This document shows, one piece after another, positions 1 to 64,000 of a stretch of DNA of 64,000 nucleotides (its first letter is position 1; each line of letters begins with the position of its first letter). The DNA lies in assembly GCF_014062315.1 (NCBI RefSeq), contig NZ_JACGLT010000001.1, positions 62,001 to 126,000 on the forward strand. The letters are read 5' to 3'. Below the pieces are notes generated by a model. The model was not told the origin of the DNA. It saw only the letters and a program-made list of their open reading frames with translations, and searched no databases. The translations under genes and the position numbers were made by a program. This stretch comes from Gelidibacter maritimus (GTDB taxonomy: Bacteria > Bacteroidota > Bacteroidia > Flavobacteriales > Flavobacteriaceae).

Positions 1-337
1 TCACATTATTTTGTGCTACAAGAGCTCGGATGGTTTCAGCCTCCTCAACGGTATTGGTAATGGGCTTTTCAATAAAGATGTGTTTGCCTTTAGAGATGGC
101 TAATTTTGCACACTCATAATGAGACAGAGTGGGCGTAACAATAGAAACGACATCAACCGCATTGACGAGGGCTTCGATGGTTTCAAAATACTTATATCCA
201 AATTCTGTTTCAATTTTTTTGGCGTTGGCCTCATCGGCATCATAAAATCCCACTAAGTCGAACTTATCAGATTGCTTTAAGAGGCGCAAATGAATCTTAC
301 CAAGATGACCAGCACCAAGAACTCCAGCTTTTAACAT
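1..337 (-). CDS. Gfo/Idh/MocA family oxidoreductase, N-terminal part (cut by window edge)
   Basis: The minus strand is open from an ATG at 337 to the window edge. The protein begins MLKAGVLGAGHLGKIHLRLL, a Rossmann NAD(P)-binding start with the GxGxxG-type pattern GAGHLG. It continues with a VGFYDAD acidic end to beta-2 and the segment FIEKPITNTVEEA, which carries the EKP motif typical of this family. Such enzymes oxidise or reduce sugars and related alcohols in the cytoplasm using NAD(P). About 112 residues are visible and the C-terminal substrate domain lies outside the window, so the substrate cannot be named. The family call is firm. Confidence 0.85.
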   Translation of the reverse strand, partial: MLKAGVLGAGHLGKIHLRLLKQSDKFDLVGFYDADEANAKKIETEFGYKYFETIEALVNAVDVVSIVTPTLSHYECAKLAISKGKHIFIEKPITNTVEEAETIRALVAQNNV

Positions 338-622
338 AGACAATACGTTTTATACAAAAATAGCTTTTTTTTAAGGCAGAAAAAAGGAAAATTAAAAGAG
401 AAAAAGAAGGTCCGCCAGGCAACAGACGGCTAATGGTTATTGACTGAATATGGATGTTAAAACATAATAAACCTTTCTCTTCACGATGTAAGTTTTTCTG
501 AGTAGACGATTTTGATTTGTAGTAGGCGTACTTGCTGGGGAGGGATAAAATGGGAATTTGGAATTTTTGATTTGTCTTTTGCTTTTTTTTAAAGTAGTTT
601 AGCCAATAAACTTACCACCGCT

Positions 623-1264
623 TTGAAAGATACGTTTAAACATAAAGGCCTGAGACAGCAACTTGTTGAGGTTGTTAAGGATAAAGGAATTACTGATAAA
701 AAAGTGCTACAGGCCATCGGTAAAATTCCACGTCATTTATTTATGGATTCCAGTTTTTTGGATCATGCGTACCAAGATAAGGCGTTTCCCATTGCGGCAG
801 ACCAAACCATTTCGCAACCCTACACGGTGGCATTTCAAACGGAGCTTATGCAAGTTAAGCCTGGAGATACGGTCCTGGAAATTGGTACAGGTAGTGGGTA
901 TCAAACAGCTGTTTTATGCGAATTAGGAGCTAAAGTCTATAGTATTGAGCGTCAATTGGAACTTTTTAAAATCACGAGTAAGTTTCTTCCAAAGCTTGGA
1001 TACCGTCCTAAAAAACTTATTTTTGGCGACGGATACAAAGGTCTAAAAGAAGAAGCTCCTTTTGATAGTATTATCGTTACTGCCGGGGCACCTTTTGTTC
1101 CGAAACCACTAATGAGTCAGCTTAAAATTGGAGGCCGATTGGTAATCCCAGTTGGAGACCAGGTGCAGACTATGACCTTGTTCATCAGAAATGGCCCAAA
1201 AGATTTTGAAAAGCATGAATACGGCGAATTTCGATTTGTACCGCTTTTAGAGGATAAAAACTAA
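623..1264 (+). CDS. pcm: Protein-L-isoaspartate O-methyltransferase
   Basis: This enzyme repairs isoaspartyl residues in aged proteins by SAM-dependent methylation in the cytoplasm. The 213-residue protein has the SAM-binding glycine-rich motif VLEIGTGSGYQ at about residues 84-94 and the family segment TISQPY at about 62-67. Its length is normal for the family. The start is unusual: the reading frame has no ATG between an in-frame stop at 590 and the conserved KDTFKHKGLRQQLVE region, so a TTG at 623 is the best start. The gene converges on the DUF5686 gene with a 7-bp gap. The product is certain; the exact start is less so. Confidence 0.92.
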   Translation: MKDTFKHKGLRQQLVEVVKDKGITDKKVLQAIGKIPRHLFMDSSFLDHAYQDKAFPIAADQTISQPYTVAFQTELMQVKPGDTVLEIGTGSGYQTAVLCELGAKVYSIERQLELFKITSKFLPKLGYRPKKLIFGDGYKGLKEEAPFDSIIVTAGAPFVPKPLMSQLKIGGRLVIPVGDQVQTMTLFIRNGPKDFEKHEYGEFRFVPLLEDKN

Positions 1265-1271
1265 CCGTTTC

Positions 1272-3752
1272 TTATTCGATGATATTCAAAAACTTTAATC
1301 CGAAAATCACCGCATCGCCTTGATAACCATGTTGGTAGGAGCGCACATAGTCCACACGTAAAAACCTGAATTTCTTAAAGCCTATATTGTCAATTCCAAT
1401 TGAATACTCCTGATAAGGTTTGATATTCTCTGTAGCAAAGGCATGTGCGCCAATTACTAGGTTATAATTGAGCTTATTTAATAATGGCACGCGACTTAAA
1501 AGAAGTCCTTTAAAGTCATGTTCGACGTGCATTTCAAAATAAGAAGAATTTGTACTCAAAGCATAATATGGTAGGTTGTTGAATACATTAAGATAATTGC
1601 TGGAAGTGCCAACATGGGTTTGGTTACCATTGGGATGATAATAGTCCATAAGTCCAATATCCTCTGCATTAAAAAACGTGCCTGCTTTTAGGTTATATTT
1701 AAAATTGCCTTTATTGCCTAAATTAAAACTTTGGGTTAATCTTGCCTTGAACTTATCAAAATTATACTGTTTTTCTGAGGCTGCAAATCCTTTTTCATAC
1801 CCTATATACAACGTCGGATATTTACTGTTTGGGATATTGATCTTACTATCGGGATAGCTCATATATTCTTGCCCAAAATTAAAACGCGTGTTCAGGTTGA
1901 ACTTTAAAAGTTGATGTGTTTCAAAAGCCGGAATGCCATAAATATTTGGATTTTGCGGATCATTACTGGAATAAACATCGTTTTTATCGTTGAAAAACAC
2001 TTGGTCTGTCGTGTTGAATAGTGATTTTCTGCGCTCGTAGGCCAAGGTGCTATAGATGTTAAAACCATTAGTAATTTCTTGTGTGTAACCAGCCTGAGCG
2101 AAGCTTTTATCATAAATCTTCATGAAATTATTCTCAAAAAACAAGGAGCTCACGGAGTTGATCAATGGCGAAATAGGCTGGGCATCATTGAACTGTTGGG
2201 TTTCAACACCACCGGATAGCATTAAAAATGGCGATTTGATATTATTGAATTTATAGATAAAAGAAGCTGTACCTCTCAAGCGGTCATCTGATATGCCATA
2301 CTGTAAAGAGGCGTTGGCTGAGAGGTAACGACGGTATTCATCCTGGTTTTTTCGGTAATAAAAGTTCAGTTTGGAATTATAGCCTTGAACGGTATTAAAC
2401 TGAAAGTCGGAGAGTGGTGAGCTATATCCAATGGACCAATCTTCAAAAGAGTTTCGGTAACTGTATCCAAAGAGAAGGTTTTGAATTTTGAACCTGTTGT
2501 TTTTGGCATCAATAGAGTCTAAATAAGGTTTTGACTCCCTAACGGTTTGAATACTGTCTTTAAGTAAATAATCACCTATCTCTTCATCTGTTAAAGGAAC
2601 TGGCCTGAAGCGGTTCCAATAGGTGGAATCTTTTTTATTGGCACTATCACCAAATGATAAGATTTCCTTTCCAAATGATTTCTTGGTCACCTCAGTAGAA
2701 AAATCATAATTGCTATACACTGCGGTGTACCGTCCATCACCTTGAAATCCGAAAAGGGAATAACTGAATTCAATACCTTGTGAAATCATAACCCAGAGTT
2801 GATCAATATCTGAATAGGAAAAATTTTGCTTGATGGTAATGACTTCGGCTGGCGGGATTTGTGCCTGAACGCCAGTAATTGCTAATTCTAAAGCGTAAAC
2901 CGTCCACTGATGCTCCACTATATAAATACTTCCTGAGAAAATCCGGTCATTTTCACGCTTAGGAATGACCTTAATTTTGTTGATAAGATTGCCCTTGTCG
3001 TCATAAAAAACGCCTTCCAGTTTATAGTCATAATAATTAAAAGCATAATCGGCAATTGGGGAGATAATTTGATTGCCGAGGTCAATGGTATTATTGTAAA
3101 AATTGAAATCCACATCACTGGCAGTATTGAAACTGAATCCGTTATTGTCGCCACTTACTTTTGATGCGATAATTTTTTCTTTCAGTTTATCGGGTCGCAG
3201 GTATTCAATTTCCGAAATGGTTTCTGATAGATACAAAATACCACTTCTTGTAGAATCCAATCCCACCATAAAATCATCCAATTCCTGACCAAAGAATTTT
3301 TCAGGTACATTTTTTATCCGAATCAAACCACGGGAATAAAAGTTGGCCTTGAAAGCATTTATTTTTTCTAAATTTACTTGTCGTGATGCAATCGCTTTTC
3401 GCATAATAATATCCGCCGGATTTTCATCAGTATTGATCACCACCTCATTCAATGAGATTTGTTCTTCGGCAAGAGTAGCATTTAAAGTGTATGGAAATTT
3501 CGCGATTTCTATCTCTTTCTTTACTGTTTTATAACCCAAAAACTGAAACACAATGGTGTAGGTAGCTGGTGTATTTAGGTTGAGTTCGTAGTAGCCTTCA
3601 TCGTTACTGGTAGTGCCGGTAAATGTGTTTTCTATATAAATGTTAACAAAAGGAAGCGCCGCGTTATTCTGGTCGGTAATATGTCCTTTGATTTGAGAAA
3701 ACGCCTGAAAACTAATTAGAACAATAATGAAAGAGAGTAAGTTTTTAGTCAT
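1272..3752 (-). CDS. DUF5686 / carboxypeptidase-like regulatory domain outer-membrane protein
   Basis: The 826-residue protein has a signal peptide (MTKNLLSFIIVLISFQAFSQ) followed by a carboxypeptidase-regulatory-like beta-sandwich (residues ~20-95, with ITDQNNAALPFVNIYIENT). The long remainder matches the DUF5686 pattern. Its C-terminal half is rich in alternating aromatic and polar beta-strands (YSYRNSFEDWSIGYSSP) and ends in a hydrophobic strand, as expected for an outer-membrane barrel. Proteins of this type are common in Bacteroidota and their role is not established. It is transcribed alone, convergent with pcm. The family assignment is confident; the function is unknown. Confidence 0.85.
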   Translation of the reverse strand: MTKNLLSFIIVLISFQAFSQIKGHITDQNNAALPFVNIYIENTFTGTTSNDEGYYELNLNTPATYTIVFQFLGYKTVKKEIEIAKFPYTLNATLAEEQISLNEVVINTDENPADIIMRKAIASRQVNLEKINAFKANFYSRGLIRIKNVPEKFFGQELDDFMVGLDSTRSGILYLSETISEIEYLRPDKLKEKIIASKVSGDNNGFSFNTASDVDFNFYNNTIDLGNQIISPIADYAFNYYDYKLEGVFYDDKGNLINKIKVIPKRENDRIFSGSIYIVEHQWTVYALELAITGVQAQIPPAEVITIKQNFSYSDIDQLWVMISQGIEFSYSLFGFQGDGRYTAVYSNYDFSTEVTKKSFGKEILSFGDSANKKDSTYWNRFRPVPLTDEEIGDYLLKDSIQTVRESKPYLDSIDAKNNRFKIQNLLFGYSYRNSFEDWSIGYSSPLSDFQFNTVQGYNSKLNFYYRKNQDEYRRYLSANASLQYGISDDRLRGTASFIYKFNNIKSPFLMLSGGVETQQFNDAQPISPLINSVSSLFFENNFMKIYDKSFAQAGYTQEITNGFNIYSTLAYERRKSLFNTTDQVFFNDKNDVYSSNDPQNPNIYGIPAFETHQLLKFNLNTRFNFGQEYMSYPDSKINIPNSKYPTLYIGYEKGFAASEKQYNFDKFKARLTQSFNLGNKGNFKYNLKAGTFFNAEDIGLMDYYHPNGNQTHVGTSSNYLNVFNNLPYYALSTNSSYFEMHVEHDFKGLLLSRVPLLNKLNYNLVIGAHAFATENIKPYQEYSIGIDNIGFKKFRFLRVDYVRSYQHGYQGDAVIFGLKFLNIIE

Positions 3753-4028
3753 AAAGTTTGGGTTCTAATGCTATAGACGCAATTGTTCCACCTATGGTTT
3801 TTACTGGCAGAAGCTTGCTCAGATCAATAAACCACTTCATTATTTAAAATTTGTGGATTACCAGAAAGAGTCTTGGCTTAAATGGTTGCCTATGAGCATT
3901 TCAAACTTAACTATAAAAACTACTGATGATTGTTATAACAATCTTAAATAATTGATTGTTTTTTAGCTATTTAATTTTAAAACTTAGTGTGATTATTGGG
4001 ATCTATAAAAATACTATTTATGCCATGT

Positions 4029-4487
4029 TTAGCTATATATCTTCTTGATCCGATCTAAATTGCGCTTATTGTCACGGTCTCTTATGGTGTTACGCTTGTC
4101 ATAAAGTTTTTTACCTTTCCCTAATGCTATTTCCAATTTCGCAAATCCTCTATCATTGATAAACAACCGTAACGGAACAATGGAATAACCTTTAATTTGA
4201 ACGTCCTTTTGAAGCGATTTGAGTTCTCTTTTGTTCAGTAGTAATTTGCGTTCGGCTTTTGGCCTATGGTTGTTGTAGTTACCAAAGGCATACTCTTCAA
4301 TATTCATGTTGATTACAAAGAGCTCGCCTTTTTCATTAAACTCACAAAAACTTTCAGCAATAGAGGCTTTACTGTTTCTAATGGATTTTATTTCTGTACC
4401 TGTCAAAACAATACCAGCCACATATTTATCCAATAATTCATATTGAAAACGTGCTTTTCTGTTTTTTATGTTGATGTGTTTCTGCAT
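4029..4487 (-). CDS. smpB: SsrA-binding protein SmpB
   Basis: SmpB binds tmRNA and brings it to stalled ribosomes for trans-translation. The protein shows the family features NIKNRKARFQYELL near the N-terminus, VLTGTEIKSIR, a central EEYAFGNYNNHRPKAERKLL stretch, and the basic C-terminal tail KRNLDRIKKIY that folds in the ribosome. I chose the ATG at 4487 (MQKHINIKN), giving 152 residues. A start 21 bases upstream would add MFYLWLL, which does not look like the family. The tmRNA gene itself is not in this window. The gene stands alone between a minus-strand and a plus-strand neighbour. Confidence 0.95.
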   Translation of the reverse strand: MQKHINIKNRKARFQYELLDKYVAGIVLTGTEIKSIRNSKASIAESFCEFNEKGELFVINMNIEEYAFGNYNNHRPKAERKLLLNKRELKSLQKDVQIKGYSIVPLRLFINDRGFAKLEIALGKGKKLYDKRNTIRDRDNKRNLDRIKKIYS

Positions 4488-4576
4488 AAGAAGCCAAAGG
4501 TAAAACATTTAAGATAACTTTTGAGGAAGACCCATCTGTAATCTTTAAATTTACTCATTCAATTTAAATAAAAAGT

Positions 4577-5341
4577 ATGTTTCGAAGTGTATTGATTTTG
4601 GCCATTTTGTTTTTGTTATATAATTGTAAGGAAGATGCATCTCAAGAGCGTACAACGGCATCACCTGAAGACATCATCAAAAAATCCATTGAAGTTGCGG
4701 GCGGAGATTTGTTTGACCACTCCGATATCAATTTTGATTTTAGGGACATTCATTATAGAGCCCTTCGAAATCAGGGCAGATATGAGTTGACGCGTCATTT
4801 TGAGGATTCACTTTCCGAAGTAAAGGATGTTTTGAGTAATTCTGGATTTGAGCGTTTCCGGGACGATAAAAAAATATCTTTGTCTGATTCTCTCACCTCC
4901 TTGTATAGTAATTCAGTTAATTCAGTCCATTATTTTTCTGTACTGCCTTATAGTTTGGACGGAAAGGCGGTGCACCATAATTATTTGGAATTAAAAACTA
5001 TTAATGGGAGGGACTATCATAAAATAAAAGTTACGTTTTCTGAAGAGGGTGGTGGTGAAGATTTTGATGACGTATTCATCTATTGGATTGATAAAGATTC
5101 TTTTTATATAGATTATTTGGCCTATTCATTTAAGGAAATTGATGACAGTTTGGGATTTCGGTTTAGGGAAGCCTATAATGCAAGGAACATCAAAAACCTA
5201 CGTTTTGTAGATTATAAAAACTATAAGCCTGTTACACCCAGTGCCGCTATTGAAGTCTTAGATGATATGTTTATGACAGATCAACTACAACTTCTTTCAA
5301 AAATAGAACTCGAGAATATTCAGGTGGATATACTTAATTAA
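4577..5341 (+). CDS. Predicted lipoprotein, DUF6503-like
   Basis: The 254-residue protein begins with a short signal peptide ending in a lipobox (LLYNC, Cys at about 17), so it is probably a membrane-anchored periplasmic lipoprotein. The body has IEVAGGDLFDHSDINFDFRD near residue 40, a segment I associate with the flavobacterial DUF6503 family; this is from memory and not a search. It has no catalytic motif I recognise. The 3' end overlaps the convergent histidine phosphatase gene by 8 bp. In the neighbourhood are the deoD and deoC genes, but it is on the opposite strand and a functional tie is not shown. Confidence 0.6.
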   Translation: MFRSVLILAILFLLYNCKEDASQERTTASPEDIIKKSIEVAGGDLFDHSDINFDFRDIHYRALRNQGRYELTRHFEDSLSEVKDVLSNSGFERFRDDKKISLSDSLTSLYSNSVNSVHYFSVLPYSLDGKAVHHNYLELKTINGRDYHKIKVTFSEEGGGEDFDDVFIYWIDKDSFYIDYLAYSFKEIDDSLGFRFREAYNARNIKNLRFVDYKNYKPVTPSAAIEVLDDMFMTDQLQLLSKIELENIQVDILN

Positions 5342-5843
5342 TCGTCAGCAACATATCGGAAGAAACGCCGTCAATAATTGTGATAATAAAAAGATTGCCG
5401 TTGTTGGTATCTTCAATATCATTGTACTTTTCATGCCCAATCACGTTATTCACAAAATCTGGTATGGTATTGCTATGGCCAACAACTAAAATTGTTTTGC
5501 CTTTTGTGGCTTTTATAAAAGTGTCATCATAACTGTTGGTTACAGGGTAAGTATTGATTTCCAGTCGATTATTATCAGCAGTTGGTTGCGCAGTTTCTTT
5601 GGTTCTGTTGAAGTTTGTGGAATATATGGCGTCAAAAGGAACATTTTGAAAGATGATGCTCCAATTTTGTGCTCTCTGATGGCCTTCTTCTGTTAAATGG
5701 GCATCCTTTTCTGTGGGATCACTACGGTCTTTTTCGGCGTGACGAATAAAATAATAGGTTGTGATTTCGGAATGCGTTTCTTCTTGTGCAAATGCATTAG
5801 TTGCCAACAAGGTGACACAAATAATGATGAGGTAGCGTATCAT
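5334..5843 (-). CDS. Exported histidine phosphatase (SixA/phosphoglycerate mutase-like)
   Basis: The protein carries a signal peptide (MIRYLIIICVTLLATNAFAQ) and the phosphohistidine motif FIRHAEK at about residues 32-38, with the second catalytic histidine in VVGHSNT. At 169 residues it is a short SixA-type member of the superfamily. The export signal points to a periplasmic phosphatase or phytase-like role, with the substrate unknown. I take the ATG at 5843; an upstream in-frame ATG at 5891 would put charged residues before the signal peptide and overlap deoD. It lies 22 bp downstream of deoD on the same strand and may be the last gene of the deo unit. Confidence 0.85.
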   Translation of the reverse strand: MIRYLIIICVTLLATNAFAQEETHSEITTYYFIRHAEKDRSDPTEKDAHLTEEGHQRAQNWSIIFQNVPFDAIYSTNFNRTKETAQPTADNNRLEINTYPVTNSYDDTFIKATKGKTILVVGHSNTIPDFVNNVIGHEKYNDIEDTNNGNLFIITIIDGVSSDMLLTIN

Positions 5844-5865
5844 AAGATCTATGTTTATGAATTGT

Positions 5866-6564
5866 TTAGGCCAACTCCAAGGCGATTTCAATCATCTCCT
5901 TAAAGGTGGTTTCTCTTTCCAATGTCGTGGTACGTTCTCCAGTTACCAAGGAATCTGATATCGTCAGAATGCTTAACGCATTGACATTGTGTTTGGCAGC
6001 AACGGTATAAAGACCGGCTGTTTCCATTTCAACACAAAGGATCCTGAATTTTGACCATTTTTTATAAGATTCAAAATCGTCAGCATAAAACTCATCACTC
6101 GTCAGTATATTTCCTGCCTTTATGGGTATGTTCTTAGCTTTTGCGATGTCAACTGCTTTTTGAAACAAACCAAAATCTGCCGTCGGGGCGTAGTCTGCAC
6201 CTTCAAAACGCAGTACATTGATGCCAGAAGTTGAGGACGCGGCCATGGCTAAAACAATGTCCCTTAATTTTACATCTTTTTGATAGGACCCCGCGCTTCC
6301 CACTCTTATCAGGTTTTTAACATCATACTCTGTTATCAGTTCATGGGCATAAATAGAGATGCTGGGCACACCCATTCCAGTGCCCATAGTAGAAATAGAT
6401 TGTCCTTGATAAGTGCCGGTATAACCAAGCATACCCCTAACATTATTAAAGCGTTTAGGGTTATCAAAAAATGTTTCGGCAATCCATTTTGCTCTTAATG
6501 GATCTCCCGGAAGAAGGATGGTTTCAGCAATCTCTCCTTTTTTAGCTTCAATATGTACACTCAT
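5866..6564 (-). CDS. deoD: Purine nucleoside phosphorylase, DeoD type
   Basis: The enzyme cleaves purine (deoxy)ribonucleosides with phosphate to free base and (deoxy)ribose-1-phosphate. The 232-residue sequence shows the hexameric NP-I hallmarks: [20 protein letters not shown] at the start, VRGMLGYTG, the GTGMGVPS phosphate-binding segment, IRVGSAGS, the [14 protein letters not shown] ribose/base pocket near residue 180, and LTISDSL with the catalytic Asp. Its length is typical (about 235). It is 35 bp downstream of deoC on the same strand, so the two form a nucleoside catabolism operon in which DeoC handles the deoxyribose product after isomerisation. Confidence 0.95.
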
Positions 6565-6599
6565 GGAATTGTTTTAATTCCTAAAGATAAAAATTAAAA

Positions 6600-7256
6600 T
6601 CAAGCTGTTGCTATTTTATCATTCATCATTGCAACTCCAGATGAAGTTCCAATTCTATCTGCACCCGCATCGATATATTTCAGGGCAGTTTCGCGGTCTC
6701 TTATACCTCCGGAAGCTTTTATTTTTGCCTGATCCCGAACTGTTTTTTTGATGATTTTTACAGCGGTCAAGGTAGCGCCGCTTTTTGAAAATCCGGTTGA
6801 GGTTTTTATAAAATCAACTTTAGCATCCAAACATATCTCACAAATCTTTACGATCTCGTTTTTAGAAAGTTCGCTAATTTCAATAATAACTTTCAACGGT
6901 GTTTTGCCAATAGCATTCTTAACATCTGAAATGTCCTTAAAAACAGCAACATAGTTTTTGCTTCTGAGATATCCGATATTAATAACCATATCAATCTCAT
7001 CGGCTCCTTCGTTTACAGCATTTTTAGCTTCAAAGACTTTAGCCTCTGTAGCCATGGCACCCAACGGAAATCCGACAACGGTTACAACTTTTACGGCTGT
7101 TTTAGAAAGTAATTGTTTGGCTAAGGCAACATAGGAACTGTTGACACAAACCGCATAGAATTCATATTTCTTTGCTTCATTGCATAAATCGATAATTTGC
7201 CTTTCAGTAGTGCTTGGTTTTAAAAGCGTATGGTCTATATATTGATTGATGATCAT
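6600..7256 (-). CDS. deoC: Deoxyribose-phosphate aldolase
   Basis: DeoC splits 2-deoxyribose-5-phosphate into glyceraldehyde-3-phosphate and acetaldehyde. The 218-residue class I aldolase has the start YIDHTLLKPSTTE, VVGFPLGAMATEAK, the EIDMVINIGYL strand, the Schiff-base lysine in DFIKTSTGFS, and the proton-relay lysine in KIKASGGIRD. Length and motifs are typical. It is the first gene of the deoC-deoD unit. An inverted repeat with 9-bp arms begins 35 bp upstream of the start and may be an operator. No phosphopentomutase gene is seen next to it. Confidence 0.95.
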   Translation of the reverse strand: MIINQYIDHTLLKPSTTERQIIDLCNEAKKYEFYAVCVNSSYVALAKQLLSKTAVKVVTVVGFPLGAMATEAKVFEAKNAVNEGADEIDMVINIGYLRSKNYVAVFKDISDVKNAIGKTPLKVIIEISELSKNEIVKICEICLDAKVDFIKTSTGFSKSGATLTAVKIIKKTVRDQAKIKASGGIRDRETALKYIDAGADRIGTSSGVAMMNDKIATA

Positions 7257-7290
7257 AAGTGTTTTATAGGTTAAGTGTCGTAAAAGTACG

Positions 7291-7327
7291 ATAAACGGTT
7301 GTCTCTTTAAAGTAAATTACCGTTTAT
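7291..7327 (-). promoter_or_regulatory. Candidate operator: inverted repeat upstream of deoC
   Basis: ATAAACGGT at 7291-7299 and its exact reverse complement ACCGTTTAT at 7319-7327 are separated by 19 bp. On the minus strand a TACTTTTA element resembling the Bacteroidota -7 box lies just downstream, at about 7282-7289, so the repeat would sit at the -30 to -50 region of a deoC promoter. A further AACGGTTAAC lies at 7334-7343. No bound regulator is known from this sequence. The remainder of the 332-bp gap to the next gene shows nothing I can assign. Confidence 0.45.
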
Positions 7328-7588
7328 TAGACGAACGGTTAACAATTTAATTTTACAAATCCATTAATTAGCTTTGTTTGAGATTAATAGGATTTTCAAA
7401 CATTAAACGCCAATGTCGCCATATTATTTACGTTTGAATTCATTAAAAAGACTACCAAAAATTTATATATGACTTCCATTTATAAAATGATTAACCTTCT
7501 GTAGCATCTTTCCTTTTCAATGGGCTTTTGAAGGCTCCTCCTGTCTCTATAAAGAAAAATCATTTCTTATTTGTGCTATATGCACTGA

Positions 7589-7981
7589 CTATTCTGATTT
7601 GTTTTCCATATTGGTCATGATATTCTGCACCCAAACGATGGCATTTGTTAAGTTATCAAAAATCTCATAAGGCTTGTTGAAAAATTCCTGCTCGTATTCT
7701 GCATTTCTACGCATGAGCCCAGTTTTAGGGATAATGGCAATGGCAATAAGGTTTGGAATCTTTTCGGCCTCGGGATAAATTAATGGGTTTACTGAATAAG
7801 ACTTTACTCGATTGGAAATGTATACCATATTTTTTCCGCTGAAATGTTCTTGAACAATCTTATTGAGAATATCATTATGATGGGGCTCTATAACCACAGC
7901 TTCTTTAACTTGGTTAATAATGAAACCATCAAATATAAAGACTTCACTATCCTCAAAATTGTAATACTTGATAATCCCCAT
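7589..7981 (-). CDS. Hypothetical protein (130 aa), possible SpoIIAA/STAS-like fold
   Basis: I do not recognise this gene firmly. The predicted 130-residue soluble protein has no signal peptide or membrane segment. Its layout (a short strand with FDGFIINQVKEAVVI, a long region with YISNRVKSYSVNP, then LIAIAIIP and a C-terminal amphipathic helix with NAIVWVQNIM) resembles small SpoIIAA/STAS-like proteins of Bacteroidota that report a two-stranded core and a final helix. That is an inference from strand and helix order only. It lies downstream of clpB on the same strand but beyond a clear terminator, so it is probably transcribed on its own. Confidence 0.6.
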   Translation of the reverse strand: MGIIKYYNFEDSEVFIFDGFIINQVKEAVVIEPHHNDILNKIVQEHFSGKNMVYISNRVKSYSVNPLIYPEAEKIPNLIAIAIIPKTGLMRRNAEYEQEFFNKPYEIFDNLTNAIVWVQNIMTNMENKSE

Positions 7982-8044
7982 TCGATTCTGTTTAACTTGA
8001 TAAACGTTAATTTACAACTTCGATGGCGTTTTAATTGACTCATT

Positions 8045-8088
8045 TGAAAAAAAACAGCACTCATCTTTTTAAAGACTTGTGCTGTTTC
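8045..8088 (-). terminator. Rho-independent terminator of clpB
   Basis: AAACAGCAC at 8052-8060 pairs with GTGCTGTTT at 8079-8087 across an 18-base loop that itself can pair partly. Read on the minus strand the hairpin is followed by a run of T residues (8047-8054). It lies 70 bp after the clpB stop codon. Confidence 0.85.
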
Positions 8089-8157
8089 TAACCAACCAAT
8101 TATTATGAAAAATCCTCTCGGACTTTTAAACGCCGACATTCAAGATGCCAACGTTTG

Positions 8158-10770
8158 CTATTTCTGGACCTCGTCCACCAATTGGTCTTGGTTTCTGAAG
8201 ACCAGTTTGTTGTTAAATGAATCCAACAAGACAATACTATCTGTGGTAATATGACCCGCAAGTAATTCTTTACTCAACTCATTTAATACTTCCTTCTGAA
8301 TGACACGTTTAACAGGTCTGGCGCCATACTCAGGATTGTAACCTTTCTCAGCTAAATATGCAATGGCCTCATCGGTAGCGTCAAAGGTGATGCCTTGATT
8401 GTCCAACATTCGTGTCAAGCCTTTCAGCTGCAACTCTACAATATCAATAATATTTTGTTTTGATAATGGAGTAAACATAATAATATCGTCAATTCTATTT
8501 AAGAACTCCGGACGTACATTCTGTTTTAATAATCCCAAAACTTCAAGCTTAGCCGATTCTACAGCCGTATCAATATCCTTTGCCGCTTCAAAACGTTGCT
8601 GGATGATGTCACTCCCCATATTGGAAGTCATGATAATGATGGTGTTTTTGAAATCGGCCACTCGGCCTTTATTATCCGTCAAGTGGCCTTCATCTAAAAC
8701 CTGTAATAAAATATTAAACGTGTCTGGGTGTGCTTTCTCTATTTCGTCAAGCAGTACCACAGAATACGGTTTTCTTCTCACAGCTTCTGTTAATTGCCCA
8801 CCTTCATCATAACCAACATATCCAGGAGGTGCGCCAATCAATCGGCTAACACTGTGACGTTCTTGGTATTCACTCATGTCAATTCGGGTCATGGCAGCCT
8901 CATCATCAAAAAGATATTCTGCCAAAGCTTTTGCCAGCTCTGTTTTTCCAACCCCAGTGGTTCCTAAAAACAGAAATGTTCCGATGGGTTTTTGAGGGTT
9001 CTGCAGTCCGGCGCGACTTCTCCTTACGGCATCACTCACAGCTATTATAGCTTCTTCTTGACCAATGACACGCTTATGCAGTTCATCTTCCAATTTTAGA
9101 AGCTTTTCTCTGTCACTTTGTAGCATTTTTGTTACAGGAATCCCTGTCCATTTGGCTACAACCTCTGCAATATCCTCATAAGTTACTTCTTCTTTAATTA
9201 ATGAGCTCCCCGATTGGTTGGCCTGTAATTCCTTCTGAAGTTTCTCAAGTTCCTCTTGGGCTTCTTTGATTTTTCCGTAGCGAATTTCAGCTACTTTGCC
9301 GTAATCTCCTTCACGTTCAGCACGTTCTGCTTCAAGTTTAAAATTTTCAATGTCGGATTTAGCGATTTGAATATTGTCTACAACTTCTTTTTCACTCATC
9401 CACTTGGCATTCATTTCATTGCGTTCTTCTTTAATGTTGGCAAGTTCAGAACGTAAATTCTGTAGTTTGCTTTCATCTTTTTCACGCTTAATGGCCTCGA
9501 TTTCAATTTCCAACTGCATAACCTTTCTGTCTAATACATCGAGTTCTTCTGGTTTGGAATTGATTTCCATTCGTAGTTTAGAAGCCGCTTCATCCATCAG
9601 GTCAATAGCTTTGTCCGGTAAAAATCTGTTGGTAATATACCGTTCAGATAACTCTACGGCACCTATAATGGCCTCATCTTTAATACGTACTTTATGATGG
9701 GTTTCATATTTCTCCTTTATCCCTCGTAGAATTGAAATGGCACTTTCAGTATCTGGCTCGTCTACCATTACTCTTTGAAAACGACGCTCTAAGGCTTTGT
9801 CTTTCTCAAAATATTTCTGATATTCATCGAGTGTCGTTGCTCCAATGGCGCGTAACTCTCCTCTTGCTAAAGCTGGCTTTAAAATGTTTGCCGCATCCAT
9901 GGCGCCTTGCCCGCCTCCTGCACCAACAAGCGTATGGATCTCGTCAATAAATAATACAATATCACCATCACTTGAGGTGACTTCTTTGATAACGGCTTTT
10001 AAACGCTCTTCAAATTCACCTTTGTACTTGGCACCCGCAATAAGCGCTCCCATGTCTAAAGCAAACACCTGCTTGTCTTTTAAGTTCTCAGGAACGTCTC
10101 CATCGATAATACGATGGGCTAAGCCTTCCGCAATAGCTGTTTTACCTGTACCCGGTTCTCCTACAAGAATTGGGTTGTTTTTGGTGCGACGTGAAAGGAT
10201 TTGTAAAATTCTTCTTATTTCCTCGTCACGGCCGATCACCGGATCCAAACGACCATCCTTGGCCATTTGGTTGAGATTCTTTGCGTATTTGTTCAGAGAA
10301 TTATAAGTGTCTTCTTGGCTTTGTGAAGTGACGCGATCGCCCTGACGCAATTCGTCAATGCCAGCAGTAAGTGCCTTTTCAGTAACGCCTTGATCTTTGA
10401 GCATTTGCGCTATTTTGCTGTCTGATTTAAAAACAGCCAAAAGTAAATGCTCGACAGAAACATAGTCATCCTTCATCTTCTTAGCGATAATAGAGGCTTC
10501 ATTCAGCGCTTTATTCGCCTCTCTGGAAAGCATGATGTCGCCACCAGATACCTTCGGAAAACTCTCCAATTGCTTGTCTAAAGTCTGTTCTAAAAGATTC
10601 ATATTGACATTTAGTTTTTTTAGAAGAAATGGCAATACGTTTTCGTCAACTACAGAAATGGCTTTAAAAATATGCTCATTTTCTATCTGTTGATGGCCAT
10701 AACCTTGAGCAAGCTGTTGCGCGTGCTGGATGGCCTCCTGTGATTTTATGGTATAATTATTAAAGTTCAT
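8158..10770 (-). CDS. clpB: ATP-dependent disaggregase chaperone ClpB
   Basis: ClpB is a hexameric AAA+ machine that, with DnaK, threads and rescues aggregated proteins. The 870-residue protein shows all parts in order: Clp N domain (residues ~1-145), NBD1 with Walker A GEPGTGKT near 205 and Walker B LFIDEIHTL, the coiled-coil middle domain (~410-520, rich in Glu/Lys), NBD2 with Walker A GTTGVGKT near 610 and VLLDEIEKAHPD, and the C-terminal D2-small domain with NPEYGARPVKRVIQ. Length is typical. It is a single-gene unit with its own terminator, divergent from ytxJ; two related palindromes lie in the shared upstream region. Confidence 0.98.
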   Translation of the reverse strand: MNFNNYTIKSQEAIQHAQQLAQGYGHQQIENEHIFKAISVVDENVLPFLLKKLNVNMNLLEQTLDKQLESFPKVSGGDIMLSREANKALNEASIIAKKMKDDYVSVEHLLLAVFKSDSKIAQMLKDQGVTEKALTAGIDELRQGDRVTSQSQEDTYNSLNKYAKNLNQMAKDGRLDPVIGRDEEIRRILQILSRRTKNNPILVGEPGTGKTAIAEGLAHRIIDGDVPENLKDKQVFALDMGALIAGAKYKGEFEERLKAVIKEVTSSDGDIVLFIDEIHTLVGAGGGQGAMDAANILKPALARGELRAIGATTLDEYQKYFEKDKALERRFQRVMVDEPDTESAISILRGIKEKYETHHKVRIKDEAIIGAVELSERYITNRFLPDKAIDLMDEAASKLRMEINSKPEELDVLDRKVMQLEIEIEAIKREKDESKLQNLRSELANIKEERNEMNAKWMSEKEVVDNIQIAKSDIENFKLEAERAEREGDYGKVAEIRYGKIKEAQEELEKLQKELQANQSGSSLIKEEVTYEDIAEVVAKWTGIPVTKMLQSDREKLLKLEDELHKRVIGQEEAIIAVSDAVRRSRAGLQNPQKPIGTFLFLGTTGVGKTELAKALAEYLFDDEAAMTRIDMSEYQERHSVSRLIGAPPGYVGYDEGGQLTEAVRRKPYSVVLLDEIEKAHPDTFNILLQVLDEGHLTDNKGRVADFKNTIIIMTSNMGSDIIQQRFEAAKDIDTAVESAKLEVLGLLKQNVRPEFLNRIDDIIMFTPLSKQNIIDIVELQLKGLTRMLDNQGITFDATDEAIAYLAEKGYNPEYGARPVKRVIQKEVLNELSKELLAGHITTDSIVLLDSFNNKLVFRNQDQLVDEVQK

Positions 10771-10913
10771 AATATATGGCCCGTTTAATCGGGTAAATGT
10801 TTTTACGTTAGTTTTTTATTTTATATGTTCTCCTCCTTAATTGGAGATATGTTTGATTAAATTTGTTGTTGTTTTCATTCTGTATTTCAATTACCTTACC
10901 AAGCTATAAAGCA

Positions 10914-10958
10914 CGACAAAATGTCGCTTAACGCCAATAGTAGCGTGACGTTTCGTCA
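10914..10958. promoter_or_regulatory. Two matching palindromes between clpB and ytxJ
   Basis: CGACA-AAA-TGTCG (10914-10926) and TGACG-TTT-CGTCA (10946-10958) each have perfect 5-bp arms around a 3-bp centre. The centres are 32 bp apart, close to three helical turns, which suits a cooperative DNA-binding protein. They lie about 145-190 bp upstream of clpB and 245-290 bp upstream of ytxJ. The rest of the 431-bp intergenic region shows no other clear element. Confidence 0.45.
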
Positions 10959-11201
10959 GTTTGTAAGGGGTTTGGCTTATCATCGACTGTTGTATAAAGT
11001 TATTTAAAATTTGGGTGAGTAAAGTGACATTTAGAATAATTTTAACGCCCAAGTAAGTGATGGTTTGAGATAATCAATTTACGATTGCAGAATGTAAAGT
11101 TTTTGGATAATGTAGAAAGAACAAAGCATACAAGACTGATTGATCAAACGAGAGTTCATTTAAACAAATAAATCATAACACAAAAAATAAATACTACTTA
11201 C

Positions 11202-11612
11202 ATGGGACTATTTAATAAATTATTCGGTGCTAATTCAGATTCGACAACCGGTTCGGATCAACCAAAACAAGATAACGAAACACCTTGGATCAACTTAAAT
11301 ACTGTTGAGCAATTGGATGCCATTGTAGAAAAATCCTCAACTAAACCACAATTTATATTTAAGCATTCCACAAGATGTGGTATCAGCAGAATGGTTATTG
11401 GTCAATTTAAGGGAGGCTATCAGTTTTCTGAAAACCAAGCCGACCTGTATTATTTAGATTTACTGGCCCACAGACCAGTATCCAATGCAATTGCTGAAAG
11501 ATTTCAAGTGATGCACCAATCGCCACAATTACTTGTGGTTAAGAATGGGGTAGTGGTAGCCCATGAAAGTCATAGTGGGATTAATGCTATGGATTTAGGG
11601 AAGTTTGTTTAA
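11202..11612 (+). CDS. ytxJ: YtxJ / bacillithiol-system redox protein (monothiol bacilliredoxin type)
   Basis: The 136-residue protein has a thioredoxin-like fold pattern with a single active-site cysteine in KHSTRCGISR at about residue 59, the arrangement seen in YtxJ/BrxC-type proteins. These reduce proteins mixed with bacillithiol, the low-molecular-weight thiol of many Bacteroidota and Firmicutes. The strand NQADLYYLDLLAHRPVSNAI and the PQLLVVKNGVVV segment match the family. Residues 1-30 are a poorly conserved Ser/Thr/Asp-rich linker. It is divergent from clpB, so both may answer to protein or thiol stress. A bidirectional terminator follows. Confidence 0.85.
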   Translation: MGLFNKLFGANSDSTTGSDQPKQDNETPWINLNTVEQLDAIVEKSSTKPQFIFKHSTRCGISRMVIGQFKGGYQFSENQADLYYLDLLAHRPVSNAIAERFQVMHQSPQLLVVKNGVVVAHESHSGINAMDLGKFV

Positions 11613-11694
11613 TTTGTAGTATCAGTGTAGCGAAACAGTGCGAGGAATGAAATGATGGTTAAAGTCGCAATTCACCTTATGAGATATTGAGCAT

Positions 11695-11727
11695 AAAAAA
11701 CTCCTAAAAATTTATTTTAGGAGTTTT
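11695..11727. terminator. Bidirectional terminator between ytxJ and the convergent lipoprotein gene
   Basis: AAAAAACTCCTAAAA pairs with TTTTAGGAGTTTTT across a 5-base loop, giving a T-run on either strand. It lies between convergent genes ending at 11612 and 11733. Confidence 0.85.
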
Positions 11728-11732
11728 TCATT

Positions 11733-12914
11733 TTAATGCCTTATTTTATAAGAACTGATAATCTGCTTTAACTGCAGTTTCAAGTCTTCGCCAGTATCAT
11801 ACACCATATCAGCATTGGAAGGAAAGCGCAAGCGTCTATTGCGCAAAAGTTCCCGGTCCTGAGCATTCAGTGCGCGCTCATCACCTTTTATGGTGGCAAA
11901 GAAGTTTTCAAAGACAAATTCGCTATCAATTGGAAAGACATCCAAGGTTTGATTGTTTTTTAAGTCCATATAAACAACATCCGCAAGAATTTGAGTCGAT
12001 TTGAATTGGTGATATTCATTAAATTGGGCTCTTATATTGATAATGTTATCAATTTTGATGTCATTTCCTAAACTGTCTTTAACCACGTTTCCTTTTCTAT
12101 CCTTTTGATACTTCCAGCCATCTACAATTTGTCTCTCTCTAAGCGATTGCTTTTCATTAAATTTTTCCGGTGAAATATTGATGCGTTTTAATTGTAAAGC
12201 CATGGCATAGTCATAATCTATTCGATTATCAGGAAGGGCATGGTAAACCGTCCAAAACTGATTCAATCCATAGGTATCAAAGTTCAATAGATCATCCTCC
12301 AAGCGCTTTGGAATGATTTGATCGGTCTGATTTTCAATCGTCACAATCACATAGTCAGAACCAAGATTATGGGCTTCCTCCATTAAATGACGAACGTCTT
12401 TATATTTTGGGTTAATACGATCTATATACTGAAATGTGTGGTAGGCCTCTTTTAGATCTTGTTTGTTATTTGAGTCCATTAGTGCCAATCCAGTATCGTA
12501 CAGATACGCAGAAACTTCGTTGCGGGACTGTGCAATAACATGAGAGTAATCTTTAAAATCTAAACGGAGCGGCTTATTATGAATTTGTAAGGGTAAGATG
12601 GGCTTGATTTTTTCCTGACGTGAATTCAATTTGAGGTAGGTTTCATAAATAGCCTTATAATGTTCTGGATTTCCGTCCTTCCTAAGATGTTTAATCGTAT
12701 TTAAATCGCGCTCGACTGCCTTTTCAAAGGCGTTTTTGAGCATGACCACAAAGTCCTGTTTGCGTTCTTTATTTTTGTTGTTCTCAAGTTTTCTTAAGGC
12801 ATCTTCAATGGCCAGATCATAATTTCCAGAATGAAGTGCTTTCTCAATCTGTTTTTTTCCACTACAAGAAACAAGTAATAGAATGATTACACTGAAACGT
12901 AGTTTTGCTATCAT
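11733..12914 (-). CDS. Predicted lipoprotein of unknown function with helical repeat-like N-terminal half
   Basis: I start this at the ATG at 12914 (MIAKLRFSVIILLLVSC), which gives a lipobox at Cys17 and 393 residues; the open frame extends 50 codons upstream but that part is basic and aromatic and has no export signal. Residues ~20-170 are helical, with a TPR-like look (HSGNYDLAIEDALRKLEN, DTGLALMDSNNKQDLKEAYH). The C-terminal half is strand-rich with VIVTIENQTDQIIP and repeated aromatic residues. I cannot name a function. It is likely a single-gene unit, next to the convergent ytxJ and downstream of the fahA terminator. Confidence 0.7.
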   Translation of the reverse strand: MIAKLRFSVIILLLVSCSGKKQIEKALHSGNYDLAIEDALRKLENNKNKERKQDFVVMLKNAFEKAVERDLNTIKHLRKDGNPEHYKAIYETYLKLNSRQEKIKPILPLQIHNKPLRLDFKDYSHVIAQSRNEVSAYLYDTGLALMDSNNKQDLKEAYHTFQYIDRINPKYKDVRHLMEEAHNLGSDYVIVTIENQTDQIIPKRLEDDLLNFDTYGLNQFWTVYHALPDNRIDYDYAMALQLKRINISPEKFNEKQSLRERQIVDGWKYQKDRKGNVVKDSLGNDIKIDNIINIRAQFNEYHQFKSTQILADVVYMDLKNNQTLDVFPIDSEFVFENFFATIKGDERALNAQDRELLRNRRLRFPSNADMVYDTGEDLKLQLKQIISSYKIRH

Positions 12915-13011
12915 AAATCTGGTGTTTAAATTGTTAAAGTTAAAGGATTCCAACTTACATGCCAAATGTGAAAAAAATAGAAATTGGAAGCGGGGAGATA
13001 GAAGGGAATGG

Positions 13012-13054
13012 AAAAAAAAAGCACGAAAATCAGTGCCTACCAACCTTCGTGCTT
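13012..13054 (-). terminator. Rho-independent terminator of fahA
   Basis: AAGCACGAA (13019-13027) pairs with TTCGTGCTT (13046-13054). On the minus strand the stem is followed by nine T residues (13012-13020). It begins 20 bp after the fahA stop. Confidence 0.85.
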
Positions 13055-13073
13055 CAATTTTCAAGATTTTAAC

Positions 13074-14363
13074 TTATTTTTTCTTCTGATTATAAATCGG
13101 CAGTAATTGTGTGGAAACCTCTCCAAATCCAATTCTGGTACCGTCTTTTTCACAGTGCCCTCTCATGATAACGGTATCGTAATCATTAATAAACTTACGT
13201 TCCGTGCCATCTTTCATTTTTAAGGGCTTTTCACCTCTCCAGGTCAATTCTAACATAGACCCGTAAGAATCTTCTGTTGGTCCAGAAATGGTGCCGCTGC
13301 CCATCATATCACCTGAGTTGATAGGACAACCATTAATAGTATGATGTGCCAATTGTTGGGACATATTCCAATACATATATTTAAAGTTGGATTTGCTCAC
13401 AATGGTTTCTTTAGCATCTTTTGGACGTATTGCAACTTCTAAACTGATATCGTAGCCTTTTTTGCCTTTCGATTTTAAATATGGTAATAGCGGTTTGATG
13501 GGTTTCGGACTTTCTACTTTAAAAGGCTCTAGGGCGTCAAGTGTAACAATCCAAGGCGACATGGAAGATGCAAAACTTTTTGCCAAGAATGGTCCTAAGG
13601 GCACATATTCCCATTTTTGGATATCTCGAGCAGACCAGTCGTTAAAAAGAACCAAGCCAAAAATGTACTCTTCTGCCTCATTGACTGGGATCGATTCGCC
13701 CAAATCGTTGGCGTCAGTAGTAATAAAAGCCATTTCCAATTCAAAGTCGATCAATTTTGACGGACCGAAAACAGGTTCAGTAGCACCATCTGGCAAGGTC
13801 TGCCCCTGTGGTCTGTGGACCGGAATTCCAGATGGAATAATCGAGGAGCTGCGGCCATGGTAGCCAACAGGGATATGCAACCAATTTGGCATCAAAGCAT
13901 TGTCAGCACCTCTGAACATGGTCCCAACATTGGTGGCATGCTCAAGGCTCGAATAAAAATCGGTATAATCACCCACCTGAACTGGCAATTGCATTTCTAT
14001 TTCATCCAATCTAAAACAGACAATTTCTTTATGTTTAAGATTGTTTTTTAATGCGGTATTATTACTGTCAAAAATATCAGCGATTCTATTTCTTACGGCA
14101 CGCCATGTTTTACGGCCATCAGCTATAAAATCATTTAGGGTATCCTGAAGAAAAATATCATCAGTCAACGGAATGCCTTCAAAATAACCTAATTGGTGTA
14201 GTGCCCCAAGATCAATGGCTGTATCGCCAATTCGCGTCCCAATGGTAATGATATCGTCTCGTGTTAAAAAAACCCCAAAAGGGATGTTCTGTATAGGAAA
14301 ATCGGAGTTCTTTCCCACGTGAAGCCACGACGTACGATCGGGGTTATTTGCTGATATAGACAT
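13074..14363 (-). CDS. fahA: Fumarylacetoacetase
   Basis: This enzyme performs the last step of tyrosine and phenylalanine breakdown, hydrolysing fumarylacetoacetate to fumarate and acetoacetate. The protein has the N-terminal SH3-like domain (NIPFGVF, residues ~20-110) and the catalytic FAH domain with metal and substrate motifs YTDFYSSLEHATNVG, PVGYHGRSSSI, DFELEMAF, FNDWSARDIQKWEYVPLGPF and GDMMGSGTISG. I start it at the ATG at 14363 (MSISANNPDRTSW, 429 residues), because the 13 residues before it look like untranslated leader. Other tyrosine-degradation genes are not adjacent. It is divergent from glyA. Confidence 0.95.
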   Translation of the reverse strand: MSISANNPDRTSWLHVGKNSDFPIQNIPFGVFLTRDDIITIGTRIGDTAIDLGALHQLGYFEGIPLTDDIFLQDTLNDFIADGRKTWRAVRNRIADIFDSNNTALKNNLKHKEIVCFRLDEIEMQLPVQVGDYTDFYSSLEHATNVGTMFRGADNALMPNWLHIPVGYHGRSSSIIPSGIPVHRPQGQTLPDGATEPVFGPSKLIDFELEMAFITTDANDLGESIPVNEAEEYIFGLVLFNDWSARDIQKWEYVPLGPFLAKSFASSMSPWIVTLDALEPFKVESPKPIKPLLPYLKSKGKKGYDISLEVAIRPKDAKETIVSKSNFKYMYWNMSQQLAHHTINGCPINSGDMMGSGTISGPTEDSYGSMLELTWRGEKPLKMKDGTERKFINDYDTVIMRGHCEKDGTRIGFGEVSTQLLPIYNQKKK

Positions 14364-14529
14364 AGTTTTGCAATTAATTTGTTTTATATTAAATCTATTC
14401 AAACCTACATATTTTTTTTAATTTACAAACAAAAAAAGACTTAAAGTTATGTTGTTTTTGAGGAAATCAAAATTCCATAAAATTCAGATGAATAATTCTT
14501 TTTTTGGCCTAATTAACTATTGTATTTAG

Positions 14530-14537
14530 TATTTTTG
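14530..14537 (+). promoter_or_regulatory. Candidate -7 promoter box of glyA
   Basis: TATTTTTG matches the Bacteroidota -7 consensus TAnnTTTG, 69 bp before the glyA ATG. The nearest TTG (14504-14506) gives a 23-bp spacer, longer than usual, so the call is tentative. Confidence 0.35.
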
Positions 14538-14606
14538 GGGAAATTTGTGAAGATATTATTAAGAATAAAATTCCCAGCTTTGCGGGAGTGATTAAAAATT
14601 TAATTT

Positions 14607-15878
14607 ATGCAACGTGACCAACAAATATTTGAGCTTATAGAAGCTGAAAAAGAGAGACAGTTAAACGGTTTGGAACTTATTGCTTCAGAAAACTTTGTAA
14701 GCAATCAGGTAATGGAAGCTGCCGGATCAGTATTAACCAATAAATACGCCGAAGGCTACCCGGGAAAACGCTATTATGGCGGTTGTGAAATTGTAGATGA
14801 GGTTGAGCAGTTGGCCATTGATCGTGCTAAAGCTCTATTTGGCGCTGAATATGCCAATGTGCAGCCACATTCGGGAAGTCAGGCAAATACTGCTGTATAT
14901 TCAATGTGCTTAAAGCCTGGCGATAAAATTCTTGGTTTTGATCTGTCGCATGGTGGGCATTTGACTCACGGGTCTCCAGTAAATTTTTCAGGAAAACTCT
15001 ATAGTCCTTCTTTTTACGGTGTAGATAAGGCTACTGGTTTGATTGATTATAATCATTTGGAAGATACCGCCAAAAAGGAAAAACCAAAAATGATCATAGC
15101 CGGAGCTTCAGCTTATTCACGTGATATGGATTTTAAAGCTTTCAGGCAGGTTGCTGACCAAGTTGGTGCTGTTTTGATGGCAGATATTGCCCATCCTGCA
15201 GGATTAATAGCCAAGGGCATTTTAAATGATCCAATGCCACATTGCCATATTGTGACCACAACAACCCACAAGACATTAAGAGGTCCGAGAGGGGGGATGA
15301 TCATGATGGGCGCAGATTTTGAGAACCCATTTGGAAAGAAAACGGCAAAGGGTAACTTAAGAATGATGTCTTCGTTATTGGATTCTGGTGTTTTTCCAGG
15401 AAATCAAGGAGGGCCATTGGAGCATATCATTGCTGCTAAGGCCATTGCATTTGGTGAGGCCTTGACCGATGATTTTATGCAGTATATGTTGCAAGTTAAG
15501 AAAAATGCTGCTGCCATGGCAAAGGCCTTTGTAGCTAAGGATTATCATATCATTTCTGGAGGAACGGACAACCACATGATGTTGATTGATTTGCGAAATA
15601 AAAACTTAACCGGTAAAGCTGCCGAAGAAGCCTTGACAAAGGCCGATATTACGGTAAATAAAAATATGGTCCCTTTTGACGATAAATCGCCATTTGTAAC
15701 TTCCGGTATTAGAATTGGAACTGCAGCGGTGACGACCAGAGGCTTGAAAGAGGTGGATATGTCAACCATTGTCGATTTGATTGATGAGGTTTTAAATAAC
15801 CACGATGATGAGACCAAATTGGATGCTGTTGCGAAAAAAGTGAATGAAATGATGAAAGGGAAACCTTTGTTTTCGTAG
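14607..15878 (+). CDS. glyA: Serine hydroxymethyltransferase
   Basis: GlyA is a PLP enzyme that converts serine and tetrahydrofolate to glycine and 5,10-methylene-THF, the main source of one-carbon units. The 423-residue protein has the family markers LIASENFVS near residue 23, [15 protein letters not shown], the HSGSQAN pocket, DIAHPAGL with the PLP-N1 aspartate, and the Schiff-base lysine in [13 protein letters not shown]. Length is normal. It stands alone, divergent from fahA, and ends at a strong hairpin terminator shared with the convergent lipoprotein gene. Confidence 0.98.
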
Positions 15879-15901
15879 GTCAGTTATCTGATTGTCAATC
15901 C

Positions 15902-15943
15902 AACCTGAAAGTCCCAATACTTAGTGAGACTTTCAGGTTTTTT
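15902..15943. terminator. Terminator after glyA
   Basis: AACCTGAAAGTC (15902-15913) pairs exactly with GACTTTCAGGTT (15928-15939) across 14 bases, followed by a run of T residues on the plus strand. It also abuts the stop of the convergent gene. Confidence 0.88.
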
Positions 15944-17505
15944 TATTCTTCAAAAACCACATGTTGGTAAGCACCCAAATCAGGAGCAGCAGTGCGTGAC
16001 ACATTTAATATATCAAAAGGCACCGCATTTGAAAACGGATTGTTCCCAATCACATTAATTGCAGCGGATTCTTGTCCGATATTCAACTTATTTTTGGCCG
16101 TATCCATAAAGTCTGGATCTTGATTGAATACGACATTTCCATATAAAGCCACATTATCAAAACCATAGTTTGGATCTGAAGCAAACTTGTTATTCGGGTC
16201 ATTAAACTTGATCAGGTTATTGGTAAATTTAAAGTTAAAACCAGAACCTTCTTCTTCCTCTACTAGAAACTCCGGATTATCATTACCATAAATAATACAA
16301 TTGTTGAAATTGGCAGCAGACAAAGCATTGGTAACAATTGTATCGTCTTCCAAAATCAAATAATTGTTTAGGTATAACGCAGGAAACTGTCTAAAACTAT
16401 TTGTCCAGTAATTGGCTATGGTGCAATGGCTAAAGTTGTACGTTCCGCCATAAGTCCCTGCAAAGGCAGATTGGCCCGCATTGTTCAGCACTACGTTTTC
16501 GGCGGTAATGGAAGTAGCACGTCCTAAAATTCCGAAGTTACTGGAATTGTAAATTTTTGAATTCTTGATTGTTAACTTCGGAATGGCAGTGGTAGGATTG
16601 TTTTCTGATAATATACCAATAGTAGCATTTTTTATCGTTGCAAAATTGATGTTATTTTCCTTACTGCCTTGAAATAACCAAATAGTGCCCCATTGTCCTG
16701 GAATATTATCAAAGAAAGGTTCCAATCTGTCGCTTTCAAAAACGACTTCGTTTGCCATTGTGGATTGGTCAGGACTATATTGGCCGTTCACTTTTAACGA
16801 GGCATTATTGGTGATCAATAAACCCGAATTTGCATGAAAATGTACGCGCGCACCGGCATCAATAGTTAGGGTTTTATTTTCGCCAACAGCGGCATAACCA
16901 TATATAACGTAAGGTTTTTCTTTGGTAAAGGTCAATTCTGCATCGGTTAAAAATCGACCTTGAACGTTGGTTTCATCATCAATGCCATCGCCATCTACAT
17001 CAAAGGTTAAAGTTTCCACAACGCCTTGGGCATCCCGATTTGGGTAAATAAAAACGGCATCCTTAACTAAGGTTACCAAGTCCACCTTTTGATAATTTGA
17101 TCCGCTGTCAAATTCGATGATATCGGTATATAGAAACTGGTTATTGGCAGTTACAACACTTTGAATATCAAAAGTGGTCTCAATAAAAATATACATGCTG
17201 TCTTTTGCCAAAAGTTCTACATCTTGAAACTCCTTGCCTGACATGCCATCTACGTTGAGTCGGTAATGAGATGCTTGGCCTTGACTCAGACGTAGGGTAG
17301 GAATCAAAATGTCTTTATTGCTGCGGTTATAGACTTTCAGATTGTAGGTGCTTGATCCAATATTGGTGAAAACCGTATCTAAATAAACAGTGTCTTTGGA
17401 AAAGGTTAAGGCACCCTGACTCGGTTCAAAATCGAAATCTTTCCGACAGGAACTCCATAAGATCAACGTTGATATAGTAAGAATAAAATAAAAGCTTCTT
17501 TTCAT
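15943..17505 (-). CDS. Surface lipoprotein with right-handed beta-helix-like C-terminal half
   Basis: The 520-residue protein has a signal peptide with lipobox (LILWSSC, Cys at about 20). Residues ~30-130 resemble an immunoglobulin-like domain of the kind seen in Bacteroidota (DTVYLDTVFTNIGSSTYNLKVYN). From about 200 the sequence has the short turns and stacked Asn and hydrophobic residues of a parallel beta-helix (TIKNSKIYNSSNFGILGRAT; LYLNNYLILEDDTIVT). There is no recognisable lyase motif, so a structural or adhesive role is as likely as carbohydrate binding. A glycine/aspartate segment VDGDGIDDETN near residue 172 is a possible calcium site. Confidence 0.7.
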   Translation of the reverse strand: MKRSFYFILTISTLILWSSCRKDFDFEPSQGALTFSKDTVYLDTVFTNIGSSTYNLKVYNRSNKDILIPTLRLSQGQASHYRLNVDGMSGKEFQDVELLAKDSMYIFIETTFDIQSVVTANNQFLYTDIIEFDSGSNYQKVDLVTLVKDAVFIYPNRDAQGVVETLTFDVDGDGIDDETNVQGRFLTDAELTFTKEKPYVIYGYAAVGENKTLTIDAGARVHFHANSGLLITNNASLKVNGQYSPDQSTMANEVVFESDRLEPFFDNIPGQWGTIWLFQGSKENNINFATIKNATIGILSENNPTTAIPKLTIKNSKIYNSSNFGILGRATSITAENVVLNNAGQSAFAGTYGGTYNFSHCTIANYWTNSFRQFPALYLNNYLILEDDTIVTNALSAANFNNCIIYGNDNPEFLVEEEEGSGFNFKFTNNLIKFNDPNNKFASDPNYGFDNVALYGNVVFNQDPDFMDTAKNKLNIGQESAAINVIGNNPFSNAVPFDILNVSRTAAPDLGAYQHVVFEE

Positions 17506-17675
17506 TATGGTGGTTAATTCAAATTGAAATTCAAAAATATGACTTTTGGAATTATGAATTCATAAGAACCACTTATTTAATTCCCCGATACTTGCCACGG
17601 ACACAAAGATACTTTCCTATAAAAACGTTATAATATAACTGTTCGTGCTCATCGGTCGGTCTCGATGTTCTTGAC

Positions 17676-18428
17676 TCATTGTCTTTGACTTTCCTTTAAA
17701 ATCGTTCGAAACGCTTCACTATACTCTAAAAACTTGTCAACAAGATAGATTCTATTTTCTGGTTGCAACAGAGAAGGTGACATGATCTTTGATTCGCAGT
17801 AGGCAAAGAAGAGGTGTTTATAGTCCTTAGTGATGTTCAAGTTCAATACTAAAAATTTATCGTTAAAAAATTTGTCTGTTTTGAAAAGCGCATCAAGATC
17901 TTCTGCTTCGATGGGAGTTGCTACTATTATTTGTTCTTTGGTGGTTTTTCTTTTGAAAAGTTTTGTAATACGTCTGCCAATTTCCAGAATATCAATCCCG
18001 CCACTATTTCTATTTGGCCTTCTGTACAAGTGTGGATTTTTTTCTACATCTGTTTTAAATTGTTTGTTTTGCCTATTGGTTTCCTCATCCTCAGTCATTT
18101 GTTTTGGTGTGATTGCGCCTTGGACTTCCACTTCATTAAGTTCATTCACTATTTTTCTTAGTTCAAAAACTTGGATGTTCTTAAGGTGCGATTCACTTAC
18201 CACCAATTGCTTGGTATGATGAAATAATGAACTAAAAATTAGCGTATCATTAAGTTTTGCGAAAATGTCAAAGTTGCCACGACTATCGGTTGAAGTGATG
18301 CTTTTTGAAGTGATGTTCATGATTTTAGCTCCAGAGATGGCGGCCTCCGCATCGTAAAGTGTTCCTGAGATGTTCTGTGACAACATCAAAGTGGAGCAAA
18401 GACATAAAAGAATGGTAATTTTGGTCAC
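17676..18428 (-). CDS. Exported carboxypeptidase-like regulatory domain protein
   Basis: The 250-residue protein has a signal peptide (MTKITILLCLCSTLMLSQ) followed by a carboxypeptidase-regulatory-like beta-sandwich of about 80 residues (ISGTLYDAEAAISGAKIMNI, then SRGNFDIFAKLNDTLIFSSL). Residues ~110-250 are charged and helical with no motif I know. The same N-terminal domain precedes TonB receptors and DUF5686 proteins, but here there is no barrel. It is on the same strand as the thioesterase and cyclotransferase genes upstream, with gaps of about 90 and 60 bp; an operon is possible. Confidence 0.75.
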   Translation of the reverse strand: MTKITILLCLCSTLMLSQNISGTLYDAEAAISGAKIMNITSKSITSTDSRGNFDIFAKLNDTLIFSSLFHHTKQLVVSESHLKNIQVFELRKIVNELNEVEVQGAITPKQMTEDEETNRQNKQFKTDVEKNPHLYRRPNRNSGGIDILEIGRRITKLFKRKTTKEQIIVATPIEAEDLDALFKTDKFFNDKFLVLNLNITKDYKHLFFAYCESKIMSPSLLQPENRIYLVDKFLEYSEAFRTILKESQRQ

Positions 18429-18520
18429 TAGGCAAAGAGATTGATTACCATCAAATTAAACCATTATAGTTTTTTAAAAGGGATCTATTAAGAGACTTTA
18501 ACAATCCATTTAATCAAGGT

Positions 18521-18910
18521 TTAACTAAACAGGGTCCTGATTTCTTCGGTAATCCTTGCCGGTTTCATGTTCTCTTGAGATACCAGACACCATTTTGTTT
18601 CGGAAGAGGCAAGCAATTTGTCAGTGTTCTTATTATAGATTTCAACCACCCGAATGCAGGTGACGCCGCCTGACTCTTTAATGTAGGTCTTGAGTTTGAG
18701 CACATCGCCTAAAATGGCCGGGTTTTTATACTCAATGGTGTGTTTGAGAAGAATCCAAAAATAATCTGAAAGTATTTTGTCCGTTGCTTTTTCATGCCAA
18801 TGTTTTTCCGCTACATCTTGTACCCACTGTACGTAACGCACATTATTGACATGGTTGAGGTTGTCTAAATCGTCTTGGGTTACAATAATGTGAATTTCAA
18901 AGGTTTGCAT
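18521..18910 (-). CDS. Acyl-CoA thioesterase, 4-hydroxybenzoyl-CoA thioesterase (hot-dog) family
   Basis: The 129-residue protein is a YbgC/4HBT-type hot-dog enzyme. It shows the characteristic loop DLDNLNHVNNVRYVQWVQD, where the Asp of the classical motif (D-x-x-x-H) is replaced by an Asn/His arrangement as in many Bacteroidota thioesterases. The beta-strands YKNPAILGDVLKLKTYIKE and the ASSETKWCLVS strand complete the fold. Likely substrates are short or medium acyl-CoAs, though the sequence alone does not say. It lies 58 bp downstream of the cyclotransferase gene on the same strand. Confidence 0.85.
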   Translation of the reverse strand: MQTFEIHIIVTQDDLDNLNHVNNVRYVQWVQDVAEKHWHEKATDKILSDYFWILLKHTIEYKNPAILGDVLKLKTYIKESGGVTCIRVVEIYNKNTDKLLASSETKWCLVSQENMKPARITEEIRTLFS

Positions 18911-18968
18911 AAATATTATCTTAGATTGTTCTGTAACGGTCTCTTTAAGTGTTTGTGAATCTTAATCA

Positions 18969-20003
18969 TTATTTCACGAAAACTTCCACTTCAAATAGTT
19001 TGTCCCATTCTTTTCCTGTTACAAAAATGGTCTTAGTTGTCGGGTTATAGGCAATGCCGTTTAAAACATCTAAAGATGGATGTTGTTTAACTAATTTTTG
19101 TAGGGGTGAAAAGTCAATCACTCCTTCAACCGCGCCATTTTCCGGGTTGATGATCAAAACCCCATTGCGTTGGTATATGTTAGCGTAGATTTTTCCTTCA
19201 ATATATTCCAATTCATTCAATTTATCAATTTTACCGGTATTGGTATATATTTGGATATAATCCTCCTCAGCCAGCGTTTCTGTATTGAGTTTCCATATTT
19301 TGTTGGTGCCATCGGTTTTGTAAATCACCTCTCCATCATTGCACAATCCCCAACCTTCTTTACTTTTCCCATAATTAAAGCTACCCGTTTTCTCAAACGT
19401 ATCAAGGTTATAAATGAATCCGATATTCTCTTTCCACGTGAGCTGGTAAATGTTATTATTCATTATTGTAAGACCTTCTCCAAAATATTGATTGGTTAAA
19501 TTGATGTTTTTAAGAACCTTTCCCGTTTTATAATCCACTTTTCTAAGCTTGGACTTTCCGTATTGCCCAGTGCTTTCGTATAAAACATCATCATGAAACT
19601 CTAAGCCTTGAGTATAGGAGGTAATATCATGCGGATATTCATTTAAAATTTTATAGCTGTAAATTTTCGGGGCAACATCATTTAAAACAGTCAAGTTTGT
19701 AGATGTCTCTTCTGTAGTTTCACCATAAGTAACAGTGGCTGTGATCTTATGCACCCCAAGGGCTAAATTTGTAACCTTGAAGTTTTCCTCAATCGGGGTT
19801 TCATCAAGTTTATAGCTTATATTGGAAATTGATTTGTTTTTCGGATTTTCTACTGACAGTTTAACTGTTTCGCCAAGGGTCGTGGTATTGTTTTTGGCAT
19901 CTGTAGAAATTGAAAAATTACTTTTTTTACCATTTGGGTTATCACCACAAGTCAAGAAAAAAAGACTTAAAACAGTGATTATAAAAAGTTTAGTTGAAGA
20001 CAT
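18969..20003 (-). CDS. Glutaminyl-peptide cyclotransferase (plant/bacterial type), lipoprotein
   Basis: This beta-propeller enzyme converts N-terminal glutamine of peptides to pyroglutamate. The 344-residue protein has a signal peptide with lipobox (LFFLTC, Cys19), a ~90-residue beta-sandwich domain (NTTTLGETVKLSVENPKN), and the catalytic propeller from about residue 110. The propeller carries the family motifs HDITSYTQGLEF, YESTGQYGKSKLR, YFGEGLT, LTWKE and LNELEYIEGKIYANIY. The extra N-terminal sandwich domain is common in Flavobacteriia. The anchor places it in the periplasm or at the cell surface. Confidence 0.9.
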   Translation of the reverse strand: MSSTKLFIITVLSLFFLTCGDNPNGKKSNFSISTDAKNNTTTLGETVKLSVENPKNKSISNISYKLDETPIEENFKVTNLALGVHKITATVTYGETTEETSTNLTVLNDVAPKIYSYKILNEYPHDITSYTQGLEFHDDVLYESTGQYGKSKLRKVDYKTGKVLKNINLTNQYFGEGLTIMNNNIYQLTWKENIGFIYNLDTFEKTGSFNYGKSKEGWGLCNDGEVIYKTDGTNKIWKLNTETLAEEDYIQIYTNTGKIDKLNELEYIEGKIYANIYQRNGVLIINPENGAVEGVIDFSPLQKLVKQHPSLDVLNGIAYNPTTKTIFVTGKEWDKLFEVEVFVK

Positions 20004-20057
20004 GCTGATGTTTGTTTTTTGAGCAAGGTATTTAAATAAATTCAGTTTTGAAAATCA

Positions 20058-20087
20058 TTGCAAAAGTAGTAAAAGTTTGTATCTTTG
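20058..20087 (+). promoter_or_regulatory. Promoter of the SRP RNA gene (Bacteroidota type)
   Basis: TTG at 20058-20060, a 19-bp spacer, and TATCTTTG at 20080-20087 match the Bacteroidota consensus TTG-N19-TAnnTTTG exactly. The RNA begins a few bases downstream. Confidence 0.85.
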
Positions 20088-20092
20088 CACCT

Positions 20093-20193
20093 GGCAAGTC
20101 CTACACAACCAGCTCCTGCTGAATCCTCCAGGGCGGGAACGCAGCAAAGGTAAGCGGTCGTAGCGGTGTGATGTAGGTAGCTTGCCTTTTTTT
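20093..20193 (+). ncRNA. ffs: Small bacterial signal recognition particle RNA (4.5S-type)
   Basis: The ends GGCAAG (20093-20098) and CTTGCC (20181-20186) pair to close a long hairpin, followed by a T-run that acts as terminator. The apical domain has the near-invariant Ffh-binding loop: CCAGGGCGGGAACGCAGCA (about 20129-20147), with the GGAA-type tetraloop and the AGCA internal loop, then AAGGTAAGCGG. The RNA is about 94-100 nt, the size of the small SRP RNA without an Alu domain. It partners with Ffh, whose gene is not in this window, to target membrane proteins. Confidence 0.95.
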
Positions 20194-20284
20194 GTTCCTA
20201 TAAGTTAAGGAATTCTGCAGTATAGACGCTTAAATTACATCATCCACTTCCTTTTCAATTCCATCATAAGCTTAAATTTTATCG

Positions 20285-20292
20285 TATTTTTG
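20285..20292 (+). promoter_or_regulatory. Candidate -7 promoter box of the SDR gene
   Basis: TATTTTTG fits TAnnTTTG and lies 40 bp upstream of the preferred ATG at 20332. No good TTG is seen at the usual distance, so the -33 element is weak. Confidence 0.4.
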
Positions 20293-20331
20293 AAAAATTA
20301 AGTATGCTTAATGTTTAACTCATACCCGAAT

Positions 20332-21135
20332 ATGTCAAAAGTTGTTTTAATTACCGGAGGTTCATCTGGAATTGGCAAATCCATTGGAGAATTCTTGACC
20401 GAAAAAGGATTCATAGTTTATGGTACCAGCAGAAATCCCGAAGGATACTTAAGCAGTAAATTTAATTTGGTCAAATTGGATGTTTCTGATGTTGATTCCA
20501 TAGAGTCTGCTATTCAAAAGGTCATTGCCGAACAAGGTCATATCGACGTATTGATCAATAATGCTGGTGCTGGAATAACTGGCCCTATTGAGGAAATTCC
20601 GGATGCTGAAATCCAACGTAATTTTGAAACCAATTTTTTTGGTCCCATCCGCGTCATAAAAGCAGTGCTGCCACAAATGAGAACCCAAAGATCAGGTCTG
20701 ATTATCAATATCACCTCCATTGCGGGTTATATGGGTTTGCCATATAGAGGTGTTTATAGTGCAAGTAAAGGCGCTTTGGAATTGCTGACGGAAGCTTTCA
20801 GAATGGAAATTAAAGACTTCAACATTCAAATGACCAATGTTGCTCCTGGTGACTTTGCAACAAATATTGCCGCAGGACGTTATCATGCGCCGGTTTTGGA
20901 AAATTCGCCCTATAAAAAAACTTATGGAGAAACTTTAGATCTTATGAATGCACATGTAAGCGAAGGTAAGGACCCTAAAATAATGGCGACAGCGATTTAT
21001 AAAATAATCAACACCCAAAATCCAAAAATTCATTATAAGGTTGGAGAATTCATGCAGAAGTTTTCTATTGTTTTGAAACGAATTTTGCCAGATAAAGTCT
21101 ATGAGAACATGTTGATGAAACATTACAAACTATAA
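20332..21135 (+). CDS. SDR family NAD(P)-dependent oxidoreductase
   Basis: The protein is a classical short-chain dehydrogenase with the TGGSSGIG cofactor loop at the N-terminus, the NNAG motif (VLINNAGAGITG), a catalytic Ser in INITSIAGY, and the YxxxK pair in YSASKGAL. The start MSKVVLITGG at 20332 gives 267 residues; an ATG at 20311 would add seven residues (MFNSYPN) before the Rossmann fold, closer to the predicted transcription start. The C-terminal tail (KIHYKVGEFMQKFSIVLKRI) resembles the retinol dehydrogenase-like subgroup. The substrate is not predictable. It is a single-gene unit. Confidence 0.88.
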   Translation: MSKVVLITGGSSGIGKSIGEFLTEKGFIVYGTSRNPEGYLSSKFNLVKLDVSDVDSIESAIQKVIAEQGHIDVLINNAGAGITGPIEEIPDAEIQRNFETNFFGPIRVIKAVLPQMRTQRSGLIINITSIAGYMGLPYRGVYSASKGALELLTEAFRMEIKDFNIQMTNVAPGDFATNIAAGRYHAPVLENSPYKKTYGETLDLMNAHVSEGKDPKIMATAIYKIINTQNPKIHYKVGEFMQKFSIVLKRILPDKVYENMLMKHYKL

Positions 21136-21250
21136 AACCACTTTGACAATTAAGGTGTTGATATGTTTTAATTAAAAATTCAATGACATCTTTGTTATTA
21201 ATCGTAACTTCGCAACACTTTAAAACACAACCTTTATACGACTATTATTT

Positions 21251-21904
21251 ATGAAATTTTTTATTGATACTGCTAATTTAGAGCAAATTAAGGAAGCCCA
21301 AGACATGGGGATTTTAGATGGTGTCACTACCAATCCGTCGTTGATGGCCAAGGAGGGCATTACAGGAACCGACAATATCATGAAACATTATGTAAACATT
21401 TGCAATTTGGTAGATGGCGATGTGAGTGCGGAAGTCATTGCAACAGATTACGATGGCATGGTAAGAGAAGGAGAGGCTTTGGCTGATCTTCACGATCAGA
21501 TTGTGGTTAAATTACCAATGATTAAAGACGGTGTGAAAGCTTGTAAGTATTTTAGTGATAAAGGCATTAAGACCAATATGACTTTAGTGTTTTCTGCAGG
21601 CCAGGCATTATTGGCTGCAAAAGCTGGGGCAACTTATGTGTCTCCATTTATTGGCCGCTTGGATGATATTTCAACTGATGGATTAAATCTTATTGCCGAA
21701 ATCAGAATGATTTATGACAACTACGGATTTGAAACTGAGATTTTGGCAGCTTCGGTACGTCATACCATGCACGTTATTGATTGTGCCAAATTAGGTGCTG
21801 ATGTCATGACTGGACCTTTAAGTTCAATTACTGGATTGTTAAACCATCCATTAACCAATATTGGCTTAGAGAAATTCTTGGCAGATTACAAAAAGGGAAA
21901 TTAA
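21251..21904 (+). CDS. fsa: Small transaldolase / fructose-6-phosphate aldolase
   Basis: The 217-residue class I aldolase belongs to the short TalC/FSA subfamily. It begins MKFFIDTANLEQI and has GVTTNPSLM, the Schiff-base lysine in VVKLPMIKDG near residue 86, NMTLVFSAGQALLA, and SPFIGRLDD. In many Bacteroidota this protein is the only transaldolase and works in the non-oxidative pentose phosphate pathway; the distinction from true fructose-6-phosphate aldolase rests on one active-site residue and cannot be settled by eye. It is a single-gene unit with a strong terminator. Confidence 0.88.
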   Translation: MKFFIDTANLEQIKEAQDMGILDGVTTNPSLMAKEGITGTDNIMKHYVNICNLVDGDVSAEVIATDYDGMVREGEALADLHDQIVVKLPMIKDGVKACKYFSDKGIKTNMTLVFSAGQALLAAKAGATYVSPFIGRLDDISTDGLNLIAEIRMIYDNYGFETEILAASVRHTMHVIDCAKLGADVMTGPLSSITGLLNHPLTNIGLEKFLADYKKGN

Positions 21905-21928
21905 TTTTTCTATATATTAAGTAAAAGG

Positions 21929-21955
21929 AGGCTTCAGAGATGAAGCCTTTTTTTT
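21929..21955 (+). terminator. Rho-independent terminator after the transaldolase gene
   Basis: AGGCTTCA (21929-21936) and TGAAGCCT (21941-21948) form a perfect 8-bp stem with a GAGA loop, followed by eight T residues. Confidence 0.92.
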
Positions 21956-22092
21956 ATAAACGCCATCATAATACCCAAATGCTAATGCCCAGTGCACTAT
22001 TTCTAAATTTTTGAGCTAAGCTGTTAGGGGATCAATTCTGTTTTAGCAGAATTTTAGGGGAAATGTGTTATAAATCTAATTGCGGATAAAAG

Positions 22093-23523
22093 CTAATTAT
22101 TAAGTTCCTGCAGTTTGTCTTCAAATTTACTGTGGAACATGTTGTAGTAAGTGTCCACAATGCGCATTTCCTTATCTACTACAATAATTTTATAAACGGT
22201 ATTGAGCACCAAGGTTTGTTTGGCGTTAAATGGATCCTTGAACTGGTATTCGCTGTCAATTGGAAACTTGAATTCATCCAAGGTTCTTTTCCAATATTTT
22301 TTATCGCTATCATTAATATTTATCGCTATAAAATTGATATTGGGATATTTCTTCTTTAAATCCCTGATTTTATAATGGCTGTTCTTATAATGGATTTTTA
22401 AGTTTGACGACCAAAAATAAATTACGGTAGGCTGTGTGATCAAATCACTAAATTTATAGTCTTCATTATTATAACTGACCAATTCTACATCAGGAATAAT
22501 CTTACCAGGTTTTAATTTATTAATGGCTTTTGATAGTCTTTCAATATATACTCTATCGTCCGCATTTGTTGTTTTTTGTAGATATGAAGCTAAAACCTGT
22601 TTTACGGCCGCCGTATCTTCGCACATGGAAATAAAATCGCGCGCTGTATTTTTTAATAATTTGTTTTTTATGGTATCATTTGTAATGCGCTCGTTCATCA
22701 ACCTCAATTTCTCTAAATTATAAACTACTGAGTTTCTATTGAAAACAGCATCTTTAGGAGCATTAGCATAAAATTTCTCCAACGCCATGTTATTGAAATG
22801 AGCATAAAGAAAACGGTTGTAAATAAAGAAATCTCCTAAGGAGCTAATATTGTAATCGATATCTTTTCTGTAATCATAAAAACTTGATGGCAAATCCTTA
22901 TAGTTTTTTAAGTTTTTGTAACCATAATAGGCAAAAGGATACATTTCTTTAGCGCTGAAATAACCATAATTGACACTGGTTTCGGCAACTTTATCAAAAA
23001 GTGGGGATAGGTTTCTTTGATTGGAAAACTCAGAAAGACCATTTAAGCGTTCAGTTCGTGAAGAGTCAATATAACTTTCAAATTTTTCAGGCTCCATTTG
23101 GGAGAAGTTGATGAAATTTGCCCGGTCAGCTTCATTTTCAAGAAAAATATTAATCAGAAAATTATTCTTTCTTGCCCCATCACCAGTAAAAACCAAGGAT
23201 TCATCAAAGTCAATGGTATTTAATCGTAACATAACACTATCTCTTGGTTCTAAAAGGACCATTTGGTATTGACCACCATGAATAAACGTGTACAAACCTG
23301 ATTTTAATGGAGATAGTTTGGTGAAAAAGCGATTTTTATTGTTTAGAAAAAGCGTATCTGATTTATTATTTACTTGAGAATTCGGAGAAAATAGCAGGAC
23401 GTAATCGTTGGTTGGATTAATAATCTCCCCTCCAAAGTAGGCAGATGTATCAGCCTCATTAGCTTCTTTTTTACAACTAAAAAGCGTTGTCAAAAGCATA
23501 AATGATATTATGTGAATTCTCAT
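22093..23523 (-). CDS. TlpA-like thioredoxin-fold lipoprotein lacking the CxxC pair
   Basis: The 476-residue protein has a signal peptide with lipobox (LLTTLFSC, Cys17). Residues ~25-120 look like the DUF4369-type N-terminal domain (YVLLFSPNSQ, MVLLEPRDSVML), then a helical middle, then from about 335 a TlpA/AhpC-type domain: GKIIPDVELVSYNNEDYKFSD and TVIYFWSSNLKIHYKNSH. At the position where TlpA oxidoreductases have W-C-x-x-C the sequence reads FWSSNLKIHY, so both active cysteines are missing. A redox role is therefore doubtful and a binding role is more likely. It is transcribed alone, divergent from the ABC-F gene. Confidence 0.8.
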   Translation of the reverse strand: MRIHIISFMLLTTLFSCKKEANEADTSAYFGGEIINPTNDYVLLFSPNSQVNNKSDTLFLNNKNRFFTKLSPLKSGLYTFIHGGQYQMVLLEPRDSVMLRLNTIDFDESLVFTGDGARKNNFLINIFLENEADRANFINFSQMEPEKFESYIDSSRTERLNGLSEFSNQRNLSPLFDKVAETSVNYGYFSAKEMYPFAYYGYKNLKNYKDLPSSFYDYRKDIDYNISSLGDFFIYNRFLYAHFNNMALEKFYANAPKDAVFNRNSVVYNLEKLRLMNERITNDTIKNKLLKNTARDFISMCEDTAAVKQVLASYLQKTTNADDRVYIERLSKAINKLKPGKIIPDVELVSYNNEDYKFSDLITQPTVIYFWSSNLKIHYKNSHYKIRDLKKKYPNINFIAININDSDKKYWKRTLDEFKFPIDSEYQFKDPFNAKQTLVLNTVYKIIVVDKEMRIVDTYYNMFHSKFEDKLQELNN

Positions 23524-23701
23524 AAACTTAAGGGATTTCTGGAGCTAGTTGGAATATGAACAAAAATAAAACTTGTTTGTGCATCAAGCTGTTAAGGCGC
23601 TGTTAAATGTTTGGGCATTTAGAGGTGATATGATCCCAAAACTACTATAAACACTGATATTATCAAAGAATGCCATGCACTGAGGGACCGTTTAAATATA
23701 A

Positions 23702-25390
<1,689 letters not shown>

Positions 25391-25410
25391 TTGAATTTCA
25401 AAAATTTAGA

Positions 25411-25438
25411 AAACCCTGAATCGCTTCAGGGTTTTTTT
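25411..25438. terminator. Bidirectional terminator after the ABC-F gene
   Basis: AAACCCTGAA (25411-25420) and TTCAGGGTTT (25425-25434) form a perfect 10-bp stem with a TCGC loop, followed by T residues on the plus strand. It serves two convergent genes. Confidence 0.93.
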
Positions 25439-25673
25439 ATGCTTCCAATTCTCCTTTTACGGCTTCTACAATTGGAACTGCATGCTCTAATTCTTCCTTA
25501 GATACATATAGTTCTTGAAACCCTTGAAAGGAAGAGCCAAATCCTGCCATTCTTGCGGATTCGGATTCGTCCTTCACAATAGCAGTAATGCCAACACTAT
25601 CTAAACGGTCCACAACCAGTTGTACGATAATGAAGGTTCCTGAAAAAATCTTCACGTAATCATTGTTCATCAT
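25437..25673 (-). CDS. DUF2007 domain protein
   Basis: The small protein (79 residues from the double ATG at 25670-25673, MMNNDYVKIFSG) fits DUF2007, a family of short soluble proteins with a PII-like ferredoxin fold often called putative signal-transducing. Features are YVKIFSGTFIIVQLVVDRLD, then GITAIVKDE and an ending with LYVSKEELEHAVPIVEA. The frame continues seven codons upstream (MLIVET), but that part is not conserved in the family as I know it. Its function is not established. It ends at the shared terminator with the ABC-F gene. Confidence 0.75.
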   Translation of the reverse strand: MMNNDYVKIFSGTFIIVQLVVDRLDSVGITAIVKDESESARMAGFGSSFQGFQELYVSKEELEHAVPIVEAVKGELEA

Positions 25674-25691
25674 AGTTTCAACTATTAGCAT

Positions 25692-26499
25692 TTAAGATAC
25701 GAAAAATAAACTCATAAAACTATCTGTTTTATTTTTATCAATGTGATTTTAAACAGTGAGACATTTGGGGGCCAAAAAGATCATTTTAGATGTATATCTC
25801 ATAGACTTGTAAACTTATTTCGTGCGAAAGAAATTTATGTGCATGATTTGGTTATTTGGATTGGACATCTTCTAATATCAAAAATAATGACATCCAATAT
25901 ATGGAAAATTGTGCATTATGGTGAATGAAGAATATTTAGAATTGACGTTACTTTAAGCATTCATATTTGCAGATGCTAATGCCCTAATGCCGCTGTTTTA
26001 AACATATACCATAAGTACATATAAAAACTTAGGCATGTTATCATAAATTTGACTTTTCTATTGACTGGGTTTCACAATATGGCCTGCGGATATTAGAGTC
26101 AGCAATAAAGGATTTGATAGCACACGATATAAAAAATCGAAGTGATTGGAAAGTGTCTGATGTTTAGGTGTTAGCCGTTTAAGAAAATCAAATTGAATTG
26201 TGGCTCTAGTCGTGCTAAACATTTTTATCTCAAAATTGTTAGTGTTTAATAGGCAAGGTTGAAATGAAAACTGTTCAAGAGTTAACCTAAATTGGAAACG
26301 TAAACCTATTAGTTCAAGCCAAGCCACCGTATTGGGCATGAAATCCTATTATTAACAACCTTAAGCTTATGAGAAATTGATTAAGAATTAGGTAAAATAT
26401 CAAGTAAAAGAAGAGCTGCGAAGGAATGTCGGATAATTTTTAAAATTGCCGATGCCGCCCCTGGTGGGACCAACTAAAGCCATCTTCCTATCACTCATA
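25692..26499. other. Long intergenic region without a convincing gene
   Basis: About 0.8 kb holds no reading frame with a recognisable product. Open frames on the plus strand (25743-25928) and the minus strand (26058-26339) have no homology that I recognise and poor composition. The region contains short phrases such as GCCGATGCCGCCCCTGG near 26449 that look unlike flanking AT-rich spacer. It may be decayed DNA or a site for an unrecognised RNA. Confidence 0.4.
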
Positions 26500-26528
26500 A
26501 AAAAAGAGCGCTGTTTCGGCACTCTTTA
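26500..26528 (-). terminator. Terminator of the peroxiredoxin-thioredoxin-DUF6952 unit
   Basis: AAAGAG (26504-26509) pairs with CTCTTT (26523-26528), with two further inner G-C pairs around a loop. On the minus strand a T-run follows. It lies 29 bp after the stop of the last gene. Confidence 0.8.
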
Positions 26529-26556
26529 ATTATTTTCTAATTGTTATTCTACTGGT

Positions 26557-26814
26557 CTATTTATCTATCGATCCCATAACGCGAGACATGAAAGTATTGA
26601 GAGCCTCTTTGTTTGGAGTGCCCTCTTTAATCATTGCATGTACTTCCAACGCGCCATACATATTGGAGAGAAGTTCTCCAATTACATCGAGTTCCTCATC
26701 TTTTAACGAAGGTACCTCCGTAAGGTTTTCTAATGTTTCAATGGTCTCTATGACAAAATCTTCGTCGTTGTCCTCAATAAATTGAGTGAGTTGTCTAATT
26801 ACTGGTAACTTCAT
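26557..26814 (-). CDS. DUF6952 family small protein
   Basis: The 85-residue acidic helical protein (MKLPVIRQLTQFIEDNDEDF; later EVPSLKDEELDVIGELLSN) is one I associate with the flavobacterial DUF6952 family; that name is from memory. There is no signal peptide and no cysteine. Its start overlaps the end of the thioredoxin gene by 20 bp, which indicates translational coupling. Lying in one unit with a peroxiredoxin and a thioredoxin, it may assist peroxide defence, but no mechanism is evident. Confidence 0.8.
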   Translation of the reverse strand: MKLPVIRQLTQFIEDNDEDFVIETIETLENLTEVPSLKDEELDVIGELLSNMYGALEVHAMIKEGTPNKEALNTFMSRVMGSIDK

Positions 26815-27109
26815 TGATTAAATCTTTTAAAACATCAAATTTATTGGTCTGTACCTGATTGACGAAAGTTCCATTTTTAAAAACAGCAAAAGTAGGCAAG
26901 TTGTCTACATTGGCTAATTTTCTTGACTCAGGAAATTTTTCTGCATCCGCCATTATAAAGGTCATGTTTTCGTTTTCCGTTGCCAGTTTTTTAAATCTCG
27001 GCTTCATGATTCTGCAATTACCACACCAACTCGCCGAATATTGAACAACTACAGTATCGTTGTCTGATACCAGCTGCTCTAAATTATCTTTATCTAGTTC
27101 CTTTACCAT
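26795..27109 (-). CDS. Thioredoxin family protein
   Basis: The 104-residue protein is a single thioredoxin domain with active site SASWCGNCRIMKP at about residues 25-37. The CGNC dipeptide differs from the CGPC of housekeeping thioredoxin, so redox potential and partners may differ. The cis-proline loop is NVDNLPTFAVFKNG. It lies downstream of a 2-Cys peroxiredoxin and overlaps the DUF6952 gene, so it is a good candidate to be the peroxiredoxin's own reductant. A perfect 11-bp hairpin lies 25 bp upstream of its start. Confidence 0.93.
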   Translation of the reverse strand: MVKELDKDNLEQLVSDNDTVVVQYSASWCGNCRIMKPRFKKLATENENMTFIMADAEKFPESRKLANVDNLPTFAVFKNGTFVNQVQTNKFDVLKDLINEVTSN

Positions 27110-27133
27110 AATTTTAAATTTTATAATTAATGA

Positions 27134-27159
27134 GACTTCCTGTCGGTTGACAGGAAGTC
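27134..27159 (-). promoter_or_regulatory. Perfect hairpin between peroxiredoxin and thioredoxin genes
   Basis: GACTTCCTGTC and GACAGGAAGTC form an exact 11-bp stem with a 4-base loop. No T-run follows on the minus strand, so it is not a standard terminator. It may be a processing or stability element that sets the ratio of the two proteins, or a copy of a dispersed short palindrome. Confidence 0.6.
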
Positions 27160-27233
27160 AATTTCCAATTCAATGCCGAGGGATGATACCAAGGGATTGA
27201 ATTCTTATACACTTTTTCAATGCCTTTAAAGGC

Positions 27234-27878
27234 TTAGTTTGAAAGTGTTTTCAAATACTCAGCAGTAGCTTTTGAAGTCGCTTGCATTGCATCTTTACCT
27301 TCTTCCCAGTTAGCTGGACAAACTTCACCTTTTTCTTGTACGTGCGTATAGGCATCAATTAAACGAAGGTATTCCTTAACGTTTCTTCCTAATGGCATGT
27401 GATTGACACTTTCATGAACAACAGTTCCTTCTTCATCAATAATATAAGTTGCTCTGTAAGTAACGTTATCACCTTCAACAGTTACAACACCCGTATCCTC
27501 GTTGTAAGTTTCATTGGTTATATCCAAGATACCTAAGGTGGATGCTAAATTTCTGTTAGAGTCAGCCAAGATTGGATATGTGACACCCTCAATACCACCG
27601 TCGTCTTTTGAAGTATTTAACCATGCAAAGTGAACTTCAGCAGTATCACAAGATGCACCAATAACAATCGTATTGCGTTTTTCAAATTCAGCTAAATCAG
27701 CTTGGAAAGCGTGTAATTCAGTTGGACATACAAAAGTGAAATCTTTTGGGTACCAAAATAAAAGGACTTTTTTATTATTTTTTGTTGCTTCTTCAAGAAC
27801 GTTAAGGCCGAAAGTTTCGCCCATTTCATTCATTGCGTTTACAGTTAAGTTTGGGAATTTTTTTCCTACAATTGACAT
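27234..27878 (-). CDS. 2-Cys peroxiredoxin (AhpC/Prx1 type)
   Basis: The enzyme reduces hydrogen peroxide and alkyl hydroperoxides using a peroxidatic cysteine that is reset by thioredoxin. The 214-residue protein has the active site KDFTFVCPTELHAF with Cys51 and the resolving cysteine in KGEVCPANWEEGKDAM near residue 188. The conserved GASCDTAEVHFAW and MPLGRNVKEYLR segments are present. Two structural signs of redox sensitivity, the GG(L/V/I)G loop and YF tail, are not evident, so it is probably of the robust type. It heads the unit with the thioredoxin and DUF6952 genes. Confidence 0.95.
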   Translation of the reverse strand: MSIVGKKFPNLTVNAMNEMGETFGLNVLEEATKNNKKVLLFWYPKDFTFVCPTELHAFQADLAEFEKRNTIVIGASCDTAEVHFAWLNTSKDDGGIEGVTYPILADSNRNLASTLGILDITNETYNEDTGVVTVEGDNVTYRATYIIDEEGTVVHESVNHMPLGRNVKEYLRLIDAYTHVQEKGEVCPANWEEGKDAMQATSKATAEYLKTLSN

Positions 27879-27913
27879 AGTTTATAATTTTAATGATTCA
27901 TATTTAACACCAA

Positions 27914-27921
27914 CAAAAATA
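27914..27921 (-). promoter_or_regulatory. Candidate -7 promoter box of the peroxiredoxin unit
   Basis: On the minus strand TATTTTTG matches TAnnTTTG, 36 bp upstream of the peroxiredoxin ATG. No good -33 TTG is seen. Confidence 0.4.
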
Positions 27922-28090
27922 GCCATATCATAAGAGTTTAGCTATAGAAATTGATTATATAAAATTATATTGTCATAAGTTTTATCAATGAGCAGTGTAT
28001 TGATCATTGAACCCCAATAAAGAGATAGTTGGAAACGGAGCGTTATTATCTGGGCTATACCTCCTTATATGAAATAAAACGGTGCCGCAC

Positions 28091-29578
28091 TTAAGCGTTA
28101 CTTGTAGTTAGCTCTCTAATTTTTATTCGGAACGCAGCAAACAATAAGGTCATAAATGGACTCAGCCAGTTAAAAATGGCATAGCCTGCATAGTGTAAGG
28201 TGTCAACACCCAAAACGCCACTGTGGTAAGCTCCACAAGTATTCCAAGGCACTAAAACCGAAGTGACCGTCCCACTGTCTTCAAGCGTTCGGGATAAATT
28301 TTCAGGAGCCAATCCTTTATCTTCATAGGCCTTTGCGTACATTTTTCCGGAGACCACAATGGCTAAATATTGATCACTCGCAGTCACGTTTAATGCTAAA
28401 CAACTGGCTACCGTACTGGCAAAAAGACCAAAAGTGGTATGGAATAATTTTAATAGACTTTTACTAATTGCAGATAACGCACCAATGGCATCCATAATGC
28501 CACCGTAGACCATGGCACATAAGATCAACCAGACAGTACCTAACATACTCGCCATGCCACCAGAGGCAAAAAGTCCTTTTAGAGCTTCATTTTCTGTAGG
28601 AATTGCCGTGTCAACTGTAATGGCATCCATAATTCCTCTATATCCCGTCGCGAAATTTAGGGAATTTCCGCCGCCAATGGCTGCAACAATATTTGGTTGA
28701 AAGATGAGCGCTGCAAGACCACCTAAAAGCGTGCCGCCCAAGAGAGCAACAAGGGGAGGGGCTTTTTTGACGATTAAGATGATGACGATAACAGGAACTA
28801 GAAACAACCAGGGACTTACATTAATTGACGAATCGAGTGCGGTTAGGATGCGTTCGGTGTTTGCGGATCCCGTGGTGTCAATATTTAAACCGATAACCAC
28901 AAAAACTATTAAGGTGATAATTAATGTGGGTACAGTGGTATAGAGCATATATCTGATATGGGTAAACAAGTCTGTTCCAGCCATGGCCGGAGCGAGATTG
29001 GTTGTATCGCTCATTGGTGAAATTTTATCTCCAAAATAGGCTCCAGAAAGGATGGCACCAGCAGTCATACCCAATGAAACATCCAAGGCTTGTGCTATTC
29101 CAATAAGGGCTATTCCCACCGTTGCCGATGTGGTCCAACTGCTTCCGGTAGCTACCGAGATGATGGCGCAAATGATCACGCAAGCTGCTAAAAATATGGT
29201 CGGATTTAAAACCTGTAAACCATAATAAATCATAGTGGGAATAATACCACTAATCAACCAAGTACCGGCAAGTGCCCCCACCATAAGGAGAATGATAATG
29301 GCGCTGGCCGTAGATTTAATGTTTTCAGAAACCTCCTCCAGCATTTGTCCAAACGATACTTTATTAAAAACACCTACAACCGCCGCTACGGCGCCCCCCA
29401 TAAGTAAAATGAATTGATTAGACCCACTTAAAGCATCACCGCCATACACATACACGTTATAAGCTAACATTATCACCAAGGCTATTACCGGAATCAAGGC
29501 CTCCCAAATGTTTAATTCTTTGTTTTCAACGATGTGTTCATCTTGAGGCTCTCTTGGATTAATGTTTTGGCTCTGCAT
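28091..29578 (-). CDS. nhaC: Na+/H+ antiporter, NhaC family
   Basis: The 495-residue integral membrane protein has about a dozen predicted helices. It matches the NhaC group: VIICAIISVATGSSWTTSATVG, GAYFGDKISPMSDTTNLAPA near residue 183, and LVPWNTCGAYHSGVLG near residue 435. NhaC antiporters exchange internal sodium for external protons at alkaline pH or high salt, which fits a marine organism. The gene is a single unit with about 210 bp free on its 3' side. The N-terminal 20 residues are hydrophilic and contain no signal peptide. Confidence 0.92.
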   Translation of the reverse strand: MQSQNINPREPQDEHIVENKELNIWEALIPVIALVIMLAYNVYVYGGDALSGSNQFILLMGGAVAAVVGVFNKVSFGQMLEEVSENIKSTASAIIILLMVGALAGTWLISGIIPTMIYYGLQVLNPTIFLAACVIICAIISVATGSSWTTSATVGIALIGIAQALDVSLGMTAGAILSGAYFGDKISPMSDTTNLAPAMAGTDLFTHIRYMLYTTVPTLIITLIVFVVIGLNIDTTGSANTERILTALDSSINVSPWLFLVPVIVIILIVKKAPPLVALLGGTLLGGLAALIFQPNIVAAIGGGNSLNFATGYRGIMDAITVDTAIPTENEALKGLFASGGMASMLGTVWLILCAMVYGGIMDAIGALSAISKSLLKLFHTTFGLFASTVASCLALNVTASDQYLAIVVSGKMYAKAYEDKGLAPENLSRTLEDSGTVTSVLVPWNTCGAYHSGVLGVDTLHYAGYAIFNWLSPFMTLLFAAFRIKIRELTTSNA

Positions 29579-29962
29579 ATGTCATAAGTCGGTTAGAGAT
29601 TATAGTACGTAATGTTACGATTTTCGACAAACCTATGCAAATCAATTTAAAATGCTGCTTTTAGGAAATTCAGTTAAGGTTATGAATCGAAATCCTCGTT
29701 AGCCTTTTAGTGCTCAGCAATAAACGAGTCGAGCAGAGAAGAATATAAGGTGTAGAGATTGAAAGTACTGCACCTCAGAGCTACTTAGTGTGGCATTAAC
29801 ATATTTCTCTACTTGGGTTATTGAAAATCATAACATTATTTTAAAAAGTTTTAATTACAAATGCCGCTATGATAGAGCGGCGGCAAGAAATATAAAAAAT
29901 AAAGATGACGCATTTGTCGCAGCAAACGAATCGTTTATATGCAATATTTGAAGGTATAAAAT
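29579..29962. other. Intergenic region between nhaC and the helicase gene
   Basis: Nearly 500 bp separate the two minus-strand genes. Apart from the helicase terminator at 29963-29999 it shows only a small inverted repeat GCCGCT/AGCGGC (29863-29881). No gene or known RNA is recognised. Confidence 0.5.
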
Positions 29963-29999
29963 AAAAAAACGAAGTGGGCATTTAAGGTCCCACTTCGTT
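29963..29999 (-). terminator. Rho-independent terminator of the helicase gene
   Basis: AACGAAGTGGG (29969-29979) pairs exactly with CCCACTTCGTT (29989-29999). Read on the minus strand it is followed by seven T residues. It is 76 bp past the stop codon. Confidence 0.9.
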
Positions 30000-30074
30000 A
30001 TAGTTAACTTTCTAAGTATTTATTTGGTATCGGTCACCAGTCGCCTTTAACGTCTGTAATGTCCAAAGTTAATT

Positions 30075-31940
30075 TTATCTGCGCGATTGTCTTGGTCTTG
30101 AAAAACTGGCATCATCTGATTTTTCATTCATCTTTGCACGTCTTTCACGTCTGTTAGGACCTGAGCTATCTGCTGAACGTCTTGGTCTTGAGTCGTCAGA
30201 ACTCCTTCTTCCGGAAGATTTAAAATCACTACCAGAACGTCTTTCGCCACGTCGTTTAAAGTCGCCACCTGATCGTCTGCCGCCAGAGCGTCTTTTATTT
30301 CTGCTTGTGCCTGCACCTTGATCCTGACTGACCTCAACATTTACAAATCGGCCATTGTGCTTAAAGTCATTGAAAAAAGCCAATACTTTCTCCTGCAATC
30401 CTTTTTCGGTGTTGAAGAATGAGAAACTGTCCTTAACATCTACTTTAAAGACATCATCTCGGCCAAGATCAAGAACCTCCTTTAAGAAATCCTTTAAGCT
30501 CATCCAATCATAGCCGTCTTTTTTACCAACATTGATAAAGTAACGGGAAGAATCACCATTGCTACTAAAACCACGACCAAAGTCTCTTTCAGAACCGCTA
30601 TCACTTCCGCGGGAATCAGGCACCGATAAGCTTTTTGACTTATTGTAATAATTAAAGAATCGGGTAAATTCGACCGAGAAGAATTTTTGGATCAATTCAT
30701 CTTTAGAGGTGTTCTCAAACAATCCGTTAATACTAGTAAGGTACTTTTCAATCTCAGGATTGATTTCCGTATTATGGATTTTATTTGCCAAAGACATAAG
30801 TTGTACTTCGCAAATCTCCATACCATCCGGAATGTCTTTTTTGACAAAGCTCTTATTGATGATACGCTCAATACTTTTTATTTTGCGCAATTCACTTTTT
30901 GAGACAATAACAATTGAGACTCCCGTTTTACCTGCACGTCCTGTTCTACCTGAACGGTGGGTGTAGGTTTCAATTTCATCTGGCAATTGGTAATTGATAA
31001 CATGTGTAATATTGTCCACATCAATTCCACGTGCTGCTACATCAGTAGCCACCAACATCTGGATCTGGTTCTTACGGAACGAATTCATGACCAGGTCACG
31101 TTGGTTCTGACTCAAATCGCCGTGCAAGGCGCCTGCGCTATAACCATCTTCTATCAGCTGCTCCGCCACTTTTTGGGTGTCGCGTTTGGTGCGACAGAAG
31201 ATAACTGAAAATATATCCGGATTAGCGTCGGCCAAACGTTTCAAGGCTTGGTAACGGTCACGAGCGTTTACAAGGTAATACTCATGCGATACTTGATCAG
31301 TACTTTCATTTTTTTTCCCAACCGTAATTTCAACTGGCGAATGCATGAATTTTTTCGCAATATTTGAAACTTCTTTTGGCATGGTTGCCGAAAATAACCA
31401 TGTGTTTTTATCCTCTGGAGAATGGGAAAGAATATCAGTAATATCCTCGTAAAAGCCCATGTTCAACATTTCATCAGCCTCGTCAAGTACAGCGTATTCA
31501 ATTTTTGAAATGTCAACCATTCTACGGTTGATCATATCTTTCATACGTCCGGGCGTAGCAACAATAATTTGTGCGCCTCTTTTTACTTCTCTTGCCTGTT
31601 CGCTAATACTGGCACCGCCATATATAGCCGCAACGTTAAAGCCTTTACAGTATTTGCCGTAGTTTTTTAATTCGTTGGTAATTTGTAAACATAGCTCACG
31701 AGTAGGAGAGAGGATCAAGCCTTGGGTAGTTCTGCTATCTGTGTTAATTTTTTGCAACATAGGAAACCCAAAGGCCGCAGTTTTACCTGTTCCTGTTTGT
31801 GCTAAAGCCACTAAATCAGTGTCTTTTTCTAATAAAATTGGAATTGCTTTTGCTTGGACATCACTTGGCGATATAAAACCAATATCAGTAATAGCCCGTA
31901 ATAGGTCATCATTAAGACCTAAATCTTGGAATGTGTTCAT
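30075..31940 (-). CDS. DEAD-box RNA helicase with DbpA-type C-terminal domain
   Basis: The 621-residue protein has a full helicase core: Q motif, Walker A AQTGTGKTA, motif II VLDEADEML, motif III FSATMP, and motif VI HRSGRTGRAGKTG (residues ~1-370). A folded domain at about 440-540 (YFINVGKKDGYDWMSLKDFL; KDSFSFFNTE) fits the DbpA/CsdA RNA-binding RRM. The last ~80 residues are an Arg/Ser/Gly-rich tail (RRSGGRRSGGDFKRRG). This layout is that of CsdA/DeaD-type helicases acting in ribosome assembly and cold growth. A leader of about 105 bases may precede it, as is common for such genes. Confidence 0.95.
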   Translation of the reverse strand: MNTFQDLGLNDDLLRAITDIGFISPSDVQAKAIPILLEKDTDLVALAQTGTGKTAAFGFPMLQKINTDSRTTQGLILSPTRELCLQITNELKNYGKYCKGFNVAAIYGGASISEQAREVKRGAQIIVATPGRMKDMINRRMVDISKIEYAVLDEADEMLNMGFYEDITDILSHSPEDKNTWLFSATMPKEVSNIAKKFMHSPVEITVGKKNESTDQVSHEYYLVNARDRYQALKRLADANPDIFSVIFCRTKRDTQKVAEQLIEDGYSAGALHGDLSQNQRDLVMNSFRKNQIQMLVATDVAARGIDVDNITHVINYQLPDEIETYTHRSGRTGRAGKTGVSIVIVSKSELRKIKSIERIINKSFVKKDIPDGMEICEVQLMSLANKIHNTEINPEIEKYLTSINGLFENTSKDELIQKFFSVEFTRFFNYYNKSKSLSVPDSRGSDSGSERDFGRGFSSNGDSSRYFINVGKKDGYDWMSLKDFLKEVLDLGRDDVFKVDVKDSFSFFNTEKGLQEKVLAFFNDFKHNGRFVNVEVSQDQGAGTSRNKRRSGGRRSGGDFKRRGERRSGSDFKSSGRRSSDDSRPRRSADSSGPNRRERRAKMNEKSDDASFSRPRQSRR

Positions 31941-32054
31941 TCGATTTAATAAGTATTTGATTATGTTCTTTTGGTGTTACAACAGAAGCGAATCGACATA
32001 CTAAACCTAAACCTCCAGTAACACATCCTCACCTTGAGGAAATTTTACAAGGTG

Positions 32055-32062
32055 CAAAAGTA
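32055..32062 (-). promoter_or_regulatory. Candidate -7 promoter box of the DEAD-box helicase gene
   Basis: On the minus strand TACTTTTG matches TAnnTTTG. Transcription would start near 32046 and leave an untranslated leader of roughly 105 bases. Confidence 0.45.
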
Positions 32063-32113
32063 CAATTTTATTTATTAAATAACCTAATTATTATATGGTT
32101 GATTTGGAGTAAG

Positions 32114-32689
32114 TTAAATGCGGTTCAAAAAATCAACGAGCTGATTGACAGCTTTTCCTCGGTGTCCAATTCGATTTTTTTCGTCTAAAGCTATTTCGGC
32201 AAAGGTTTTTTGATAGCCTTCGGCTCTAAAAATGGGGTCATAGCCGAAACCATTTTCACCGCTTTTACCGTAAGTAATCTCCCCTTTGCAAATCCCGGTG
32301 AATTGATGTTGAACACCATGAAGTTCTAAGGCGATAACAGTTTTAAACTGTGCTTTTCTATTGGATGAATCTTTAAGATTCTCAAGAAGCTTCTGAATAT
32401 TGTCTTCTGAACTTCGCTGCTCGCCAGCATACCGGGCAGAATAAACCCCGGGTGCACCGTCAAGTGCGTCCACTTCCAATCCTGTGTCATCAGCAAAACA
32501 GTCATAGCCATAGTGCGTTTTGATATATGCCGCTTTTTGAAGGGCATTGCCTTCAATGGTATCTTGAGTTTCAGGAACATCTTCAAAACAACCAATGTCT
32601 TCAAGGCTTAATAATTTAATGTTTTTAGGAATTAAGCTTTGGACTTCTTTTAGTTTGTTGAGATTGTTGGTGGCGAAAACGAGTTGCAT
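32114..32689 (-). CDS. rdgB: Non-canonical purine NTP pyrophosphatase (RdgB/HAM1)
   Basis: RdgB removes ITP, dITP and XTP from the nucleotide pool so they are not built into nucleic acid. The 191-residue protein carries the family motifs at the N-terminus (FATNNLNKLKEVQSLIP), FADDTGLEVDALDGAPGVYS with the metal and base pocket, ENGFGYDPIF, and the C-terminal IGHRGKA. Length is normal. It is immediately upstream of, but separated by about 170 bp from, the helicase gene on the same strand. There is no clear promoter. Confidence 0.95.
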   Translation of the reverse strand: MQLVFATNNLNKLKEVQSLIPKNIKLLSLEDIGCFEDVPETQDTIEGNALQKAAYIKTHYGYDCFADDTGLEVDALDGAPGVYSARYAGEQRSSEDNIQKLLENLKDSSNRKAQFKTVIALELHGVQHQFTGICKGEITYGKSGENGFGYDPIFRAEGYQKTFAEIALDEKNRIGHRGKAVNQLVDFLNRI

Positions 32690-32962
32690 AGTAAAAAATT
32701 TGTTGGTAAAATTACTTTAATAATTTCAAACTTGCCTAAGATAATATGGACTTTTAGACACTATAATGTATGTGTGTAATAAAAACCTTTTAGGCTAATA
32801 TGTTCTCAGTAACAACAATAGTCAATGCCTGTTTGGCCATACCGATAGTATTAGTCCTGCAAAGCTTCTGATTCAAGTGCCTCTAAGCAAGTTTTTAAGA
32901 TTTTCAAACCCACTGGAGGCTTCAATTTTTTTGCTGGGGCCGTGATAAAGTAAATTGATGAT

Positions 32963-32970
32963 TATATTTG
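32963..32970 (+). promoter_or_regulatory. Candidate -7 promoter box of the orphan LytTR regulator
   Basis: TATATTTG matches TAnnTTTG, 35 bp upstream of the ATG. The rest of the 315-bp gap (32690-32962) shows nothing else I can assign. Confidence 0.45.
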
Positions 32971-33004
32971 ATTTTGAAAACTAACCTCTAATGCTTAATA
33001 AAAA

Positions 33005-33760
33005 ATGAACATCATTATAATAGAAGATGAAAAACCCTCAGCAAGACGCTTGCAGCGTATGTTGGCCAATCTTCAAATTGAAGCCAACACCTTATTGCAT
33101 TCTGTTGAGGAATCGATTGCTTGGTTTTCAGAACATACGCACCCCGATTTGATTTTTTTAGACATTCAATTAAGTGATGGCTTGTCGTTCGAAATCTTTG
33201 AAGCTTTAGAAATCACTTCGGCCGTTATCTTTACAACCGCTTATGATGACTATGCTTTACAGGCCTTTAAACTCAATAGTATTGATTATTTGTTAAAACC
33301 TATTGATGAAGACGATCTCGCAAAAGCAGTTGAAAAATATAAGTCACGCTTGCCGAAACAAAAATCGGTAGTGGTCGATTTTGATGACATCCGAAAAATG
33401 TTGATCAATCCGTTGGACCGAACTTATAAAAAACGGTTCTCGGTAAAAATCGGACAACATTTGAAATTGATTACAGCCGAAGACATCGAGTGTTTCTATA
33501 GCGAAAACAAAGGCACTTATGCTTATACAGCCGATGGACGAAGTTATCTTTTGGACGTGAGTTTAGAACAGTTGGAATCCGATTTGGAGCCTGCTAAGTT
33601 TTTTCGGGTCAGTAGAAAATTCTATGTAAATATAGATGCCATTGTGGATATGATCAGTTATACCAATTCACGAATTCAAATCAAATTAAAAACTTTTAAC
33701 GAACACGACATTATCGTGGCACGAGAACGGGTGAAGGATTTTAGGGCGTGGCTTGAATAA
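33005..33760 (+). CDS. LytTR-type response regulator without an adjacent kinase
   Basis: The 251-residue protein has a receiver domain (acidic pair in IIEDEKPSARRL, phospho-acceptor Asp53 in LIFLDIQLSDG, Lys in LLKPIDEDDL) and a C-terminal LytTR DNA-binding domain (~145-250, with YSENKGTYAYTADG and FFRVSRKFYVNIDAI). LytTR proteins bind pairs of short direct repeats. No histidine kinase gene adjoins it, so its partner lies elsewhere, or it acts with the kinase at 37.2-38.2 kb. It abuts the convergent LETM1-like gene with no gap. Confidence 0.92.
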   Translation: MNIIIIEDEKPSARRLQRMLANLQIEANTLLHSVEESIAWFSEHTHPDLIFLDIQLSDGLSFEIFEALEITSAVIFTTAYDDYALQAFKLNSIDYLLKPIDEDDLAKAVEKYKSRLPKQKSVVVDFDDIRKMLINPLDRTYKKRFSVKIGQHLKLITAEDIECFYSENKGTYAYTADGRSYLLDVSLEQLESDLEPAKFFRVSRKFYVNIDAIVDMISYTNSRIQIKLKTFNEHDIIVARERVKDFRAWLE

Positions 33761-34942
33761 TTAATTGTCTATTCTATTGTCATCAAATGCCGATGGTAAT
33801 AGTTTTGGAATAAACTTAATGAATAGAGGCAATAAAATGGCACCGCCAGGCAACATAAATATGGCTAAACTGGGTATGGATTTAAAAATATCCAACAGTT
33901 GTTCCTGAATTTTTTTGTGTTCTTCGTCCGTCAGATCTCGTTGGGTGGACTGGGTCAATAGTACCATCAACTCTTTGCTTTCTTTAAGTTCCGTTACCAA
34001 ACGTTTACTATTTCTGCTGATGAGTTTAATCACCATCTTACTGGAATTATCATAAAAACTCTGAACAAAATTCTTAGAGCCCAAAGAAGCTATCCGGTTG
34101 TCATTGTGGGAGTAAAATTCGTCTATATCTTGTATGGATTGTTTTAAGACGGCCGGATCCAGGTTCAAATGACTGCAAAACTGCGTCAAGAATATATTTT
34201 CACTTTGATCAACAGTTTTATCTGTCCAAGATGCCATGCAGGCTAAATCAATGGTGTACTGCTTTTCCAATTCGGTATTGAGCGCAGAAATTGCATCACC
34301 ATAATCCATCGGATCATTATTATGATACCGTCTTGAGGCTTTGAACAATTTTGTCAAACTATCATCATATTTGCTTTTTTGATGCTTGGACTCAAAAACT
34401 TCAATCACAATCGTTTCTATCGCGTTTTCTAAAGTTTGTAAGTATTTGTCAGAAACGTTGCCGGTGTTTAAAAACTGTTTATAGGCAAGGAGGTCTACAA
34501 ACAGAAGCGCATTGATAATAAAATAATTAAAGTTTTTAGTAAAAATATTATCGTCAATATGGATGCGCTTATGAACTAAGTCTTCCAAAAGTGCGGCGGA
34601 TTTCTTTTTGCCCAAGATGGCGTCCAGAATTGTAGTTTTACTAACAGTAATGGCACTATAAAAACTGATGACACTATCAATGAAGTTTTCTTCGGATGGA
34701 TTGTTTTCGAAAAAATAGTAGAAAGCCAATATAAGATTTGCCTTGCACATTTCTTCATCGGTAAGATCGTTTTTTGGAACTGCATCACTCACTATGCCTA
34801 CGTTGCTCCCATAAATAAAGCCACAAAACTTGAGTTCTTGGTAGAAGGACTCAAGAGGCTTATTCACGAACGTTTCTTCAGCAGAAACCTCGTTGAGCAG
34901 TTTTTTTATCCAGCCTGATGCAGAAGGATTCATAGTCGTCAA
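33761..34942 (-). CDS. LETM1-related protein
   Basis: The 393-residue protein has a LETM1-like C-terminal domain: from about 320 the sequence LLTQSTQRDLTDEEHKKIQE followed by LLDIFKSIPSLAIFMLPGGA and LLPLFIKFIPKLLPSAF, the ribosome-binding LETM1 pattern of a helix and a hydrophobic membrane-like stretch. The first 300 residues are helical and soluble, without a signal peptide. In mitochondria LETM1 affects ion exchange and ribosome binding; flavobacterial homologues carry a biofilm-associated label, which I recall but cannot test here. Its bacterial role is unclear. It stands alone, convergent with the LytTR gene. Confidence 0.8.
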   Translation of the reverse strand: MTTMNPSASGWIKKLLNEVSAEETFVNKPLESFYQELKFCGFIYGSNVGIVSDAVPKNDLTDEEMCKANLILAFYYFFENNPSEENFIDSVISFYSAITVSKTTILDAILGKKKSAALLEDLVHKRIHIDDNIFTKNFNYFIINALLFVDLLAYKQFLNTGNVSDKYLQTLENAIETIVIEVFESKHQKSKYDDSLTKLFKASRRYHNNDPMDYGDAISALNTELEKQYTIDLACMASWTDKTVDQSENIFLTQFCSHLNLDPAVLKQSIQDIDEFYSHNDNRIASLGSKNFVQSFYDNSSKMVIKLISRNSKRLVTELKESKELMVLLTQSTQRDLTDEEHKKIQEQLLDIFKSIPSLAIFMLPGGAILLPLFIKFIPKLLPSAFDDNRIDN

Positions 34943-35245
34943 TCAATTAGGCTGTAAATATAATTAAATAAATCCCACTCGTAGGTTATAATATGACAAG
35001 GGACTATATTTATAGAAACTAATTTTGACTAATAAAAAGCGACTATTTTCTACGATGAGGAGAGGTAGATAGTAGTGTTTTTAAATTGTTATGCTTGCAA
35101 AAAATGCTAGCTACAATGTTATGATCAAATTCTATCTTGAGTTAGATTTTTTTTAGTGACGGTGTATTTCATTTTCAGCTATAGACTTTAATATCGTAGA
35201 AGCATTTCTTTCAAAAAAGATGATCAATTAAAGCATCATTCTTCT
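34943..35245. other. Intergenic region, no element recognised
   Basis: The ~300 bp upstream of the LETM1-like gene and downstream of the NagX-like gene are AT-rich with several poly-T stretches. No hairpin terminator, promoter or reading frame stands out. Confidence 0.4.
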
Positions 35246-36331
35246 CTATACTTTTATAAATATTCTTTTTCGAAACATAAGGTAGCCCAAGCCTATATAA
35301 AATAACACCACGGATAGCGCATATAGTAAAGACGACAGTTTAAGGTCGAAAAATGGCTGGAAAAAAATGGTATTATAGAGCCAAGAATGAATACTTTGCT
35401 GCCCGTCAACTTTTATAAGGTACATGCATTTAGAGATGAAACTTGATAAAAAGTAGATGGTAATGGCATTCATGCCCACGTATTTAAAAACAGTGCCAAA
35501 ATCATATTGCTTAATATCTTTGAGATAATAGATGATAGCAAGGATAAAGGTTCCCCAGCCGCTGGTGACCAAAACAAAACTGCTGCTCCAGATGGCCTTA
35601 TTTATTGGGAAAACCAAACTAAATAGATAGCCTGAAATCAGCATGCCAAAAGCAGCAAAAAATAAGTATTTAATATGGGTAAGTCCGTCCAACAGCTTCC
35701 CGATTAAAATTCCGGACAAACACGTAACTACTGCGGGTAAGGTGCTCAATATGCCTTCAGGGTCATAATCTGGTTGCCACATATGTTTTCCTAAAATGGT
35801 CAGATCAATATAATTTGCCCAATTATTGGGCGCTCTGTCAAATGTAGGCGGCATTCCGTTGGGCAGTGGTACAAACCCCATAAACAACCAATAACCGACC
35901 AAAACAAGACTTGAGATCACAATTAAGTTCTTCCAGGTACAATTAAGGTACAGTACAGCAGAAATGAAAAATACAATCCCAATTCTTTGCAGCACACCTG
36001 GAAATCGTAAGGTTTCCAAATCGACCACAAACGGAAAGTAAGGTAAAAATAACCTTAAAATCATGCCTAACCCGATGAGCTTTAAACTCCTTATGGCTAT
36101 TTTTTTATAGGTAGCAGCTGAATTTGACTTGTTCTTATAGGCGAAATAAATGGAAATTCCGACAATGAACAAGAAGAACGGAAAGATCAAATCGGTTGGT
36201 GTCAACCCGTGCCATTCTGCATGCAGCAGCGGTGCGTAAACGTTACCCCAATCGCCAGGCGTATTTACCAAAATCATGGCAATTATGGTAAATCCTCTTA
36301 AAATGTCAACGGATTCTATTCTTTGTTTCAT
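35246..36331 (-). CDS. nagX: NagX-like membrane acyltransferase (DUF5009 / HGSNAT-type)
   Basis: The 361-residue protein has about ten transmembrane helices and begins with the conserved MKQRIESVDILRGFTIIAMI segment. This is followed by HAEWHGLTPTDLIFPFFLF with the catalytic histidine region of heparan-alpha-glucosaminide N-acetyltransferase relatives. In bacteria this family (DUF5009, NagX) is found with N-acetylglucosamine and chitin uptake genes and is thought to serve as a transporter or N-acetyltransferase for amino sugars. Here it is next to a two-component pair and a SusC/D-GH18-GH20 locus, which supports an amino-sugar role. The symbol is tentative. Confidence 0.8.
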   Translation of the reverse strand: MKQRIESVDILRGFTIIAMILVNTPGDWGNVYAPLLHAEWHGLTPTDLIFPFFLFIVGISIYFAYKNKSNSAATYKKIAIRSLKLIGLGMILRLFLPYFPFVVDLETLRFPGVLQRIGIVFFISAVLYLNCTWKNLIVISSLVLVGYWLFMGFVPLPNGMPPTFDRAPNNWANYIDLTILGKHMWQPDYDPEGILSTLPAVVTCLSGILIGKLLDGLTHIKYLFFAAFGMLISGYLFSLVFPINKAIWSSSFVLVTSGWGTFILAIIYYLKDIKQYDFGTVFKYVGMNAITIYFLSSFISKCMYLIKVDGQQSIHSWLYNTIFFQPFFDLKLSSLLYALSVVLFYIGLGYLMFRKRIFIKV

Positions 36332-36399
36332 CGTTAGTTTAGTTAATTGATTAGCGGACTACCATTTTGAAAATCAACTCCAAAATGGCGGATTGGCGG

Positions 36400-37122
36400 T
36401 TAATTCTCAGGTTTCTCATTAATGTTAAAAATACGCTCTTTAACTTGTTTGGTATAGTTGCGTCCAATTGGGATTTTTCTATTTGAAATCTCCACAGTGT
36501 TCCCCTCAAGTGCATCAATTTTATTGATGGAAATTGTATAGGACCGATGTATCCGCATAAAATTAGATTGTGGCAACTCCTCTGTAATGGCTGTAAGCGA
36601 TTTGTGAACGACATAATCGCCAATCACGGTAATCACTTTTATATAATCTTTCAGACTTTCGATATAAAGGATATCGTTCAGATTTGTTTTGATGAGTTTT
36701 TTGTTGACTCTTAAAAAAATATGAGGTTCTTGCTGTAAACTCGAATCGGTTTTGGAAGTGCTGTGGTAAACATGTTGATACACTTTATTTATGGTTTTTA
36801 AAAACCGATTGAATGGAATGGGCTTAACCAAATAATCCAAGATATTAAGTTCGAAACTTTTTACCGCATATTCACGATACGCGGTTGTTATCACAATTAG
36901 AGGCTTATAAGAAAGGTTTTCAATAAAGGCAAAACCAGTCAGTTGCGGCATATTAATGTCGAGAAAAATGAGATCTATTTTTTCCTTTTCCAAAACGCGA
37001 TAGGCACTTAACGGATTGGTAAAGGTTTCAACAATCTCTATATAATCAAAATTCTTCAAATGGGTTTCAATCACAGAAATTGCCAAAGGTTCATCATCAA
37101 TAATAAGACACTTAATTTTCAT
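36400..37122 (-). CDS. LytTR-family response regulator of the glycan locus
   Basis: The 240-residue protein has a receiver domain (CLIIDDEPLAISVIE, phospho-acceptor Asp55 in LIFLDINMPQ, Lys in YLVKPIPFNR) and a C-terminal LytTR DNA-binding domain from about residue 140 (FLRVNKKLIKTNLNDILYIE; MRIHRSYTISINKIDALEG). Its gene is 70 bp downstream of the LytS-type kinase gene on the same strand, forming a two-component pair that faces the SusC gene. It is the natural candidate to control that locus and may bind the 23-bp repeat found upstream of both susC and the GH20 gene, which I infer from position only. Confidence 0.93.
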   Translation of the reverse strand: MKIKCLIIDDEPLAISVIETHLKNFDYIEIVETFTNPLSAYRVLEKEKIDLIFLDINMPQLTGFAFIENLSYKPLIVITTAYREYAVKSFELNILDYLVKPIPFNRFLKTINKVYQHVYHSTSKTDSSLQQEPHIFLRVNKKLIKTNLNDILYIESLKDYIKVITVIGDYVVHKSLTAITEELPQSNFMRIHRSYTISINKIDALEGNTVEISNRKIPIGRNYTKQVKERIFNINEKPEN

Positions 37123-37192
37123 TTGATTTTCTTTTTAATAATGTAATGTCATCTTTAACCAGTTTATACCGTTACGTTGCTTATGTTCAACT

Positions 37193-38182
37193 TTATTTAA
37201 AGCGTACCGGAATTTTCAAATACAAGGTATAAGTATCGTCCTGTACTTTAGTTTCTAAAATAAAATTGTTTGAAAACAGTAACATCAACCGGCGTTTGGC
37301 ATTTTCAATCCCAATTCCGCTACTCTTAGGCTTTGTGGCATTGGGATTGAAATTATTGATGAATGTCACTTCCAAATAGCCCTTATTTGACACATTAAAA
37401 CTCATATTTATTTTAAGGTGATCATTATCTTTCATACCATGTTTAAAACAGTTTTCAGCAAAAGAAAGCAACAATAATGGTGGTACAATTACATCTTCAA
37501 TATCACCAGTGATGTCCACTTCGGCATCTACACGATCTTCAAATCGAAGCCGCTCAATATCAATAAAATTATTAATATGGGTTATTTCTTCCAACAAGCT
37601 CGCCTTGGAGCTTTTTACTTCGTATAAAATATACTGCATCATATCTGAAAGCTTGATGACTAATCGGGGAGCGTTTTCAGATTTGTTTAGTGTAAGTGCG
37701 TATAGATTGTTCAGGGTATTAAAGAAGAAATGCGGCTGTATTTGCGTGCGTAAATATTTAAGCTCTGTGCTCATTTGGAGTTGTGCTAATTCTTCATTCT
37801 TTCGTTTTTCAATAGACCAATCAATCAGCAATTTAATTGCGGTAACAAATGCAATGACATAAAGCTCTCCAAGGATCACCACAATAATATGGTTGAGTTC
37901 CATAAATTGACCAGATTCGCCTGCTTCGGGCCAAATGTTTTTTGTCACCAAAAAATAAATAAGTGCAGTTCTGATCATATACACCAAAGCCAACATAAAT
38001 GACAATGAGGCGATATAACTCCAGTATTGTTTGCGAAGGATGAATTTGGGAATTAAATAATAGATATTGATATATACCAAAATGATATGTATGGGGAACT
38101 CGACCAGGTTGGATTTAAAAGAATACCAATAATCGTCAAAATAACTTCCCCACCGAACCATATTGAATAGGAAATATACCAA
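37193..38182 (-). CDS. LytS/YehU-type membrane sensor histidine kinase
   Basis: The protein has four or five membrane helices in the first ~125 residues (YFLFNMVRWGSYFDDY; ISLILVYINIYYLIPKFIL-like region) then a His_kinase domain with the phospho-acceptor His151 in LRTQIQPHFFFNTLNNL and an HATPase domain ending in a glycine box (KSSGIGIENAKRRL). The listed start is TTG at 38182. The frame continues upstream without a stop to about 38258 and encodes IPVRYHILFW directly before it, which matches the usual beginning of this family, yet no ATG, GTG or TTG is found there. The true start is therefore uncertain. Confidence 0.9.
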   Translation of the reverse strand: MVYFLFNMVRWGSYFDDYWYSFKSNLVEFPIHIILVYINIYYLIPKFILRKQYWSYIASLSFMLALVYMIRTALIYFLVTKNIWPEAGESGQFMELNHIIVVILGELYVIAFVTAIKLLIDWSIEKRKNEELAQLQMSTELKYLRTQIQPHFFFNTLNNLYALTLNKSENAPRLVIKLSDMMQYILYEVKSSKASLLEEITHINNFIDIERLRFEDRVDAEVDITGDIEDVIVPPLLLLSFAENCFKHGMKDNDHLKINMSFNVSNKGYLEVTFINNFNPNATKPKSSGIGIENAKRRLMLLFSNNFILETKVQDDTYTLYLKIPVRFK

Positions 38183-38397
38183 CCAAAAAAGGATGTGATA
38201 TCTAACGGGGATGGTATCGCCTATTTTCTTTTTAAATAGAGTAATGATTTTTGGATTTTAAGTGATTTCTGTGTGAAAGTTCTGCTTTAACGTAGCAATT
38301 TTAGTGATATAATCAGTAATTAACAATTAAATTGATAAATCTTTATTTGGTCAAAATCACTAGTCGAGTTTATCGTGCCGTCTGCATACAAAAGCAT

Positions 38398-38420
38398 GTC
38401 GTTGATATAAATTCTTTTAA
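38398..38420 (+). repeat. 23-bp direct repeat upstream of susC (copy 1)
   Basis: A 23-bp sequence beginning GTCGTTGATATAAATTC is repeated without change at 44855-44877. It contains a TTG (38402-38404) followed 19 bp later by TATTTATT, a fair Bacteroidota promoter. The end lies 56 bp before the susC ATG. It is a shared promoter or operator. Confidence 0.75.
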
Positions 38421-38476
38421 AACTATTTATTTAATAGATAGTTTGGACAGACTAAACAAAACCAAATAATAAAATT

Positions 38477-41400
38477 ATGAAACAAAATTTACGAACACTT
38501 TTCTTGTTTTCGTTTTTGTTGCTGACGGTCCAAGTGATGGTTGCGCAGGAAAAAGAAATTCAAGGAACAGTTACCTCCAAGGTCGATGGCCTTCCACTTC
38601 CTGGAGTGAATGTGATAGTGGAAGGTGCATTTAAAGGCGTCCAAACCAACATTGACGGTCATTTTTCCTTATCGGTAAATGTTGGTGATATTCTTAAATT
38701 TTCATACATAGGTATGAAAACAGAAACGGTCACTGTAGGTGCAGATGCAACTATTAATGTAGCTTTAGATGAGGCTTTAGAGTCGTTAAGTGAAGTCGTT
38801 GTAACTGCCTTAGGAATTAAACGGCAAAAGAAAGAATTAGGATATGCTGTTCAAGAAGTTCAGGGAGATGATTTGAATAGAGTGATTACCACCAACGTGG
38901 CGTCGTCACTTTCAGGAAAAGTTTCCGGTGTGGATGTGTCCATGCCATCAACCGGTATTGGTGGGTCCACCAGAGTTGTTATTCGTGGCATCTCGAGTAT
39001 TGGAGAAAATAACCAGCCTCTGTATGTTGTTGATGGGATTCCTATTGATAATACGGGACTTTCCAATGACAATGAAGCCACCGGAATGTGGTTTAATGGA
39101 AGTGACGATGGCGATGGTATTTCAAGCATCAATCCCAACGACATAGAAAGTCTTTCCGTTTTGAAAGGGGCTGCGGCTGCTGCGCTTTACGGTTCAAGAG
39201 CTTTAAATGGTGTTGTTTTAATAACCACCAAAAAAGGAAGTTCTGGAAAACTTGAAGTGGAACTTACAAGTGGTATCAGTGTAGATCACGTAAACGCCAA
39301 CTATAAGGATTTTCAAACCGATTACGGTTCTGGAACCAATGGACGATTGCCCAACCCGGACAGAGGGCCCTCTGAGGTTTATGGTTATACCACCACCGCA
39401 TGGGGACCAAAGTTCTCAAACAGTGTTGGACAATCGCTTGTTATTTTTGATGGTTCAACAAGACCTTACGAAAGAGCCAATAATGCCAATGATTTTTTTA
39501 GAACTGGTTACACCGTAAATAACGGCATCTCTTTGTCGGGCGGTAGTCAAAATGGTTTTATAAGGTTTAGCTATAACAATGTAAAAAATGAAGATGTCAT
39601 CCCGAAGGCTGGATTGGAAAGAAACAGTTTTAATTTGAATGGAACCCTCAAAACTGAAAAATTCACTTTTGATGCGAAAGCGAATTATATTACGGAGCGT
39701 GCTAAAAACAGACCAGAATTAGGAGACTCACCTAATAATATAGGGTATTCTTTAAGTGGTTTGGCGCCAAATATCGATCAAGCGTGGTTGAAAAATTATA
39801 AAGCAGAGGATGGGTCGATTTATAGATGGAACACAAATGACTATTTGTTAAATCCATATTACGTACTGAATGAAAATAGCAATGAAACTCAAAAAGATCG
39901 TTTTATCGGATATATAAGTGGCTTTTATCAAGTAAACAATTGGCTAAGTGCTAATTTTAGAACCGGAATTGATACCTATACTTTTAATTCAAAAGATTTT
40001 ATGGGAAGTGGCCATACTTGGCCCGGTAGAGCAAATGGGTATCTTGGATTAAATAATATCAGTGTGTCAGAAATCAACACCGATTTGATATTTAATATTG
40101 ATGGTGTTAAGTTGGCTGAAGATCTAACCTTCTCCAGTATTTTAGGGTTAAATAGAAGAGATTTTCTTAGAGAACAAAATTCTCGATTTGGAAATAATAT
40201 TATTGAACCTGGCACTAAATATATTAGTAATTTTGCCATTCAGACAGAAAACGCACCTTCTGAAACGAAAACGAGAACAAATTCGGTATTTGGATCAGCT
40301 AAGTTTGATTACAAAGGCTATTTGTTTGCTGAATTTACAGGGAGACAAGATTGGTTTAGCGTTATTGACGATTCGGCGTTCTATCCAGCGGCATCGTTAA
40401 GTTTTGTGTTTTCTGATGCCTTTGATCTCGTGGGCGATGTCTTTTCTTATGGAAAGTTCAGATCCTCATGGGCTCAGGTTTCCAACGCACCAGGTGCCTA
40501 CAAAAACGCTTTAAATTATACGGTGCTGCCTTCTTTTGAAGGAAGTAGTATCGTCAACATTAAAAATGATGCGGCGCCAAATCCTAATTTGACCTATCAG
40601 TCAAAAACAGGAATCGAATTTGGTGTCGATTTAGCCTTTTTCAAAAATCGTTTAAGAGCTGACTTTACTGTATATCGTGAAGATATTGATGATCAAACTA
40701 TGGATTTGCCATCTTCGGCGACTTCGGGTTATGAATATATCTCTGTAAATGCTGGTAGATTGCGTAACCAAGGTATTGAAGTGCTTTTATCAGGATCGCC
40801 TATAAAAACCAATGATTTTACCTGGGAAGTCAATGTAAATTTCAGTAAAAACAAAAACGAAGTCATTTCACTTCATCCAGATATTGACACTTATGTGATT
40901 TCCGAAGCTCGTTGGGCCGGAGCTGCGATAGTAGCCCCAGTTGGTGGGAACTACGGTTCCATTGTTGGAAAGGATTTTTTAAGAACCGATTCAGGCGAAG
41001 TCATCCACAATGCTAATGGACTCCCATTGTTTACAAATGATAAAGTAGTGTTGGGCAATGGTATTCCTGATTGGACTGCTGGGTTGAGCAATCGCTTTTC
41101 TTATAAAGGACTGACGCTTCAGTTTTTATTGGATATCAAACAAGGTATGGATGTATACTCTATGACCAATTCTGTTGGTGCTTCCAAAGGTCTTTTAAAT
41201 GTAACCACTCAAGGTAGAGATGCGTTTAACGCCGCAAGAGAAGCCGCTGAAGCAGCAGATCCGGATTTTGATATCAATGCATGGGTGCCTACAGATGGCT
41301 ATGTATCTACTGGTGTCGTCAACACGGGTACAGCAGAAAATCCTGTTTATGTACAAAATACAACACCGGTAAATCCGCAGAGCTATTGGAATACGGTTTT

Positions 41401-41674
41401 CAACAATACGCCGGCGCCATTTATCTATGACGCATCGTATGTGAAATTGAGAGAGTTGAGCGTAGGTTATGACTTTCCTAAAAAGATGGTTAATGGTCTT
41501 AAAATGACTTCGCTTAACATGTCACTATTTGCAAGAAACTTGTTGACGTTCAGTAAAAACCTACCAAATATTGATCCGGAATCTATGTACACTTCAGGAA
41601 ATGGTCAAGGCTTTGAATATGGTTCATTGCCATCGCGACAATCTTATGGTTTCAATATTAAAGTTACCTTTTAA
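38477..41674 (+). CDS. SusC/RagA-family TonB-linked outer-membrane transporter
   Basis: The 1065-residue protein has a signal peptide (LFLFSFLLLTVQVMVAQ), a carboxypeptidase-regulatory-like domain (residues ~25-110, GTVTSKVDGLPLPGVNVIV), a SusC TonB box region (VVTALGIKRQKKELGYA), a plug domain with VVIRGISSIGENNQPLYVVDGIP, and a long barrel ending in a Phe. It imports oligosaccharides through the outer membrane in partnership with the SusD lipoprotein, encoded 11 bp downstream. With GH18 and GH20 enzymes nearby, the likely cargo is chito-oligosaccharide or an N-acetylglucosamine-bearing glycan. Confidence 0.95.
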   Translation: MKQNLRTLFLFSFLLLTVQVMVAQEKEIQGTVTSKVDGLPLPGVNVIVEGAFKGVQTNIDGHFSLSVNVGDILKFSYIGMKTETVTVGADATINVALDEALESLSEVVVTALGIKRQKKELGYAVQEVQGDDLNRVITTNVASSLSGKVSGVDVSMPSTGIGGSTRVVIRGISSIGENNQPLYVVDGIPIDNTGLSNDNEATGMWFNGSDDGDGISSINPNDIESLSVLKGAAAAALYGSRALNGVVLITTKKGSSGKLEVELTSGISVDHVNANYKDFQTDYGSGTNGRLPNPDRGPSEVYGYTTTAWGPKFSNSVGQSLVIFDGSTRPYERANNANDFFRTGYTVNNGISLSGGSQNGFIRFSYNNVKNEDVIPKAGLERNSFNLNGTLKTEKFTFDAKANYITERAKNRPELGDSPNNIGYSLSGLAPNIDQAWLKNYKAEDGSIYRWNTNDYLLNPYYVLNENSNETQKDRFIGYISGFYQVNNWLSANFRTGIDTYTFNSKDFMGSGHTWPGRANGYLGLNNISVSEINTDLIFNIDGVKLAEDLTFSSILGLNRRDFLREQNSRFGNNIIEPGTKYISNFAIQTENAPSETKTRTNSVFGSAKFDYKGYLFAEFTGRQDWFSVIDDSAFYPAASLSFVFSDAFDLVGDVFSYGKFRSSWAQVSNAPGAYKNALNYTVLPSFEGSSIVNIKNDAAPNPNLTYQSKTGIEFGVDLAFFKNRLRADFTVYREDIDDQTMDLPSSATSGYEYISVNAGRLRNQGIEVLLSGSPIKTNDFTWEVNVNFSKNKNEVISLHPDIDTYVISEARWAGAAIVAPVGGNYGSIVGKDFLRTDSGEVIHNANGLPLFTNDKVVLGNGIPDWTAGLSNRFSYKGLTLQFLLDIKQGMDVYSMTNSVGASKGLLNVTTQGRDAFNAAREAAEAADPDFDINAWVPTDGYVSTGVVNTGTAENPVYVQNTTPVNPQSYWNTVFNNTPAPFIYDASYVKLRELSVGYDFPKKMVNGLKMTSLNMSLFARNLLTFSKNLPNIDPESMYTSGNGQGFEYGSLPSRQSYGFNIKVTF

Positions 41675-41685
41675 ATAAAAAAATT

Positions 41686-43203
41686 ATGAAATATAAACAC
41701 ATCATAGCTATAGTAGGAATACTTGTAGCATTTAGTAGCTGTACAAAAGATTTTGATACACTAATTGAAGATCCAATTGCACTGTCTTCTAATCCTGACG
41801 GACAGCTTTCGTTTGTTCAGTTGAGCATGTCCGGAGACCGCTATTACCAATGGCGGGCCAACTTGATTTATTCAGGTGGTTTTGTGCAACATTATTCTGG
41901 CGCATGGAACGTTACAGAGTTTGGCGGAAAATTCAAGAAAAACGACGATTATGCGCATGCATTTTGGAGAAGAGCGTATTCTATTGAAATGAAAAATATT
42001 GTGGATATTATTGGCAGAACCAATGATATTCCAGAAAAAGCGAATATCAATGCCATAGCGAAAATTGTTCGTGTAATGATTGGCCAACGTTTAACCGATT
42101 TATACGGTGATGTGCCTTACTCTGAAGCAGGCGTTGGTTTTTCACAGGGTAGTGTAGCACCAAAATATGATAAGCAAGAAGATATTTACATGTCATTCTT
42201 TGCTGATTTGGAAGAAAGCTTCAACCAATTGAATGATAATGGAGGAACGGTTACCGGCGATCTTTTTTATGATGGTGATATCACAAAATGGAAAAAATTA
42301 GCCAATACATTACGTTTGCGAGTGGGAATGCGTATCTCTGAGGTTGCGCCTGCCGAGGCTGAAAAACAAGTAAAGGCAGCATTGGCCAATGGCGTTTTTG
42401 AAAGTAATGCCGATAATTGCATTTTGCAGCATGGAGACATCGCATTTAATGGCGATTTAGCAGATTATCGTGGCAACGGCTTGGCACATGCATTTGTTGG
42501 AAATGACAATGCCGATCACTTTAGCTCCTTATTGGTGGACTTTTTAAGAGATCATGACGATCCGAGATTACCAATGATCGCCACTCCAAAAACATCCAGT
42601 GGTGTTATATGGGGTGGTGAAATTCAACCTGGAGAAGACCTTTACGTGGGTGTTCCTGCAGCTTCTTTCCAATGGGATGTATTTGGCGGTGCTACGGCAA
42701 CATCTGGAATTCAAGATTATCTAAAAGAGAATACGACTCCTTTTTTACATGTTAGTTATTCTGAAACACAATTATTGTTGGCAGAAGCCGCTTTTAGAGG
42801 CTGGGTGTCCGGGGCAGCGTCAGATTACTATAAGAACGGTGTAGAAGCTGGTATCAAGCAGTTGGCAATTTATGGCGCCACAGAAGCATCTCAAGGTGAT
42901 ATTGAAACTTTTTTAGCGGCAAACCCTTTGCAAGTTGGAAGTGAGTTGGAGCAAATAAGTACACAACTCTGGGTAACCTATTTGTTCAATAGTATGGAAG
43001 CGTATTCCAATTGGAGAAGAACAGGCTTCCCTGTATTGGATCCGATCACTGTACCTGATTCTGAAACTGGCGGGGTTGTACCAAAACGATTGTATTACCC
43101 GAACGATGAATTGCAAAAAAATGAAGCCAACTATCTGGAAGCTATAGACCGAATGGGAGGTAATAACGATTGGTTGAACAAAGTATGGTGGGACGCCAAT
43201 TAA
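41686..43203 (+). CDS. SusD/RagB-family substrate-binding lipoprotein (SusD-like group 2)
   Basis: The 505-residue protein is a surface lipoprotein (lipobox LVAFSSC, Cys19) of the SusD-like group whose members begin TKDFDTLIEDPIALSSNPDG. TPR-type helices occupy residues ~20-250 (IVRVMIGQRLTDLYGDVPYSE is a hallmark), followed by the binding half. It forms a lid over the SusC barrel and binds oligosaccharide. It is 11 bp downstream of susC and certainly in the same transcript. A hairpin terminator follows, so GH18 and GH20 genes have separate starts. Confidence 0.95.
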   Translation: MKYKHIIAIVGILVAFSSCTKDFDTLIEDPIALSSNPDGQLSFVQLSMSGDRYYQWRANLIYSGGFVQHYSGAWNVTEFGGKFKKNDDYAHAFWRRAYSIEMKNIVDIIGRTNDIPEKANINAIAKIVRVMIGQRLTDLYGDVPYSEAGVGFSQGSVAPKYDKQEDIYMSFFADLEESFNQLNDNGGTVTGDLFYDGDITKWKKLANTLRLRVGMRISEVAPAEAEKQVKAALANGVFESNADNCILQHGDIAFNGDLADYRGNGLAHAFVGNDNADHFSSLLVDFLRDHDDPRLPMIATPKTSSGVIWGGEIQPGEDLYVGVPAASFQWDVFGGATATSGIQDYLKENTTPFLHVSYSETQLLLAEAAFRGWVSGAASDYYKNGVEAGIKQLAIYGATEASQGDIETFLAANPLQVGSELEQISTQLWVTYLFNSMEAYSNWRRTGFPVLDPITVPDSETGGVVPKRLYYPNDELQKNEANYLEAIDRMGGNNDWLNKVWWDAN

Positions 43204-43250
43204 CTAAAGTATAGTAACAGCACCCTAACGCATTTTTAATAGCAAGTTGA

Positions 43251-43285
43251 TAAGCGAGGCGATCTTTTTCTCCTCGCTTATTTTT
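43251..43285 (+). terminator. Rho-independent terminator after susD
   Basis: TAAGCGAGG (43251-43259) and CCTCGCTTA (43272-43280) form a 9-bp stem, followed by five T residues. The rest of the gap to the GH18 gene (43286-43584) shows no other element. Confidence 0.85.
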
Positions 43286-43584
43286 AAAATTATAGCTGTA
43301 GGACGCGATATTTTAATATCATGTTTATTGCCTGGCCATCTAACGTGGCTATATGCTTTTGAGATGTCAAATTCTATCGTAACCAAGATAGGTTCAATTG
43401 GTATATGACCATTCAACTTCTCAGTTGATCAAAGATGCAACGGAAAGCTGATGTGAACTTTCCATAAAAAAAGGGTCGTTGAAAGCTTTTTTACGCAAAA
43501 GAACCCTGTTTATTGTCTTAACTTTCGCCGCTACTTATTAACAATAATAAAATCTATATTTAAATTAAATTAAATCTTGTCATT

Positions 43585-44595
43585 ATGAAGAGAATAGCGA
43601 TTGTAGTACCTCTTTTGTTCAGCATGTTGTTTTTAAATGGATGTGGCTCCGGACAAACCAATGAGGCTACTAATATAGATGGAAAGAATCAAAACGTACG
43701 TAAAGTGGTCATAGGATATATTCCAACTTGGAAAAATATGCGAAAAACAATTGATGATACCGATTTGAACATCTTGACGCACATCAACTTGTCTTTTCTC
43801 AACCCAGATGCATCAGGAGCATTTTTATTAAATGGAGAGCCCATTTGTAGTGATGGTGCCTCGGCAGATATCAAATATGTGGTGAAAAAAGCACACGATA
43901 AGGGCGTTAAAGTACTTGTGTCTTTGGGTGGAGGAACAATTCCTCAATGTTCTGGTGATTGGAAGGCATTACTGCAAGATTTCAAGAGATCAACAGTTGT
44001 AAAAAACTTGAAAGGATTGGTCGATTTTTATAACCTTGACGGAATTGATGTCGATATTGAAGGCGGTCTTTTAAACGCGATTAGTGAAGCTGGCGATTAT
44101 ACGCCATTTATACAGGAGTTAAGAGCCGTGCTTAATCCGCTTGGTAAATTGGTGACCTGTGCTACGGCGAGCTATGTAGGAGGGATGATCCCAAAATCAT
44201 CCATTCCATTTTTTGATTACATCAATATCATGGCCTATGATAATAACTGGAAAAGTACTGAAAACCATGCCACCTACGACCACGCCGTTAGAGATATGGA
44301 ATTGTGGCTTAGTTTAGGGTGTCCGGCTGATAAATTGGTGTTGGGCGTACCATTTTACGGTTATTCTGGACTTGTCGGTAGTGGTGGTGTATCCTATAAG
44401 AGTATTGTTGAACAAGATGCGAATGCAGCGCAGTCCGATGTCTATAAAGATAACAAGTATAACGGCATTCCTACCATGCAAGCCAAAACAGAGTATGCCT
44501 TCAAATATGGTGCTGGAATCATGATCTGGGAAATTTCTCAGGATGCTTCCGGTGATTTGAGCTTATTGCAGGCTATTGGAAAGCAATTAAAATAG
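43585..44595 (+). CDS. Glycoside hydrolase family 18 lipoprotein (chitinase or endo-N-acetylglucosaminidase)
   Basis: The 336-residue protein has a lipobox at FLNGC (Cys20) and is probably surface-exposed. The TIM-barrel catalytic motif DGIDVDIEG at about 152-160 fits the DxxDxDxE signature, with Glu159 as the acid. Other GH18 landmarks are VIGYIPTWKN at strand 1, VLVSLGGGT at strand 3, MAYDNNW near 216, and LVLGVPFYGY. The residue after the acid is Gly, not the aromatic residue usual in exo-chitinases, so an endo-beta-N-acetylglucosaminidase acting on glycoproteins is possible. It belongs to the SusC/D locus by position. Confidence 0.88.
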   Translation: MKRIAIVVPLLFSMLFLNGCGSGQTNEATNIDGKNQNVRKVVIGYIPTWKNMRKTIDDTDLNILTHINLSFLNPDASGAFLLNGEPICSDGASADIKYVVKKAHDKGVKVLVSLGGGTIPQCSGDWKALLQDFKRSTVVKNLKGLVDFYNLDGIDVDIEGGLLNAISEAGDYTPFIQELRAVLNPLGKLVTCATASYVGGMIPKSSIPFFDYINIMAYDNNWKSTENHATYDHAVRDMELWLSLGCPADKLVLGVPFYGYSGLVGSGGVSYKSIVEQDANAAQSDVYKDNKYNGIPTMQAKTEYAFKYGAGIMIWEISQDASGDLSLLQAIGKQLK

Positions 44596-44854
44596 ATGAT
44601 AGCAAACTTGAACCTTAGATAGGAGTTGACCTTTAATACCGCTGCTGATTAACATAACAAACCTCTTAACCCGATTGCCACGCGTCTTCATCAACTATTA
44701 AAACGGACTGAAAATACATTGGTGTATTTTTTGTAAACCTAACTAAAAGATTCGCTTTTTAATAATCTGATTATTATTTAACAATGCTCTTGCGAAATGC
44801 ATATTCCGGACAATTCTCTATCGTGTATTATGCGTTGTCTATCTGCCAAGCTAC

Positions 44855-44877
44855 GTCGTTGATATAAATTCTTTTAA
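44855..44877 (+). repeat. 23-bp direct repeat upstream of the GH20 gene (copy 2)
   Basis: This matches the copy at 38398-38420 base for base. TTG at 44859-44861 is followed 19 bp later by TATTAGTT. The end lies 57 bp before the ATG, almost the same spacing as at susC. A shared TATCGTG also lies upstream (44819-44825; at susC 38371-38377). The remaining bases of this 339-bp gap show no other element. Confidence 0.75.
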
Positions 44878-44934
44878 GATTATTAGTTTAAGTCATAGCT
44901 TGGCTTAGCGCTACTCTTTAAAACTTAAATTGAA

Positions 44935-46986
44935 ATGAACAAAACTATATTATTAATCTTATTTCTGTGTTTTTTAAATCACGATGCGAGATCACAAAAC
45001 GATTTGTCAGAGACCTTAAATCTGATGCCTTGGCCGAAAAGTGTTGTAGCAAAACCCGATAGGTTTGTTATTGATAGTAGTTTGACCATTTCAATACAAC
45101 CTAAAAATCAGGAACGCGTCCATAATGCCGCGGTTAAATTTTTAAGACGTCTCAGTGGAAGATCAGGTGTGTTTTTAAATGAAGGTTTTCCAGTAACTGA
45201 CAAACAAGGTTCCATCCATATTACTTATGATACAGCATCCAAACTTAGCATTGAAAACGACGAATCGTATACTTTAAATGTAGCGGATGGGGCAATTAAT
45301 ATCACTGCTAAAACTGATATTGGCGCAATCAGAGGTCTGGAAACGCTGTTGCAGCTTACTCAGAATAATGCTACGGAATATTATTTTCCAGGTGTAACGA
45401 TTTATGATGCACCTCGATTTGTTTGGAGAGGATTGATGATTGATGCGGCAAGGCATTTTCAACCTGTAGGAGTTATTAAGCGAAATTTGGATGCGATGGC
45501 GGCCGTAAAAATGAATGTATTCCACTGGCATTTAACTGATGATCAAGGCTGGCGGGTAGAGTCAAAAGTATATCCTAAACTTCACCAAGAGGCTTCCGAC
45601 GGTTTGTATTATACCCAAGAACAAATAAAAGACGTGGTGGCTTATGCCGATAATTTAGGGATTCGGGTGATTCCTGAATTTGATGTTCCAGGACACGCGT
45701 CCGCTATTTTGACCGCGTATCCGGAGTTGGGAAGTAAAGAAGGTTATGATTATTCTATTGAACGGTATTCTGGAGTTTTCGATCCAACATTAAATCCAAC
45801 AATAGATATTACTTACGAGTTCTTAGGGCGTTTGTTTGCTGAGATGACCCCTTTATTCCCAGATGATTATTTCCATATTGGAGGCGATGAAAATGAGGGT
45901 AAACATTGGGATGAAAATAAGATCATTCAAAAATTTAAAAAGAAGCATGATTTAGAAACCAACCACGACTTACAGACTTATTTTAATATTAAGCTTGAAA
46001 AGATTCTCAACAATTTGGGTAAAAAGATGATGGGTTGGGATGAGATAATGACCCCCAATATGCCAACCACCACGGTAATACATTCGTGGCGTGGCGCCAA
46101 TGAAGGACTTCCGGAAGGTAACTCTTTGATTGCTGCTGCAAAAAGAGGCTATCAAACGGTACTGTCAAACGGTTATTATATTGACAGAATGGAGCCCGTT
46201 GAGAATCACTACTTAGTAGATCCTATTGGTGATGCGGAATTGACAGAACGAGAACGTTCCCGCATTTTAGGTGGAGAAGCCACCATGTGGAGTGAATTGG
46301 TGACACCATTAACCATCGACTCCAGAATTTGGCCAAGAACCGCTGCTATTGCTGAACGTTTTTGGTCACAAGCAGAGGTGAAGGACGTAAGCAATATGAA
46401 AAAGCGTTTGAAGCAGGTTTCTTTTACTTTAGAGGAATTGGGCATTACACATATCCGAAACCGAGACGTGATCTTAAGAAATGTGACCAACAATCAGGAT
46501 ATATCTGCGCTTGTTACGCTATCCAAAATCTGCGAACCTTTAAAGATATATTCCAGAAATAAAGGAGGTATTGAATATAAAACCTATTCGCCGTTTACTC
46601 TTTTTGCAGATGCTTGTGTGGTAGATGCTGAAGACGCTGCTCCTTTTAATCAGGCAGTTGGAAGATTTGTAAGTGATTCAAATAATAGCAGTGTCAATGA
46701 GGTTTTAGCCTACTTAAAATCTTGGGCTGAGAATCATGACCAGTATAAAGCATTGACCAAGAACCCTAAAATAGATCCGTTGGAAACGCTATCGGCAAAT
46801 CTCTCAAAAACAGCCTTGTTGCTATTCAAAGCAGTTGAAAATAAATCCTTGTCATCAGAAAATCTCAGCAAAATTAAAGAAGGTCTTGTTATTTTAGATC
46901 AGCCGTTTGTAGATGTTGAAGTGGTAGTCATAGACGCCTTAAACACATTAACGACGTATTGCGAAAATCATTATTTAATGAATTAA
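44935..46986 (+). CDS. Beta-N-acetylhexosaminidase, glycoside hydrolase family 20
   Basis: The enzyme removes terminal N-acetylglucosamine or N-acetylgalactosamine by substrate-assisted catalysis. The 683-residue protein has a signal peptide (LLILFLCFLNHDARS), a GH20b domain (residues ~28-155, LMPWPKSVVAKPDRFVI) and the GH20 barrel. The barrel carries RGLMIDAARHFQPVGVIKR, HWHLTDDQGWR near 198-207, and the catalytic Asp318-Glu319 pair in HIGGDEN. A C-terminal helical domain of about 180 residues completes it. It would trim chitobiose or GlcNAc-capped glycans imported by SusC/D. A 23-bp repeat shared with susC lies upstream. Confidence 0.95.
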   Translation: MNKTILLILFLCFLNHDARSQNDLSETLNLMPWPKSVVAKPDRFVIDSSLTISIQPKNQERVHNAAVKFLRRLSGRSGVFLNEGFPVTDKQGSIHITYDTASKLSIENDESYTLNVADGAINITAKTDIGAIRGLETLLQLTQNNATEYYFPGVTIYDAPRFVWRGLMIDAARHFQPVGVIKRNLDAMAAVKMNVFHWHLTDDQGWRVESKVYPKLHQEASDGLYYTQEQIKDVVAYADNLGIRVIPEFDVPGHASAILTAYPELGSKEGYDYSIERYSGVFDPTLNPTIDITYEFLGRLFAEMTPLFPDDYFHIGGDENEGKHWDENKIIQKFKKKHDLETNHDLQTYFNIKLEKILNNLGKKMMGWDEIMTPNMPTTTVIHSWRGANEGLPEGNSLIAAAKRGYQTVLSNGYYIDRMEPVENHYLVDPIGDAELTERERSRILGGEATMWSELVTPLTIDSRIWPRTAAIAERFWSQAEVKDVSNMKKRLKQVSFTLEELGITHIRNRDVILRNVTNNQDISALVTLSKICEPLKIYSRNKGGIEYKTYSPFTLFADACVVDAEDAAPFNQAVGRFVSDSNNSSVNEVLAYLKSWAENHDQYKALTKNPKIDPLETLSANLSKTALLLFKAVENKSLSSENLSKIKEGLVILDQPFVDVEVVVIDALNTLTTYCENHYLMN

Positions 46987-47056
46987 GTATCAGTCAGATA
47001 CTTTATAAAGTGCGGTCTGCAGTAAAACTGTAGGCCTCATGGAGATCAGCAATATG

Positions 47057-47902
47057 CTACAATTCTACCACTTCAAGATTACCTCGGTCTGCCATGGTGA
47101 TATAGCATCTTTTGTAGTCATTGCTAAAGGTAATGTTAGAGGGATTCAGGCCTTTTAATTCTATTTCCCTGACGACTCGCCCAGAGGAAGACAATACAAC
47201 AACAGTTCCTTTGCCGTACCGACAAACGTACAAATTGCCACTACCGTCAAAACGCATGCCGTCCAAGCCAAAATCGTCAAAAGAGATAAGCTCCTGTTTG
47301 TTTTCTATAAAACCATTGTCAAGGATATCATAAACCCATATTTTTCTTTGGACAGATTCATTCACATATAACTTTTTACCATCAGGACTCACTTCAATAC
47401 CGTTGGTGGTTCCCATGTGTTCTTCCAGCAGTTCAAATCCGTTTTCTTTGGTCACTTTCCATAGTTTACCAGTATTGTCTGACCAATTCGGGTCGCTGGC
47501 GTAAAGCGTACCGTTTGGAGCAATAGCGATATCATTGGGTTGATTGGCAGTTGGCTCGTGGGCAAAGACCTCGATTTTTTTAGTTCTCAAATCAATTTCC
47601 AGAACATTGTGATTGACATAATCTGCCACAAACATTTGGTGTTTTTCGCCAAACCGAATACCATTACCTACGCTGCCATTAGGGAGTTTTACAAACACCG
47701 AAGCTTCGCCATTTGGAGTGACTTTCCCTATGGTACCTTGTTCTTCAAAATTGACGGCATATATATTTCCTTCATAATCGGTTGCGGGACCTTCAATGCC
47801 TTCTGTAAAACTTCCTTCTTTAGTAAAATCACTGCTCTTTAACTGTTGTGCACATGAAGTAGTCAAAACCAATAGTAGAGCTAAATTTGTAATTGTTTTC
47901 AT
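47057..47902 (-). CDS. SMP-30/gluconolactonase-like lipoprotein
   Basis: The 281-residue six-bladed beta-propeller has a lipobox in LVLTTSC (Cys17). It shows the SMP-30 pattern EGIEGPATDYEGNIYAVNF at the first blade, then VGNGIRFGEKHQMFVADY, TNGIEVSPDGKKLYVNES and DGMRFDGSGNLYVCRYG. Such proteins hydrolyse sugar lactones with a bound divalent metal. Which lactone this one uses is unknown. It is convergent with the GH20 gene, which may point to sugar metabolism but is not proof. A weak hairpin lies between them (AAGTATC/GATACTT near 46985). Confidence 0.9.
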   Translation of the reverse strand: MKTITNLALLLVLTTSCAQQLKSSDFTKEGSFTEGIEGPATDYEGNIYAVNFEEQGTIGKVTPNGEASVFVKLPNGSVGNGIRFGEKHQMFVADYVNHNVLEIDLRTKKIEVFAHEPTANQPNDIAIAPNGTLYASDPNWSDNTGKLWKVTKENGFELLEEHMGTTNGIEVSPDGKKLYVNESVQRKIWVYDILDNGFIENKQELISFDDFGLDGMRFDGSGNLYVCRYGKGTVVVLSSSGRVVREIELKGLNPSNITFSNDYKRCYITMADRGNLEVVEL

Positions 47903-47928
47903 TTATATGATGTTAGTGTATATCGGTT

Positions 47929-48315
47929 TTAAGTGATTTCAAGGTTTAAGCGTTTTAAGAAAGTCATCAAGTCTATTAAATATTTATCTTCAATAAGTCG
48001 CGTATCGATGACCAATTCATCAGTGTCGGTTTTGAGTTTATAATCCCCAGCAAAAAACTTAATGGATTTAATGTCTTTCAGATTTATTGTTTTTGAAATC
48101 AGTTGATTTTTGGTGATTGTTTCATTTTCTATGGTAAGATAGTGCTTGTTGTGTTCAAAAAGGTAGATCCCGAAATATAAACTCCCGATTATCAAATATC
48201 CGTAATTGAAAATGTTGTTTGAAAAAAAGATGACGGCAATGATACCAAAGATTAACCATATCATCCCGAAGATTAAATTGGTTCTAAGTCGTTTTTTTTT
48301 AAATGGTATTTTCAT
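47929..48315 (-). CDS. Small membrane protein with PH-like domain
   Basis: The 128-residue protein has a basic start (KKKRLRTNLIF), two membrane helices at about 13-55 (LIFGMIWLIFGIIAVIFF and YGYLIIGSLYFGIYLF), then a beta-rich domain with HKHYLTIENETITKNQLISK and a final helix. This is the layout of bacterial proteins that carry a membrane-anchored PH-like domain. I do not know its function. It lies 26 bp upstream of the SMP-30 gene on the same strand, so the two are probably co-transcribed. Confidence 0.65.
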   Translation of the reverse strand: MKIPFKKKRLRTNLIFGMIWLIFGIIAVIFFSNNIFNYGYLIIGSLYFGIYLFEHNKHYLTIENETITKNQLISKTINLKDIKSIKFFAGDYKLKTDTDELVIDTRLIEDKYLIDLMTFLKRLNLEIT

Positions 48316-48541
48316 TTTTTGGCAATTATTAAATTATTGTGTTTAGGCCGTTGTGTGCCTCGGCACGAACCATTAAAAGTACAAAATTCCGCTGGAAATT
48401 CCGAAGAAAATTTCAAGTAGGCAGGAACCTGGGATTTTTTTTCGTAATGAGAGGAACCGTCAACCACTTATATATCTGTCCCGATTGTGCCAATTGGATT
48501 AGCTTTAATTATATAATTGTAGAATGATAAATTTGCGATCC

Positions 48542-48656
48542 TCAATCGAACATCTTTTCCTAAACTTTCTTATAAGTAGATCTACGTATTTTAAATTTAT
48601 TCTATGGGTGATTGTGGTCGATAGTAGATGATAGCGCGAGCGGGACGCAAGTGCCA
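48542..48656. repeat. Diverged direct repeat A left of the 221-aa gene
   Basis: Bases 48542-48592 match 49470-49520 at 46 of 51 positions, and 48618-48656 match 49549-49587 at 30 of 39. The repeat flanks the 221-codon gene. It contains GCGCGAGCGGGACGC. Upstream sequence (48316-48541) includes a phrase AAGTAGGCAGGAACC, similar to 49718-49732. Confidence 0.8.
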
Positions 48657-48669
48657 ACAGGGGGTTCTA

Positions 48670-49335
48670 TTAACACTTGATAATTTCATTAGCTCGTTTG
48701 TTAAATGAACTCTCATTTTCGAAGCGTACAAAACAATTTTTATTAACTTCATTATTTTCTATCAAATACGCTATTCTACCTATAGATACTGGACCGTATT
48801 GATTCCCTCCAGAGATGTAGTAAAGTTTAGAGTTAACATCTATTCTTTCGATATTAAAATTATCAATTTGATATTTTCCTTTTAATGCAATAAGTTTATT
48901 ATTAAATTCCTCTTTAGTTATAATCTTGTTTTCAAAAAGATTAGTTAGCTTTTCTTTCTTTAAATTGAATTGAGAAGCACGTTCATTCTTAGATAAAATA
49001 GATTTTTTTGAAGTCAAAAATTTAACTTTTTTTTCTTCGAATTCTATTTCATTAATAAATCCATCATTATAAGCTTCTTTTAACATTTTTAATTTTAATT
49101 CAATTTGTTCGATATTAGGCAAATGAACTTCGTCTTCTGATAAAAGTGTTACGTTTGTTTTTACTCCTGGTTTAAGCGCACTTTTAAATAAAAATATCCC
49201 AATAATAAAAACAATTAGAATAGGAATAAATTCCGCATAAAGTGCTAAGTTATTATAGACAGGAATTCCATTTTTAAATGTATTTATTGTTAGTACAAAA
49301 CAAAAAAGCCCCACTATGATTTTTATAATTTTCAT
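48670..49335 (-). CDS. Membrane protein with SHOCT-like and GYF-2-like domains
   Basis: The 221-residue protein has two membrane helices (MKIIKIIVGLFCFVLTINTF, and AEFIPILIVFIIGIFLF). Two SHOCT-like short helices follow (LKMLKEAYNDGFINEIEFEE; LTNLFENKIITKEEFNNKL). The C-terminal 50 residues resemble a GYF_2/DUF4339 domain (YYISGGNQYGPVSIGRIAYL), which binds proline-rich peptides in eukaryotes. The role is unknown. Its base composition is A/T-rich even for this genome and repeats flank it on both sides, so it may be horizontally acquired cargo. Confidence 0.6.
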   Translation of the reverse strand: MKIIKIIVGLFCFVLTINTFKNGIPVYNNLALYAEFIPILIVFIIGIFLFKSALKPGVKTNVTLLSEDEVHLPNIEQIELKLKMLKEAYNDGFINEIEFEEKKVKFLTSKKSILSKNERASQFNLKKEKLTNLFENKIITKEEFNNKLIALKGKYQIDNFNIERIDVNSKLYYISGGNQYGPVSIGRIAYLIENNEVNKNCFVRFENESSFNKRANEIIKC

Positions 49336-49469
49336 TTAAATTGATTTAATCGGTGGATTTAATTATTACCAACTTATATGCATAAGTACCGAAAGCTCAC
49401 ATATCTACTCTCAGTGTGCTAATAAATGCAGCTTCATTTTTGAATTGTGTCGATCCAAATTGGCAACTT

Positions 49470-49587
49470 CCAATCTAACATCTTTTCCTAAACTTTCCTA
49501 TTAGTAGATCTACATATTTTTTTAGTCTATATTATTAGGTTTTAGTATTCGATAGTATTTGTGAGCACGAGCGGTACGCTCGCGCCA
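49470..49587. repeat. Diverged direct repeat B right of the 221-aa gene
   Basis: This is the partner of the copy at 48542-48656. Its second half contains GAGCGGTACGCTC, a small palindrome. The surrounding 425-bp gap (49336-49760) also has a phrase around 49695-49735 that resembles 48388-48432. No gene is seen in it. Confidence 0.8.
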
Positions 49588-49760
49588 GTGGGGTGCTTAA
49601 TTTTTATTTAATCTCATTTTTTTTTAAAGCTAACGATTTTATGTATGATTAGTGGCGTGTCTAAGTACCTAATTTAGCAAATAAAAACCGAATAGAAAAT
49701 CCGCGAGAATTTTCGTAAGTAGGCGAGATCCAGCCATTTATTGCACGGCAAATCGTTGTT

Positions 49761-50048
49761 TTACATTTGAAGACTTAAATTTAACTTAGCTCCCAAAGCA
49801 TCAAAAATTCGCATTACGGTTTCAAAAGTCACGTTACCAGTGCTGTTTTCAAGTCTCGATATTTGTGATTTTTTTACTCCAACTAATTCTCCTAATTGCT
49901 CTTGAGTCAGTTTTCGTTTTTTTCGCGCGGTTTTTATCATATCGCCAATCAATTCAAGTTTCAACTCAAATTCATATTCATCTCGTTCTTCAGTTCCCTT
50001 TTTTCCAATTAAAAGGTCTTCTGCTTGGTCTAAAGTGTAACTCTTCAT
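49761..50048 (-). CDS. XRE-family antitoxin, HigA-like
   Basis: The 95-residue protein has an N-terminal acidic helix and a cro/C1-type helix-turn-helix at about 35-85 (TARKKRKLTQEQLGELVGVK; SQISRLENSTGNVTFETVMR). It overlaps the toxin gene by 4 bp in the order toxin then antitoxin, the hallmark of HigBA modules. HigA binds HigB and represses the operon. The two genes sit in an accessory patch with repeats. Confidence 0.9.
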   Translation of the reverse strand: MKSYTLDQAEDLLIGKKGTEERDEYEFELKLELIGDMIKTARKKRKLTQEQLGELVGVKKSQISRLENSTGNVTFETVMRIFDALGAKLNLSLQM

Positions 50049-50386
50049 TTCTTTTTATTTTTAAAATATGTGTTTCTTATTTTCTCCGCTTTGTCGATTT
50101 CTTTTTTATCCACTTTGCTTGTTTTCTTAATAATTCCGTGAGTTGCAAAAACTAACGTCTCGGTCTTATCATCCTTGTCCCAAAATGCTAAAAGACGGTA
50201 TTGAACTCCAGAATATAAAGTTCTGAATTCCCAAATATTATCAGTCAGTTTTTTAAAGAATTTTGGATCAGATTGTTGTTCGGCTCTTCTTATATTTTGA
50301 AATATCTTTTTCCTTGCTTTTAGGTTTTGCTTTTCTATAAATTCAAAAGCTTCTTCGAGCAATTTCGTTTCAAATCGTTTTATCAT
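50045..50386 (-). CDS. RelE/HigB-like type II toxin (phage Gp49-like)
   Basis: The 113-residue basic protein fits the HigB/Gp49-like branch of the RelE superfamily (FIEKQNLKARKKIFQNIRRA; IWEFRTLYSGVQYRLLAFWD; LVFATHGIIKKTSKVDKKEI). These toxins cut mRNA on the ribosome. The W-E-F-R-x-x-Y core segment and the HGIIKKTSK region are conserved. It is intact, and its antitoxin gene overlaps its stop codon by 4 bp. A 12-bp inverted repeat lies 53 bp upstream and may be involved in autoregulation. Confidence 0.9.
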   Translation of the reverse strand: MIKRFETKLLEEAFEFIEKQNLKARKKIFQNIRRAEQQSDPKFFKKLTDNIWEFRTLYSGVQYRLLAFWDKDDKTETLVFATHGIIKKTSKVDKKEIDKAEKIRNTYFKNKKK

Positions 50387-50438
50387 TCTTATTGAAAATC
50401 AAATTTGATACAAATATAAATAAGGTTTCGTTAAATGT

Positions 50439-50506
50439 AAACTTTTGTGTGAGTTTTTAATTCTGACTAACGTAAAATTTACTATAATTTTCCTACACAA
50501 AAGTTT
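50439..50506. repeat. Long inverted repeat upstream of higB-like gene
   Basis: AAACTTTTGTGT (50439-50450) and ACACAAAAGTTT (50495-50506) are exact reverse complements separated by 44 bp. A second pair, CTAACG (50467-50472) and CGTTAG (50511-50516), is interleaved with it. The region between 50507 and 50815 shows no gene. Confidence 0.6.
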
Positions 50507-50815
50507 TACTCGTTAGCGAAAGAAATTAACAGGTTTTTCTTGTGTGGGGAATGTTTGCCAACTTATCTATACAAGCATCTCATATACTGAAAACATTCAA
50601 ATTCATGGATATATAATGACTGCGGCACGCATGAAAGTAATAGGATGTACCGTTTTGCCACTCATTAAAATCGTTGTCAATAACCGCGCACCAATCGCAA
50701 GTAATTCTTTAAATAATATTCATAGTTTGAAAATGCGTCATCTTTAAACATTGAAAGGCTGCGCCAAGATTGGGGATGAAAACTCACCAAATTATCTTCT
50801 ATATTTCAGAAAGGC

Positions 50816-51121
50816 TTACGAAAACTTTTCTCCAAGTCTCAATAACTTGTTTCTCTGAATCAAATAGAAGATAGATGAAATTGAAGGCATAATGAACATG
50901 GTCAAAACCCAAAAAGTTTTATGGTATATGTTGTGCTTTAACATATCGCTCAAAATAATGATCCATGTGATGAAGAAAAGGATCAGTCCCATGACCAATA
51001 GCGTTTGGGAAAAACCCCAATTTTGAATTTTTCCCAAAGCGCCAACAATCATCAGCAAGCTGTTGGTAATCACTAAAACCCAAACGGTTTTGATGCTCAT
51101 CTTAAAGTCTTGGTTTTCCAT
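50816..51121 (-). CDS. Small integral membrane protein
   Basis: The 101-residue protein has three or four membrane helices (VWVLVITNSLLMIVGALGKI; FSQTLLVMGLILFFITWIII; TFWVLTMFIMPSISSIFYLI). The end with FYLIQRNKLLRLG resembles the phospholipase D N-terminal-like (PLDc_N) family, but the cue is weak. There is no signal peptide. It lies 74 bp downstream of nothing on this strand and is probably monocistronic. I cannot name a function. Confidence 0.6.
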   Translation of the reverse strand: MENQDFKMSIKTVWVLVITNSLLMIVGALGKIQNWGFSQTLLVMGLILFFITWIIILSDMLKHNIYHKTFWVLTMFIMPSISSIFYLIQRNKLLRLGEKFS

Positions 51122-51194
51122 ATTATTAAAATGAATAGGGATGCTTTTATAAATCCTTAAATTAGTTTAAAACCTTTATTTCAATCGCTTTAAA

Positions 51195-51905
51195 TCATTC
51201 TCTAAGGCTCCAAATCTCGTGGATAGGATCGCCTTTACTGGAGAACCCCGAATGGTGCCATTGTCCATCAATCAGTTCGTAGTTGAATTTTAAGCTCATG
51301 CCAACTCGCGAATCGTCTCTTGAAAAGAATTCGATGTTCTCAGTGTATTCACCATTAATCGTAGTATAGGTGCCTCCACCCGTACCCATAAATTGTTTGG
51401 TTTCAGTGTTGTAGGCAATCCACTGAAAACGGGTTCCAGATAGAATTTTCATCGTTTTACGTGGACCGCTCGTATCACGCGTTTGGGCCTTGCCATCTAC
51501 AACGCGACCGGACATGAGCCAAGCGCCCTGTAGTGCTCCCGGTTGACCACGGTCAATTCTTGTGAATTTAAGATTTCCATCTAAAATCTCAAGATTATTT
51601 TCTTCAATACGGACTTGAGAACTTGTTTGAGTGCCAACGCGTTCTGGGTTTTCTGTATCAAATTCTACCGTTTCTGTAAGTACATCGCCATTAAATGTCC
51701 AGCTACCGCCTACTGTTTTTACGAATTTTCCAGTAGTGGCATCAAAGGTTGTTAACACTTGGTAGCCATCCACAAAAACGAGTACGTTTTTCAAGCGCTC
51801 GCCATTTTCAGATGTTGAGAAACGCTCCCATGCGCCAATGATACCCGTGGCATGAATTCCTAATGTTATGAACGTACAAAGTAAGGTTAGTGCTATTTTT
51901 TTCAT
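51195..51905 (-). CDS. Secreted protein with two lipocalin-like repeats
   Basis: I start at the ATG at 51905 (MKKIALTLLCTFITLGIHAT), which begins with a proper signal peptide, giving 236 residues; 20 codons upstream are in frame but look like leader. The mature part is an internal duplication. Copy 1 runs from IIGAWERFS (~22) to NNLEILDG (~130) and copy 2 from LQGAWLMSG to the end. Both have GTGGG/VGGSWTF-type loops and a repeated EN/TENIEFFS strand. This resembles lipocalin-like DUF4488-type domains. The function is unknown. The gene stands alone. Confidence 0.7.
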   Translation of the reverse strand: MKKIALTLLCTFITLGIHATGIIGAWERFSTSENGERLKNVLVFVDGYQVLTTFDATTGKFVKTVGGSWTFNGDVLTETVEFDTENPERVGTQTSSQVRIEENNLEILDGNLKFTRIDRGQPGALQGAWLMSGRVVDGKAQTRDTSGPRKTMKILSGTRFQWIAYNTETKQFMGTGGGTYTTINGEYTENIEFFSRDDSRVGMSLKFNYELIDGQWHHSGFSSKGDPIHEIWSLRE

Positions 51906-52167
51906 GACTTTCAATTTTGGTGTTTTTCGTACAGTTTCTTCCGGATGTATGGATTGCTTTACCAATTATCAGAATCCTTTTGAGACTTTAGAGGACCATG
52001 TATTTAGTTGACCCCTAATATACTGAAAATAACCAAAATCTATGCCTATTCCCACCAGTGTGTTTAAAATCTCAAGGCTTGTTTTAATTGAAAAGACAAA
52101 CGCGTAATCATATCTCATGCCTTTCGACCGTGCCGACCGGATGGGCTCTGAACTGATTCATGTTTAG

Positions 52168-53649
52168 TTATGAAGATCTGGCATATTTTGGATGGTAAAG
52201 GCAGTCTTCCACCTTTTGATAGTCCTCAGGTCTATCTGCAAGTACCATCAAAACGTCGTTAGCTTTAATTTCCGTGGAGCCTCCAGGTCGAATATATTGA
52301 TCATCACGTTTAATCATAACGATAAATGCCTCGGGCGGAAAATGTAAATCGACAATTCTTTTATTTACTGGAGAATATTCGGGCGAAACCGTAAATTCCT
52401 GCAATGACGATTTCGGGAGATCCAATAGCAACTCATCTATTGGTGTAATCCTTTTGGCTTGTTCTGGAATGCCAACCCTTAACCATTTTGCCACCACGCC
52501 CAATGAGGTGCCTTGAATAAGTACCGAGGTAACCGATATAAAAAACACGATGCTGAAAATCATATCGGCCTTTTCAATGCCGGCCAATAGCGGATAGGTT
52601 GCAAACACAATCGGAACGGCACCACGCAAACCAACCCACGAAATGTAGAAGCGTCTTCTCAATTTCATTTTAAAGAAGACCAGGCTTATAAAAACGGCCA
52701 CAGGACGCGCCACAATGATTAGGAATAAGGAAATGAGCATCCCTACACCAAGATAAGGCACTATTTTAGATGGGAATACCAATAGCCCTAATGTAAGGAA
52801 CAAGACGATTTGCATAAGCCAGGCTAAACCATCATACATTTTTAAAATGGTTTTCTTTTGGATGATGTCTTGATTTCCGAGGTAAACCGCGCAAATGTAA
52901 ATGGCTAAGAAGCCGTTTCCACCAACAAAATCGGTGGCCGAAAAAGTGATGAACATCATTGAAATAACCAGTACGGGGTAGAGGCCTTCAAATCCAAGAT
53001 TGATTCGATTGATGATATGTTTACTGAGATAGCCAAATCCAAAACCTGCGGCAGCTCCAACTACCATTTGCTGTAAAAACATAGGAACAACAGAGCTAAT
53101 GCCTTGATCTTGATTGATTACTAATGTTAAAAAAGCAATAGTCAATACATAGGCCATCGGATCATTACTACCGCTTTCCAGCTCTAAGGTTGGTCTGATA
53201 TTTTTTTTCAGCGCCAGGCTCTTTGAACGTAAAATCGAGAACACCGCGGCAGCATCTGTAGATGAAACGATGGAGCCTAAAAGCATACTTTCGTAAATGG
53301 TAAAGTCGGTGACATAATAGACAAAGCCACCAAGTGAAAGTGCAGTGAGAAGAACGCCAAGGGTTGAGAGAATAACCCCTTCCTTAAGAATGGGTTTTAT
53401 GGAGCTCCAATTGGTATCCAGACCTCCTGAAAATAAGATGAAATTAAGTGAAATGACGCCAATAAGTTGTGCGTTTTTAGGGTTGTCAAAGCGAATGCCA
53501 CCAATGCCTTCAGAACCGGCCAGCATACCAATAGTCAAGAATAATAACAATGTAGGAACACCAAATTTATAAGAAGTTTTACCCACGATTATGCTTATAA
53601 AAAGCAAGATAGAACCTACTAATAAAATATTCTCACTGGTTAAACTCAT
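52168..53649 (-). CDS. nhaP2: Potassium/proton antiporter, CvrA/NhaP2 type
   Basis: The 493-residue protein has an N-terminal CPA1 antiporter domain of about 12 helices (FGVPTLLLFLTIGMLAGSEG; GSIVSSTDAAAVFSILR with the conserved aspartate; LELESGSNDPMAYVLTIAFL, the ion-binding ND pair) and a cytosolic RCK_C/TrkA_C-like domain from about 405 (EFTVSPEYSPVNKRIVDL; TEIKANDVLMVLADRPEDY). This is the layout of CvrA/NhaP2, which exports K+ in exchange for H+ and tunes cell volume and turgor. There is no gene of similar role beside it. Length is typical. Confidence 0.92.
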   Translation of the reverse strand: MSLTSENILLVGSILLFISIIVGKTSYKFGVPTLLLFLTIGMLAGSEGIGGIRFDNPKNAQLIGVISLNFILFSGGLDTNWSSIKPILKEGVILSTLGVLLTALSLGGFVYYVTDFTIYESMLLGSIVSSTDAAAVFSILRSKSLALKKNIRPTLELESGSNDPMAYVLTIAFLTLVINQDQGISSVVPMFLQQMVVGAAAGFGFGYLSKHIINRINLGFEGLYPVLVISMMFITFSATDFVGGNGFLAIYICAVYLGNQDIIQKKTILKMYDGLAWLMQIVLFLTLGLLVFPSKIVPYLGVGMLISLFLIIVARPVAVFISLVFFKMKLRRRFYISWVGLRGAVPIVFATYPLLAGIEKADMIFSIVFFISVTSVLIQGTSLGVVAKWLRVGIPEQAKRITPIDELLLDLPKSSLQEFTVSPEYSPVNKRIVDLHFPPEAFIVMIKRDDQYIRPGGSTEIKANDVLMVLADRPEDYQKVEDCLYHPKYARSS

Positions 53650-53806
53650 AGTTTACACTTTCCTACATTCGATTTTTGCGAATATACTTCTTTTTATTTT
53701 TATCAAATCAACTTTATGGTCATTTGGATTTTATACCGATTTAATTTTGTGATGTTGCACAGAAAATGAAGTTGCTTTTTCGTTATAAAACCCTGCTACT
53801 ATTTTG

Positions 53807-53824
53807 CATCCGCCGAGGCGGATG
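53807..53824. repeat. Perfect short palindrome in an intergenic region
   Basis: CATCCGCC-GA-GGCGGATG has 8-bp arms with a 2-base centre. It lies in a 481-bp gap (53650-54130) that otherwise holds only the peroxidase terminator. Similar GC-rich palindromes recur in flavobacterial intergenic DNA, in my recollection. Confidence 0.5.
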
Positions 53825-54081
53825 GAAATGATGAAAAACCCGCCAGACCAGAACGAGCAGGTGAAATAGAACGGTAAATGAACGGGTTTGAATGCGAACT
53901 TACATTGTTAACATGGTATTATGCAGGGATTGGTTTTGAATGACACTATGATTTTGTTTGTATTCCGTATCCTTACATCATCTGAGGAGTTTGGTTTTGA
54001 GCCTTGCGATTACATGTTTGATTTTTGTTCATATTCTAATCTTAAAATGAAGTGATCAGATTTTTAAAATGATCGCAGAAA

Positions 54082-54109
54082 AAAAAGCCAGCTGTAAAAC
54101 TGGCTTTTT
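54082..54109 (-). terminator. Terminator of the cytochrome c peroxidase gene
   Basis: AAAAAGCCAG (54082-54091) and CTGGCTTTTT (54100-54109) form a perfect 10-bp stem with an 8-base loop, with T residues on the minus strand. It lies 22 bp beyond the stop codon. Confidence 0.9.
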
Positions 54110-54130
54110 CTAATCTCAATTTCTTGTTTT

Positions 54131-55150
54131 TTACATTTCAAATGGCGATTGCTTTACATCCTCTGGAATATCTGAAGAAAGACTGCCTAAGAACGCTACA
54201 ATATCATTCACCTCCTCATCGGACAGGTCAACATTCCGCTGGAGTTTCCCCATAATTCTTACGGAATCATCCAAATCCTGTACGGATCCATCATGGAAAT
54301 AAGGAGCGGTATGAACGATGTTTCGCAATCCAGGGACTTTAAAGAAATATTTCTCTGATTCTCTTTCGCTGATATCGTACAATCCAAGATCGACAGCTTC
54401 GGACTCTGTATGTTTCCAATAATCATGGAACAAACCAAACTTCTGCAACATCTGACCACCCAATGCAGGACCACTATGGCAGGTAATACATCCGGAATCG
54501 ATAAAGGCTTTCAATCCTCTTTTCTCATTAGTGTTCAATGCGGATTGGTCACCCTCTAAATACTTGTCAAATCTACTTTCAGGTATCAATGTGCGTTCAA
54601 AAGCCCCGATGGCATTGGTTAAATTATCAAACGTAATGGGGTCCTCATCATCATAAGCCTTTGAAAAAAGCTCAAGATATAGATCTACTTCTTTCAATCG
54701 GTCAACCAGTTGTTGCTCGTCTTTAATATTATGTTCCAACGGATTTAAAATTGGACCCCCAGCTTGTTCTTCCACGTCCGCAGCTCTACCATCCCAAAAC
54801 TGCATTTTGTGGAGTGCCGCATGAAATACGGTTGGAGAATTTCGACCACCTACAGTTCCGGGAGCATCCCCTGGAGAAAAGCGTTCGTTGTCCACACCAT
54901 AAGTATTTAGGTTATGACAAGAATTACAGCTGATATTCCCTTCTCCCGATAAACGGGTGTCAAAGAATAAATGTTTGCCCAGATTCACTTTGTCAGCATC
55001 TGGTGTTTCAAGATCCAATGATGAAATTGGTTGGAAGAAGTTGGTGGCAATAGGGTGCAGATCTTCATATCCATCGTTCGATTTTTCTTTTTGTTTATTT
55101 CCACAGGCAATCAAAGCGGGTAGTATAAAGATGATGAGATATTTTTTCAT
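54131..55150 (-). CDS. Di-haem cytochrome c peroxidase (MauG/CcpA family), lipoprotein
   Basis: The enzyme reduces hydrogen peroxide in the periplasm with electrons from cytochrome c. The 339-residue protein has a signal peptide with lipobox (LPALIAC, Cys16) and two haem-binding CxxCH motifs: CNSCH at 75-79 and CITCH at 221-225. Other landmarks are NLGKHLFFDTRLSGEGNISC, GGRNSPTVFHAALH and FKVPGLRNIVHTAPYFHDGS. Both haems are present, as in active enzymes. It is monocistronic with its own terminator. No cytochrome partner gene is adjacent. Confidence 0.95.
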   Translation of the reverse strand: MKKYLIIFILPALIACGNKQKEKSNDGYEDLHPIATNFFQPISSLDLETPDADKVNLGKHLFFDTRLSGEGNISCNSCHNLNTYGVDNERFSPGDAPGTVGGRNSPTVFHAALHKMQFWDGRAADVEEQAGGPILNPLEHNIKDEQQLVDRLKEVDLYLELFSKAYDDEDPITFDNLTNAIGAFERTLIPESRFDKYLEGDQSALNTNEKRGLKAFIDSGCITCHSGPALGGQMLQKFGLFHDYWKHTESEAVDLGLYDISERESEKYFFKVPGLRNIVHTAPYFHDGSVQDLDDSVRIMGKLQRNVDLSDEEVNDIVAFLGSLSSDIPEDVKQSPFEM

Positions 55151-55392
55151 AATGATAGTATTAGTGTTAACCTGAAAATTACAAAATAAAACAGAACAAT
55201 CAAATGACTTATATCATACCAGATGTCATTTTAACTCGGTGATACAGTACTTTTTCTGAAATTTACAACGTCATTTTCTATCATCCACCGTTAAATTCTT
55301 AATGGCAGTCATGTGATTTTTAGATTTCGAGATCAATTTTAAATATTTTGGAAAAACTAGTGATTCCATTTAGTCTTATTCTAAATAAGGCT

Positions 55393-55400
55393 TAAATTTG
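55393..55400 (+). promoter_or_regulatory. Candidate -7 promoter box of the lipocalin-like lipoprotein gene
   Basis: TAAATTTG matches TAnnTTTG, 27 bp before the ATG. No standard TTG at -33. Confidence 0.4.
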
Positions 55401-55426
55401 CATGAAATTTTAAAAAATCAAATTCT

Positions 55427-55972
55427 ATGAAAAAATTAGTTTTATTGAGTGCCGTCGTTTTTGGATTGGTGTTTTTTTCTTGTTCTAGCGACGACGATAA
55501 TGGCACAGACGACACGGTGAGCTTAGTAGGCGAATGGCGATTGACCAATGTGGATTTTATTACCATGACAGAAGGTGGAATCCCTGCCAGTGATGGTTGT
55601 ATTGTGGAACTTGTTACTGGCTATGAATTTCATGCAGACTCCAAATTCTATTTTATTTTGGCTGATTCTGAGCGTCCATTGTTTGATCCTTATGCCAAAG
55701 AGTATTGGACCTGGGAAGGGGATGGCAAGGACTTTAAAATTGAGCAAACTAACCCAATGAGTCCTCCTTATAACTTTGGCTTAAATCCTCAGAACATTAA
55801 AACCAAACAGGTGGATGGTAAGTTAACCTTGACCTTTCAATCAAAAATGGGCAATGGGTCTGAAGCCAACTTTACGCTTGTAAAAGAACCTATTGACAAA
55901 AGTAAGTCACCAGTATTGACCGATTCTGATGGTGAGCCTTATTATTGTGGATTCTTTGATGGTCCAAGATAA
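55427..55972 (+). CDS. Lipocalin-like lipoprotein
   Basis: The 181-residue protein has a signal peptide with lipobox (LVFFSC, Cys19) and then an acidic Ser/Asp-rich linker (SSDDDNGTDD). The body starts SLVGEWRLTNVDFITM, a GxW-type opening of lipocalin-like domains common in Bacteroidota, and has beta-strand spacing to match (YEFHADSKFYFILADS; GKLTLTFQSKMGNG). Four cysteines remain besides the lipobox. There is no ligand clue. It is on the same strand as the TonB receptor but 146 bp away across a hairpin. Confidence 0.75.
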   Translation: MKKLVLLSAVVFGLVFFSCSSDDDNGTDDTVSLVGEWRLTNVDFITMTEGGIPASDGCIVELVTGYEFHADSKFYFILADSERPLFDPYAKEYWTWEGDGKDFKIEQTNPMSPPYNFGLNPQNIKTKQVDGKLTLTFQSKMGNGSEANFTLVKEPIDKSKSPVLTDSDGEPYYCGFFDGPR

Positions 55973-56022
55973 ATTTTCCGATTTTAATTAAAAGCTCCAT
56001 GTCGGGCTTTAAATGTCTGTTT

Positions 56023-56080
56023 GGGCGCATTCTGCATCTGTCAATATGAGTTTGAGACAGTAGGAATGCGCCCGATGCAG
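56023..56080 (+). promoter_or_regulatory. Hairpin with alternative pairing upstream of the TonB receptor gene
   Basis: GGGCGCATTC (56023-56032) pairs exactly with GAATGCGCCC (56064-56073), with an inner CTGTC/GACAG stem. A second possible stem CTGCATC (56032-56038)/GATGCAG (56074-56080) overlaps the first. No T-run follows, so it is not a plain terminator. It could be a regulatory leader; no known riboswitch pattern is recognised. Confidence 0.55.
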
Positions 56081-56118
56081 ATAAAATAATTAGGAGTTTT
56101 AAATGGCTCCTCCTTTCT

Positions 56119-58509
56119 ATGCTTAGGAATTTTATACCCTTTTTTTTAATGTGTTTTACTGTGTTTTCTATGGCACAGAATTCCGGAACACTGCAAGGGA
56201 AGCTGATCAACTTACTTGATGACCAGATAGAAAATGTTGAAATTCGTTTGGTCGAAACCAATGCGCGCACGCTGACCAACAACAAGGGGGAATTTGTATT
56301 TAAGAATCTACCTTCCGGTTTCTATAATATTTATCCCGTGTACGATGGCTTTCAGTTTGACATCGAAAACGTCTTAGTCAGTGCAGGTGAAGTGCAGGAA
56401 GTGACGCTCTACATCAAAATGATGACTTATAATCTTGATGAGATAAAACTCCGAACGCTTAGCATCAGCGAAAAGTTAAAGAGCAGCGCCATTAAGGCTA
56501 ACATTATCTCTGTGGAAGCCAATACAAGGCGTGCCAATTCTGTGGAAGATTTGGTCGATAAGAGTCCAGGGGTGAAAATACGGAATGTTGGCGGTCTTGG
56601 ATCAGCCAGTAATATTATTGTTGGTGGCTTTACTGGCAATGCCGTCAAGTTTTTGTATGATGATATTCCCATCGATTATTTAGGTTCTAATTTTGGCTTG
56701 ACAAAAGTACCTACCAATGCTATTAGCCGTGTGGAAATCTACAAAGGTGTTTTGCCTACCAAGATAGGCGTGGATGCTTTGGGCAGTGCCATCAATATTG
56801 TCCCTAAATCCAGTAAAAAAACATCCGGCACGGTGTCTTATGAAACTGGATCTTACAATACGCATATCGCAACGGCCAATGCAAACATAAAATTAAACGA
56901 TCACCTTTTTCTTGGTGTCAACAGTTTTTATAACTATTCTAAAAACAATTATAAGGTTGATAATCTTCCTTACAAAGACCCCAATAGCGGTCAAGTGGCC
57001 TATATTAGAGAGCGCCTATTCCACAATGGGTTTAATCAGCATTCTTTAGAGTTTTCCTTAGAAGCGCGACAATTATCCTGGGCCGAATCCTTTGAATTTA
57101 AAGTGAACTCCTATGGGCTGAAAAGAGATATTCAAAACGATCCGTTTTCCAGAGCCAGACCTTTTGGAGAAGTTTACCGACAGGAACGTGGAAACTTCAT
57201 TCCATCACTGAAATACAAGAACCATTTTTTCGAAAACAAATTGAGCATCAACCAATTTTTGGTTTATAGTACAATTGATTTTGAAGTTTTTGACCAAGGG
57301 AAAAATGTGTATTATGACTGGAAGGGCGTGGCACATTCCACAAATTCGGCTTCTGAAATGGGGAATATGCTCCTTGAGAACGGTTATATGCATACTAATT
57401 TTGAGCAATTCACTTCCCGAACCAATCTAAATTATTTGATTAGTAATTATTTTCAAATAGAGAACAATACGGTTTATAGTAATTATAAGCGAAAATCCAA
57501 TCTTGGCGATCAGAATCTGAATGGAACTACCTATAATAAGCTCATTACCAACTTTGCTTTGAACGCCCAATTTTTTGATAGGCGATTGGAATCTAACACA
57601 CAATTCAAATTTTTATTTGGCAACTTTACCGGTCGCTACAATGCGTCTGATAATCCGTTGGAAGAGCATATTGTGGATAAGGAAGTGGTCAATAGAGGTT
57701 TGAGCTTCGCGCAGGCCCTAAAATATAATATCAACGAGAAAAGTTATGTTCGGGTGTCTTACGAAAATACGTTCAGACTGCCGGAGCAGCAAGAATTGTT
57801 CGGCGACAATAATTTCATTGTGGCCAATTATGAATTGACCCCAGAGGAAAGTAAAAATATAAATTTGGGATATACCTATGCGGCTGAAGCTTTTGGATTT
57901 GAAATAAATACCTACTATCGCGATACCCAGAACCTGATTCGTTTAAAAGATTTAAATCAATATCAAGCCATCAATCTCAATCTTGATAATGTGAAAGGCT
58001 TGGGCGTAGAGCTACAAGCAAATTATGAGCCTGTAGAAAAGTTGAAGCTCTCGGGGAACTTAACTTGGAATGACTTCCGCTTACAATCATCTAGAGATAA
58101 ATACCTAAACAATCAGCATTTTAAAGATGCCCGGATTGCTAATATGCCTTTTTATTATGGCAATGTCAGTGCTTCGTACAATATCAAAGAGTTGTTAAAA
58201 CTATCTACAGATCTCTCCTTTTTTTGGGATTATTCTTATGTGCATCAGTATTATCTCGACTATATTGAAAAACAATTTGAGCCAGATGGGTTTTTGGGTC
58301 TTTTTGGAAATTCAAAAGTCAATACCAGCCGTATTATACCAAACCAGCACACTCATAACATCGGGTTTATTTATGTTCGTGATTTTACCAAACAAAGCAT
58401 ATCCTTTAGTGCCGAGCTTAAAAATGTCCTTAACGAGAACATCTATAACGAATTTAAAATGCAAAGCCCAGGCAGACATTTTAGAATGAAAATAACCTAT
58501 AGCTTTTAA
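56119..58509 (+). CDS. TonB-dependent outer-membrane receptor
   Basis: The 796-residue protein has a signal peptide (LRNFIPFFLMCFTVFSMAQ), a carboxypeptidase-regulatory-like domain at about 22-110, a plug domain (SVEDLVDKSPGVKIRNVGGL; FLYDDIPIDYLGSNF; VEIYKGVLPTKIGVDALGSA) and a barrel ending in the aromatic residue F (MKITYSF). It lacks the SusC-type domain and size, so it resembles siderophore or metal receptors. The next gene, 4 bp downstream, encodes a lipoprotein of DUF4374 type; that pair is common in Bacteroidota for iron-related uptake. Its ligand is not shown by the sequence. Confidence 0.92.
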   Translation: MLRNFIPFFLMCFTVFSMAQNSGTLQGKLINLLDDQIENVEIRLVETNARTLTNNKGEFVFKNLPSGFYNIYPVYDGFQFDIENVLVSAGEVQEVTLYIKMMTYNLDEIKLRTLSISEKLKSSAIKANIISVEANTRRANSVEDLVDKSPGVKIRNVGGLGSASNIIVGGFTGNAVKFLYDDIPIDYLGSNFGLTKVPTNAISRVEIYKGVLPTKIGVDALGSAINIVPKSSKKTSGTVSYETGSYNTHIATANANIKLNDHLFLGVNSFYNYSKNNYKVDNLPYKDPNSGQVAYIRERLFHNGFNQHSLEFSLEARQLSWAESFEFKVNSYGLKRDIQNDPFSRARPFGEVYRQERGNFIPSLKYKNHFFENKLSINQFLVYSTIDFEVFDQGKNVYYDWKGVAHSTNSASEMGNMLLENGYMHTNFEQFTSRTNLNYLISNYFQIENNTVYSNYKRKSNLGDQNLNGTTYNKLITNFALNAQFFDRRLESNTQFKFLFGNFTGRYNASDNPLEEHIVDKEVVNRGLSFAQALKYNINEKSYVRVSYENTFRLPEQQELFGDNNFIVANYELTPEESKNINLGYTYAAEAFGFEINTYYRDTQNLIRLKDLNQYQAINLNLDNVKGLGVELQANYEPVEKLKLSGNLTWNDFRLQSSRDKYLNNQHFKDARIANMPFYYGNVSASYNIKELLKLSTDLSFFWDYSYVHQYYLDYIEKQFEPDGFLGLFGNSKVNTSRIIPNQHTHNIGFIYVRDFTKQSISFSAELKNVLNENIYNEFKMQSPGRHFRMKITYSF

Positions 58510-58513
58510 GCGT

Positions 58514-59842
58514 ATGAAGTCTTCAATTATATATCACTTTTGTGTTGGTGCCCTGTTGTTCGGATTGATGTCCTGTGAGGTTAAAAATCTGGATGATGAG
58601 AATAAAAACCCAAAGTTGGATTATACTTCCAATAATTATGTTTTAGCTACCGAGGATGCTTCCACAGCCGATATCACCCGATTTTTTAATTTTGATTTGG
58701 AGGGATTGGAAGCCGATAAGGAATATGATCTGATTCAAGACAATCAAATTTTTGTCAATTCAGATCCGTCAACGTCATCAGGACATCAGTTCTTCAAGAA
58801 TTTCATCTTTAGTATGGCCAAGGATAAAAGAGGCTATTCGTCCACACCTGGGCTCTTTCGACTCAGCCTGAATACGTCCGACCAAGTGTTTATTGATAGC
58901 GAAATCTATATTGGCAAGGGCAACCTCTTTCCGTCTCGTAAGTTGGCTTTGGTAAACGATAGCTTGGGCTTTTATTATAACGAAGACAGTGGCGGACAAA
59001 CCATTCAGTCTTTCAATCCATTGACGATGCAACTGGGAGACGCATTAGATTTACGCCCTTATATTAAAGCATTTCGACCTGATGTGAGCTTTGAGGATGA
59101 CTTTGGGAATAACTTGGTAAGAACGGGATCGTTGGTGTTGGATTATAAAGACGATAAACTTTATGTGAGTGTTGTGTTTTTGGAACAAGCTAATTTCAAT
59201 CTGATTTCTGAAGACGAAGAAAATTTCTATTTGGCGGTTATTGATATACCGAGTGTTAGCTTCGATAAAATTATTCAGTATCACGGCGCTAAAACAGTTG
59301 GTTTTTTTGTTTCAGAAAATAATCCGACGACTAAAGATGAGGACGGAAATCTATACTTCTGTTCTTGGGGCTGGAATCAATTTAATGAGCATACACCTTC
59401 AAAAATCTTTAGAATCAAAGCTGGTGAAACAGAATTTGATGAGGAATGGGAGATTGATATTGAATCGTTGTTTGGAGAGGGTAGGATCGCGCAATCGATA
59501 ATGTCGTATAATAATAAACTATATCTGCACATATCCGAGGATCCTTATTTATTTGAGTCCAGTGAAGAGGTCGAAACTCGGAATGGCTTAAAACTTTCCT
59601 ATTATGAATTTGATACTGCTTCCCCCGAAAATTACGTCAAATTGGAAGTGCCAGCATCCAATCCAGCCTCGCGGATGAATGTGTTCAATATTGTGGACGA
59701 CCGACTTTTTATGGTGGTGCCCAATGCCATTGCGCCTAATTTCAATGGGGTCTATGCTCTTGATCGTGAAGGAGCACTGAAAAAGGAACTACAAATTTCA
59801 AATAAATACCGACCAACGCGATTTTATAAACTTGTGAAATAA
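58514..59842 (+). CDS. DUF4374-like beta-propeller lipoprotein
   Basis: The 442-residue protein has a lipobox (LLFGLMSC, Cys21). It resembles DUF4374, a propeller-type lipoprotein found with TonB receptors, with repeated strand motifs (YVLATEDASTADITRFFNF; LVLDYKDDKLYVSVVFLEQ; VDDRLFMVVPNAIA). The gene is 4 bp from the receptor gene, so the two are translated together. By analogy it would capture the ligand at the cell surface. The family call is from memory and moderately sure; the function is inferred. Confidence 0.65.
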   Translation: MKSSIIYHFCVGALLFGLMSCEVKNLDDENKNPKLDYTSNNYVLATEDASTADITRFFNFDLEGLEADKEYDLIQDNQIFVNSDPSTSSGHQFFKNFIFSMAKDKRGYSSTPGLFRLSLNTSDQVFIDSEIYIGKGNLFPSRKLALVNDSLGFYYNEDSGGQTIQSFNPLTMQLGDALDLRPYIKAFRPDVSFEDDFGNNLVRTGSLVLDYKDDKLYVSVVFLEQANFNLISEDEENFYLAVIDIPSVSFDKIIQYHGAKTVGFFVSENNPTTKDEDGNLYFCSWGWNQFNEHTPSKIFRIKAGETEFDEEWEIDIESLFGEGRIAQSIMSYNNKLYLHISEDPYLFESSEEVETRNGLKLSYYEFDTASPENYVKLEVPASNPASRMNVFNIVDDRLFMVVPNAIAPNFNGVYALDREGALKKELQISNKYRPTRFYKLVK

Positions 59843-59852
59843 TGAGTATGCC

Positions 59853-60060
59853 GCCCTTTCAGGGCTATATGGTTAATTGGTTTATTCCATTAGCATAGGT
59901 CTACGCCCAATGCTAATATATGACGCTCTTTCAGAGCTCAAAAGCTCATAATTTTCGCCATTATAATTCAGCGAACATGATGTAACCCTAAAAGGGCGCC
60001 ACTTCATAATTCGTGACGCTAGTCTTGAGTTATGAATGTTTGGGGAATAACCTGTATGCC
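59853..60060. repeat. Tandem unit 1 (208 bp)
   Basis: First full unit. It contains ATTAGCAT...ATGCTAAT inverted arms near 59890-59916 in addition to the REP palindromes. One base is missing after its third palindrome compared with the other units. Confidence 0.85.
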
Positions 60061-60269
60061 ACCCTTTTAGGGCTAAATGGTAAATTGGTTTATTCCATTA
60101 GCATAGGTCTACGCCTAATGCTAATGTATGGCGCTCTTTCAGAGCTCATAAAGCTCATAATTTTCGTCATTATAATTCAGAGAACATGATGTAACCCTGA
60201 AAGGGCGCCACTTCAAAATTCGTGACGCTAGTCTTGAGTTATGAATGTTTGGAGAATAATGTGTATGTC
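60061..60269. repeat. Tandem unit 2 (209 bp)
   Basis: Its first palindrome has changed to ACCCT-TTT-AGGGC while the other two match unit 3. Flanks are otherwise nearly identical to units 1 and 3. Confidence 0.85.
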
Positions 60270-60478
60270 GCCCTTTCAGGGCTATTTGGTGAATTGGTGT
60301 TTTTTATTAGCATAGGCCTACGCACTATGCTAATGTATGGCGCTCTTTCAGAGCTCATGAAGCTCATAATTTTCGCCATTATAATTCAGAGAACATGATG
60401 TAACCCTGAAAGGGCGCCACTTCATAATTCGTGACGCCAGTCTTGAGTTATGAATGTCTGGGGAATAATGTGTATGTC
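60270..60478. repeat. Tandem unit 3 (209 bp)
   Basis: Full unit, with first palindrome exact (60270-60282), second at 60342 and third at 60403. Confidence 0.85.
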
Positions 60479-60612
60479 GCCCTTTCAGGGCTGTTTGGTG
60501 AATTGGTGTTTTTCATTAGCCCAATGCTAATATATGGCGCTCTTTCAGAGCTCATAAAGCTCATAATTTTCGTCATTATATTTCAGAGATCAGAATGTAG
60601 CCCTGAAAGGGC
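60479..60612. repeat. Tandem unit 4, shortened, followed by two inverted palindromes
   Basis: The 12 bp that separate the ATTAGCAT and ATGCTAAT arms in the other units are missing. After 60612 the array ends in two more inverted copies (60675, 60743). Between them is an exact 11-bp inverted repeat CATAACTCAAG / CTTGAGTTATG near 60695-60724, of which units 1-3 carry a decayed version. Confidence 0.85.
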
Positions 60613-60802
60613 GTCATGTCATAACTCAAGGCGGTAGACTTGAGAAGTGAGAATGTATATCTATAAGGGATACAGCCCTGAAAGGGCGCCATAGCATAAC
60701 TCAAGGCGACAGTCTTGAGTTATGAATGTCATGAGAAATTAAGCCCTGAAAGGGCGAGATACTTGACTAATACTAAGTTTTTGTTTACTTAGACATTCTT
60801 CT

Positions 60803-61255
60803 CTAATCCCAGATATAGCGGTCATCATATTCCATCTGGTTGCTCTCGAGGAATGCACGATATTCGTCCTGAAAAGTTTTGCTTCTGTGATGCTCTTTCT
60901 GGTTGGCGATATACTGAATGACCACATCAACCTCTGAAGCTTTTAAAGAAAATGCGCCATAACCATTCTGCCAATAAAATTGTCGATACGCATCCCCTTT
61001 CGTTTTTATCCATTTTGAGGAATTAGCTTTCAATTTCGACATAAGCGTTGCCAACGTTATATTTTTAGATAATAAGCACAGAATATGGACGTGATCTTGA
61101 TAACCGCCGACCTTTATAGCCGGGCACCCTAAATTGTTGCAGGTGCCACCGAGATATTTATAGAGTTCATCTTCGATGGATTCATCGATTAATTTTTGGC
61201 GGTACTTGGTGCTGAATACAATGTGCAGATAATTTTTGACTAATGATTGTGACAT
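60803..61255 (-). CDS. HUH/Y1 single-strand transposase, REP-associated (RAYT) type
   Basis: The 150-residue protein is a single Y1_Tnp domain. The HUH metal motif is His55-Val-His57 in YQDHVHILCLL and the catalytic tyrosine is Tyr115 in VIQYIANQKEHH. The N-terminal VKNYLHIVFSTKYRQ and the terminal DDRYIWD match the IS200/RAYT group common in Bacteroidota. The gene is intact and lies between REP-like palindromes (60743-60755 and 61319-61331). No TnpB, accessory gene or classical terminal repeats are present. That layout fits a domesticated RAYT better than a mobile IS. Confidence 0.92.
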   Translation of the reverse strand: MSQSLVKNYLHIVFSTKYRQKLIDESIEDELYKYLGGTCNNLGCPAIKVGGYQDHVHILCLLSKNITLATLMSKLKANSSKWIKTKGDAYRQFYWQNGYGAFSLKASEVDVVIQYIANQKEHHRSKTFQDEYRAFLESNQMEYDDRYIWD

Positions 61256-61286
61256 AGGTTTCGTTTTTTATAGTCCTATTTGAGCT

Positions 61287-61331
61287 ACCCAGGACTGTCA
61301 CCCTGGGGATAAATATGTCGCCCTTTCAGGG
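61287..61331 (-). repeat. Palindromes on the promoter side of the RAYT gene
   Basis: CCCAGG (61287-61292) pairs with CCTGGG (61301-61306) across 8 bases, and a forward REP palindrome GCCCTTTCAGGGC lies at 61319-61331 with TGTC on its 5' side. The array and this copy thus flank the RAYT gene. Confidence 0.85.
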
Positions 61332-61402
61332 CTGATTATGCCACTAACTTACGATATTTATTGCATGTTAATCACATGGTGGTAGATGTGTAAACTTGTC
61401 AG

Positions 61403-61410
61403 TATCTTTG
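61403..61410 (+). promoter_or_regulatory. Candidate -7 promoter box of the serine hydrolase gene
   Basis: TATCTTTG matches TAnnTTTG exactly and lies 17 bp before the ATG. No TTG at the usual distance. Confidence 0.45.
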
Positions 61411-61427
61411 CTTAAAATCAATTTATT

Positions 61428-62987
61428 ATGACTTCTATTTCTTTTGAGCGCTATCAGATAGTGTTATTCGTTTTTGTAAGTTTATTTTTTACCTCAATTG
61501 TGGCCCAAGAATCGTTGCCTAAGAATTTCGATGCGTGGGTGGAATCAAGCAGACAGGATTGGAAAATTCCTGGTATGGCAGTGGGTATTGTAAAAGATGG
61601 TGAAGTGGTTTATGCTAAAGGGTTTGGAGAAAAACGTTTGGGAAGTGGGGAGAAGGTTGATGCCAATACCATTTTCAGTATTGCCTCGGTCAGTAAGAAC
61701 ATGACCGCTGCAGCCCTTGGTATTTTGGTAGATGAAGGAAAAATAGATTGGGATGATAAAATCACAAAACATATGCCTTGGTTTCAGTTAAAAGATTCAT
61801 GGGTGACCCAGGAAATCACCATTCGCGATGCTTTGATCCATCGGGTGGGATTGGGACGAAAATTAGGTAACAGACTTCAGTTTATGACCAATAGCTCACG
61901 AGACAGCGTTCTGTATCAGATGCGCTATATGGAACTGGAAAAACCGTTCCGTTCATCTTTTGTTTACAATAATGTCATGTACTCCTTAGCAGGGCAGATG
62001 ATTGAATATGCTGATGGACGCACTTGGGACGACTTTTTAAAAGAACGCTTATTTGAGCCACTTGAAATGAATTCTGCAAGTACAAGCATCACTCAGATAA
62101 AATCTAATGATAATCAAGCCTATCCACATCAAGAGATTAGAGGAAAAGTAGTGCCGATTTCAAGAAGAAATTGGGATAATGCCGGGCCTGCCGGTGGTGT
62201 CAACGCATCAATAAACGACCTGAATAAATGGATGTTGATGCAATTGGGAGTTGCTGGCGAGTATAAAGGGAAAACCATTATTAGTGAGAAACAAATGAAT
62301 GAGATCCACAAACCACAGATGGCCCGTCCATCAGCAGATGCCATGGCAGCACAGAGCAGCTATGGTTTTGGCTGGACCATTACCGATTATAATGGAAAAC
62401 GTGTATTAACCCACGGTGGTGCAACCGATGGTTTCAATACGGCCATGTATCTCATGCCGGAATTGGAATTGGGAATCATTGTGGTAGGTAACAATTTCAA
62501 TAGCTTGGGCAATGCTGTTGCTTATCGGGTGATGGATGCCTATTTAGGAAAAAGTGATGTCGATTGGAATGAGCGATATTTACAAGGCTATAAAAGGTCA
62601 TTTGCACGAGCTGCAGAAGCCCGAGAAAAAATTCATCAAGCTCAAATATTAAAAACAAAGCCGAGCTTAGACTTGGATGCCTATATAGGCCTATACCAAT
62701 CTGAGGGATACGGACAAGTAGAAGTTAAAAAAGAGGGTGAGGAATTGGTATTACATTTTTGGGACACCGATGGTTTGGAAGCTAAACTTGAGCATTGGCA
62801 TTACGACACCTTTAGGGCAGTTTGGAAAAACCCTGCGCAACGTGAAGAATTTATGCAATTCCATTTAGGCAAAGATGGCAAGGTAGAAGCTTTGGATTTC
62901 GAGTTTTCCTTACGCCCATTATCCTTGCAGGTAGGCGCGTACCCCTCCAATTACACGCATACGGAGCGATTTATTAAGCAGAAATAA
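61428..62987 (+). CDS. Serine hydrolase, class C beta-lactamase/penicillin-binding fold with DUF3471 tail
   Basis: The 519-residue protein has a signal peptide (LFVFVSLFFTSIVAQ), a catalytic SxxK motif (SVSK, Ser87-Lys90), the YxN motif (FVYNNVMYSLAG near 182) and the HGG triad (LTHGGATDGF near 339), the set of class C beta-lactamase-like esterases and peptidases. The last ~110 residues (LDAYIGLYQSEGYGQVEVKK) fit DUF3471, which often follows such domains. True beta-lactamase activity is not implied. It is monocistronic. Confidence 0.9.
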   Translation: MTSISFERYQIVLFVFVSLFFTSIVAQESLPKNFDAWVESSRQDWKIPGMAVGIVKDGEVVYAKGFGEKRLGSGEKVDANTIFSIASVSKNMTAAALGILVDEGKIDWDDKITKHMPWFQLKDSWVTQEITIRDALIHRVGLGRKLGNRLQFMTNSSRDSVLYQMRYMELEKPFRSSFVYNNVMYSLAGQMIEYADGRTWDDFLKERLFEPLEMNSASTSITQIKSNDNQAYPHQEIRGKVVPISRRNWDNAGPAGGVNASINDLNKWMLMQLGVAGEYKGKTIISEKQMNEIHKPQMARPSADAMAAQSSYGFGWTITDYNGKRVLTHGGATDGFNTAMYLMPELELGIIVVGNNFNSLGNAVAYRVMDAYLGKSDVDWNERYLQGYKRSFARAAEAREKIHQAQILKTKPSLDLDAYIGLYQSEGYGQVEVKKEGEELVLHFWDTDGLEAKLEHWHYDTFRAVWKNPAQREEFMQFHLGKDGKVEALDFEFSLRPLSLQVGAYPSNYTHTERFIKQK

Positions 62988-62991
62988 CGAG

Positions 62992-63285
62992 TCAGAAGAA
63001 CTTAAACTTGATCTCTTTGGGCATAAAATGAACCCCTTTAAAATCGGTAATGGCTTTAATTTGATGCCTGACTTCGGGTGGTACAATAATCGTATCGCCT
63101 TGTTTTAAAATTTGTTCTTCATTGTGCATTTTAAAGATACATTCGCCTTCACGGACAAACACAATGGATTCGAGATTGGCAAGATGTTCTGGCAATAGTT
63201 GACCGGCGTCGGCCTGCATTTGTTTGGCGACCAATACGCTGCCTTCTGCTAATGTTTTTACCTTTGGTGGCGTTACTTTTTCCAT
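62992..63285 (-). CDS. Cupin domain protein
   Basis: The 97-residue protein is a single cupin barrel: SIVFVREGECIFKMHNEEQI is the first motif, DTIIVPPEVRHQIKAITDFK the second, with metal-binding positions reduced to one histidine and two acidic residues. It is soluble, without a signal. Such small cupins are often regulators or isomerases, but no substrate is indicated. It converges on the serine hydrolase gene 4 bp away. Confidence 0.85.
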   Translation of the reverse strand: MEKVTPPKVKTLAEGSVLVAKQMQADAGQLLPEHLANLESIVFVREGECIFKMHNEEQILKQGDTIIVPPEVRHQIKAITDFKGVHFMPKEIKFKFF

Positions 63286-63355
63286 GATTTTATAGCTTTA
63301 AAGTTATAGATGTCGGTTGTGATCACCCTAGTGGTTCTCCACTTCTACAATTTAA

Positions 63356-64000
63356 TCAATCATTGTCAGGTTTCAAAATATCTTGCACTATGCTTAATGA
63401 GCCATCAATGTTAGCAGGGATCTCAAAACCTAGAATGTCACAGATTAACGGATAAATATCAATGTTTTGAAATGAAGGTATGGTATGTCCAGTTTTAAAG
63501 GCAGGACCATTGGCGTAAAATATCCCATGCATATCTTTGTCGTTGCTGTCAAAGCCATGCACACCAATAGTTTTAATGTTGTTTTGGTTCAAAAGTGCTA
63601 TATTTTTTGCATTAGAAAAATAATAGCCAACATCTGGTATCAATTGGATGGCACCCCAATCCTTATTTTTTGGTGTATATTCAAATCCTGGAGTGTCTTC
63701 CGTTTTATAGACCTTAAAATGATCTTCTTTTTGCTTTAGGTAGTCGAGTACAACCTCAGTTTCAACGTCTTTTTTCGGATGAATGTTGACCATTGACCCA
63801 TTATCGATGGCAAGAAACAAATCGTTATTTTGAATGCGTTCAATCGGTATCAGTTTATCTGTAGATTGCGCTGCCATTCCATGATCTGAGACAATGATGA
63901 TGTTTATAGGCAAACCGGATGCTTTCAGGCCAGTGAGTAAGACGCCTAAATTCTTATCCAAACTATGGAGTGTTTTTTGAATTTCTGCTTCGTTATTGGG
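63356..64000 (-). CDS. Alkaline-phosphatase-superfamily phosphodiesterase, C-terminal part (cut by window edge)
   Basis: The open frame runs from the stop at 63356 to the window edge. There is no start in the window; an internal TTG at 63961 is not a likely start because the frame continues. The protein has the metal site segment INIIIVSDHGMAAQS, then GFEYTPKNKDWGAIQ and the phosphodiesterase segment GVHGFDSNDKDMHGIFYANG with ending NIDIYPLICDILG. This is the C-terminal half of nucleotide pyrophosphatase/ectophosphodiesterase (type I NPP) proteins, which use two zinc ions. The missing N-terminal half holds the nucleophile. Confidence 0.88.
   Translation of the reverse strand, partial: PNNEAEIQKTLHSLDKNLGVLLTGLKASGLPINIIIVSDHGMAAQSTDKLIPIERIQNNDLFLAIDNGSMVNIHPKKDVETEVVLDYLKQKEDHFKVYKTEDTPGFEYTPKNKDWGAIQLIPDVGYYFSNAKNIALLNQNNIKTIGVHGFDSNDKDMHGIFYANGPAFKTGHTIPSFQNIDIYPLICDILGFEIPANIDGSLSIVQDILKPDND

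Follow-up and report, generated by a model that had tools for sequence, protein, structure and literature searches.

A putative REP/RAYT-like system of double-hairpin units around a subclass 1.2 HUH enzyme in Gelidibacter and other Bacteroidota

A gene for a 150-aa Y1 HUH transposase-like protein lies on the minus strand (60803-61255) of a 64 kb stretch of Gelidibacter maritimus DNA, the whole of which is called the window here, and the gene is flanked on both sides by short palindromes. The question raised by this locus is whether the protein moves its own gene, moves the palindromes, or is a mere neighbour of hairpins with another function. The original prediction was a Flavobacterial REP/RAYT system. 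The system-level part of this reading is supported, in that enzyme and palindromes occur together in relatives, that copies are scattered in several genomes and that the arrangement is REPtron-like, but the protein is not of the RAYT class and the system is wider than the Flavobacteria, extending across the Bacteroidota.

Palindromes and double-hairpin units at the locus

Fifteen 13-mers with at most two mismatches to GCCCTTTCAGGGC were found in the window and all were located at the enzyme-gene locus, 14 downstream of the gene and one upstream, just as had been described. In 20 base shuffles the mean was 0.2 and the maximum 1, in a count which took only 13-mers starting with GCCC, GCTC, ACCC or GCCT. 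The palindromes are of the GCCCT-TTC-AGGGC type; 11 of the 15 have perfect arms and four have one non-Watson-Crick arm position. Exact GCCCTNNNAGGGC was found in seven (0 in 100 shuffles) and GCTCTTTCAGAGC, with perfect arms, in four. They are mirrored about the gene, which gives the inverted flanks of a REPtron-like arrangement.

The claimed tandem units of ~209 bp were recovered by a repeat finder at 59838-60624 (period 209, 3.8 copies, 89% matches) and this period is the sum of the palindrome spacings 72+61+76, but the gene-proximal downstream palindromes at 60675 and 60743 lie outside the tandem part. Two other short tandem repeats are present in the window, at 30921-30956 (18 bp x 2) and 50073-50129 (25 bp x 2.3). 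A proposed TGNC box 5' of the palindrome is present in 14/15 window copies, with TCTC instead at copy 60743, whereas over 117 TTC-loop hairpins in relatives the guide is ATNNC, the 5' side having A (82%), T (86%), two free bases and C (69%), and the base after the hairpin being T in 85%. The tetranucleotide GT[AG]G was found directly at the palindrome foot in none of the 15 window copies, and GTGG one base off the foot in three of them.

The simple palindrome taken as the unit in the original prediction is only half of a double hairpin. In aligned units a variable hairpin (P2) is followed by some 12 nt with the guide ATNNC at their end, then by the palindrome itself (P1, a 5-bp stem with a 3-nt loop) and then by a T, and the guide and the trailing T of P1 are conserved, each on one side only. 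A P2 scoring at least 12 in the 60 bases before P1 was found at 111 of 198 P1-like sites, compared with 37 of 198 after shuffling of those 60 bases and with 68 of 414 random stretches; the apparent P2 was an adjacent P1 in a few loci. Sixty-five units were selected and 50 of these were aligned. In 10 of 14 pairs both sides had changed with the pairing retained (95 cells, compared with 26 in shuffles), which describes the set and does not prove the pairing, since the aligned units were pre-chosen for it.

A covariance model (R1) was built from aligned double-hairpin units, with G000 (the window's genome), G004 and G007 among the training sources. In the window it found seven strong full-length units (E at most 2.2e-8), all at the locus, three of which were training units. 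From the far end of the array towards the gene, a P1 GCCCTTTCAGGGC at 59853-59865 (+) is followed by a unit at 59893-59938 (+; P1 GCTCTTTCAGAGC at 59925; 61.3 bits, E 3.4e-14), degenerate P1 copies at 59985-59997 (-) and 60061-60073 (+), a unit at 60101-60146 (+; P1 at 60133; 55.1 bits), a degenerate P1 at 60194-60206 (-), a P1 GCCCTTTCAGGGC at 60270-60282 (+), a unit at 60310-60355 (+; P1 at 60342; 58.6 bits), a degenerate P1 at 60403-60415 (-), a P1 GCCCTTTCAGGGC at 60479-60491 (+) and units at 60500-60552 (+; P1 at 60539; 42.6 bits) and 60599-60644 (-; P1 at 60600; 42.3 bits). The first three units were in the training set and each degenerate P1 has one arm position off. Nearer to the gene are a unit at 60674-60719 (-; 38.7 bits) with P2 CATAACTCAAG/CTTGAGTTATG, guide TATGGC and P1 at 60675, and a P1 with guide TATCTC at 60743-60762 (-), which is closest to the stop codon, is without a full P2 and gave a partial match of 21.1 bits. 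The upstream unit at 61288-61333 (+, the strand opposite the gene; 42.3 bits, E 2.5e-9) has P2 CCCAGG/CCTGGG, guide TATGTC and P1 at 61320-61332.

At loci outside the training set, R1 found units beside all 10 genes of the genus of G039 that are at least 49% identical to L073 (L073 itself was in the training set and the G102:C136 gene, 51% identical to it, was left out of the ten) and beside a Persicobacter gene. No R1 units were found beside six more distant homologues (0/6) or beside the IS200/IS605 controls (0/3), namely IS200-like L020 and L031, from one genome, and L253, an IS605 with TnpB. The unit nearest to the gene is mirrored in the 11 non-training loci, L254 being complicated by a weaker R1 match on the other strand that overlaps the mirrored unit and lies 11 bases closer to the gene.

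Class of the enzyme and its retention in Gelidibacter

The window protein matches Pfam Y1_Tnp (E 5.5e-27) and carries the motifs DHVH (54-57), WQ (95-96) and YIANQKEHH (115-123). The HUH motif at 55-57 (H55-V-H57) and Tyr115, both noted earlier, were confirmed, and H55, H57, W95, Q96, Y115, Q119, H122 and H123 are invariant in 21/21 aligned relatives hand-chosen by the analyst, D54 being present in at least 90% of them. In Quentin et al. (2018, PMC6006769), subclass 1.2 of TnpA_Y1 is defined by DH[IV]H, WQ (W[TS] in subclass 1.1) and Y---Q--HH, is placed near the IS200 transposases, occurs chiefly in Cyanobacteria and Bacteroidetes, and has 'no' in the REP column of Table 1. By these published motifs the window protein is a TnpA_Y1 of subclass 1.2 and not a class 2 RAYT, and the likeness extends to the length of ~148-150 aa, the occurrence in Bacteroidetes, the low copy number and the divergence of the copies. 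In the window's genome there are two full-length subclass 1.2 copies, which are 60% identical, together with one partial match and one copy with stops.

The assignment of the enzyme as a RAYT had to be given up: the protein scored 22.6 bits with the NCBIfam RAYT model NF047646, far below the cut-off of 80, and the class 2 motif Y---NP is absent, with the class 1 motif Y---Q (YIANQ) in its place. The NCBIfam IS200 model NF033573 was passed (70.8 compared with a cut-off of 55), which shows membership of the superfamily and not mobility of the gene. A fold search with an AlphaFold2 model (mean pLDDT 88.8) gave IS608 TnpA as the nearest structure and the E. coli RAYT 4er8 at rank 30, the full-length rmsd being high. 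Given the class 1 motifs, the IS200 model and the fold, the name RAYT suits a way of life and not the protein class. TnpB was not found among the gene neighbours tested, which were a TonB receptor, a Pfam-less protein, a PF00144 protein and a cupin. The sole cyanobacterial plasmid match inspected as a candidate for a cyanobacterial subclass 1.2 example was an IS605 with TnpB and was rejected.

The three closest enzymes are those of G. pelagius (G004), G. japonicus (G007) and G. gilvus (G008), 81-91% identical to that of the window, and in all four species the gene and its palindromes are found in one place, next to a PF00144 protein (beta-lactamase family) that is 88-92% identical. Close relatives without the motif in which the same transposase is mobile as an IS200-type element with other ends, named in the original prediction as evidence against it, were not seen. 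The other five Gelidibacter genomes are without a close gene and their best match to the PF00144 neighbour is 34%; two 37-39% homologues of the enzyme are present in the Gelidibacter genome G002. Among the four species dN/dS is 0.05-0.09 at dS 0.6-1.9, a divergence at which hairpin and guide are still recognisable, and P1-like copies number 15, 17 (a contig end cuts the array), 13 and 6. The low dN/dS and the fixed place indicate that the gene is kept by selection, with no sign of recent movement, while the palindrome copy number varies.

Units beside homologous genes and elsewhere in the genomes

Similar palindromes were expected to accompany the enzyme in relatives, and of 48 named related loci 29 had exact GCCCTTTCAGGGC at most 1 kb from the gene (13 on both sides) and 19 had none within that distance, some of the 48 loci being shortened by contig ends. 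At least two copies of one hairpin (5-bp stem and loop) within 700 bp of the gene were present in 43/72 loci, compared with 0/360 dinucleotide shuffles and 0/28 distal windows, and were not found in the remaining 29. The 72 loci are the 48 named ones and further relatives, the duplicates L006-L009 and L017 as well as L032 (no tblastn match) having been left out, and they are not all independent: near-identical pairs, the IS200-like L020 and L031 (scores 0 and 1) and the fragment L034 (score 2) are included. Of the positives, one (L025) consists of a simple CGTA repeat, and the hairpins at L034, L079 and L082 are possibly not cognate ones.

The closest upstream palindrome is on the strand opposite the gene in 22/29 loci and on the gene's strand in 7/29, and the closest downstream palindrome is on the gene's strand in 18/19 loci. 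An upstream P1 stops 11-21 bases short of the start codon in 11/48 loci, which makes translational autoregulation possible. In L039, L041 and L043 (Flavobacteriales MAGs) tight P1 arrays with spacings in multiples of ~24 bases and without P2 lie upstream of the gene, a style that differs from the window array. Beside more distant proteins the stems differ (GTCCC, GCTCC, ACCCC and AGGCC). On a protein tree of 67 rows, 40 of them labelled (L020, L031, L034, L077 and L079 left out, the L025 label uncounted), the stem label required 12 changes compared with a shuffled mean of 14.9 and minimum of 13 (300 shuffles), and the full hairpin label barely follows the tree (15 changes compared with 15.95, minimum 15). 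Loop type was rejected as a tree-following trait (10 changes compared with a shuffled mean of 10.8, minimum 9).

A dispersed REP had been expected in the window's genome. All seven sites of the exact palindrome found there were at the locus (three sites for the reversed control pattern), so that it is not a dispersed REP in this genome; exact genome-wide dispersal is thereby ruled out, and this outcome had been named beforehand as one that would count against the prediction. At L169 (G000:C4:17600-18900) a few degenerate TTC-loop palindromes, with guides resembling ATNNC, lie clustered and are perhaps old dispersed copies. The second full-length subclass 1.2 gene of this genome (G000:C69:150888-151337; L021, L168), 60% identical to the first, has its own GTCCC-TTC-GGGAC unit. 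The P2 of the C69 unit and the units of the window array have the ten bases ATTAGCATAG in common, as though the two systems had traded hairpins; a 30-base P2 pattern designed to connect them matched C69 alone and no window units. An apparent extra copy in G. pelagius (C24) was rejected: it sits at the end of a contig, the sequence before it matches the neighbour gene and the far end of the window array, and it was read as part of the G. pelagius array split by a contig break.

Guide plus P1 was found in 25/31 gene-bearing genomes, picked largely for visible GCCCT hairpins at the gene (24 of the 48 named loci and seven others), with 0/31 for the reversed control and with 1-33 exact sites in each positive genome; among relatives not chosen by visible hairpins it was found in 7/59. 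Mucilaginibacter sp. UBA5151 (G072) has 33 copies and G074 has 12, three adjoining the gene in each case. Copies on contigs other than that of the gene were present in G072, G074, G060, G063, G075 and G041, their gene-less state having been checked for stretches of G072 and G074 alone. Twenty stretches from these two genomes contain P1/P2 mosaics in both orientations, 18 of them have no gene match within the 0.9-1.8 kb fetched, and in 15 every P1 is clear of open frames of at least 120 aa. R1 matches were obtained in 9/16 gene-positive and 3/43 gene-negative relatives (Fisher's Exact Test, p = 1.3e-4, ancestry ignored, G000, G004 and G007 having supplied training units), and two of the three gene-negative relatives had single weak matches. 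A repeated P2-P1 array lies near a contig end in G036 (L171, G036:C56), a genome in which a protein search found no homologue.

Gain and loss of units were followed in 30 genomes of the genus of G039, G039 included, and two orthologous intergenic gaps were found to differ by one or two units between congeners. As a detector of GTCCC units in the congeners R1 was insensitive (7 matches in 40 stretches) and was rejected, and sequence probes were therefore used, with thresholds fixed after the sequences had been seen and passed by 0/200 shuffled windows. In the first gap the unit is missing in 2/11 congeners and several others have degenerate or different hairpins. In the second gap, read in 28 congeners, a unit was placed by both probes in eight; G106 (exact P1 and guide, shorter P2 loop) and G098 (a degenerate unit) were not counted, and no unit was found in the other 18, the stop and start codons almost touching in five. 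Three unit-less congeners (L219, L220 and L221, in G105, G109 and G092) have an unrelated insert of ~270 bases that resembles a small open frame. The second-gap unit is present in 6/8 genomes with a close gene (at least 73% identical to L073) and in 2/20 without (Fisher's Exact Test, p = 0.0018, ancestry ignored), and one of these two, G094, has a 49% homologue. Similarly, GTCCCTTCGGGACT occurs in 8/9 close-gene genomes and 7/21 without (46 sites; p = 0.014, ancestry ignored), where single matches mean little since the reversed control gave 9 sites in 9 genomes. The units in congeners without a close gene indicate that a unit can exist without its enzyme, which speaks against a strict one-to-one link and which loss of the gene would explain. 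In G093, which has one subclass 1.2 gene, IS200-like transposase copies of equal score form two sets (31% and 25% identity to L073) and have the look of a genuine IS expansion.

A REP/RAYT-like reading and its alternatives

To judge from the sequences compared here, the locus probably represents a REP/RAYT-like system with a class 1 HUH enzyme (subclass 1.2) at its core, in which the enzyme would move the units while its own gene stays put. The double-hairpin units are associated with the gene, they are mostly mirrored about it and their stems differ near distant homologues. At orthologous sites, units occur in some congeners of one Flavobacteriales genome and are missing from others, and in Gelidibacter the gene is retained in place under purifying selection.

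The system resembles the class 2 REPtron/RAYT systems of E. coli and Stenotrophomonas in that an HUH-Y1 enzyme is flanked by cognate short palindromes, with apparently gene-less copies elsewhere in some genomes and BIME-like mosaics. It differs from them in the class 1 enzyme, the guide (ATNNC here, GTAG there), the two-hairpin unit, the tandem array, the small number of copies and the lack of exact dispersal in the window's genome. The CGTC-tagged REPs (PMC3733652), the tag of which has a reported TGTC variant, are likewise short palindromes with one tagged end and include Bacteroidetes among their phyla, but they have 8-9 bp stems, 4-5 nt loops and a CCA-like tail and, according to that paper, no transposase dedicated to them, whereas P1 has a paired P2, a 5-bp stem, a 3-nt loop and a T behind it.

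An ordinary IS200/IS605 insertion sequence, the gene of which moves together with its ends and the subterminal hairpins of which were amplified by chance, would agree with the passing of the IS200 model and with IS608 TnpA as the nearest fold. The locus shares the fold, the HUH motif and Tyr, and the hairpin with 5' guide with IS608 and ISDra2 (subclass 1.1). In IS608 the two ends are read from the same strand, and the mostly mirrored hairpins are unlike such ends. The window's genome has no multi-copy near-identical element, its two full-length copies being only 60% identical, the neighbours tested include no TnpB, the gene holds the same place in four species, units without a gene match nearby occur in stretches of two other genomes, and the IS200-like and IS605 control elements are without such units; taken together, these observations make an ordinary insertion sequence unlikely.

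That the palindromes instead act in RNA, as terminator hairpins, mRNA stabilisers or a switch in the 5' leader, or are binding sites for a regulator, with the transposase a mere neighbour, we consider quite unlikely. The upstream P1 copies just before start codons could act in translation, and the 15/20 stretches in which P1 is clear of open frames fit such a role as well, but the palindromes accompany the enzyme family across the phylum and are mostly oriented relative to the gene, the guide and the trailing T are each conserved on a single side, and no Rfam family reached the gathering score in the window at 56000-64000. A secondary RNA role may exist alongside the link to the enzyme. It is very improbable that the array is a relic tandem repeat produced by recombination or slippage and that the enzyme is now otherwise employed, for instance in DNA repair or fork processing after domestication; the lack of exact dispersal in the window's genome and a gene fixed in place under purifying selection would be expected, but hairpin and guide have stayed recognisable in four species at the dS values given above and units have been gained or lost in relatives of another genus.

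In the REP/RAYT-like system that we favour, the protein would most likely bind P1 as a single-stranded hairpin along with the ATNNC guide 5' of it, and P2, at its near-fixed distance, would offer a second contact, perhaps to seat a second subunit or to fix the spacing. By analogy with IS608 and TnpA_REP (PMC8266576), Tyr115 is predicted to cut beside the unit, and P2-guide-P1 units would then be moved or copied to other single-stranded sites by strand transfer. The enzyme gene itself would be immobile and kept by selection, and the 209-bp array could have grown by transposition beside itself or by slippage or recombination between repeats.

On balance we lean towards an independent REP/RAYT-like origin from the IS200-like class 1 branch, with subclass 1.2 as the host-retained enzyme of phylum-wide two-hairpin units that enter intergenic sites, combine into mosaics and in Gelidibacter have built up a tandem array next to the gene. 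No report of palindromes for subclass 1.2 was recognised in the literature searched, outside which most subscription papers lie, and the P1 13-mer did not occur in it. Subclass 1.2 is tabulated without REP in Table 1 of PMC6006769, whereas repeated hairpins flank 43/72 of its members and near relatives here. The near-fixed spacing of P2 and P1 and the differing stems provide ready single-strand substrates, and the filled and empty sites of the congeners offer a measure of unit gain and loss. If the reading is true, the REP/RAYT way of life would exist on both main branches of the Y1 enzymes, the Bacteroidota would have their own version of it, and it could be asked what makes a transposase quit moving itself and move short hairpins instead.
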